From positions 1-32,932 of the forward strand of contig DUFF01000085.1 in NCBI GenBank assembly GCA_011174815.1: 32,932 bases of DNA, written 5' to 3'. Numbering within the stretch: position 1 is the stretch's first letter; every line of letters starts with the position of its first letter. Shown here piece by piece: positions 1-32,932 of the stretch. A model generated the notes under the pieces. It ran no database searches. It was not told the origin of the DNA and saw only the letters and a program-made list of their open reading frames with translations. The position numbers and the translations under genes were made by a program. Origin of the DNA: Dehalococcoidia bacterium. GTDB lineage: Bacteria; Chloroflexota; Dehalococcoidia; Dehalococcoidales; RBG-16-60-22.

Positions 1-672
1 CTGAACGTCAGGTTCAAAAGCCCCGAGGTGCTGGAGCAGGCCCTGGTTCATAGCTCCTATCTCAATGAATATCCGGGCACGGTGTCAGCTTCCAACGAGA
101 GGCTGGAATTCCTCGGTGATGCTATACTGGACTTCATCGTGGCGGAGAAACTGTACCAGGACTTTCCTGACTTGGCGGAAGGCGAGATGACCAGAGTCCG
201 CTCGGCCATGGTGCGGCGGGAGACGCTGGCGCAGATAGCCAAAGCTTTGAAGCTCGGAAATTACCTGTATATGGGAAGAGGTGAGGAGGCAGGCGGGGGG
301 CGGCAGAAACCGGCCAACCTGGCGGGCGCACTGGAAGCGGTGATTGCCGCCGTTTTTTTGGACCGGGGTCTGGCGGTGGTTAGAGAGCTGGTGCTGAGAT
401 GGCTGGCCGGGGAGCTTCAGGAGCTGATGACGAGGAAAGGGGAAGTCGATTACAAATCGCGGCTGCAGGAACTAATACAATCGAAATATCGTGCAGCGCC
501 TTTATACCGGACGGTACAGGCTACCGGCCCGGACCACGATAAGGTGTTCACCGTTGAGGTACAGATTGGCAGCAGGGTTCTGGGGAGAGGTTACGGCAAA
601 AGCAAAAAGGTGGCCGAAACGGAAGCGGCGCGCAACGCTTTGGAGCAGCTCAGAAATGACTTTACAGGGTAG
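1..672 (+). CDS. rnc: Ribonuclease III, 5' end cut off by the window edge
   Basis: RNase III cuts double-stranded RNA in rRNA processing and mRNA turnover. The frame is open to base 1, and the residues before the ORF-track GTG (LNVRFKSPEV) are the normal family N-terminus, so the gene begins just upstream of the window and the GTG at 28 is not the start; I estimate about 10 residues are missing. The signature NERLEFLGD (helix with catalytic acidic residues) is near the start, the second catalytic region ALEAVIAAVFLD follows about 75 residues later, and a double-stranded RNA-binding domain fills the last 70 residues (DYKSRLQELIQ to AARNALEQL). The visible length matches a complete two-domain bacterial enzyme. 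It is the first of several + strand genes and is followed by a 69-base spacer. Identity is secure from the motifs. Confidence 0.96.
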   Translation: MNVRFKSPEVLEQALVHSSYLNEYPGTVSASNERLEFLGDAILDFIVAEKLYQDFPDLAEGEMTRVRSAMVRRETLAQIAKALKLGNYLYMGRGEEAGGGRQKPANLAGALEAVIAAVFLDRGLAVVRELVLRWLAGELQELMTRKGEVDYKSRLQELIQSKYRAAPLYRTVQATGPDHDKVFTVEVQIGSRVLGRGYGKSKKVAETEAARNALEQLRNDFTG

Positions 673-741
673 CGGCTCTTTGCTAAACTGCAATTAGATT
701 CCGGTACTGCTGTTTACAAATCAAATTAGAGGGTCTATGCG

Positions 742-894
742 ATGGGGAGACGAGATTACCGACACAGAGAGCCAAAGAAGCAGAAAAAGGATGCCAAGAA
801 AATAGCGCCGGTCAGTATCATACAGTCACCGGTGCAGGTAGAAGTAGTCAAGAAGGGGAAAAAGAAACGGGAAGAAGTGGAGGAGGAAGAGTAG
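742..894 (+). CDS. Small Lys/Glu-rich basic-acidic protein (50 aa), unknown function
   Basis: This short ORF is absent from the ORF track. It starts at ATG 742 (MGRRDYRHREPKKQKKDAKK...) and ends with an acidic tail (REEVEEEE) before TAG 892-894. An AGAGGG sequence lies 7 bases before the ATG. The first half is strongly basic, the middle has a short hydrophobic/Val stretch (VSIIQSPVQVEVV), and the end alternates Lys and Glu, so it is probably disordered and could bind nucleic acid or ribosomes. That last point is inference only. It resembles small basic proteins I recall from Dehalococcoidia genomes, but I cannot verify this. Its final codons carry the AGGAGG that probably serves the next gene, and its stop overlaps the presumed start of that gene, so the two are likely translationally coupled. 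Confidence 0.6.
   Translation: MGRRDYRHREPKKQKKDAKKIAPVSIIQSPVQVEVVKKGKKKREEVEEEE
881..886 (+). promoter_or_regulatory. Shine-Dalgarno AGGAGG for the radical SAM gene
   Basis: A perfect AGGAGG lies inside the end of the small upstream ORF. It is 4 bases before GTA 891 and 7 bases before GCC 894, exactly where the conserved N-terminus of the radical SAM protein begins. It supports translation starting near 891 even though no ATG, GTG or TTG is in frame there. Confidence 0.55.
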
Positions 895-1823
895 CCGCTT
901 ATCAGCACCTTTACCGTGCCGGGGAACTCAGGGCCAGGGTAGAAAAGGCTTGGTCACTTCTTGCCCGGTGTCATCTCTGCGCCCGCAAATGCGGGGTCAA
1001 TCGCCTGAACGGTGAAAGCGGACAGTGCCGGACGACAGATAAAGCCATTGTGTCCAGCTTCGGGCCGCATTTCGGGGAAGAGGCACCTCTGGTGGGCAGG
1101 CATGGCTCAGGAACCATATTCTTCGCCTACTGCAATCTGCATTGCGTATTCTGTCAGAATTACAGTATCAGCCAGCTTGGCGAGGGCAGTACTGTGGACA
1201 GTACTGAGCTGGCGGGTATGATGCTTTCCCTGCAGACAAAAGGCTGTCATAACATCAATCTGGTGAGCCCAACGCACGCAGTGCCATTTGTTCTGGAGGC
1301 ACTCGAGATAGCGGCAGGCAAGGGGCTGCAGCTGCCCATCGTTTACAATACCGGCGGCTATGACTCCCTCGAGGCGTTGGAGCTGCTGGACGGCATAGTT
1401 GATATCTACATGCCGGATATGAAGTACTCCGAGGCAAAAATCGGCGAGAAATTCTCCGATGCCAAAGGGTATCCTCAGGTAAACCGGGCGGCGGTTAAGG
1501 AGATGCACCGCCAGGTGGGAGATTTGCAATTAGATGAGTCAGGCGTGGCCATGCGGGGGCTGCTGGTACGTCACCTCGTCCTGCCCCATGGACTGGCCGG
1601 AACCGAGGGCGTGATGAAGTTCCTGTCGGAGGAAGTTTCCACTGATACCTACCTGAATGTCATGGCTCAGTATCACCCCTGCTACCAGGCTTTTGATTAT
1701 CCACAGTTATCACGACCGATAACCGGAGAGGAGTTCTCGGCGGCGCTGGAACTGGCCCGGCGCTACGGCCTGCATCGCCTTGATGAACGCGTTTCCCTTC
1801 CATTGCGACTCATTCACTGGTAG
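891..1823 (+). CDS. Radical SAM protein, PflA/PflX-like, with no standard start codon
   Basis: The protein is a 4Fe-4S/S-adenosylmethionine radical enzyme of the group often annotated as pyruvate formate-lyase activating enzyme-like; the true substrate is unknown. The radical SAM motif CNLHCVFC (CxxxCxxC) is clear. The ORF track begins at GTG 1050, but the frame is open upstream to base 687 and codes for a recognisable N-terminus: AYQHLYRAGEL, then CHLCARKCGVNR and GESGQC. These extra cysteines are typical of the subfamily, so the GTG 1050 start would remove a conserved part. No ATG, GTG or TTG exists in this frame between the stop at 684 and GTG 1050. AGGAGG at 881-886 points to initiation at GTA 891 or close by. 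Possible explanations are a non-standard start, a one-base sequence error, or a frameshift from the small ORF. The start coordinate given is therefore inferred. The acylphosphatase gene follows after 15 bases. Confidence 0.85.
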   Translation, partial: VAAYQHLYRAGELRARVEKAWSLLARCHLCARKCGVNRLNGESGQCRTTDKAIVSSFGPHFGEEAPLVGRHGSGTIFFAYCNLHCVFCQNYSISQLGEGSTVDSTELAGMMLSLQTKGCHNINLVSPTHAVPFVLEALEIAAGKGLQLPIVYNTGGYDSLEALELLDGIVDIYMPDMKYSEAKIGEKFSDAKGYPQVNRAAVKEMHRQVGDLQLDESGVAMRGLLVRHLVLPHGLAGTEGVMKFLSEEVSTDTYLNVMAQYHPCYQAFDYPQLSRPITGEEFSAALELARRYGLHRLDERVSLPLRLIHW

Positions 1824-1838
1824 CATATAATTCGGTTA

Positions 1839-2120
1839 ATGAATGCTCCGGCATCCGTTCGTGCTACTGTTTACGGTCGAGTCCAGGGGGTATTCTTCCG
1901 TGCTTTTGTGGAGGAGCGGGCGCAGCAGCTTGGACTGAGGGGTTACGTACGCAACCTGCCTTCTGGCAATGTGGAGGTGGTGGCGGAGGGCGAACGGGAA
2001 CGTGTGGAAAAGCTGGTTGAATACCTGAAAATGGGGCCACCGGCGGCCAGAGTGAGCAGGGTAGAAACCACCTGGTCTGAGTACACTGGCAACTACTCCC
2101 GCTTCAGGGTCAGATATTAA
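1839..2120 (+). CDS. acyP: Acylphosphatase
   Basis: Hydrolyses acyl phosphates such as carbamoyl phosphate to the carboxylate and phosphate in the cytoplasm. At 93 residues it has the family's normal size. The phosphate-binding loop is visible as GRVQGVFFRAFVEERA near residues 13-28, with the catalytic Arg in FFRAF and the catalytic Asn in YVRNLPSGNVEVVAEG about 18 residues later. It begins at ATG 1839, 15 bases after the radical SAM stop, so the two are probably cotranscribed. Its TAA overlaps the stop codon of the convergent minus-strand gene, leaving no room for a separate terminator. Its physiological role is generally unclear even in model organisms. Confidence 0.94.
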   Translation: MNAPASVRATVYGRVQGVFFRAFVEERAQQLGLRGYVRNLPSGNVEVVAEGERERVEKLVEYLKMGPPAARVSRVETTWSEYTGNYSRFRVRY

Positions 2121-2527
2121 TCAAGAACCGGCCGGAATCCGTAATAGCGGTCATTTTTCAGCAGGCGGAGCAATATCCCTTCGGACGTACGGGGAGTGTC
2201 ATCGCCGCGTCGTTCGCTCAGATGTCTTCCCAACTCCTCCACCGTCATTGACTCGTTGCCGCTGGCGATGAAGAACCGAAATACGCTTTCCAGGATGGGC
2301 ATCTGGCCGGTGATAAAATCGGCGCTATTTTTGCAGCATTCTCGGATGCGATTGAGAAGCTCAGAGTCAAGAGGCTGGTTGCTCTCTTTATTCAGCTGTT
2401 TGCGGCAGGTATCGCAGAGGCAGCCCTGCAGAAGAGCGGAAATGGAGCGTTCACGCTGTGGATACCAGCTAAGGTCAATAGCCCAGCGTGTTATTGGTCG
2501 GTCAGTTTTGATGTCGTCTTCCGTCAT
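2117..2527 (-). CDS. Conserved-looking hypothetical protein with CLCDTC motif
   Basis: I do not recognise this family. The track ORF starts at TTG 2563, inside the end of the upstream DUF362 gene; the in-frame ATG at 2527 gives 136 residues and looks more natural (MTEDDIKTDRPITRW), though neither start has a strong Shine-Dalgarno. The protein is soluble, with a Trp-rich start and a paired Cys motif CLCDTC plus ECC further on that could bind a metal. It ends in a basic-aromatic tail (LLKNDRYYGFRP). It is the last gene of the molybdenum-cofactor operon, directly after the DUF362 gene, so a link to metal-cofactor metabolism is possible but unproven. Its stop codon overlaps that of the convergent acyP. 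Confidence 0.7.
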   Translation of the reverse strand: MTEDDIKTDRPITRWAIDLSWYPQRERSISALLQGCLCDTCRKQLNKESNQPLDSELLNRIRECCKNSADFITGQMPILESVFRFFIASGNESMTVEELGRHLSERRGDDTPRTSEGILLRLLKNDRYYGFRPVLD

Positions 2528-2546
2528 ACTGCGTAAAAAAGCCTGT

Positions 2547-3278
2547 CTACGTTTCAAGCTCAACTTTGGCGGTCTTGATCAAATCCAGATACGGCGTCTT
2601 CAGTCCAAGCGTTTCGGAGACCTCAAGGTCTACCTCATAAGGCTCGCCGACAAATATCTTACCATATTCCTCAACCTCGCTGCGAGAGAGGTCATTTTCA
2701 CCGACCAGCTTTTTTCGGGCTTCGATTATTCCCAGGTCGAAGGGAAGGGTGAAATAGAGGTCGGCAATGACTCTATCAATGCCCATGGTGTATAATGCAT
2801 TCCACATATTGGAAGACTTTTCCTGATACTTGCTGATTGGCAGCAGTGAAAGCAGGTTCATAATGCTGAGACTGCCGCTGCCTCTGGTTACCTTCAGGGG
2901 TGCCACCGATATCAGGTAATCGCTGGAGAGGATGACGTTTGGTATCCAGAATGTGGGTACGGCCAGGGGCTTGGGGAGGGGATTGTCCACCTCAACCCAT
3001 ACGCAGTCCTTGACGTCCATGGTCAATACCCGTGGAAAATCATAACCCAGAGTCTGGTATACGGGATAAATCGGCTCACCTTCAGGTGTGCCCTCAAGGA
3101 TGATAATATCGGCATCGCTGACCCGGCGAATGCCTTTTATTATCGTTGCCAGCATGCTTCTGCTCGTAGAAACCGGATAGGCCTCTGGATATTGGGCAGT
3201 CGGCTTTACTAGAATCCTGCGTGCCCTTGAGACCACAGTCGGCGGTTTAAAGGCAAAATCATCAGCCTCGAATATCAA
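2547..3278 (-). CDS. DUF362-family protein
   Basis: The 243-residue protein resembles the DUF362 family, cytoplasmic proteins of uncertain function often found beside iron-sulfur or cofactor genes. Visible features are VKPTAQYPEAYPVSTS near the start, an IILEGTPEGEP loop about residue 60, and SSDYLISVAPLKV in the middle, followed by a helical C-terminal part. It lacks the ferredoxin-like Cys clusters that some DUF362 proteins carry; only one Cys is seen. The ATG overlaps the TGA of mobB by four bases (ATGA), which indicates translational coupling. Operon position suggests a role in molybdoenzyme cofactor assembly or supply, by inference only. Confidence 0.72.
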   Translation of the reverse strand: MIFEADDFAFKPPTVVSRARRILVKPTAQYPEAYPVSTSRSMLATIIKGIRRVSDADIIILEGTPEGEPIYPVYQTLGYDFPRVLTMDVKDCVWVEVDNPLPKPLAVPTFWIPNVILSSDYLISVAPLKVTRGSGSLSIMNLLSLLPISKYQEKSSNMWNALYTMGIDRVIADLYFTLPFDLGIIEARKKLVGENDLSRSEVEEYGKIFVGEPYEVDLEVSETLGLKTPYLDLIKTAKVELET

Positions 3279-3922
3279 ACTTTTCTCCTCATCGAGATGG
3301 TCAGCCTTCTCAATTGATTGATGCCTTTCAATCCGGAGACCATGGCCACCAGAGTCCTGAGCAGCAAATTTCTACCCGCCTTACCTAGGGGTACATATGT
3401 ACCATCGACATACAGGTCGACGCCATCTTCGGCCCCGGCCAGGCATTTTTGCTCAATAAGGTCAGCTATTTTGGTAACTTCCTCTCCGGTGAACTGTGGC
3501 ACCCTGATATCCAGGGGTTTATCGGTGACAATGGCCAGCAGCTGTTCCGGCGGGCTGACAATTTCGGACTCCTGCCCAGCGCGGATAACCTCAATCTTGG
3601 GGTATGAATACTGCTTGAACCCCTCGGTGAGCACAAGGTCACAATCCGCCCCGATATACTGGGCCAGCGCCTGCGGGTCTGCTTCAATCTCCAGATGCCG
3701 GAAGATGACCAGCCTGTCCTTTGAGCTGATGGCGGCTACTTCGCCGCCGGCCTGGCTCAGGCGCCAGCTGTCCTTGTGAGGCGTATCAATTTCAAAGCTA
3801 TCGGCAGCGTGCTTGATAACGGCTATGCGGTGGCCACGCTGCCCGAGCACCTTGATCAGGGCTTCCAGCAGTGTCGTCTTGCCTGAGTCTGATTTTCCCA
3901 CAATAGAAACAATCGGAAGCAT
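3275..3922 (-). CDS. mobB: Molybdopterin-guanine dinucleotide biosynthesis protein B, with C-terminal extension
   Basis: MobB is a P-loop GTPase that assists conversion of molybdenum cofactor to the guanine dinucleotide form. The Walker A motif GKSDSGKT is at residues 9-16, followed by the family's VIKHAAD...DTPHKDSWRL region and the LVLTEGFK motif around residue 97. Ordinary MobB proteins are about 170 residues; this one is 215, with an added tail (GVDLYVDGTYVPLGKAGRNLL... then a basic end) that I cannot assign. The tail may mediate contact with the DUF362 partner whose start overlaps this stop. It lies 17 bases after moeA in a compact mobA-moeA-mobB operon. The function call is secure; the meaning of the tail is unknown. 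Confidence 0.92.
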   Translation of the reverse strand: MLPIVSIVGKSDSGKTTLLEALIKVLGQRGHRIAVIKHAADSFEIDTPHKDSWRLSQAGGEVAAISSKDRLVIFRHLEIEADPQALAQYIGADCDLVLTEGFKQYSYPKIEVIRAGQESEIVSPPEQLLAIVTDKPLDIRVPQFTGEEVTKIADLIEQKCLAGAEDGVDLYVDGTYVPLGKAGRNLLLRTLVAMVSGLKGINQLRRLTISMRRKV

Positions 3923-3939
3923 GTCTGGTAAACCGTCAG

Positions 3940-5208
3940 TTAAATAGTATCCTCGTCATCCCAGCCCAGCAGTAGCACCTTGACCTTTTCCCCGGCCTTA
4001 GCTCCTGCCGTATCCTCGGGAACAATCACCAGCCCGTTAGCCAGGCTCATCGAGGTGAGGATACCAGAGCCCTGGGGGCCGGTGGGGCTGGCGTAGTACT
4101 GGCCATCGCGCCTGGTAACGATGGCCCGGACATAAACGCGACGGCCGTCGGTATTGGCCACGGGCTCCTCCAGCACGGCTTCAACCATAGGTTTGGTCAG
4201 GTTCTTTTTCCCCATCATCTTCAGCATTGCCGGACGGGCAAACAGCTCGAAGGTAACCATGGAGCTGACCGGATTGCCGGGGAAGCCAAGATGGGGTATT
4301 CTTCTGGGGCTGCCCTCTCTGTCCATTCCCTTGAGGGTGCCGAAAGCCAGCGGCTTGCCTGGCTTCATGCGCACCGTCCAGAAGGTGATTTCACCTTCGC
4401 TGGCGAGGACATCTTTTACCATATCATAATCGCCTGCGGATACACCGCCGCTGGTGATGAGCATATCGGCATCAAGCCCCTGACGGAGCTTGGCTAGCAG
4501 CGAGTCCTCGCTATCAAGGGCGATGCCCAGTATCCTGGGGATGCCGCCATAGCGCCTGACCAGCGCCGCCACGCTGTAGGTGTTGCTGTTGTATATCTTT
4601 CCCGCGGGCAGCGGCCGGTCAATATCGACCAGCTCGTTGCCGGTAGCCAGAATCGCCACCACCGGCCGGCGGATAACTTTAACCGTGCTCATGCCTAGGG
4701 AAGCCAGGACACCGATTTCAGCAGGCCTGAGAACAGTGCCTTTCCTGAGCACAACAGTGCCTCTGGCGATGTCCTCTCCAGCCCGCCGGATGTTCAGCCC
4801 GGGCTTGACTTCACATAATATTCCAATTTCATCTTTATCTGGACTCCGGCGCTGGGCCTCGTCAGTATCTTCAAAGCGGATAACGCTATCAGCGCCTCCG
4901 GGCACCGGCGCTCCGGTCATGATGCGGATAGCCGCGCCTGGTGTGACCTCGCGCTGGGAAATGGTACCGGCGCTGACGGTATCAATGACGCGCAGGAAGC
5001 GTGGCGACTGTTCGCTGGCACCGCGCGCATCATCAGCTTTAATGGCATAGCCATCCATAGCGGCATTGTCCAGTGGCGGTATATCTATATCAGAAACTAT
5101 ATCCTTAGCCAGCACCTGCCCCAGCGCTTCCAGAACCGGGGCTTCTTCAGCTTCCAGCACATCTACATAGCCGAGCACTTTTTCCAGAGCCTCTTCCACG
5201 CTTATCAT
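3940..5208 (-). CDS. moeA: Molybdopterin molybdenumtransferase MoeA
   Basis: MoeA inserts molybdate into adenylylated molybdopterin to complete the molybdenum cofactor. The 422-residue length is typical. Visible family motifs in order are PLDNAAMDGYAIKA (residues about 44-57), MTGAPVPGGADSVIRFED, the MPT-binding ATGNELVDIDRPLPAGKIYNSN region near residue 207, GGVSAGDYD near 254, and GFPGNPVSS near 310, followed by the C-terminal beta domain. The ATG overlaps the mobA stop (ATGA), so the pair is translationally coupled. No moaA, moaC or moaE gene is in the window, so the earlier steps must be encoded elsewhere. The product supports molybdo- or tungstoenzymes such as formate dehydrogenase-like enzymes, which is inference. 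Confidence 0.97.
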   Translation of the reverse strand: MISVEEALEKVLGYVDVLEAEEAPVLEALGQVLAKDIVSDIDIPPLDNAAMDGYAIKADDARGASEQSPRFLRVIDTVSAGTISQREVTPGAAIRIMTGAPVPGGADSVIRFEDTDEAQRRSPDKDEIGILCEVKPGLNIRRAGEDIARGTVVLRKGTVLRPAEIGVLASLGMSTVKVIRRPVVAILATGNELVDIDRPLPAGKIYNSNTYSVAALVRRYGGIPRILGIALDSEDSLLAKLRQGLDADMLITSGGVSAGDYDMVKDVLASEGEITFWTVRMKPGKPLAFGTLKGMDREGSPRRIPHLGFPGNPVSSMVTFELFARPAMLKMMGKKNLTKPMVEAVLEEPVANTDGRRVYVRAIVTRRDGQYYASPTGPQGSGILTSMSLANGLVIVPEDTAGAKAGEKVKVLLLGWDDEDTI

Positions 5209-5813
5209 CGTTTCATTCCTCGTGTGATTTCCTCTGCTTTTGAGAGGTCGGCCCGGGTATTGATATTGAAAAAGCTCAGGTGGTCAGGGTCAAACCGGTC
5301 GATTTCATCAGCTTCTACATACCTGATTCTGACCCTGGAGAAGAGCTGGCGTACTGACAGCTCGTTGTGTTTGAGCAGATGCTCTATGGACTCCGTACAG
5401 CTACTGGCATAGACGGCGTGCAGCGGCTCCAGCAGCTCCCCGACTCTGGGTACCACGAGGTCGTAATCAGCCGAAACCTGTATCATATAGCGCAAAAGTG
5501 CCGGGTTGAGAAAAGGCATGTCCGAGGCGACGACAAGATTATAAAATGATTTTGAGTTCAGCAAACCGGTGTAAACACCGCCCAACGGACCTTTACCCGG
5601 ATAAATGTCAGTAACCAACTTTAATTCCGGATATTTACCAGATTGAAACGGAGCGTCTTTGCTGCCAATTACCAGTATCGTCTCCTGGGAAAGCGGGGCG
5701 ACACAGTTTATTACCAAGTCAAGCAAATTTCGGTCGCCAACAGATTTGAAAACCTTATCGTATCCCAGGCGCGAACTCTTACCGCCGGCAAGAACAATAC
5801 TGCTTATTTCCAA
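5205..5813 (-). CDS. mobA: Molybdenum cofactor guanylyltransferase MobA
   Basis: MobA transfers GMP from GTP to molybdenum cofactor, giving the guanine dinucleotide form. The nucleotide-binding signature LAGGKSSRLGYDK opens the protein and the metal-binding VASDMPFLNP motif lies near residue 100. The track begins at GTG 5873, but that codon lies within a good -35 box (TTGTGA), and the sequence before LEISSIVLAGG has no family likeness. TTG 5813, immediately before EISSIVLAGG, fits the normal MobA N-terminus and a transcript starting near 5840, giving 202 residues. No ideal Shine-Dalgarno precedes it. It is the first gene of the operon with moeA and mobB. Confidence 0.9.
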   Translation of the reverse strand: MEISSIVLAGGKSSRLGYDKVFKSVGDRNLLDLVINCVAPLSQETILVIGSKDAPFQSGKYPELKLVTDIYPGKGPLGGVYTGLLNSKSFYNLVVASDMPFLNPALLRYMIQVSADYDLVVPRVGELLEPLHAVYASSCTESIEHLLKHNELSVRQLFSRVRIRYVEADEIDRFDPDHLSFFNINTRADLSKAEEITRGMKR

Positions 5814-5846
5814 TGTAGTAAATCTGCCCCCGCAACCTCTCCCCCA

Positions 5847-5875
5847 ATAATATATTCTACCATGACGTGTCACAA
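5847..5875 (-). promoter_or_regulatory. Predicted sigma-70-type promoter for the mobA-moeA-mobB operon
   Basis: On the minus strand a TTGTGA (-35, 5870-5875) is followed after 17 bases by TATTAT (-10, 5847-5852). Matches to the consensus are 4/6 and 5/6. It would start transcripts near 5840, which excludes the long GTG-started version of mobA and supports TTG 5813. Confidence 0.5.
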
Positions 5876-5912
5876 ACTTCCAGAGGAGGGAGCTGATTTC
5901 CGCCCGGTTTTT

Positions 5913-6908
5913 CTACGGTTTGGTCAGCCAGGGCATCAGCTCGCGCAGTTTTCTGCCGGCCGCCTCGGAGCCGTGCTCATCTTCCATGCTCAGCAGAGTG
6001 AGGTAATTGGGGTGGCCAATGCTGCCCTCAAGCAGCCACTGGTGGGCGAAAGTGCCGTCCTCGATTTCGCGCAGTACCCGTCGCATGTTCTCCTTGATCG
6101 AATCATCAATCACCCGGCGCTGGCGGGACATGATGCCGAACTGTGCCGTCTGGCTGCAGCGCCGTATCATGCCCGGGATGCCATAGCTGTTGATGAGGTC
6201 GGCGACGCCCTTGAGTTCGTGGAACAGTTCCAGATAAGCGGTCTCCTCGCTGTAACCGGCCTCGACCAGAACCTCCCAGCCAGCCTTTAAAATCCCAACC
6301 ACTCCGCCGCCAATTCCGCACTGCTCGTTGAAGATGTCGGTGACCGTTTCCTCTTTGAAGGTGGTCTCCACGACTCCGCCGCGGGTGCAGCCGATGGCTT
6401 TGGCATAGGCCAACGATACCGGCAGCGCCTTCCCGGAGGCATCTTGGTGAACGGCTACGCTCCCCGGCGGCCCCTGGCCTTCCGTGTAGAGTTTGCGCAG
6501 CAGGACGCCGTGTATTTTGGGCGCCACCATGGTAACGTCAATGGCTGGTGGGGGTACAATCTGGTGGTAGTAGATATTGAAGCCGTGGGCGAACTGGAGC
6601 GTCTTGCCAGATGCCAGCTGTGGCTCGATTGACTGGCGGTATATCTGCGGCTGGAGGTCATCAGGGGCCAGAAGGACGATTATATCCGCTTCTCTGGCCA
6701 CTTCCGCCGCCTCAGAGACGCTGAAGCCGGCTTTCTCCGCCGCTTTCCAGGCATCGCTGCCGGGGGCTTCAGCCACGATTACTCTGGCGCCGCTATCGCG
6801 CAGGTTCAGTGCCTGCGCGTGGCCCTGGCTGCCGTAGCCGATGATGCCGATGGTCTTGTTTTTCAGCAGGGACAGATCCGCGTCCTGGTCGTAATACATT
6901 TTCGCCAT
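5913..6908 (-). CDS. ilvC: Ketol-acid reductoisomerase-like protein, divergent
   Basis: By family, KARI isomerises and reduces acetohydroxy acids in valine, leucine and isoleucine synthesis. ATG 6908 is chosen because GGGAGG lies 8 bases before it and the protein then begins MAKMYYDQDADLSLL as class I enzymes do; the track's extra 36 residues are spurious. Length is 331 residues. The Rossmann motif IGYGSQGHAQALNL and the metal-ligand regions ETTFKEETVTDIFNEQ and FHELKGVADLI are present. Two usually conserved places differ: the cofactor loop reads VIVAEAPGSDAW where NADPH enzymes have an Arg (VGLRxGS), and the PKGPGH-type motif reads PKIHGVLLR. No ilvB, ilvN or leu genes are nearby. It could be a true KARI with other cofactor preference, or a paralogue with another substrate. 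Confidence 0.88.
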   Translation of the reverse strand: MAKMYYDQDADLSLLKNKTIGIIGYGSQGHAQALNLRDSGARVIVAEAPGSDAWKAAEKAGFSVSEAAEVAREADIIVLLAPDDLQPQIYRQSIEPQLASGKTLQFAHGFNIYYHQIVPPPAIDVTMVAPKIHGVLLRKLYTEGQGPPGSVAVHQDASGKALPVSLAYAKAIGCTRGGVVETTFKEETVTDIFNEQCGIGGGVVGILKAGWEVLVEAGYSEETAYLELFHELKGVADLINSYGIPGMIRRCSQTAQFGIMSRQRRVIDDSIKENMRRVLREIEDGTFAHQWLLEGSIGHPNYLTLLSMEDEHGSEAAGRKLRELMPWLTKP

Positions 6909-6945
6909 CAGGTTTTCCTCCCGTTGGTTAAAAGACTTCGAACTG

Positions 6946-7587
6946 TCACAGTGCCGGATTGAGCACGATGATTTGGGTGGCTGACGGCAGCTCTCCCGCT
7001 TTGAACTCGATTTCACTAACCCCGGGCTGGCTGACGCCTTTTTTACCGCTCAGGAATTCATCTACTGTGGCGACGGGGAAATCGCACTTGTTTGACCTGA
7101 AATGCATCGGGATGATAACTGCGGGCTTGAGGTCATCAGCAACTTTGGTGGCGACAGTGGCATCAATGGTGTAAAGGCCGCATACCGGCAGCAGGAGCAC
7201 GTCCACGGAGCCTATTTCCGCCAGCTGGTCAGCGGTCGGTTCGTGGCCGAGGTCACCACAGTGACATAGCTTTACCCCATCGACCTCAAAGCAGATTATG
7301 GTATTACGGCCGCGCTCTTTGCCGCCGGCGGCATCGTGGAAGGTGGCAATGCCTTTAAACTTTATCCCCTTGACTTCGGCGTTGCCTTTGACCACCTGGG
7401 GGTTGCCCTTTACCGCAGCGACGTTGGCGTGGTCAAAGTGTTCATGGCTCACGGTGACGATATCGGCGGACTCGTTGATGTTACCGTAGCGGAGCTTATC
7501 GTTTGGCTCATAAGGGTCGGTGATGATTCTCACCCCGCTGTCCGCGATAATCAGAAACGATGCATGTCCCAGCCACTTGATTTTCAT
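6946..7587 (-). CDS. Metallo-beta-lactamase-fold metal-dependent hydrolase (UPF0173-like)
   Basis: The protein has a beta-lactamase-like hydrolase fold with an N-terminal MKIKWLGHASFLI, the zinc-binding HEHFDH motif near residue 48, a further metal His in FHDAAGG near 84, CHCGDLGH near 110, and IIPMHF near 163. At 213 residues it matches the compact UPF0173 group of putative metal-dependent hydrolases, whose substrates are not established. The ATG at 7587 has AAGGAGG seven to eight bases upstream. It lies 18 bases downstream of pepA and 37 bases upstream of the ilvC-like gene, so all three may be cotranscribed. The fold call is strong; the substrate is unknown. Confidence 0.88.
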   Translation of the reverse strand: MKIKWLGHASFLIIADSGVRIITDPYEPNDKLRYGNINESADIVTVSHEHFDHANVAAVKGNPQVVKGNAEVKGIKFKGIATFHDAAGGKERGRNTIICFEVDGVKLCHCGDLGHEPTADQLAEIGSVDVLLLPVCGLYTIDATVATKVADDLKPAVIIPMHFRSNKCDFPVATVDEFLSGKKGVSQPGVSEIEFKAGELPSATQIIVLNPAL

Positions 7588-7605
7588 TTTTTGACCTCCT
7601 TGATA

Positions 7606-9117
7606 TTATTTTGTTCCTTCCTGTGCTAGGGAAATGACCAGATTGACCAGAGTCCGCACTGGCACGCCGGTAGCTCCCTTTATCTGATGGCCGCGCTCTT
7701 TATCGGTCAGGCTGGTGCCGGCGATATCCAGATGCACCCAGGGAGCATCATTGACGAATTCGGCCAGAAATTTGGCTGCGGTAATGGCCCCGGCCAGCCT
7801 GCCGCCAACGTTCTTGATATCGGCCACATCGCTCTTGTTCTGCTCTGCGTATTCGTCATACATCGGCATCTGCCAGATGAGCTCGCCTGCTTCCCTGCCG
7901 GCGGCGATAACCCGATCCACCAGCTCCTGGTTGTTGCCGAAAGCACCGGTGCAGATGTCACCCAGCGCGATGCGGCAGGCCCCGGTCAGCGTGGCGGCGT
8001 CAACTATTTTCTTGGCACCTTGCTTTCTGGCATAGCTCAATGCATCGGCCAGTATCAGCCTCCCTTCAGCATCGGTGGAGATTATCTCCATCGTCTTGCC
8101 ATTCATGGCGGTGAGGACATCCCCCGGCTTGAGCGCGTTGCCGTCGGGCAGGTTTTCCGTGGCTGGAATGAGCGCCATCGCGTTTATTTTGGGCTTGAGC
8201 CGGGCAATGGCTGACATGGCGCCCATGACCGCGGCGCCTCCCGCCATGTCCCCTTTCATTTCCTCAAGCTTCTCGGATGGTTTTATGGAGATGCCGCCGG
8301 AGTCAAAGGTGATCCCCTTTCCCACCAGGGCGATATCCGGTTCCTTGGACGCACCGCCTCTGTAATTGAGCACGATGAACTTCGGTGGCTGCCGGCTTCC
8401 CTGAGAGACGCCCAGCAGACCGCCCATCCCCAGCTCCTTCATCTGCTCAAGGTCAATTACAGTGATTTCCATGCCATGGCTTTTCGCCAGCTTGGTGGCC
8501 ATTTCCGCCATATCGGTGGGCGTCATATAGTTGGCCGGTTCATTGACCATATCGCGGGCCAGGTTGGTCGCCTCGGAGGTAATCTGGCCTCTATTCACTC
8601 CCGCTTCAAGCTGCGCTTTCAACCCATCAGCGCCCACAATGGATAGCTGCTTGATTTCACCGGGCTTGTCCTCTTCCTTGGTCATGTGCCTGCGGAAGGT
8701 GTAGGTTCCGAGCAGGGCACCCTCAACGATGGCCTGGGCGGCATCAACAGGGCTGATATCGTTTATATTTGCTCCCTGCGCAACGGTGGCGATGGTGCTG
8801 ATTTCTCTGGCACGCAGCCAGCGGCAGGCCTCGGCCACCGCCCCCCGCACTTTACTGACGGACAGTTCGGATGGCTTGCCCAGCCCGACCACCGCCACGC
8901 GGGCGGCCGGCAGCTTGCCGAAGCTGTGCACCATCGTTATCTCGTTCTTTTTGCCCTTTATCTCGCCCCGTTTGATAAGCTGCGAGATAGCGCCGTCGAG
9001 CGCTCTGTCCACCGCCGCCGTTTCCCCTTCAGGGCTTGCCATGCCCTCAAAATGATTCACGATGATGGCGTCAGCCTCAATACCGGCAATATCACCGGTA
9101 ATGACCTTGATTTCCAT
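7606..9117 (-). CDS. pepA: Leucyl aminopeptidase (M17, cytosol aminopeptidase)
   Basis: A cytosolic dinuclear-metal aminopeptidase that removes N-terminal residues, chiefly leucine, from peptides. The 503-residue length is typical. The N-terminal non-catalytic domain (about residues 1-165) is followed by the catalytic domain with VGKGITFDSGGISIKPSEKLEEMKGDM around residue 263, which holds metal and catalytic Lys/Asp residues, and the M17 signature STDAEGRLILADAL around 344. ATG 9117 is preceded by GGAG nine bases upstream. In some bacteria PepA also binds DNA; nothing here indicates that. It sits between a P-loop kinase gene and the metallo-beta-lactamase-fold gene. Confidence 0.96.
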   Translation of the reverse strand: MEIKVITGDIAGIEADAIIVNHFEGMASPEGETAAVDRALDGAISQLIKRGEIKGKKNEITMVHSFGKLPAARVAVVGLGKPSELSVSKVRGAVAEACRWLRAREISTIATVAQGANINDISPVDAAQAIVEGALLGTYTFRRHMTKEEDKPGEIKQLSIVGADGLKAQLEAGVNRGQITSEATNLARDMVNEPANYMTPTDMAEMATKLAKSHGMEITVIDLEQMKELGMGGLLGVSQGSRQPPKFIVLNYRGGASKEPDIALVGKGITFDSGGISIKPSEKLEEMKGDMAGGAAVMGAMSAIARLKPKINAMALIPATENLPDGNALKPGDVLTAMNGKTMEIISTDAEGRLILADALSYARKQGAKKIVDAATLTGACRIALGDICTGAFGNNQELVDRVIAAGREAGELIWQMPMYDEYAEQNKSDVADIKNVGGRLAGAITAAKFLAEFVNDAPWVHLDIAGTSLTDKERGHQIKGATGVPVRTLVNLVISLAQEGTK

Positions 9118-9132
9118 AGCTTGAATCTCCTT

Positions 9133-9759
9133 TCATCGGTTTACCTCTCTGACAATTTTATCCAGTACCGGAGTTATGTCACGGGAGGTATCAACGGCAA
9201 AATGGTTGCGACCGATTTTCTGCACCGAGGGTTTCATCTTTTGAAAAACCGCCCAGTCAGCTTCAGAGTGGTCTTCCTCCGAGGCGGGGCCTTCGGCGCG
9301 ATTTCTCAGTCTTTCCTGCACCACTTCGGATGGTGCTTCCACACGCACCAAAATCAGCTTGGCATTCAGCCGGTCAGCAATGTGATACAGGTGTTCGCGG
9401 TTCCGTTCCGAGAGGTTGGTGGCATCCAGAGCAATGGGTATTCCCCTCCTGAGTAGCTGCTCAATGAGATGGTGGATGGCCTGGAAAAGGCGGGCGCTTT
9501 CCGCTGCGCTGTAAGCAGGGGATGGGAAAAGCGCTTTGCGCATGGCGTCGCTTTCCAGAATGATAAGCGGAATTCTCTCCGCCAGGCGGCGGCAGAAGTA
9601 TGATTTGCCGGTCCCGGGCAGGCCGCTGACTACGATAAAGGCTGGCCTGACCACAGGCTCCGGGAGCTGCCCCAGACTTTCCAGAAGCTGCTGCTTGTCA
9701 CTGATAACCTGCGTCCCGGTCACATCCTGATTATAGAACGTTTTGCACGATTGCGCCAA
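9133..9759 (-). CDS. P-loop kinase-like ATPase (AAA_33/zeta-toxin-like fold)
   Basis: The protein belongs to the P-loop kinase-like ATPases. Walker A is GLPGTGKS around residues 46-53. ESDAMRKALFP near 70 and LDATNLSERNREHL near 111 match the pattern of small-molecule or RNA kinases in this superfamily, and RLRNRAEGP may be the lid region. The substrate cannot be told from sequence. The start is uncertain: the track uses TTG 9759, five bases after the degV stop and without a Shine-Dalgarno; a GTG at 9723 is also in frame. A TTGGCG-18-TATAAT arrangement overlaps the first codons, hinting at an internal promoter and a later start. There is no antitoxin-like partner, so a toxin role is unlikely. 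Confidence 0.78.
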   Translation of the reverse strand: MAQSCKTFYNQDVTGTQVISDKQQLLESLGQLPEPVVRPAFIVVSGLPGTGKSYFCRRLAERIPLIILESDAMRKALFPSPAYSAAESARLFQAIHHLIEQLLRRGIPIALDATNLSERNREHLYHIADRLNAKLILVRVEAPSEVVQERLRNRAEGPASEEDHSEADWAVFQKMKPSVQKIGRNHFAVDTSRDITPVLDKIVREVNR

Positions 9760-9764
9760 GTGGC

Positions 9765-10628
9765 TCAGGCGTTTTCGCTGTAAAAGGCAACGCCGAAGAG
9801 TCCGGGGCCGGTGTGGACGCCCATCACCGGCGTGAATTCGGTGATAAAGAGCTCGGAGCAGTGGAACTGCGAGGCAATGTGATTTCTCAGAACCATAGCG
9901 TTATCCAGAGCGTCAGCGTGCATCACGGCAACATGGAGCGGCTTTCCTTTGACCACATTCCGCTCCATCAGCTTCAGGATACGCTTCATGGCACTTTCGA
10001 TGGTGCGCGGCAGGGCCACCGTATGTGCGCTGGCGTGATTGAGAGTAAAAACGGGCTTGATCTGTAGGATCGAGTTGACCAGCGCCGCCGCCTGAGGCAC
10101 ACGTCCGCTTTTCACTAGGTAATGTAGTGTGTCCAGCGTAGCGAACAGGTTGACGTGCTCCATTACGTTCTTGGCAATTTCCTTCACTGCCAGCAGGTTC
10201 TGGCCGGTTGCCGCTGCCCTGGCGGCAGCCAGTGTTACCAGCCCCTGCCCGGCGGCGGCCGTAGCGCAGTCAATCACTTCTATGCTCACTTCGGGCCGCG
10301 TTTTCCGCAGGATTTCTCTGGCTACCATCGCCGAGTCAAACATGGCGCTGAACTTTGATGGCTCGGTGATGCAGAGAATGCCCTCCGCTCCCTCGCTGGC
10401 TTTCTGATATGCCTCAAGGTACATCTCAGGTGGGGAGCTGGAGGTAGTCGGTGGCTTGGATGCCTGCCGGAGCCGTGCATAGAACTCAGAGGCGTTGATG
10501 TCTATGCCGTCACGGTAGGTTCTGTCATCGAAGATAAGCTGAACCGGCACGATTTCAATGTCATATCGCTCCACCTGCTCTTGAAGGATACAGGCGGTGG
10601 TGTCAGTTACCACGGCTACTTCTTTCAT
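9765..10628 (-). CDS. DegV family fatty-acid-binding protein (copy 1)
   Basis: DegV proteins bind a fatty acid and, in Gram-positive bacteria, act as FakB-type partners of a fatty acid kinase. This 287-residue protein has the family start VAVVTDTTACI, the PTTSSSPPEMYLEAY lipid-carboxylate loop near residue 58, GILCITEPSKFSAMFDSA, VIDCATAAAGQGLV near 120, and the C-terminal EFTPVMGVHTGPGLFGVAFY. Its ATG overlaps the plsY stop (ATGA), so it is translationally coupled to the acyltransferase that acylates glycerol-3-phosphate. The coupling fits a fatty-acid to phospholipid route. A second DegV lies just upstream of plsY. No fakA-like kinase gene is visible in the window. Confidence 0.93.
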   Translation of the reverse strand: MKEVAVVTDTTACILQEQVERYDIEIVPVQLIFDDRTYRDGIDINASEFYARLRQASKPPTTSSSPPEMYLEAYQKASEGAEGILCITEPSKFSAMFDSAMVAREILRKTRPEVSIEVIDCATAAAGQGLVTLAAARAAATGQNLLAVKEIAKNVMEHVNLFATLDTLHYLVKSGRVPQAAALVNSILQIKPVFTLNHASAHTVALPRTIESAMKRILKLMERNVVKGKPLHVAVMHADALDNAMVLRNHIASQFHCSELFITEFTPVMGVHTGPGLFGVAFYSENA

Positions 10629-11260
10629 TTACTTTTCCTGGCCTGCCACAAGTGGTACTCCCGATCGATGATAAGCTTTTTTCTATCTCCGATGTGCGTC
10701 ATGGCCGCTATGATGCTCGGCATCGCCCTGACACAGAGGAAAAGAAATATGGCTATCGAGTAGACGATAAGCATCCACGAACCGTTCATCTGCCAGATGA
10801 TTACAGGCAATACCATCAGCCCGATGACCACCGCCAGCCTGACGTTGCTGGTGATGACGATGAGGACCACCGTGAGGGCAATGCTGATGGCCGTCTCCAG
10901 CGGAGCCAGTGCCAGTAGAACGCCGATGGTAGTTGCCGCTCCCTTACCCCCTTTGAACTTCAGGAATACCGGCCAGTTATGTCCTACCACGGCAGCCAAG
11001 CCGGCACCGAAGACCAGTATCAGCGGTACGTCCAGCCAGAGGGCGACAAGCACGGCAAGCGACCCTTTACCGGCATCAGCTATCAGCACCAGAAGCCCGG
11101 GCACCAGCCCTATTTCTCGGGCGGTATTCAATGCCCCTATATTGCCGCCGCCTACCTGCCGGATATCGACCCCCTTGAACAGTCGCCCGGCGATATAGGC
11201 GAATGGAATGGAGCCAAGCAGGTAGGCAATAACTATGGCTATGGCAGCATTTACTGCCAT
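10625..11260 (-). CDS. plsY: Glycerol-3-phosphate acyltransferase PlsY (acyl-phosphate dependent)
   Basis: An integral membrane enzyme that transfers an acyl group from acyl-phosphate to glycerol-3-phosphate, the first step of phospholipid synthesis. Length 211 residues. Motifs in order are GSIPFAYIAGRLFKGVD (residues about 17-33), the glycine-rich VGGGNIGALNTAR, and KFKGGKGAATTIGVLLAL near residue 105; the rest is membrane-spanning hydrophobic segments ending in a basic tail (QARKSK). The ATG is preceded by GGGGAGATAAGGCA. It sits between two degV genes, overlapping the second by four bases. The plsX partner that makes acyl-phosphate is not in the window. Confidence 0.95.
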   Translation of the reverse strand: MAVNAAIAIVIAYLLGSIPFAYIAGRLFKGVDIRQVGGGNIGALNTAREIGLVPGLLVLIADAGKGSLAVLVALWLDVPLILVFGAGLAAVVGHNWPVFLKFKGGKGAATTIGVLLALAPLETAISIALTVVLIVITSNVRLAVVIGLMVLPVIIWQMNGSWMLIVYSIAIFLFLCVRAMPSIIAAMTHIGDRKKLIIDREYHLWQARKSK

Positions 11261-11290
11261 TGCCTTATCTCCCCGGCAATAGTCCTATTC

Positions 11291-11313
11291 AAAATTCGTG
11301 TGGGTGGAATTTT
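11291..11313. repeat. Perfect 7-bp inverted repeat AAAATTC/GAATTTT before plsY
   Basis: Arms AAAATTC (11291-11297) and GAATTTT (11307-11313) with a 9-base spacer sit in the 65-base gap between degV copy 2 and plsY. With AT-rich arms and no T-run it looks more like an operator than a terminator. FapR-like control of lipid genes would be a guess. Confidence 0.35.
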
Positions 11314-11325
11314 CAGTTTATTCTC

Positions 11326-12180
11326 TCAATCTTCAGCGTAAAAAGCAAGGCCCAAAGTTCCCGTACCGCAGGCGTAGCCCATCAACGGGCTGAACTCGGT
11401 CAGCCACAGCTCCGCGCATTTGAACTCGGCAGCGACCCTTTCTTTCAGCTTTTCCGCCTCTTCGGGAGCATAAGCATGCATCACGGCAACGTGGGCCACT
11501 TTGTTGCCCACTTTTTCCCGCATCACCTGCAGGATGCGGTCGATGCCCCGTTTCCTGTTTCTCACTATACCGGCGAAATGGATCGTATCGCTAACGGTGA
11601 AAATCGGCCTGATATTAAGTATGGAGCCGAACTTGGCGGCTATCTTGGGGATACGCCCGGAACGATAAACGTGCTTTATGGTATCCAGGAGGGCAATGAC
11701 ATTTACTCGCTCTCTCATTTCCAGGGCAGCGCTGATTACTTCGGGCATGTCCTTTTCTTCACGTGCGGCGTGGGCCGCCGCCAGAGCGACGAACCCCTCA
11801 GCAGGGGTAGCCGTGTGTGAGTCCACGACCTCGATTCGAGTATCTGGATGTTCGTTTTCGATGATTTCTTTGGCTTTGCGGGCGACATTATAAACGGCGC
11901 TGAGTTTGACGGAAACGGTAACGCAAACAATGTTTTTGGCAACTTGCCTGGCCTTGCTGAAAGCATTAAGGCAATCTTCGGGAGAAGAGGCTGCGGTCTT
12001 GAACGAGTCTGGGTCCCGGAGAAATAGCTCGTATGCCTCAGATGGGGTAACATCGAGCCAGTCTTTATAAAGTCTGCCTCCCGCGTAGAAATTGAGGGGT
12101 ATGATTCCGATTCCGTATTCTTCTACGAGCTCGCGGTTGAGACACGCAATACTATCCGTAACAACGGCTACCTTCTGCGT
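11326..12180 (-). CDS. DegV family fatty-acid-binding protein (copy 2), apparent ACG start
   Basis: The ORF track shows only the last 166 residues (from GTG 11826), because no ATG, GTG or TTG lies near the true N-terminus. Reading the same frame upstream gives a full-length DegV without a stop: QKVAVVTDSIACLNRELVEEY, then KTAASSPEDCLNAF, IVCVTVSVKLSAVYN, RIEVVDSHTATPAEGF, and the C-terminal EFSPLMGYACGTGTLGLAFY. Counting from ACG 12180 it has 284 residues, matching copy 1 (287). ACG 12180 occupies exactly the place where ATG is expected and is preceded by AGGAGGAGG with 8-base spacing. It either starts with ACG, carries a start-codon mutation, or contains a base error. The HAAS gene ends 19 bases upstream and plsY follows. 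Confidence 0.85.
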   Translation of the reverse strand, partial: TQKVAVVTDSIACLNRELVEEYGIGIIPLNFYAGGRLYKDWLDVTPSEAYELFLRDPDSFKTAASSPEDCLNAFSKARQVAKNIVCVTVSVKLSAVYNVARKAKEIIENEHPDTRIEVVDSHTATPAEGFVALAAAHAAREEKDMPEVISAALEMRERVNVIALLDTIKHVYRSGRIPKIAAKFGSILNIRPIFTVSDTIHFAGIVRNRKRGIDRILQVMREKVGNKVAHVAVMHAYAPEEAEKLKERVAAEFKCAELWLTEFSPLMGYACGTGTLGLAFYAED

Positions 12181-12188
12181 CGGCGGGT

Positions 12189-12197
12189 CCTCCTCCT
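12189..12197 (-). promoter_or_regulatory. Strong Shine-Dalgarno AGGAGGAGG before the ACG start of degV copy 2
   Basis: On the minus strand the sequence after the HAAS stop reads TCAGGAGGAGGACCCGCCG followed by ACG. The last AGGAGG is 8 bases from the ACG, an ideal distance. This is the main reason to place initiation at 12180. Confidence 0.75.
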
Positions 12198-12199
12198 GA

Positions 12200-13141
12200 T
12201 TAGCGGTGGGGTGGCGTAAACAATGCGTAGCGCTGCAATATTCGCTTGGTCTTCCTGAAAAACCATTCCATGAGGGGCGGAACTAGGAAAAGCCCCCACA
12301 TTACCAGGATTAGGCCAGCGAAGGTCTCGGTGCTGAGTTTTCCGCCAACAAAATAGACGACTATGGTCAGCGTCAGCAGCCCGGAAATAATCAGCAAGCC
12401 GATACGTAACCACCGCTGGCGCAGGCGAATGAAAGCGGCTATGGTCAGTGCCAGGATAAGGAAACTGACCGCAATCCAGGGAGCGAAATAGTCCATTCTC
12501 TCCAGGGTCTCGGCGGTTATCTTTGCTCCCGGCACCAGGGTTAGAAACCAGCCGATGACTATCGGCATGGGAAGCAGCATTAAAGAGCTCAACAGCCAGT
12601 CTCTCTTTGTTGTCTGGACCACAAGACAGAATATCCACCATAGAGCAAACAGGAAATAGAACGGGATGGTCAGGAGCGACCACTCCCTGGGCAAATACAG
12701 GAGAACGAGTCCGAAAGCAGCCACCGGGATAAGTGAGTAACCCAGCCATGGGAAAACCCAGGTTGGTTTGCCGTGCCACCATCCATAGATGGAAGTTCCA
12801 ACGAGAAGAACCAGGATAAAGGATAGCCAGCCAGCATGGTGCCACCAGTTAAGGGCAAACAGGGCGGAAAACAGCAGGTGCGGCAGTGCTGCCAGAAGTG
12901 CCTGCTGCCAGCTGCCCTGGCTGTGGGCTTCATAGATCTGTCTGGCGATTATTTTGGCGGAGCCTAACAATCGGAGACACGTTTTTTCCGCTTCTTCTTC
13001 GGAAAGGCCGGACTCCTTCAGTTCCTGAAGCCTGTCTTCAATATGCGTCTCCAGCTCACTGATGACCTCTTTTCCCTCAGCGAGGTCAATCCTTAAGTTG
13101 GTCCGGATGATTTCCAGGTAATGATTCAGCGCTGTTGTCAT
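12200..13141 (-). CDS. HAAS-domain (DUF1700-like) multispanning membrane protein
   Basis: Residues 1-70 form a soluble helical domain (LNHYLEIIRTNLRIDLAEG, ISELETHIEDRLQELKESG, LSEEEAEKTCLRLLGSA) typical of HAAS-type signalling domains that accompany PadR regulators. Residues about 85-300 hold a run of some eight to nine hydrophobic segments rich in Trp, ending in a basic tail (RKTKRILQRYALF). Such proteins are thought to sense envelope stress or accompany permeases; the exact role is unknown. The padR gene ends 12 bases upstream, the classical gene pair. The stop TAA lies directly before the Shine-Dalgarno of degV copy 2, so this gene may be cotranscribed with the lipid genes. Confidence 0.82.
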   Translation of the reverse strand: MTTALNHYLEIIRTNLRIDLAEGKEVISELETHIEDRLQELKESGLSEEEAEKTCLRLLGSAKIIARQIYEAHSQGSWQQALLAALPHLLFSALFALNWWHHAGWLSFILVLLVGTSIYGWWHGKPTWVFPWLGYSLIPVAAFGLVLLYLPREWSLLTIPFYFLFALWWIFCLVVQTTKRDWLLSSLMLLPMPIVIGWFLTLVPGAKITAETLERMDYFAPWIAVSFLILALTIAAFIRLRQRWLRIGLLIISGLLTLTIVVYFVGGKLSTETFAGLILVMWGLFLVPPLMEWFFRKTKRILQRYALFTPPHR

Positions 13142-13153
13142 TGCGTTGTCCGT

Positions 13154-13489
13154 TTAATCTTCTGCTGGCTGCAATATCATATTCACGGCGCTGATGAAGT
13201 CTTGCCACTGAACCCTCTCCGTGGAAAGCGTGGCGTGCCCCTTGGCCGTGATATGGTAGTATCGCCTCGGCCGGCCGTTGGGCAACATATGCCATTTACC
13301 CTCTATCAGGCCAGCATTTTCCAGACGATGAAGCGCCGGGTACAAGGTCCCTTCCTTGAATTTGAAGTAGCCTTGACTCCTTTTCTCCAGTTCCTTGATA
13401 ATCTGATACCCGTACATTGGCTGCTGCGCAAACAAGCAGAGAAGCAGGGAGTCAGAGCTTCCCTTAATAAGTTCTCGCTTCTGTACCAT
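13154..13489 (-). CDS. PadR family transcriptional regulator
   Basis: A 111-residue winged-helix repressor of the short PadR type. Family features visible are LLLCLFAQQPMYGYQIIKEL (helix-turn-helix start, residues about 16-35), FKFKEGTLYPALHRLENAGLIEGKW (recognition helix, residues about 43-67), and the wing GRPRRYYHITAKG. ATG 13489 starts the protein. It pairs with the HAAS membrane protein downstream, and such regulators commonly respond to a small ligand and repress their own operon. A strong promoter with an imperfect dyad lies 36-63 bases upstream, which fits autoregulation. The ligand is unknown. Confidence 0.95.
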   Translation of the reverse strand: MVQKRELIKGSSDSLLLCLFAQQPMYGYQIIKELEKRSQGYFKFKEGTLYPALHRLENAGLIEGKWHMLPNGRPRRYYHITAKGHATLSTERVQWQDFISAVNMILQPAED

Positions 13490-13524
13490 AGTTACCTCGT
13501 ATAAATATGTATTTTGTTATTCTA

Positions 13525-13552
13525 TATATAATACTAATCGCATAAATGTCAA
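13525..13552 (-). promoter_or_regulatory. Predicted promoter of the padR-HAAS operon with overlapping dyad
   Basis: On the minus strand TTGACA (13547-13552, perfect -35) is followed after 16 bases by TATATA (13525-13530). The -10 region lies within an imperfect palindrome TATTATATATAGAATA, a plausible PadR operator. The spacer between padR and the UPF0182 gene otherwise holds no gene. Confidence 0.6.
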
Positions 13553-13565
13553 CTGGCAAGAGGTT

Positions 13566-13596
13566 AAAAAAATATCCCTTCGGACTAAACAGGATA
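13566..13596 (-). terminator. Weak candidate terminator after the UPF0182 gene
   Basis: On the minus strand TATCC and GGATA can pair across a 14-base loop and are followed by seven T residues. The stem is only 5 bp, so this is a weak call. Its position between the UPF0182 stop and the padR promoter is where a terminator would be expected. Confidence 0.3.
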
Positions 13597-13690
13597 ATCA
13601 TATGGATAACTTTTCCGGCTCGTATGCGGCTGATTTACTTTTCCTGTTTCTGACGGCCGTAATAACTTGGACGATTTTTCTCTTATTTGG

Positions 13691-16456
13691 TTATTCTTGC
13701 TGGATCTCAGCAAATTCCACCAGCTGGCGCAGCACTTCAGCCATTTTGCCCAGTTCTTCTCCCCAGCCAGCCCAGTCGCCTTCTTTCAGGTATTCCTGTG
13801 CTTGGTTGTAGTGTTCCTGTGCCAGCTTGGCCAGCTCCGCCATCTTATCCGATCTTTGCGGCGGTTTCGGGGTGGTTTCGGGTAGTTCTTCTTTAGTTAG
13901 GCCGGCGTAGACGGTATTCAGACCTTTAGCAAGGGTCTCTTCCATAGCAATCAGGTCGCCGCTGGCCACAACCACCCTTCTTAGTTCTGGCAGCTGACCT
14001 CTCTCTGCTTGAAGGTAAACCGGCTCGATATACAGGATTGACTTCTCTATAGGTATAACCAGCAGATTGCCCCGGATAACCTGCGAGCCCTTCTGACTCC
14101 ACAAAGTGAACTGTTCGGAAATGGCAGCGTCCTGGTCAATCCTGGCCTCAATCTGCCTCGGGCCATAAATCAGTTTGTCTTTGGGGAAGTTGTAGGCGAT
14201 GAGTTTACCGTATTTGTCGCCATCGCTGCGGGCGGCCAGCCACGTTATCATATTGTCTTTTTGCGTAGGGGTGAAGGGGAGCATGAGCACAAATTCCTCC
14301 CGCTCTTCACCCGGCAGCCTCATAATCACGTAGTATGGCTCCATACTGCGTTCCGCTTCAGCATAGGTTTCCACGGGAATGGTCCAGAGGTCCTCCTTGT
14401 TGTAAAAGACACGCGGGTCGGTCATGTGATAGGTCTGATAGACGGAGGCCTGAACCCGGAAGAGATCTAGGGGATAGCGCAGGTGCTCCCGGAGGGATTC
14501 CGACATTTCATCGATCGGTCGGAAAAGGGTTGGGAACATGGCGGCATAGGTATTGACCACCGCATCTTCCGGATCAATGAGGTAAAAGGTAACCGACCCA
14601 TCATAGGCATTGATGACCACTTTAACGCTGTTGCGGACGTAATTGATACCGCTGGCAGTAGGCTGGGAATAAGGGTACCGGTCGGACATCGTGTAGGCGT
14701 CCTGTATCCAGTAAAGCTGGCCGTTATCGATGACGATGTATGGATCACTATCGAGCTTCAGGAAAGGGGCGATGAGGTTTACTCTCTTCTGAATGTTGCG
14801 CCGATATAGAAGCTGGCTATCTTTGCTAAGCTCATCGCTGATCAGGAGGTTGATGTCACCGAGCTGCCAGGCAAAGGCCAGCTTGCGCAGGAATGAGTTT
14901 AGCCGGATGCCGTTGTCCGCCTTGAAACGCGTGTAGACATTGGTATCTCCTTTGGGGTAATCGAACTCGGCGACGCCGGTATTGACGATGACGTAATCGT
15001 CTGTTTTTTCCCCAAAGTATATCTCCGGCCTCTCGATTTTAATAGTGCCGATCGGCGGCACATCCTTGATCAATAAATTGGGGAGTCCCTGTTCGGTGAC
15101 CTCGTTGGTGGGGCTCATGGTCACACCGTAGCCATGTGTGAACTGCAGCCGGCGGTTTACCCAGGTCTGTGCCTGGGTGGCGAGCTTCTCCGGGGAAAGC
15201 TCCCGGGCGCCGATGAGCACCTGGCGGTAGCTGCCATCAATTTGATAGCGGTCAACGTCAATATCGGTAAAATCGTAATACAGCCTGATAGACTGTATCT
15301 GGTTGTACGTGTCCCTGATAGGCCGGTAATCCCACAGCCTGATGTTGTTTATGGTGGTGCTATTCTTGAGGATATCCTCTTCGCTGGGGGCGACCTGCAC
15401 GGGAATGTCTCTGACTTCAATGCGGTCAAGACCGAAAGCCAGGCGAGTGAGCTGGATATTATACTTGATGTAAGGCCTTTCCCGGGCCAGTTCGTTTGGC
15501 TCCACTTGAAACCGTTGCATTATGGCTGGATAAATACTGCCGAAGATGATGGCAAAGGCAACCCACAGAGCGATCGGCCCGAAGAGCCAGCGCCAGCCGC
15601 GGCGGAAAATGCCAAATATCAGGAGCAGTCCGGAGACGATGGTGGTGGCGATGAGGAGTCGCCAGGCAAGCAACTGGGCGTGTTCATCCGTGTATCCGGC
15701 GCCGAAAATAACGCTGCGGTCCGAATAGAGAAGGTCAAAGATGTTCAGCCGATAGCTCCAGGCGATGAGGAAGAAGATGACGGCGCCAAGGGCAAAGAGA
15801 TGGCCTTTAATCCACCGGCTGAATCCGGCGCGATTGAAACCGATATTCAAAACGTATACCGTTCCGGTGAAGAGCAATATGATAACGACTGCCCAGACCA
15901 GCCATCCCTGAATGAAATGGTAGAGGGGCAAACTGAAGAAGTAAAAGCCCACATCCCTTTCCAACAATGGTTCGACGACGTTGAAATCGGTGGCGTGGGC
16001 GAAGCGCAGCACCATTTCCCAGTGACTGGAGGTGACCAGACCGAAGATAAGGCTGATAAGGGCTGCTGCAGCGAGGATGCCGATGTCAATGGCGCGACGC
16101 ACGAACAGGAGTCCTTGTCCGGTGAGTATGTTGCCTCCCGCAGGCGGCGATAGCCGCCGTGCCAGAAAGAGGTTGGCCAGAAGCAAAGCCAGAAAAATAA
16201 AAGCGCCTACAAAAAAGAGCCAGACTTTGGTGGTCAGTATAGTAGTGTAAACGCTGCCGAATCCCAGGCTGTCAAACCAGAGCCACTCTGTGTAGATACC
16301 CTTGCCGATGACGGCAATAATGAACAGAGCAATCAGCGCCCCGATGGTAATCAGCCATATTCTGGGCTGGCGAGGTCTTATCCTGCTTCTCAGGGGCTGA
16401 TTTGAATCGGAACCGCCCTTCCCCCATATTCTATCAAGCTCATCGAAGTAGCTCAT
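13691..16456 (-). CDS. UPF0182 family large membrane protein
   Basis: A 921-residue member of the UPF0182 (COG1615) family, whose function is not known. The N-terminal part (to about residue 320) holds about seven hydrophobic transmembrane segments, starting with IWLITIGALIALFIIAVIG and the family motif EWLWFDSLGFGSVYTT. The remaining 600 residues are a large, probably extracytoplasmic, domain with typical stretches such as RPYIKYNIQLTRLAFGLD and THGYGVTMSPTNEVTEQGLP. The C-terminus is a coiled, charged region (LAQEHYNQAQEYLKEGDWAGWGEE style). The ATG overlaps the TGA of nrpR (ATGA), so it is translationally coupled to the nitrogen regulator, an unexplained pairing. Confidence 0.93.
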   Translation of the reverse strand: MSYFDELDRIWGKGGSDSNQPLRSRIRPRQPRIWLITIGALIALFIIAVIGKGIYTEWLWFDSLGFGSVYTTILTTKVWLFFVGAFIFLALLLANLFLARRLSPPAGGNILTGQGLLFVRRAIDIGILAAAALISLIFGLVTSSHWEMVLRFAHATDFNVVEPLLERDVGFYFFSLPLYHFIQGWLVWAVVIILLFTGTVYVLNIGFNRAGFSRWIKGHLFALGAVIFFLIAWSYRLNIFDLLYSDRSVIFGAGYTDEHAQLLAWRLLIATTIVSGLLLIFGIFRRGWRWLFGPIALWVAFAIIFGSIYPAIMQRFQVEPNELARERPYIKYNIQLTRLAFGLDRIEVRDIPVQVAPSEEDILKNSTTINNIRLWDYRPIRDTYNQIQSIRLYYDFTDIDVDRYQIDGSYRQVLIGARELSPEKLATQAQTWVNRRLQFTHGYGVTMSPTNEVTEQGLPNLLIKDVPPIGTIKIERPEIYFGEKTDDYVIVNTGVAEFDYPKGDTNVYTRFKADNGIRLNSFLRKLAFAWQLGDINLLISDELSKDSQLLYRRNIQKRVNLIAPFLKLDSDPYIVIDNGQLYWIQDAYTMSDRYPYSQPTASGINYVRNSVKVVINAYDGSVTFYLIDPEDAVVNTYAAMFPTLFRPIDEMSESLREHLRYPLDLFRVQASVYQTYHMTDPRVFYNKEDLWTIPVETYAEAERSMEPYYVIMRLPGEEREEFVLMLPFTPTQKDNMITWLAARSDGDKYGKLIAYNFPKDKLIYGPRQIEARIDQDAAISEQFTLWSQKGSQVIRGNLLVIPIEKSILYIEPVYLQAERGQLPELRRVVVASGDLIAMEETLAKGLNTVYAGLTKEELPETTPKPPQRSDKMAELAKLAQEHYNQAQEYLKEGDWAGWGEELGKMAEVLRQLVEFAEIQQE

Positions 16457-17454
16457 GATTTCAACTTCCAGAAGCTGGTCAGCTGGCTGAATTCAACCAT
16501 GCCGCTTTCGGCAATGTTTTCAATCTCGATACCGGCCTCAACCGCCGCTGCCACCGGGTTCAAGCCGCCGAGCAATACCATGCCCACGCGGTTCAAACCG
16601 ATGGCGATCTGACAGACGGGCTCACTGGTATTTCCCAGTGCGTAGACACCGTGTATCCCGGCTTTCTTGAGCGAGTCGATGGTTTCTTGGGCCAGTGACC
16701 TTGACGGTGCGGGTATCTCACGGAAATTGGCCAGTATCTTGCCGTGCCCGGTCTTAGCCGCTTCATTAACTGTGGTCATTTTAGCACGTATATATTGCTC
16801 AGATGGGTCAAGTGAAGTGCCGGCGTAGTTGATAATGGCCACAAAACGCCTTGGCTGGGAATCTCTTATTTCAAGCACACCGCCGAACCTTGATTCGGTG
16901 GGAATGCCCGCTTTTAACAGGACGCCATTGATGATTACACTGCAGATGGTAGCCAGTCCGATTTTCCCTCTGGGGACGACTACCGACCCCAGCTTTTCCC
17001 CTTCAGGGGCAATGGCGACAAGGTCGCTGACACTGAGTCCGGCACGGAAAGCTTCGCTCATGGCGGCCACCGCTGGCCCAAAATCGGCACGGTCAATAAT
17101 TGAAGTATTTATGGGGACCTGTCCGGTGCGTGTTTTGGGGTCAAACGTGGTGTGAAAGGCGAGGAGTTCAAGCTTTTCGTGGATGAAGCCGACCTGCTCT
17201 GGAGCAAGCGCCATTTTGAGTTCTTCCAGGCCATGCACGGTCAACATACGGCCATCGTGGCCCATGGGCTGCGTATAGCCGCGCTCATCGGTTATTCTGA
17301 GGTGATACCTGACCGCCCTTTCGCTCAGGAAAATGCCGTGTCGCTCCAGCTCCCGGGCGATGTGAATTGACCCGAGCGGCTCGGCAGATTCGCTCAGGAC
17401 CTTGAGGATAGCGATTATCTTTCTTTCCGTCTCAAAACTGGCTACCTGTACCAT
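16453..17454 (-). CDS. nrpR: NrpR-type nitrogen regulatory protein (HTH + one NrpR/DUF128 domain)
   Basis: NrpR, described in methanogenic archaea, represses nitrogen fixation and assimilation genes and is released by 2-oxoglutarate. Residues 1-75 here form a winged helix (KIIAILKVLSES, IHIARELERHGIFLSERAVRYHLRI), then GHDGRMLT, and residues about 85-310 are one regulatory domain (GLATICSVIINGVLLKAGIPTESRFGG and ALGNTSEPVCQIAIGLNRVGMVLLGGLNPVAA are diagnostic). Archaeal versions often carry two such domains or two proteins; this has one. ATG 17454 is preferred over GTG 17460 because GGAG is five bases before it. It sits downstream of amtB-glnB-glnA-nadE, fitting local control of nitrogen genes. 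An inverted repeat covers its promoter. Confidence 0.9.
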   Translation of the reverse strand: MVQVASFETERKIIAILKVLSESAEPLGSIHIARELERHGIFLSERAVRYHLRITDERGYTQPMGHDGRMLTVHGLEELKMALAPEQVGFIHEKLELLAFHTTFDPKTRTGQVPINTSIIDRADFGPAVAAMSEAFRAGLSVSDLVAIAPEGEKLGSVVVPRGKIGLATICSVIINGVLLKAGIPTESRFGGVLEIRDSQPRRFVAIINYAGTSLDPSEQYIRAKMTTVNEAAKTGHGKILANFREIPAPSRSLAQETIDSLKKAGIHGVYALGNTSEPVCQIAIGLNRVGMVLLGGLNPVAAAVEAGIEIENIAESGMVEFSQLTSFWKLKS

Positions 17455-17462
17455 GACCACTC

Positions 17463-17506
17463 CCTATTGTTGAATAGACTTATGTTATTATAACATTTAC
17501 AATAGG
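17463..17506 (-). promoter_or_regulatory. nrpR promoter: extended -10 flanked by inverted repeat CCTATTGT/ACAATAGG
   Basis: On the minus strand TGTTATAAT (extended -10, TATAAT at 17487-17492) lies between perfect 8-bp arms CCTATTGT and ACAATAGG (17463-17470 and 17499-17506). A second dyad ATGTTA/TAACAT covers the -10 itself. The -35 is poor. The right arm overlaps the nrpR Shine-Dalgarno region. This looks like an operator for autoregulation, but it is not the GGAA-N6-TTCC site known for archaeal NrpR. Confidence 0.5.
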
Positions 17507-17548
17507 AAAAGCTAAACGGGGGTCCTGTTAGCCTGCCATAATGCGAGC

Positions 17549-19282
17549 TCAGCTTTTAAATCGGCTGGTGATGGGTAACCTGCGGTCGCGCCCAAAAGCT
17601 CTGGGCGTTATTTTGATGCCGGGAGGGGCCTGGCGTCGCTTGTATTCGCTGGTATCTACCAGGCGGGCAACTTTTTTGACCATGTCTAGGCTGAAGCCCA
17701 TGTTCACAATCTGCTCGATGTTTTTATCCTCCTCGACGTAGGCCGTGAGCACGGGATCGAGCTGCTCGTACGGGGGTAGCGTATCGGTGTCTTTCTGGTC
17801 GGGCCGGAGCTCGGCGGAGGGGGGTTTATCAATCACGCTTGTGGGTATCGATGTTCGTGCGCCGAGAGAGTTGCGATATTTGGCCAGTTCATACACCAGG
17901 GTCTTGGGCACATCCTTGATCACGGCAAAACCGCCCGCCATATCGCCATATAAAGTGGTGTAGCCGGTGGCCGTTTCACTTTTGTTGCCGGTGGTAAGGA
18001 CCAGCCAGCCAAATTTATTGGACAGCGCCATCAGAATATTGCCTCTGATGCGTGCCTGAATGTTCTCTTCGGTGATATCAGGCGCGGTTCCCTGAAAATT
18101 GTCCTTCAGCGTCTCCAGATAGGACTGGAGGATTTCGCCTATGGGTATGGTCAACAGTTTTATGCCGATATTCTGGGTCAGTGCCTTAGCATCGGCGATG
18201 CTACCCGGCGACGAATATGGCGAAGGCATGGCGACACCGACCACGTTTGAAGCCCCCAGCGCGTCAACGGCGATGGCCGCGACCAGGCTGGAATCAATCC
18301 CTCCGGATAGCCCTATCACCACCTTCTGAAAGCCGTTTTTGCGGACGTAGTCCTGAGTGCCGAGCACCAGTGCTGAATAGACTTCTGCTGGCCATTTCAT
18401 TGTCTGTAGTTGCCTCGGCGGCAATGACGGCTTGTCATACTCAGGCGCTTTATCCGATATGGTTATCCTGGCGACTTGGCATCGCTCCGCATCGAGGAGG
18501 AGCGACTCCTTGCGCCACCGGGGGTCATGCAAACGGGCTCGGAAAACGGCCTCCACATCCAGGTCCGCCACAATCAAGTCCTCTTCAAATTGTTTGCCCT
18601 GAGCGATAAGCTCGCCTTTTTCATCCAGTATCATGCTGTTGCCGTCAAAGACCAGCTCATCCTGTCCGCCGACCAGATTATTGTAGGCGATGATGGCCAC
18701 GTTGTCCGTGGCGCGTGTGCTGAGCATTTTCCGCCGTGCGTCGCCTTTACCGGCGTGGTAGGGCGAGGCGCTGATGTTGATGATTACCTCGGCGCCGGAG
18801 TAAGCCTGTGCCGTTGCCGGTCCGGCTTCATACCATATGTCCTCGCAGATATTGACCCCGATGCCGATATCAGCGAGCCGGTAAACGGGGACGCCTTTTC
18901 CAGTCTGAAAGTAGCGGTTCTCATCGAATACGCCATAGTTGGGCAGGTATATCTTGTGGTAGATGTCCACCAGCCGGCCGTCATGGATGACCGCGGCGGC
19001 ATTATAGATGTCCTCTCTGGCGTTAACACAGCCCACAATGATGGTTATTCCCGAAGAATCGCTGACTACGGCATTCAGAGTTTTAAGGTTCTCGGCGACA
19101 AACTGCGGCTTGAAGAGCAAATCTTCCGGAGGGTAGCCACAAATGGCAAGCTCTGGGAATGTCAGAAGGTCTATTCCCAGAGCCCTGGCCTCATCAATGG
19201 CTCTAAGTATTTTTTTCTTGTTGCCCAGAAAATCGCCGACGGTGGTATTGATCTGAGCCATGCCAATGCGCAGCCGGCGCAT
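17549..19282 (-). CDS. nadE: Glutamine-dependent NAD+ synthetase
   Basis: Converts deamido-NAD to NAD using ammonia released from glutamine. The N-terminal half (about residues 1-260) is a nitrilase-type glutaminase with triad regions LTFPELAICGYPPEDLL (Glu), YHKIYLPNYGVFDE (Lys) and GVNICEDIW (Cys). The C-terminal half is the NAD synthetase with PP-loop GLSGGIDSSLVAAIA near residue 330 and TTGNKSETATGYTTLYGD. ATG 19282 (MRRLRIGMAQ) is chosen since GGAGG lies seven bases before it; two earlier ATGs are too close to that site. It follows glnA by 39 bases, so the gene for a glutamine consumer is linked to that for the glutamine maker. Length 577 residues is typical. Confidence 0.95.
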   Translation of the reverse strand: MRRLRIGMAQINTTVGDFLGNKKKILRAIDEARALGIDLLTFPELAICGYPPEDLLFKPQFVAENLKTLNAVVSDSSGITIIVGCVNAREDIYNAAAVIHDGRLVDIYHKIYLPNYGVFDENRYFQTGKGVPVYRLADIGIGVNICEDIWYEAGPATAQAYSGAEVIINISASPYHAGKGDARRKMLSTRATDNVAIIAYNNLVGGQDELVFDGNSMILDEKGELIAQGKQFEEDLIVADLDVEAVFRARLHDPRWRKESLLLDAERCQVARITISDKAPEYDKPSLPPRQLQTMKWPAEVYSALVLGTQDYVRKNGFQKVVIGLSGGIDSSLVAAIAVDALGASNVVGVAMPSPYSSPGSIADAKALTQNIGIKLLTIPIGEILQSYLETLKDNFQGTAPDITEENIQARIRGNILMALSNKFGWLVLTTGNKSETATGYTTLYGDMAGGFAVIKDVPKTLVYELAKYRNSLGARTSIPTSVIDKPPSAELRPDQKDTDTLPPYEQLDPVLTAYVEEDKNIEQIVNMGFSLDMVKKVARLVDTSEYKRRQAPPGIKITPRAFGRDRRLPITSRFKS

Positions 19283-19321
19283 GCTCATCCCTCCCATCCA
19301 TGAACCGGGGAGAAGGCGAAC

Positions 19322-20665
19322 TTATAGAATTGGCAGGTACCGGTTCAGCTCATACTCGCTAACCTGGGTGCGGTAGTGGTCCCACTCTATCTTTTTGTTC
19401 TCGATAAACGCGTTGAACACATGGTCGCCGAGGGCCTTCCGCACTATTTCGCTCTTCTCGGCCAGCAGGATGGCTTCCAGCAGGCTGGCCGGAAGAGTGC
19501 CGATGCCCCTCCGCTGCCTTTCCTCTTGATTCATCTCATACACGTTCTCTTCAATTGGCTCCGGTACCTCGTAGCCCTTTTCAATGCCTTCCAGCCCGGC
19601 GGCCAGCATTACGCTGAAAGCGAGGTACGGATTGCAGGCCGGGTCCGGGGAACGGAATTCAATCCTGGTGGCTTTCTCACGTCCGGGGCGGTACTCGGGG
19701 ACGCGGACTAGGTCAGAGCGGTTGCGCCGCGCCCAGGAAAGATAGACCGGCGCTTCATAGCCGGGAACGAGGCGCTTGTAAGAATTTACCCACTGGTTGG
19801 TGACGGCGGTAATCTCCGGGGCATGCTTCAATAGCCCGGCGATGAAACACTTGCCCACCTTGGAAAGGTGATAGGGGTCTTTGGCGTCAAAGAAGGCATT
19901 CTTATCGCCGGTGAAAAGAGACTGGTGCGTGTGCATGCCGTTGCCGTTCTCGCCGAACACCGGCTTGGGCATAAAGGTAGCGTAGACGCCGTATTTCAGG
20001 GCCACCTCTTTGACCACTAGGCGGTAGGTCATCACGCTGTCGGCCATGGTCAGGGCATCGGTATATCTCATGTCTATTTCATGCTGGCTGGGTGCGACCT
20101 CGTGGTGGGAATACTCCACACCAATGCCCATCTCCTCCAGAGTGAGCACGGTCTCCTTTCTCATATCGGTGGCGGCATCCCGCGGCGTCAGATCGAAGTA
20201 GCCTCCCTGGTCCAGGAATTCCGTGCCCTGCGAGTTACGGAAGTAGAAATATTCCAATTCCGGCCCCACATAATAGGTGTAGCCCAGGTCTGCCGCCCGT
20301 TTCAGGTTCCGCTTCAGGACAAACCGCGGGTCACCATCAAATGGCTCACCACCCGGTTTCAAGATATCGCAGAACATGCGTGCTACGGCGCGGTGCTCCG
20401 TTGACCGCCAGGGCAGCAGCTGAAAGGTGTCGGGGTCGGGCAGGGCTACCATATCGCTTTCATCGATGCGGGCGAAACCCTCGATTGAGGAGCCATCGAA
20501 GCCCATCCCTTCCTCAAGGGCGCCCTCCAGCTCCTCGACGGTTATGGCGAAGTTCTTCAGGAAACCGAGGATGTCGGTAAACCACATCCGGATGAATTTG
20601 ATATCGTGTTCCTTGGCCATCTGAAGGACGTATTCTTTGCCTTCTTGTTTGTTCCCTTTTACCAT
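19322..20665 (-). CDS. glnA: Glutamine synthetase type I
   Basis: Makes glutamine from glutamate, ammonia and ATP in the cytoplasm. Motifs visible include FTDILGFLKNFAI, MGFDGSSIEGFARIDESDM (residues about 53-71), GPELEYFYF with metal ligands near 140, NGNGMHTHQS near 240, and NPYLAFSVMLAAGLEGI near 345. The 447-residue length and the region ENVYEMNQEERQRRGI resemble the shorter GSI-alpha type (NIYxMSxEER) rather than the adenylylated enzyme with NLYDLPPEE, so control by adenylylation is unlikely. ATG 20665 has GGAGG seven bases upstream. It follows glnB by 30 bases in an amtB-glnB-glnA-nadE operon. Confidence 0.97.
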   Translation of the reverse strand: MVKGNKQEGKEYVLQMAKEHDIKFIRMWFTDILGFLKNFAITVEELEGALEEGMGFDGSSIEGFARIDESDMVALPDPDTFQLLPWRSTEHRAVARMFCDILKPGGEPFDGDPRFVLKRNLKRAADLGYTYYVGPELEYFYFRNSQGTEFLDQGGYFDLTPRDAATDMRKETVLTLEEMGIGVEYSHHEVAPSQHEIDMRYTDALTMADSVMTYRLVVKEVALKYGVYATFMPKPVFGENGNGMHTHQSLFTGDKNAFFDAKDPYHLSKVGKCFIAGLLKHAPEITAVTNQWVNSYKRLVPGYEAPVYLSWARRNRSDLVRVPEYRPGREKATRIEFRSPDPACNPYLAFSVMLAAGLEGIEKGYEVPEPIEENVYEMNQEERQRRGIGTLPASLLEAILLAEKSEIVRKALGDHVFNAFIENKKIEWDHYRTQVSEYELNRYLPIL

Positions 20666-20695
20666 TTCATACCTCCGTAATGTTTTGATTATTGG

Positions 20696-21034
20696 CTAGA
20701 TTGCTTTTTCGCCGGCTTCGCCGGTCCGGACACGAATTGCGTTTTCCACGGGCAGGATAAATATCTTGCCGTCTCCCATGTCACCGGTACGGGCACTGGC
20801 GTTGATGGCATGTACCGTCTGGGGTACATCGTCATCGAGGACTACAAGCTCAATCTTGATTTTGGGCAGGAAATCCACACGGTATTCGCCAACGCGCCAC
20901 TGCAGTGGAATTCCCTTCTGCCGCCCCCGGCCGCTCACCTCGCTGATGGTCATGCCGAAGTAACCGCTGTCTTCCAGCGCTTTTCTTACCGGCTCCAGCT
21001 TCTCCTCCCGGATAATGGCCTCTATCTTCTTCAT
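20696..21034 (-). CDS. glnB: Nitrogen regulatory protein P-II
   Basis: A 112-residue trimeric signal protein that senses ATP, ADP and 2-oxoglutarate and usually plugs AmtB or acts on glutamine synthetase. The true start is MKKIEAIIREEKL at ATG 21034, preceded by GGAGG; the track's 47 extra residues are spurious. The T-loop reads GRGRQKGIPLQWRVGEYRVDF: the uridylylation Tyr (equivalent to Tyr51 of E. coli, in GEYRVDF) is kept, while Tyr46 is replaced by Trp, as in archaeal-type GlnK. The B-loop TGDMGDGKIFILPVE is intact. The ATG overlaps the amtB stop by four bases, the usual coupling with the transporter it regulates, so GlnK would be an equally fair name. Confidence 0.96.
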   Translation of the reverse strand: MKKIEAIIREEKLEPVRKALEDSGYFGMTISEVSGRGRQKGIPLQWRVGEYRVDFLPKIKIELVVLDDDVPQTVHAINASARTGDMGDGKIFILPVENAIRVRTGEAGEKAI

Positions 21035-22266
21035 CGCAGCGCGCCTCCGTAGGCCCTTTCGCCATGCTGGGCGATGTCCAGCCCCACTGTTTCCTCCATG
21101 CCGCTGACCCTCACTCCTAGGGTAACCTCCACAAGCTTGGCCAGGACCCAGGTGGCGCCGAAGGCAAACAGCCATACTGCGGCCACGCCGGCCATTTGTT
21201 TCCCCAATTGTAGCACATTACCCATTAGCAGGCCATTGGCGCCGGCAGAGTTTACGGCAACGCTGGCGAAGACGCCGGTGGCTATGGCGCCCCAGGTGCC
21301 GCCCATACCGTGCACTGCCCAGACATCCAGCGATTCGTCGATCTGCCGCCGCATGCGGAAGAGCATGCAGTAGTAGCAGACCACTGCCGCCCCCATGCCG
21401 ATAGGTATGCCCATCATCGGCGAGACGAAGCCGGCCGCCGGCGTGATGGCGACGAGCCCGGCCACCGCTCCGGTAGCCGTGCCCAGCATGGTAGGTCGGC
21501 GGTAAATCCAGTCCAGCACCATCCAGGTAAAGGCCGCCGCTGCGGCCGAGGCATTGGTGGCAACGAAGGCACTGGCGGCCAGCCCCCCTGAAGTAAGGGC
21601 ACTGCCGGCATTGAAGCCGAACCAGCCAAACCAGAGCAGCCCGGCACCGAGCATAACCATCGGGATGTTGTGCGGCTCCATGGGCTGACCGTCGCGGAAG
21701 CCCTTGCGCGGACCGAGTACCAGTGCCAGCGCCAGTGCCGAAACGCCGGCGCAGATGTGGACCACGGTGCCGCCGGCGAAGTCAAGCGCTCCCAGTTCTG
21801 CCAGCCACCCGCCATCACCCCAGACCCAGTGTGCTACCGGGGCGTAGACAAAGGTCAGCCACAGCGCCGAGAAGAGAAGGAGCGAGCTGAACTTGATTCG
21901 CTCCACTACCGCTCCGGTGATAAGGGCGACGGTGATGATGGCGAACATTCCCTGAAAGACCATGAAGGCGAGATGGGGTACCGTGCTGGCGTAAACGGGC
22001 GAAGGCTCCTGGCCGACCCCGCGCAGGCCGATAAAGTCCAACCGGCCGAGAAGGCCGCCGATGTCAGGGCCAAAACTCAGACTGTAACCGTAGAGAATCC
22101 AGAGCAGTCCCACCAGCCCCAGCGCGGCAAAGCTCATCATCAGGGTGGAGAGGACGTTTTTTCTCCGCACCATGCCGCCATAGAAGAGGGCGACTCCCGG
22201 CGTCATGAGCATGACCAGCGCCGAGGAAATCAGAATCCAGGCGGTATCACCGGAACTTATTGACAT
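21031..22266 (-). CDS. amtB: Ammonium transporter
   Basis: An Amt/Mep/Rh channel of 411 residues with about eleven transmembrane segments. Visible family regions are MLMTPGVALFYGGMVRRKNVLSTL (residues about 19-42), the FAIITVALITGAVVERIKF helix, the pore sequence WVWGDGGWLAELGALDFAGGTVVHICAGVSALALALVLGPRKGF with the conserved Asp and pore His, GAGLLWFGWFGFNAGSAL near residue 210, and the second pore His in VWAVHGMGGTWGAI near 315. The C-terminal tail ends ETVGLDIAQHGERAYGG, the region that meets P-II. ATG 22266 has GGAG about nine bases upstream. It is the first nitrogen gene of the amtB-glnB-glnA-nadE operon. Confidence 0.97.
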   Translation of the reverse strand: MSISSGDTAWILISSALVMLMTPGVALFYGGMVRRKNVLSTLMMSFAALGLVGLLWILYGYSLSFGPDIGGLLGRLDFIGLRGVGQEPSPVYASTVPHLAFMVFQGMFAIITVALITGAVVERIKFSSLLLFSALWLTFVYAPVAHWVWGDGGWLAELGALDFAGGTVVHICAGVSALALALVLGPRKGFRDGQPMEPHNIPMVMLGAGLLWFGWFGFNAGSALTSGGLAASAFVATNASAAAAAFTWMVLDWIYRRPTMLGTATGAVAGLVAITPAAGFVSPMMGIPIGMGAAVVCYYCMLFRMRRQIDESLDVWAVHGMGGTWGAIATGVFASVAVNSAGANGLLMGNVLQLGKQMAGVAAVWLFAFGATWVLAKLVEVTLGVRVSGMEETVGLDIAQHGERAYGGALR

Positions 22267-22468
22267 CTCAGAACTCCTGTTTACGCTTATCTGCCTTCAT
22301 TTTAAGCCTGGATTGTTTCCAAAAGATTACAGGCAATTTAAATTTAGGTTACAAGGTTCAAAAAAGGTGGCTCCACGGCTAATGGCGAATGAACCACCCC
22401 TATTAATAAGATTCGCGCTACTGAGATTTGGTAAGGAATGAATTTCAGGATGATAAAAACTCGGTAAA
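22267..22468 (-). promoter_or_regulatory. amtB upstream region with TAAAAT -10 candidate and TGGA-N5-TCCA dyad
   Basis: This 202-base AT-rich spacer holds no gene. On the minus strand TAAAAT (in GGCTTAAAATGAAG) could be a -10 box, but no good -35 lies at the right distance, which suggests an activated promoter. A short dyad TGGA-N5-TCCA (22309-22321) sits just upstream of it. There is no GGAA-N6-TTCC site of the archaeal NrpR type. It is the most likely place for control of the ammonium operon. Confidence 0.35.
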
Positions 22469-22837
22469 TTAATTTTCTACCGTCACTTCCACCACGTTCT
22501 GGCGGGCAATTGCCTTTTCTCTATCGCCACTTTTAATGAAAACGTGCATCAGGCCTAATACTTCGTACTGGCCGTTTTCCAGCTTTGTGGTGTCCCACCT
22601 CACCGGGAAATTCTCGCTTCTCTCTTCCGACTCGCCAATTTTTACCCAGGTACCGGCACCTTTCTTGCGGTAGTACCAGGGGTTGGCTATTTTCTCTATC
22701 GTTCCGGAGATGCCAAGCGACTCCATTTCCTTAAATATAAGGTCTTCGTCGAAGGTTTCCCGCAGCTGCACGGCGCCGGAATATTTTTTGATAACCTCGG
22801 TCGGAACCAGATAAAACGGCCCCCAGTTGTATGACAT
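22469..22837 (-). CDS. Hypothetical protein (122 aa), beta-rich
   Basis: I do not recognise this protein. It starts at ATG 22837 with GGGGGAGG nine bases upstream, so translation is likely efficient. There is no signal peptide or membrane segment. The first 50 residues look mixed helical (PTEVIKKYSGAVQLRETFDEDLIFKEM); from about residue 50 it alternates hydrophobic and polar residues (WYYRKKGAGTWVKIGE, FPVRWDTTKLENGQYEVLGLMHVFI, NVVEVTVEN), which suggests a beta-sandwich of Ig-like type. It lies between the GlnR-like regulator and amtB in a nitrogen cluster. Its own upstream spacer has a TATAAT, so it may be separately transcribed. No function is proposed. Confidence 0.75.
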   Translation of the reverse strand: MSYNWGPFYLVPTEVIKKYSGAVQLRETFDEDLIFKEMESLGISGTIEKIANPWYYRKKGAGTWVKIGESEERSENFPVRWDTTKLENGQYEVLGLMHVFIKSGDREKAIARQNVVEVTVEN

Positions 22838-23163
22838 TTTAATTACCTCCCCCGATGAGTCATTTCTTATTCTCAGGATTGCTTTCTCTTCTGTCCGGCG
22901 GTTTGCTTTAGCTGCTTCAGGCCCGCTTTGTTCTTCTGGGATTTCAGCGGAGGGGATTTGCTCTCACTGCTTATTTTGGGAGAGAGGCTGGCCCACAGGT
23001 AGGTTTTTTGGTAAATATCCACGGTTTTCCCCGCCCTCGGTTATTTGGGGTGAATTGCGGTCAAAAATTATATCTCCCCCATGTTAAAAATATAAAGGAT
23101 AAATGTTACAGGAGTATTACGGGCATGTTAAATCTGTGCCGCAGATAAGGCAGAAAGGCGGGC
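22838..23163. other. 326-base spacer between the response regulator and the 122-aa protein
   Basis: This is the only gap above 300 bases in the window. On the minus strand it contains a TATAAT (23067-23072) without a clear -35, and one weak small ORF (22873-23022, listed separately). The stretch is purine-rich on the minus strand. I see no convincing RNA element, terminator or repeat in it. Confidence 0.5.
22873..23022 (-). CDS. Possible small Lys/Gln/Ser-rich ORF (49 aa)
   Basis: A GTG-started ORF in the spacer gives MDIYQKTYLWASLSPKISSES followed by a basic, Lys/Gln-rich tail ending KRKQS. A TAA lies in frame six codons upstream, so the GTG is the only usual start. A GAGGGCGGGG stretch precedes it at a loose distance, and a TATAAT lies about 45 bases upstream. 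Composition is consistent with a small basic protein, but there is no family evidence and it may be non-coding. Confidence 0.25.
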   Translation of the reverse strand: MDIYQKTYLWASLSPKISSESKSPPLKSQKNKAGLKQLKQTAGQKRKQS

Positions 23164-23838
23164 TTACTGATTGCAGTTGAGGCGGTAGCCGATGTTACGC
23201 ACTGTCTCGACAAAGGTATGGCCTAGGACCTCAATCTTGCTCCGGAGACGCCTGACGTGGACATCGACGGTCCGGTCGCCGCCGAAATAATCATAGCCCC
23301 AGACTTGGTTCAGCAGGGCATCGCGGGTATAGACCCGGCCGGGATGGCTGGCGAGGAACCGCAGCAGCTCGTATTCTTTGAAGGTGAGTTCAATGCGTCG
23401 GCCGCTTATCGATACCTCGTATTTGTCCAGGTCGATCGCGAGGTCGCCGCATCTGATGACCTCGCCTGATTCGGCACTGCCGGCCTTTTTCAGGAGCCGC
23501 TCAATCCGCAGCACCAGTTCACTGGCGTCACCCGGCTCCATGACGAAGTCGTCGATGGCCTCCAGGTCAATACCAGGACGGTCAATAACCCGTCTGTTTA
23601 TCAGCGCCATAACCGGCAGCTGTCTTTTGCTTTTTATCTTCTGAGACAGCCCGGCCAGTTCCGGGCCGCGCTTGCCCCTTATTCCCAGCATTACCAGGTC
23701 CGGGGATTGTTCACTGACCTGCTTCATTACATCATCCTGCGCAGAAGCAAGCGAGCAGTAGAACCCGCTCTGGGTAAGCCCGGAATAAACGCCGTTCAGG
23801 CTATGGCCTTCATCAGTGATAATAAGAATGCGGGGCAA
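23164..23838 (-). CDS. Atypical OmpR-family response regulator, GlnR-like, no phospho-acceptor Asp
   Basis: A 224-residue DNA-binding regulator. Residues 1-115 are a degenerate receiver domain: the place of the phosphorylated Asp reads PDLVMLGIRGKRG (Gly instead of Asp), and the usual conserved Lys near residue 100 is replaced (DDFVMEPGD). Residues about 125-222 are an intact winged helix (ELTFKEYELLRFLASHPGRVYTRDALL, VWGYDYFGGDRTVDVHVRRLRSKI). This architecture and wing are close to actinobacterial GlnR, an orphan regulator of amtB and glnA that works without phosphorylation. No histidine kinase is nearby. It starts at TTG 23838 with GAGGTG five bases before, 15 bases after the glutamate synthase GXGXG gene. 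A nitrogen-control role is inferred from location and similarity. Confidence 0.85.
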   Translation of the reverse strand: MPRILIITDEGHSLNGVYSGLTQSGFYCSLASAQDDVMKQVSEQSPDLVMLGIRGKRGPELAGLSQKIKSKRQLPVMALINRRVIDRPGIDLEAIDDFVMEPGDASELVLRIERLLKKAGSAESGEVIRCGDLAIDLDKYEVSISGRRIELTFKEYELLRFLASHPGRVYTRDALLNQVWGYDYFGGDRTVDVHVRRLRSKIEVLGHTFVETVRNIGYRLNCNQ

Positions 23839-23853
23839 AGTGCCACCTCACCT

Positions 23854-24609
23854 TCAGGGTGCGTAGATTCTGCCATACGGTCTCAGGTAGAGAGGGAAGA
23901 GCTTGATGAATTCACCCTTCAGTATCTCATCAGCATTATATTTGAAGTGGCCGGCGAACTCAACGACCAGTTTTTTTATCAGTTGCCAGTCGTCTTCACT
24001 TGGCCTAGCCATGCCTACTTCTCTGCCCAGCTGATACTTCTCCACATTGCCCTTGAGATAGACGGCGCCGCCGTGCATGCCGGTGCCGATGAAATTGGCC
24101 CTGTGTTCGCCTCCCCCGTTCAGTCCCAGGAGGACCAGCACGCCTCCGGCCATGTATTCGCCGAGGAAGTCCTGCGCCGTGCCCCCGATGACCACCGTTG
24201 GCTTCTTTTCCTGATATTCCTTCATATGTATGCCTGCCCGGTAACCGACGCTATCCCGGACGAAGATTCTGCCGCCGCGCGCCGAGAGGCCGATGATATC
24301 GCCGGCGTGGCCGTGAACGATGATTTCCCCGTCGTTCATGGTGTTGCCGCAGCCGTCCTGGGCATTGCCGTAAACGGTAATTCTGGGCCCGTCCATGAAA
24401 GCGCCTAGGTCATTGCCGGGCGTCCCGTGGATCTCGATTTCCAGGGGCGCATTCAGGCTGGTGCCGATGTAGCGCTGGCCGTATACGTTATGGAGTTCAA
24501 CTTGCCTCGTGCCATTGTTGGCCAGCTCCTTCAGGCGTTCGTTGAGCTCGCGGTAGTACAGGCCGCTGGCGTCAATCGATATCTTTGGCTCGTTCACCTG
24601 CGTGGCCAT
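23854..24609 (-). CDS. Glutamate synthase GXGXG domain protein (GltB domain 3)
   Basis: A stand-alone 251-residue version of the C-terminal domain of the glutamate synthase large subunit. That domain is a right-handed beta-helix, visible as repeated Gly/Asn/Asp turns: NDLGAFMDGPRITVYGNAQDGCGNTM, GEIIVHGHAGDIIGLSARGGRIFV, GYRAGIHM, FLGEYMAGGVLVLLG and GTGMHGGAVYLKG. In bacterial GltB it supports the ammonia tunnel between active sites. ATG 24609 begins one base after the stop of the FMN core gene, so the two are coupled. The C-terminal 50 residues (helical, ending RPYGRIYAP) are extra to the beta-helix. This arrangement resembles archaeal split glutamate synthases. Confidence 0.92.
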   Translation of the reverse strand: MATQVNEPKISIDASGLYYRELNERLKELANNGTRQVELHNVYGQRYIGTSLNAPLEIEIHGTPGNDLGAFMDGPRITVYGNAQDGCGNTMNDGEIIVHGHAGDIIGLSARGGRIFVRDSVGYRAGIHMKEYQEKKPTVVIGGTAQDFLGEYMAGGVLVLLGLNGGGEHRANFIGTGMHGGAVYLKGNVEKYQLGREVGMARPSEDDWQLIKKLVVEFAGHFKYNADEILKGEFIKLFPLYLRPYGRIYAP

Positions 24610-24610
24610 T

Positions 24611-26113
24611 TTAACTTCCCGCCATCCTTACGCCGAGGGTATCGAGTTCGTTTTCGTTGAGGCCCACGCCCCTCAGGGCAAGGCGGTTGCCACGGAGGCT
24701 TTCCAGAGCATTGATGCCCATGCCGCCCAGCATCTCCTTCAGCTCCAGGCTCCAGCCGCGCAGCAGGTTGGCCAGGCGGCGTGCGCCAATCTCCGGATTA
24801 ATCCGCTTGGAGAGGAAGAGGTCGCTGGTGCAGATGCCCCAGGCACACTTGCCGGTATGGCACTGCTGGCAGAGGCGACAGCCCAGCGCAATAAGCGCGG
24901 CCGTGCCGATGTACACCGCATCGGCGCCGAGGGCAACTGCTTTGGCCACGTCGGCGCTGCCCCGTATGCCGCCGGAGATTACAATCGAGGCACGATTGCG
25001 GATGCCCTCCTGACGGAGGCGACTGTCCACCGAGGCCAGGGCCAGCTCTATCGGGATGCCGACGTTGTCCCGGATTACTTTTGGGGCAGCCCCAGTGGCC
25101 CCCCGCAGCCCGTCGAGGACGATGATGTCGGCGCCGGCGCGGACCATACCGCTGGCGATGGCCGCCGAGTTATGCACGGCGGCGATTTTCACCGATACCG
25201 GCTTCTGGTAATGGGTGGCCTCTTTCAGTGCGTAGACCAGCTGTGCCAGGTCCTCGATGGAGTAGATATCGTGCTGCGGCGCCGGGGAGAGGGCATCGGT
25301 GCCCTGGGGAATCATGCGGGTGGTGGAGACCTCGGCGCTGACCTTCTCGCCGGGAAGATGGCCGCCGATGCCGGGCTTGGCCCCCTGGCCGATTTTAATC
25401 TCAACCACGCGGGCGGTATCAAGATATTCCGGGTGCACGCCGAAGCGTCCCGAGGCCACCTGAACGATGGTATTCTTTCCATATTTATAGAGAGTGGGGT
25501 GCAGGCCGCCCTCGCCGGTGTTCCAAAGCGTGCCCATCTCGGTAGCCGCCCGGGCCAGCGACTGGTGCACGTTGAGGCTTACCGCACCGTAAGACATGGC
25601 GGCGAACATAACCGGCACCTCCAGCCTGACCTGAGGTGTCAGCTTAGTTTTCAGCTTCCGGTCCGCATCAAGCTCCAGCCGGTCCGGCTTGCCGCCCAGA
25701 AAGGTGGTCAGCTCCATCGGCTCACGCAGCGGGTCGATGGAAGGGTTGGTCACCTGGCTGGCGTTGAGCACCAGATGGTCCCAATAGATGCGCTGTCCCT
25801 TGTCATTGCCCATGCCAGTGAGGAGGATGCTGCCGGTCTCCGCCTGCTTGATGATGTCCTCGATATACTCCGGGCGCCAGTTATAGTTGTCCCGGTACTC
25901 CAGCGGGTTGCGCCGCACCGTCAGTGCTCCGGTGGGGCAGAAGGTGACGCAGCGATGGCAGCCGGCACAGTTCTCGGTGCGGCTCTTCATCTCGTCGTCT
26001 TCCGCGTCATAATAATGGTTATCAAAGGAGCACTGGTTGACGCAGACCTCGCATTTGATGCAGCGCTCTAGGTCTCGTTCCACTAAAAACTTGGGCGGTA
26101 AATATGTCTTCAT
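24611..26113 (-). CDS. Glutamate synthase FMN-binding core with N-terminal 2x[4Fe-4S] ferredoxin domain
   Basis: A 500-residue stand-alone synthase domain that forms glutamate from 2-oxoglutarate and ammonia at an FMN site. Residues about 14-70 hold two 4Fe-4S motifs (CIKCEVCVNQC and CAGCHRCVTFCP). The alpha/beta barrel follows, with VPVMFAAMSYGAVSLNVHQSLARAA near 185, GTLWNTGEGGLHP, GQGAKPGIGGHLPGEKV, and ISGGIRGSADVAKAVALGADAVYIGTAALIALG near 380. The Cys cluster QQCHTGKCAWGIC corresponds to the 3Fe-4S region of classical GltB. It lacks the glutaminase domain, supplied by the gene two upstream, and the GXGXG domain, supplied by the next gene. The ferredoxin domain suggests electrons come from ferredoxin or from the Fe-S/FAD proteins in this operon. 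Confidence 0.94.
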   Translation of the reverse strand: MKTYLPPKFLVERDLERCIKCEVCVNQCSFDNHYYDAEDDEMKSRTENCAGCHRCVTFCPTGALTVRRNPLEYRDNYNWRPEYIEDIIKQAETGSILLTGMGNDKGQRIYWDHLVLNASQVTNPSIDPLREPMELTTFLGGKPDRLELDADRKLKTKLTPQVRLEVPVMFAAMSYGAVSLNVHQSLARAATEMGTLWNTGEGGLHPTLYKYGKNTIVQVASGRFGVHPEYLDTARVVEIKIGQGAKPGIGGHLPGEKVSAEVSTTRMIPQGTDALSPAPQHDIYSIEDLAQLVYALKEATHYQKPVSVKIAAVHNSAAIASGMVRAGADIIVLDGLRGATGAAPKVIRDNVGIPIELALASVDSRLRQEGIRNRASIVISGGIRGSADVAKAVALGADAVYIGTAALIALGCRLCQQCHTGKCAWGICTSDLFLSKRINPEIGARRLANLLRGWSLELKEMLGGMGINALESLRGNRLALRGVGLNENELDTLGVRMAGS

Positions 26114-26119
26114 CCTTCC

Positions 26120-26893
26120 TCACCCCTCAATGCGTATCGCTATTCCCTTTTTCGCCAGATATTCTTTCGTCTCTGGAATGGAGTGCATGCCGTAGTGGAA
26201 GATGCTGGCCGCCAGCACCGCATCTGCCCTGCCGGCCACCAGTGCCTGGTAGAGGTCTTCCAGCGCGCCGGCGCCGCCGCTGGCGATAACCGGCACCGTA
26301 ACCGCCTCCGAGATGGTGCGGGTCAGTTCAATATCGTAGCCAGCGCGGTGTCCGTCAGCGTCAATGCTGGTCAGCAGTATCTCCCCCGCCCCCATGGCAA
26401 CGGCCTGCTGCGCCCAGAACAGGGCATCTATCCCCGTCGGCTGCTGGCCGCTGTGGGTGTAGACCTCCCACTTGGCCCGCGGGCCATTCTCCACACGCTT
26501 GGCGTCAATGGCCACCACGATGCACTGGCTGCCGAATTTGGCCGCGCCCTCCCGTATCAGTTCTGGAGTGAGCACCGCCGCCGTATTGATGGATACTTTG
26601 TCCGCGCCTGCTTTCAGCATGCGGCGCATGTCATCGGTGGTGCGCAGGCCGCCGCCCACGGTGAGTGGTATGAACACCTGCTCCGAGATGCGCTCGACAA
26701 CGTCCACCAGCGTATCCCGCCCTTCCGGCGTGGCGCTGATGTCCAGAAAGACCAGCTCGTCGGCGCCCTGCTCGTAGTAGAAAGCGGACAGTTCCACCGG
26801 GTCGCCGGCGTCGCGCAGCCGGACGAAACTGGTTCCCTTGACCACGCGCCCGTCCTTGACGTCGAGGCAGGGTATAATGCGCTTAGTGAGCAT
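26120..26893 (-). CDS. hisF: Imidazole glycerol phosphate synthase subunit HisF
   Basis: The cyclase half of the HisH-HisF complex, which uses ammonia from glutamine to make imidazole glycerol phosphate and AICAR in histidine synthesis. It is a (beta/alpha)8 barrel of 257 residues. The catalytic Asp residues lie in [16 protein letters not shown] (residues about 5-20) and [11 protein letters not shown] near 130; phosphate-binding loops are VGGGLRT and [12 protein letters not shown]. The start [11 protein letters not shown] at ATG 26893 is standard, with GAGGAG upstream, and overlaps the end of the glutaminase gene by 11 bases. It is separated from hisH by the FAD oxidoreductase and glutaminase genes. 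Confidence 0.96.
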
Positions 26894-28022
26894 GAGCAAC
26901 CATCTCCTCGACATCGACTTTTATAGGCGCCTGCAGGCTGCCGATTATCGGTTCGCCTCCGGCCGGAATCCAGGCGTCGTCAAGGTCGGGGCAGACCAGG
27001 CGGATGGCCGACTCTTCAGACGAGAGGTAGAGCATGCTGCCCTTTGTGCCCACGGTCAGCGGGCGCAGCCGGATGCGGTCGGTGAGGCCTATCATCTCCC
27101 CGTGGTGGGCAATGATGACGGTGAACGGTCCGTTCAGGAGCAGGCTGCCATAGACCTGGCGCAGGGTGCGAAGAAGTTCCTGTTCTGCCGGCGGCCGCCG
27201 CTCGATATCCGACCACAGCGGGGCGGCCAGGACGCGGGCCGCAATCTCAACCGGCAGGTTGTGCTTCCGTATCAGCAGGTCGACGGCGTAGGCTACCACT
27301 TCCGTATCGGTCTGCATGGTGCAGTGGTAGCCGTACTGCTCCAGATAGCGCCGGTTTATGCCGTAGGATGAAATTTCCCCGTTGTGCACCACCGTCCAGT
27401 CCAGGATGCAGAAGGGGTGGGCACCACCCCACCACCCGGGGCTATTGGTCGGGAAGCGGCCGTGCGCTGTCCACAGGTAACCCTCGTACTGCTCCAGGCA
27501 GAAATACTCGGCGATATCCTCCGGATAGCCAACCCCCTTGAAAGCTCCCATGTTCTTGCCGCTGGAAAAGACAAAGGCGTCCTGAAGCTGGGTATTGATA
27601 TTCATTACCTGCTCGACCACGTAGTCATCATCCGATTTGCCCTCAGGTTTCAGCTCATTTATTTCCAGGAAATAGCGCCAGACCGCAGGCGGGTCGGTGA
27701 TGGCCGGTGTCGGCTGAGTTGGTATCTCTTCCTGGTGGATGAGGTGAAATTTTTTCCGGAGCAGCGACTCTACCTCTTCCTGCCCTTTTTTGGTCAGGTA
27801 CATGATGTGGAAGGCGTAGCGGTCAGCGTAATCGGGGTACAGGCCGTAGACGGCGAACCCGCCGCCGAGCCCGTTGCCGCGGTCGTGCATGTTGGCGATG
27901 GCCCTGATGATATCTTTTCCCGAGAACCTTTTGCCGGACGTGTCCATCATGCCGAATATGGAGCAGGCATCGATTACCTTATCGTCCCGGTACGGGTTCT
28001 GTATTCGGTCAAGGTCTTTCAT
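26883..28022 (-). CDS. Class II glutamine amidotransferase, GltB glutaminase domain
   Basis: A 379-residue Ntn-type glutaminase that releases ammonia for the glutamate synthase core. The nucleophile is the Cys in [15 protein letters not shown] at residue 20, so removal of a 19-residue propeptide would be needed to expose it, as in other glutamate synthases. Substrate-binding regions are [13 protein letters not shown] (near 190), [21 protein letters not shown] (near 212) and [13 protein letters not shown]. The insert from about 75 to 150 is charged. ATG 28022 starts it, 25 bases after the FAD oxidoreductase stop. hisF overlaps its end. It could in principle also feed other synthases, but the neighbouring FMN core gene makes the glutamate synthase role most likely. 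Confidence 0.92.
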
Positions 28023-28046
28023 AATGTATCTCCAAAGAAGAATAAA

Positions 28047-29381
28047 TTATTCGCCGGCAATCACTTCCTCGGGTTCTTCTGCGGCCACGGGCGAGACCAC
28101 CGCTCCGGCGGGCACTTCCAGTTCCGGCCGCCACAGCTTTCCGGGCAGGAAAGCCAGGCCGAAATCGTCCGCCACCAGCGACTGCTTGAATTCAGACACG
28201 TTTATCTGATTCTGCACCAGACCCCGGATGATGCCTGCCTGCTCTATATCTCCGGCAAAGATAAGGCCGACAGCCACGCCATTCTTCAGGATGACTTTGC
28301 GGTAGGTGCCGTTTTTGTTCGATGTGATAACTTCATAGCTCTCATCCGGTGGCACCACCATTCCGGCTGAGACCACGTTCAGGCCGAAGTATTTCATCGA
28401 GTTCATAGCCATGCCGCCCGGGTACTCTGTGGGCCGTCCGGCCATATTGAAGCCGGCGGTGCGCCCGCCGATGTAGGCATTGGGCCATATCGGAGTGAGG
28501 CGGCATTCCCCATAGGGGATATCATAGGCTTCGGCGACGTCACCGCAGGCGTAAGCATCGGGATGGGAGGTGGTCATGTGGCGGTCAACGACGATGCCCC
28601 GGTTCACCTTTATGCCGGTGCCGTTGACCAACTCGAGGCGCGGGCGGACGCCGATGGCAATTATCACCATGCGGCAGGGAATCTTGCTGCCGTCGTCCAG
28701 GGTGACGCCGTGCACCCTTTTTCCCCCGCCGTTTATTTCCGAAACAACGTGGCCGGTGATGATATCCACTCCAGCCTGACGCAGCGCGGTATCCTCAAGG
28801 GCGGAGACCTCTTCATCGAGGATGGTATTGAGCACGCGATCCTTCATCTCGACGATGGTTACTGTGGCACCGCGCTTGACCAGCGCTTCGGTCACGCTGA
28901 CGCCGATGAGGCCGCCCCCGATGACCACGGCCCGCTCTGCTCCGCCGAGGTATTGGTTAATGGCCCTGGCATCATCCAGCCTGGTGAAAGTGAAAACACC
29001 TTCCCGGTCGATGCCCTTCATGGGGGGGACGATGGGCAGGCCGCCGGTCGTCAGCAGCAGCTTCTGCCATGAAATGGTGCTCTTTGATTCCAGCTTCAGG
29101 GTATGCTCGGCCAGGTCAAGGCTGACCGCTTTCTGCCCTAGAATGGTGCTGATGCGGTTGCGCTCGTAGAAATCGGCCGGCCGGTAAAGCATACGCTCCA
29201 GCGAGCATCCTTCCGCCAAGTGCTCGGAGATGAGCGGCCGCGAGTAAACCGGGTAAGGCTCGTCAGAGACGATGGCTATACTGCCGTGCTCGTCCACCTC
29301 GCGTATCGCTTCCGCGGCACCGATGCCGCCGGCGGAGTTGCCGATAATCAGATATTTCGCTTCCGTCAGATTATCTGCCAT
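28047..29381 (-). CDS. FAD/NAD(P)-dependent pyridine nucleotide-disulfide-type oxidoreductase
   Basis: A 444-residue flavoprotein of the NADH oxidase/NirB-N-terminal type. The FAD dinucleotide motif is LIIGNSAGGIGAAEAIR (residues about 10-26), the NAD(P) motif is VVIGGGLIGVSVTEALVKRG (near 151), and the second FAD motif is PDAYACGDVAEAYD (near 280). There is no CxxxxC redox disulfide near the N-terminus. The tail is Ala/Glu/Pro-rich (AGAVVSPVAAEEPEEV). Within an operon of split glutamate synthase genes it may take the part of the GltD small subunit, passing electrons from NAD(P)H to Fe-S proteins. This is inference; it is not a GltD homologue in the strict sense. Confidence 0.87.
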   Translation of the reverse strand: MADNLTEAKYLIIGNSAGGIGAAEAIREVDEHGSIAIVSDEPYPVYSRPLISEHLAEGCSLERMLYRPADFYERNRISTILGQKAVSLDLAEHTLKLESKSTISWQKLLLTTGGLPIVPPMKGIDREGVFTFTRLDDARAINQYLGGAERAVVIGGGLIGVSVTEALVKRGATVTIVEMKDRVLNTILDEEVSALEDTALRQAGVDIITGHVVSEINGGGKRVHGVTLDDGSKIPCRMVIIAIGVRPRLELVNGTGIKVNRGIVVDRHMTTSHPDAYACGDVAEAYDIPYGECRLTPIWPNAYIGGRTAGFNMAGRPTEYPGGMAMNSMKYFGLNVVSAGMVVPPDESYEVITSNKNGTYRKVILKNGVAVGLIFAGDIEQAGIIRGLVQNQINVSEFKQSLVADDFGLAFLPGKLWRPELEVPAGAVVSPVAAEEPEEVIAGE

Positions 29382-29398
29382 CTTGTCTTTCTTCCTGA

Positions 29399-30019
29399 TT
29401 ACGCATTTTTGCCGTTCCGGGCGTGCCGGAGGAAATTCTGGTACATTTTCAGCCCGTAATCTCCGCTCTTCTCCGGGTGGAACTGTGTCGCCACTAGGTT
29501 GCCGCGCGCGATGACGCTTCCCATGGTGACACCGTATTCCGTTTCCCCGATGGCCAGTGATTTATCGTCCGGCTCCCCGTAATAGCTGTGCACGAAGTAG
29601 AAGTTCGCCCCATCAGGTATGCCTTCAAATACAGGGTGGCTTACGCGCTGCCTCACCTGGTTCCAGCCCATATGGGGTACTTTCCGCCCGGCGGGCAGTT
29701 TTTTCACCCGGCCGGGAATAATTCCGAGGCAGTCATGCCCGCCGCCTTCTTCGGTGCCGGTGAAGAGCACCTGCAGCCCGACGCAGACGCCGAAGAAAGG
29801 CCGGTCTTCGGCGATGAGTTGCTTTATCGGCTCTATCAGCCCTAGCTTTCTCAGGCTGTCCATGGTATCGCCGGCGGCACCGACGCCGGGCAGGATAACC
29901 GCCTGAGCTTTTTGTATTTCCTCCGCACGGCTGGTTATTCTGGACTGATGGCCCAGCTTGGCCATGGCATTGGCCACGCTGCGCAGGTTGCCGGCACCGT
30001 AATCGATTATGGCAATCAT
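29399..30019 (-). CDS. hisH: Imidazole glycerol phosphate synthase subunit HisH
   Basis: The glutaminase half of the HisH-HisF enzyme of histidine synthesis. It is a class I amidotransferase of 206 residues. The start IAIIDYGAGNLRSVANA is standard; the oxyanion region is ILPGVGAAGDTM near 43; the nucleophile elbow is FFGVCVGLQVLF near 80; the His/Glu pair is ATQFHPEKSG near 180. It follows the Fe-S protein gene by about 54 bases and precedes the FAD oxidoreductase by 17 bases. No other his genes are in the window, so hisH and hisF have been placed in a nitrogen operon apart from them. Confidence 0.96.
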   Translation of the reverse strand: MIAIIDYGAGNLRSVANAMAKLGHQSRITSRAEEIQKAQAVILPGVGAAGDTMDSLRKLGLIEPIKQLIAEDRPFFGVCVGLQVLFTGTEEGGGHDCLGIIPGRVKKLPAGRKVPHMGWNQVRQRVSHPVFEGIPDGANFYFVHSYYGEPDDKSLAIGETEYGVTMGSVIARGNLVATQFHPEKSGDYGLKMYQNFLRHARNGKNA

Positions 30020-30073
30020 TTATATCTCTCTATCGCTTATTTCAATAACGGTGTTCCTATTTTACCGGTATTT

Positions 30074-30532
30074 CTATTCTGTGGAAACAGGGGATTCAAT
30101 TTCAGTATACACCAGAGCCTCGTTAGGGCAGTGGGCCACGCACGCCGGCGTACCGCTGGAATAGCAGAGGTCGCACTTGGCAATCGTGCCCCGTTCGGTA
30201 TCCCGCCGGATAACACCGAAAGGGCAAGAGAGGACACAGGTCCAGCAGCCCATGCACTTATCCGTATCCACCAGCACTGTGCCGCTTTCTGGGTCGCGCT
30301 GCAGGGCACCGGTGAGGCAGGCATAGACGCAGTATGGTTCATCGCAGTGCCGGCATTGCAGGGCAAAGGAAACGGGCGCTTTCCGCTGCACTACCACGCG
30401 CGGCACAGAGCGAGGTGAGTCTCCTTTCAGGGCCTTTATCATGTCTTTCGATGCCGCTTGCTCCAGACGACAGTAGACCTCGCAGAGGCCGCAGCCCATA
30501 CACGCTTCCTCAATAATATACACCCTTTTCAC
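30074..30532 (-). CDS. Four-cluster [4Fe-4S] electron-transfer protein (HycB/DmsB-like)
   Basis: A roughly 150-residue protein with four sets of four cysteines: CMGCGLCEVYC, CRHCDEPYCVYAC, CMGCWTCVLSCP and CDLCYSSGTPACVAHCP. This pattern is that of the electron-transfer subunits of molybdopterin and hydrogenase-type oxidoreductases. There is no signal peptide, so it acts in the cytoplasm. The track starts at TTG 30547; GTG 30532 (MKRVYIIEEACMGCG) is favoured because the protein then begins as its relatives do and GGTGAT lies four bases before it. It is the first gene of the hisH-glutamate synthase operon and could carry electrons between the FAD oxidoreductase and the FMN core, which is inference. 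Confidence 0.88.
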   Translation of the reverse strand: MKRVYIIEEACMGCGLCEVYCRLEQAASKDMIKALKGDSPRSVPRVVVQRKAPVSFALQCRHCDEPYCVYACLTGALQRDPESGTVLVDTDKCMGCWTCVLSCPFGVIRRDTERGTIAKCDLCYSSGTPACVAHCPNEALVYTEIESPVSTE

Positions 30533-30573
30533 ATCGATCACCAGCAATAAGCGGAAAACGGTTGCCGTATTCC

Positions 30574-30603
30574 ATTATAAGGTGCTGGTATACTAAATGT
30601 CAA
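30574..30603 (-). promoter_or_regulatory. Strong predicted promoter for the Fe-S/hisH/glutamate synthase operon
   Basis: On the minus strand a perfect TTGACA (30598-30603) is followed after 18 bases by a perfect TATAAT (30574-30579). Transcripts would begin near 30567, about 35 bases before GTG 30532. It is the best promoter match in the window and likely serves the genes down to the GlnR-like regulator. Confidence 0.75.
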
Positions 30604-30604
30604 T

Positions 30605-30629
30605 ATAATGATGATAAATATTTCATTAT
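30605..30629. repeat. Inverted repeat ATAATGA/TCATTAT next to the leftward -35
   Basis: Perfect 7-bp arms (30605-30611 and 30623-30629) with an 11-base spacer lie one base upstream of the leftward TTGACA. The position suits an activator or repressor site for the operon. The arms are AT-rich, so chance is possible. Confidence 0.4.
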
Positions 30630-30652
30630 TATTTCAATAAAAAACTTGTTAT

Positions 30653-30685
30653 ATGCGGCAATTACAAGGTAGTATATTGCCGCAT
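30653..30685. repeat. Inverted repeat ATGCGGCAAT/ATTGCCGCAT next to the rightward -35
   Basis: Perfect 10-bp arms (30653-30662 and 30676-30685) with a 13-base spacer end at the first base of the rightward TTGACA. There is no T-run after it, so it is not a typical terminator. A regulator-binding site controlling lgt is the simplest reading. Confidence 0.6.
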
Positions 30686-30713
30686 TGACATTAATCTGTT
30701 ATCATTCTTTAAT
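30685..30713 (+). promoter_or_regulatory. Predicted promoter of lgt
   Basis: TTGACA (30685-30690, perfect) is followed after 17 bases by TTTAAT (30708-30713). Transcripts would start near 30720. This rules out the track start (TTG 30685, within the -35) and the ATG at 30712 (within the -10), and supports GTG 30745 as the lgt start. Confidence 0.6.
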
Positions 30714-30744
30714 GGCAGAGAGTGTACTGATCCCGGAGATAGAA

Positions 30745-31512
30745 GTGGGGATAGCTTTTCATATAGGTCCGCTGGCCATACACTGGTACGGCATAATGCT
30801 GGCGCTGGGAGTAATCAGCAAGCTCGTCATCGCTGTTATCGAGGCAAGGAGAAGGGGCGAAAACAGTGAGCACGTGCTCGGTGCAGCGCTGATAGTTATT
30901 CCGCTGGGGATTATCGGTGCCCGACTCTATCATGTGATTGACCAGCTGGACTTTTACCTGCAAAACCCGACGGCCATCATCGGCGGCGCTGGACTGGGCA
31001 TCTTCGGTGCGGTAATCGGTGGAGCCGTTGGCCTCATCATTTACACCAGGTGGAAAAAGCTCGTTACCCTGCGCTGGATGGACATCGTCGCACCCGGCCT
31101 CATTCTGGCTCAGGCGATAGGCCGCTGGGGTAATTTCTTCAATCAGGAGCTCTACGGTTACCCGACCGACCTGCCCTGGGCTATCTATATAGACCCTGCG
31201 CATCGCCTCCCCGGCTATGAAGCGTTCAGCCATTTTCACCCCCTCTTCCTTTACGAATCTCTCTGGAATCTCATCGGCTTCGCACTGCTCATGATATTGG
31301 GACGGAAAATGAGAAGTCGTCTTCTGGACGGGGACATCTTTTTCGGATATGCTATTTACTACTGCCTGGGACGATTTTTCCTCGAGATGCTCAAGATAGA
31401 AGTCTGGACCGTCGCTGGCGTGCCTACGGCGCAGTGGCTATCTGGCATTGTCATCATTGCTTCAATTACCGTCATATTTTACCGCAGGTACCGCCTTCGC
31501 CGGTCGAAGTGA
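30745..31512 (+). CDS. lgt: Prolipoprotein diacylglyceryl transferase
   Basis: A membrane enzyme that adds diacylglycerol to the lipobox Cys of prolipoproteins. The start is set at GTG 30745 because GGAG lies six bases before it, the protein then begins VGIAFHIGPLAIHWYGIM as family members do, and the promoter leaves about 25 bases of leader. Length is 255 residues, against 275 in the track. Key motifs are GIIGARLYHVI near 74, the signature GRWGNFFNQELYG near 127, and HFHPLFLYESLWNL near 160, among about seven transmembrane segments. A lipoprotein gene follows 18 bases later, an apt substrate. Confidence 0.95.
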   Translation: MGIAFHIGPLAIHWYGIMLALGVISKLVIAVIEARRRGENSEHVLGAALIVIPLGIIGARLYHVIDQLDFYLQNPTAIIGGAGLGIFGAVIGGAVGLIIYTRWKKLVTLRWMDIVAPGLILAQAIGRWGNFFNQELYGYPTDLPWAIYIDPAHRLPGYEAFSHFHPLFLYESLWNLIGFALLMILGRKMRSRLLDGDIFFGYAIYYCLGRFFLEMLKIEVWTVAGVPTAQWLSGIVIIASITVIFYRRYRLRRSK

Positions 31513-31530
31513 CGCGAGAAAAGGAGAAGA

Positions 31531-32448
31531 GTGAAGAGATTTGCCAGAACGAGCCGCCTGTTTTTCACCCTTGCGCTGGTTCCAGTGCTGATATTCTCAG
31601 CTGTGGCCTGTGCCCCTGAGAAGGAAGCGAGCGACCGGGTGGGGGTGGTGGTTACCATTCTGCCGCAGGCCGAGTTTGTGGAAAATGTAGGTGGGACAAA
31701 GGTCAAAGTAACGGTAATGGTGCCGCCGGGGGCCAGCCCCCATACTTATGAACCGAAGCCGACGCAGATGACGGCGCTGGCCGAGGCGGAAATGTACGCC
31801 AAGGTAGGCTCGGGGGTAGAATTTGAGCTCGTCTGGATGGACAAATTGATTGCGACCAATAAGGAGATGGTGGTGGTTGATTGTTCAGAAGGGGTGAAAC
31901 TGCAGGAAATGGTTGCGGAAGATGGAAATGCGGAAGATGAGCATGAGGAAGAACACCACGGCGGAATGGACCCTCATATCTGGATGTCTCCGCTGAATGC
32001 CCAGATAATGGTGCGCAACATCTGTGCTGGACTGATTACGGTAGACCCGGAAAACAGGAGCTATTACGAACAAAACAGGGACGCCTATCTAAAACAGCTG
32101 GCTGAGATTGACGGCGAAATGAGAGACGGCCTGTCTGAGGTAAAAAATAGGCGGTTCATGGTCTATCACCCGGCATTCGGCTATTTTGCCAGAGAATACA
32201 ACCTGACCATGCTGCCCATTGAATGGGAGGGGAAAGAGCCGACCGCAGCTGGTCTGGCGAGCTTGATCGAACAGGCAAAGGCGCATGACATCAGGGTTAT
32301 CTTCGCCGAACCACAGTTTGACCCCAAAAGCGCTGAGGTTATCGCCGAAGCCATCGGGGGAAGGGTGGTGTTGATTGACCCGCTGGCCAGAGACTACATT
32401 GCCAACCTGCGCCTGATTATGAATGAGATGCTCCCGGTTATGGAGTGA
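31531..32448 (+). CDS. znuA: Zinc/manganese ABC transporter substrate-binding lipoprotein (ZnuA-like)
   Basis: A cluster A-1 metal-binding protein of 305 residues anchored outside the membrane. It has a basic start, a hydrophobic helix and a lipobox FSAVAC (Cys at about residue 27). Metal-binding residues are visible as the His in GASPHTYEPKP, the His in MDPHIWMSP, the His in VYHPAFGYF and the Asp in LIDPLARDY. A short acidic/His-rich loop (EDEHEEEHHGG), usual in zinc-type proteins, precedes the second His. The GTG start has GGAG upstream in AAAAGGAGAAGA. It follows lgt by 18 bases. No permease or ATPase gene follows in the window, so the rest of the transporter lies elsewhere. Confidence 0.92.
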   Translation: MKRFARTSRLFFTLALVPVLIFSAVACAPEKEASDRVGVVVTILPQAEFVENVGGTKVKVTVMVPPGASPHTYEPKPTQMTALAEAEMYAKVGSGVEFELVWMDKLIATNKEMVVVDCSEGVKLQEMVAEDGNAEDEHEEEHHGGMDPHIWMSPLNAQIMVRNICAGLITVDPENRSYYEQNRDAYLKQLAEIDGEMRDGLSEVKNRRFMVYHPAFGYFAREYNLTMLPIEWEGKEPTAAGLASLIEQAKAHDIRVIFAEPQFDPKSAEVIAEAIGGRVVLIDPLARDYIANLRLIMNEMLPVME

Positions 32449-32476
32449 TGACAGGGTCTGGAAGAAATGAGTACCG

Positions 32477-32490
32477 GATAATTCATTATC
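32477..32490. repeat. Short palindrome GATAAT-TC-ATTATC upstream of the 57-aa gene
   Basis: A 6-bp perfect dyad with a two-base centre lies 29-66 bases after znuA and before the next gene. It could be a regulator site; it is too short and AT-rich to be more than a suggestion. Confidence 0.25.
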
Positions 32491-32542
32491 AAAATGTACA
32501 AAACGTGATAAGATAAATATAGCTGGAAAAAGGAGGATATCT

Positions 32543-32716
32543 TTGGAAAACGAACTGGAGACAAAGATTAAATCATCGGTGGTAAACGGCAGGCTGCCCT
32601 GTGCCATCGCTTTCAAGATTGCCAAAGAGCTGAAGGTCAGCCCCCGTGACGTGGGCGAGGCAGCCAACCGGTTGTCCGTGAAGATAGTTAGCTGTCAACT
32701 GGGATGTTTTCCATAA
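32543..32716 (+). CDS. Small conserved-looking protein (57 aa) ending in CQLGCFP
   Basis: Too short for the ORF track. TTG 32543 has AAGGAGG six bases upstream. The protein reads MENELETKIKSSVVNGRLPC, then IAFKIAKELKVSPRDVGEAANRL and KIVSCQLGCFP. The middle part looks like a small helix-turn-helix (two helices with VSPRDVGEAAN turn), and the Cys pair CxxxC at the end, with another Cys at residue 20, may bind metal. I recall similar short proteins with an NCQLGCF ending in other anaerobes, but cannot confirm it. It lies after znuA and before a lipoprotein gene. A DNA-binding or metal-related role is possible. Confidence 0.75.
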   Translation: MENELETKIKSSVVNGRLPCAIAFKIAKELKVSPRDVGEAANRLSVKIVSCQLGCFP

Positions 32717-32808
32717 ATGAATAAAATAGGACAGAAACTCTCAGGATAGACTAACCTTTGGCTTGCGCTGTCGTTTTATAGAGTGAATGCAGCGAATAGG
32801 AGGCGAAT

Positions 32809-32932
32809 ATGAAAAGATTACTGATAGCAACTATCTTAATAATGCTGGTTGCGGTGTTGGGTGCCTGTGCTGCACCGGCGCCAGTCCCGGCCCCGGCGCC
32901 AACTCCAGCTCCGGCCCCTGCACCAGCCCCAG
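32809..32932 (+). CDS. Lipoprotein with Ala/Pro-rich linker, 3' end cut off by the window edge
   Basis: ATG 32809 with AGGAGG five bases upstream opens a typical lipoprotein: basic MKRLL, a hydrophobic helix (IATILIMLVAVL), lipobox LGAC with Cys at residue 20, then an Ala/Pro-repeat linker (APAPVPAPAPTPAPAP) that runs to the window end. About 41 residues are visible. Such linkers tether substrate-binding proteins of transporters to the membrane surface, but the functional domain is outside the window. The lgt gene upstream would modify it. Confidence 0.85.
   Translation, partial: MKRLLIATILIMLVAVLGACAAPAPVPAPAPTPAPAPAPAP

Follow-up and report, generated by a model that had tools for sequence, protein, structure and literature searches.

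A conserved ACG codon as the probable weak start of a FakB-like degV gene in a family of Dehalococcoidia

The window analyzed here is the whole 32,932-nucleotide stretch of contig DUFF01000085.1 from a Dehalococcoidia bacterium (assembly GCA_011174815.1; Chloroflexota, Dehalococcoidales, RBG-16-60-22), whose source genome (G000) is a 1.57-Mb metagenome-assembled genome (MAG) in 103 contigs, 84.55% complete. It carries a syntenic block in the order padR, HAAS protein, degV copy 2, plsY, degV copy 1, kinase and pepA, in which all neighbors of degV copy 2 start with ATG, GTG or TTG. The features around degV copy 2 are the following.

13154–13489, minus strand: PadR-family regulator gene, the first of the block, with ATG/GTG starts in relatives.
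12200–13141, minus strand: HAAS/permease-prefix membrane protein gene, with its stop TAA at 12202–12200, 19 nt before the ACG.
12189–12197, minus strand: Shine-Dalgarno sequence AGGAGGAGG with an 8-nt spacer; GGAGG is kept in 9 of 9 ACG orthologues.
12178–12180, minus strand: very probable ACG start of degV copy 2, read from the sequence; 9 of 13 family orthologues have ACG at this codon.
11326–12180, minus strand: degV copy 2, FakB/DegV family, 284 amino acids from the ACG, matched over full length by TIGR00762 and PF02645.
11824–11826, minus strand: internal GTG (Val), the start taken by ORF callers, which would cut 118 conserved residues.
10625–11260, minus strand: plsY, acyl-phosphate:glycerol-3-phosphate acyltransferase, with an ATG start.
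9765–10628, minus strand: degV copy 1 (FakB-like), the internal control, whose canonical ATG overlaps the plsY stop.

Direct reading of the minus strand places ACG at 12180–12178, where the Met of degV copy 2 is expected. The order is AGGAGGAGG ACCCGCCG ACG CAG AAG GTA GCC GTT GTT ACG GAT AGT, with the Shine-Dalgarno at 12197–12189 and the 8-nt spacer (ACCCGCCG) leading to the ACG. The codon is followed by QKVAVVTDSIACL, and the frame stays open for 284 codons up to a TGA ending at 11326. From the preceding stop (the frame opens at 12282) down to GTG 11826, no in-frame ATG, GTG or TTG was found. In a sequence alignment, residue 3 of the protein pairs with residue 2 of the solved DegV and FakB1 chains (2dt8, 6nm1), which puts the expected Met on the ACG or beside it. 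The original prediction had reported an ACG at 12178–12180 with a Shine-Dalgarno 8 nt upstream and no ATG, GTG or TTG nearby, and every coordinate proved correct on re-reading the sequence. Its claim that the frame continues open from GTG 11826 up to the DegV N terminus also held, a full-length DegV domain being read from the ACG, as did the truncation by ORF callers of 118 residues, which follows from the coordinates ((12180-11826)/3). Elsewhere in the block, the AAA/kinase gene (9133–9723, minus strand) has TATAAT just before its GTG/ATG start, an arrangement kept in relatives, and its mRNA is probably leaderless.

The protein read from the ACG belongs to the DegV/FakB family. It scores 229 bits against TIGR00762 (cut-off 99.7; residues 4–281 on profile positions 1–276 of 276) and 207 bits against PF02645 (cut-off 27). 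Against the FakB1 equivalog NF038249, it reaches 113 bits where 350 are required, and it is FakB-like only. With FakB proteins it shares the full-length DegV match, the retained RSGR arginine region, the plsY neighbor and the presence of FakA in the genome; it differs by its score below the FakB1 equivalog cut-off and by an altered GVHTGPG motif, which is intact in copy 1 and has become GYACGTGT or GYATGTGT in most relatives of the copy 2 subfamily. Judged from profiles and motifs, degV copy 2 is in a divergent FakB-like subfamily. The FakA-FakB-PlsY pathway forms and uses acyl-phosphate. Because FakA is present in the source genome and degV copy 2 lies beside plsY and degV copy 1, the padR-to-pepA block probably serves acyl-phosphate formation and use. 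Two more DegV genes directly adjoin a FakA-like gene in the same genome (G000:C23:4143-6478).

The comparison with related genomes that the original prediction had proposed recovered ACG as the prevailing codon. A close degV copy 2 orthologue was found in 13 of the 31 family genomes, the source genome included, a count that incomplete MAGs may have lowered; the other twelve proteins are 58–73% identical to that of the window. ACG occupies the start position in nine of the thirteen (G000, G006, G021, G029, G020, G015, G007, G014 and G028), spread over eight genera of the family, and ATG occupies it in four (G009, G030, G012 and G017), of which the G009 copy contains an in-frame TGA. No close orthologue was found in the genus mates G001–G005, so degV copy 2 is either dispensable or sometimes unassembled. 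An order-level survey of 156 genomes yielded 59 with a match at E < 1e-85, and the remaining relatives start mostly with ATG, GTG or TTG. Five of them have CTG (four sequences) or ATC (one) behind a good Shine-Dalgarno (L064, L066, L077, L087, L058), and the gene may have acquired weak starts more than once across the order. A maximum-likelihood tree, computed with the start codon left out, puts every ACG gene inside the family clade (support 92). They do not form one unbroken clade, and the tree requires ACG and other starts to have been exchanged at least four times, a count that is blind to gain versus loss. Therefore, on several occasions ATG either took the place of ACG or came before it, and ACG is not under absolute selection.

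The behavior of this codon in the nine ACG genes differs from that of a plain threonine codon. Between the window gene and the other ACG genes, synonymous differences are near saturation (pS 0.68–0.75) and nonsynonymous differences are few (pN 0.15–0.22), with the first 118 codons under the same purifying selection as the remainder. Among four-fold columns with an invariant amino acid, the third base is invariant in only 2 of 32, and it varies in 4 of 4 invariant internal Thr columns; the start-position ACG is the same in 9 of 9. Its surroundings are variable, with CCG, GCA, CTG, CCA, AAC, ACT and others before it and CAG, AAA, CCA, AGA, AAG and AAC after it. No in-frame canonical start lies upstream of the ACG in seven of the nine orthologues, and in the other two, G021 and G028, a GTG lies in frame 10 codons upstream, without a conserved Shine-Dalgarno. 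In every contig with both genes, the HAAS-like gene stops 0–35 nt before the degV copy 2 start; the G021 stop, a TGA, shares bases with the ACG (TGACG), and the G006 stop, a TAG, stands in the degV copy 2 frame, 12 nt before the ACG. Sequence comparison thus places a non-canonical start, conserved in relatives, at the true N terminus. Nine genomes keep ACG behind a strong ribosome-binding site, which makes it very probable that the codon is a genuine weak start maintained in evolution, as opposed to an error of sequencing.

The Shine-Dalgarno of degV copy 2 is strong, extended and properly spaced. An anti-Shine-Dalgarno match of at least 7 nt occurs in 8 of 9 ACG genes compared to 12% of 388 control genes taken from these genomes, counts drawn from related sequences that are not independent events. 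By the same measure, the window gene has 6 nt, with AGGAGGAGG offering two registers, and the four ATG orthologues have 0, 6, 5 and 4 nt. A published association of non-AUG starts with stronger Shine-Dalgarno sequences runs in the same direction (PMC5622118).

Start-codon selection in the family appears otherwise ordinary. In the control with degV copy 1, rows showing ACG came from contigs without copy 1, on which the query landed on copy 2. A wider control sampled stretches of 13 family genomes, 1.37 Mb in total, and gave 455 gene instances with an orthologue. Of these, 25 lacked a nearby canonical start, comprising degV copy 2 (6), a radical-SAM gene (3), prfB at its programmed frameshift site, the probably leaderless kinase and, as judged by eye, apparent shadow, N-containing or broken frames. 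No further conserved ACG start was found among these 455 instances, in which starts are almost only canonical, and a general loss of start-codon stringency was rejected. A variant initiator tRNA reading ACG was rejected as well: with the anticodon-arm pattern GGGCTNNNAACCC, initiators in many family genomes proved to carry CAT, and the search turned up no stem-loop with CGT. The source MAG, being incomplete, matched neither form, and its normal initiator is assumed from relatives. IF3 is present in 26 of the 31 family genomes, that of the window included, and in the family loci read (L183–L208), its gene infC sits on a weak start, a conserved ATA followed by ATT, GTT or the like. The classical IF3 autoregulation arrangement appears to be kept, and because infC itself starts with ATA, start-codon surveillance by IF3 appears to be intact. 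An RNA element at the degV copy 2 start was also rejected, with no Rfam match in the window and folding of the start region no better than that of shuffled sequences (z = 0.73).

The radical-SAM-like gene at 891–1823 (plus strand), which carries the CHLCARKCGVNR motif, is likewise without an ATG, GTG or TTG start. Its frame opens with GTA (ATA in most close relatives) directly behind GGAGGAGGAAGA, and in seven family genomes, a small upstream ORF ends with a TAG that shares bases with this start (GTAG/ATAG). The gene is either a second weak-start gene or the product of a -1 frameshift. The frame at 687–1823 was considered as prfB and rejected, as it is the radical-SAM gene.

An ACG start has a mismatch at the middle position and is expected to be very inefficient; to our knowledge, start codons of this kind are thought nearly useless in bacteria. 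In the mechanism we propose, the near-perfect Shine-Dalgarno would hold ribosomes that finish the upstream membrane-protein gene or arrive directly, and termination so close by perhaps helps initiation at the ACG. The fMet-tRNA (CAU) would then initiate on ACG despite a C:A mismatch in the middle of the codon, inefficiently and discriminated against by IF3. The protein would be scarce compared with PlsY and DegV1, which share its operon, and its level would follow IF3 and the conditions of initiation, as with infC (AUU/AUA), sigR (GUC) and ccpN (AUA). From the comparative pattern, we infer fMet initiation at ACG, low expression, IF3 sensitivity and low dosage as a selected trait. Taken as a whole, the account of a genuine ACG start with inefficient fMet initiation, a strong Shine-Dalgarno and a scarce, possibly IF3-sensitive protein is likely to be correct.

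Known attenuated starts offer partial parallels. The IF3 gene infC starts with AUU/AUA, its initiation is limited by IF3, and it regulates its own translation. Like degV copy 2, it has a non-canonical start behind a Shine-Dalgarno that is conserved across relatives; in contrast, its mismatch lies at the third codon position and not the middle one, and it encodes an autoregulated translation factor, which degV copy 2 does not. The Streptomyces sigR gene has a GUC start with the ribosome-binding site AGGAGGTG and proven IF3 repression (PMC5472188). It shares with degV copy 2 a highly unusual start misannotated by gene callers, an extensive ribosome-binding site (AGGAGGTG versus AGGAGGAGG), and conservation of the start in one lineage with canonical starts outside; it differs in combining GUC with a sigma factor under demonstrated IF3 repression, whereas degV copy 2 combines ACG with a FakB-like protein and a putative IF3 role. 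Staphylococcus ccpN (AUA) and cvfC1 (AUU) give about 10% of the AUG yield in reporters, and ccpN is medium-dependent (PMC13009471). These genes also pair a conserved weak start with an extended Shine-Dalgarno, but theirs are third-position mismatches mapped by ribosome profiling, and the degV copy 2 start is placed by comparison of genomes.

The most serious rival, more so than editing, is that selection on the gene is relaxed and its weak ACG start is tolerated and drifting, not maintained as an attenuator. The patchy occurrence of close orthologues (13 of 31 genomes, though the MAGs are incomplete), the in-frame TGA of the G009 copy and the CTG or ATC at the start position of some order-level relatives fit such drift. 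However, the protein is under strong purifying selection, ACG is unvarying among nine lineages despite near-saturated synonymous sites, and an unusually strong Shine-Dalgarno is kept together with it, so we regard drift as unlikely. Less probable still is a special mechanism in which ACG is a dedicated regulated start, read through C-to-U editing or mismatch-tolerant initiation, that turns degV copy 2 on conditionally. Initiation elsewhere, at an upstream GTG in some genomes, at a codon near the ACG or at GTG 11826, is very improbable. It would suit the upstream GTG of G021 and G028 and the choice of GTG 11826 by automated ORF calling, but seven of the nine genes have no upstream canonical start, the codons flanking ACG vary while ACG is constant, codon 4 (GTA) would be 17 nt from the Shine-Dalgarno, and the first 118 codons are equally constrained and encode the N-terminal portion of the DegV fold.

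We know of no bacterial precedent for editing of ACG to AUG. In land-plant plastids, the ACG starts of ndhD, psbL and rpl2 are made functional by C-to-U RNA editing (PMC9845219). The same conversion to AUG in the degV copy 2 mRNA would add a second layer of control, and plastid editing leaves just this pattern, a genomic ACG conserved at the start position, where AUG belongs, and ATG there in certain relatives; nevertheless, such editing has not been observed in bacteria (PMC9845219), and only the Shine-Dalgarno is conserved around the ACG of degV copy 2, so that, unlike in plastids, no recognition sequence is apparent, and we give this reading even slighter odds than initiation elsewhere. A single-base error of ATG, one transition away, in a fragmented metagenome assembly was rejected as next to impossible, as nine separate genomes, diverged in their DNA, share ACG at this codon. 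Thus, of the three options in the original prediction, the real non-AUG start gains strong support from these nine genomes and the base error falls by them; a start mutation lowering expression is probable in its effect, but not as a recent accident of one genome, the codon being old, spread over eight genera and coupled to a strong Shine-Dalgarno.

Attenuation by a non-canonical start is already known, and what appears to be new is a conserved bacterial ACG with a middle-position mismatch. Among the phrase matches listed from open-access full texts, ACG starts are plastid, plant-mitochondrial, viral or other eukaryotic, and no naturally conserved bacterial ACG start appears. ORF callers systematically truncate such genes, by 118 residues in the case of degV copy 2. 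The family provides nine natural ACG test constructs together with four natural ATG counterparts. If the proposed reading of a maintained weak start is true, evolution uses even ACG as a stable dial for protein dosage, and in this family, one of two FakB-like proteins is apparently kept scarce beside PlsY.
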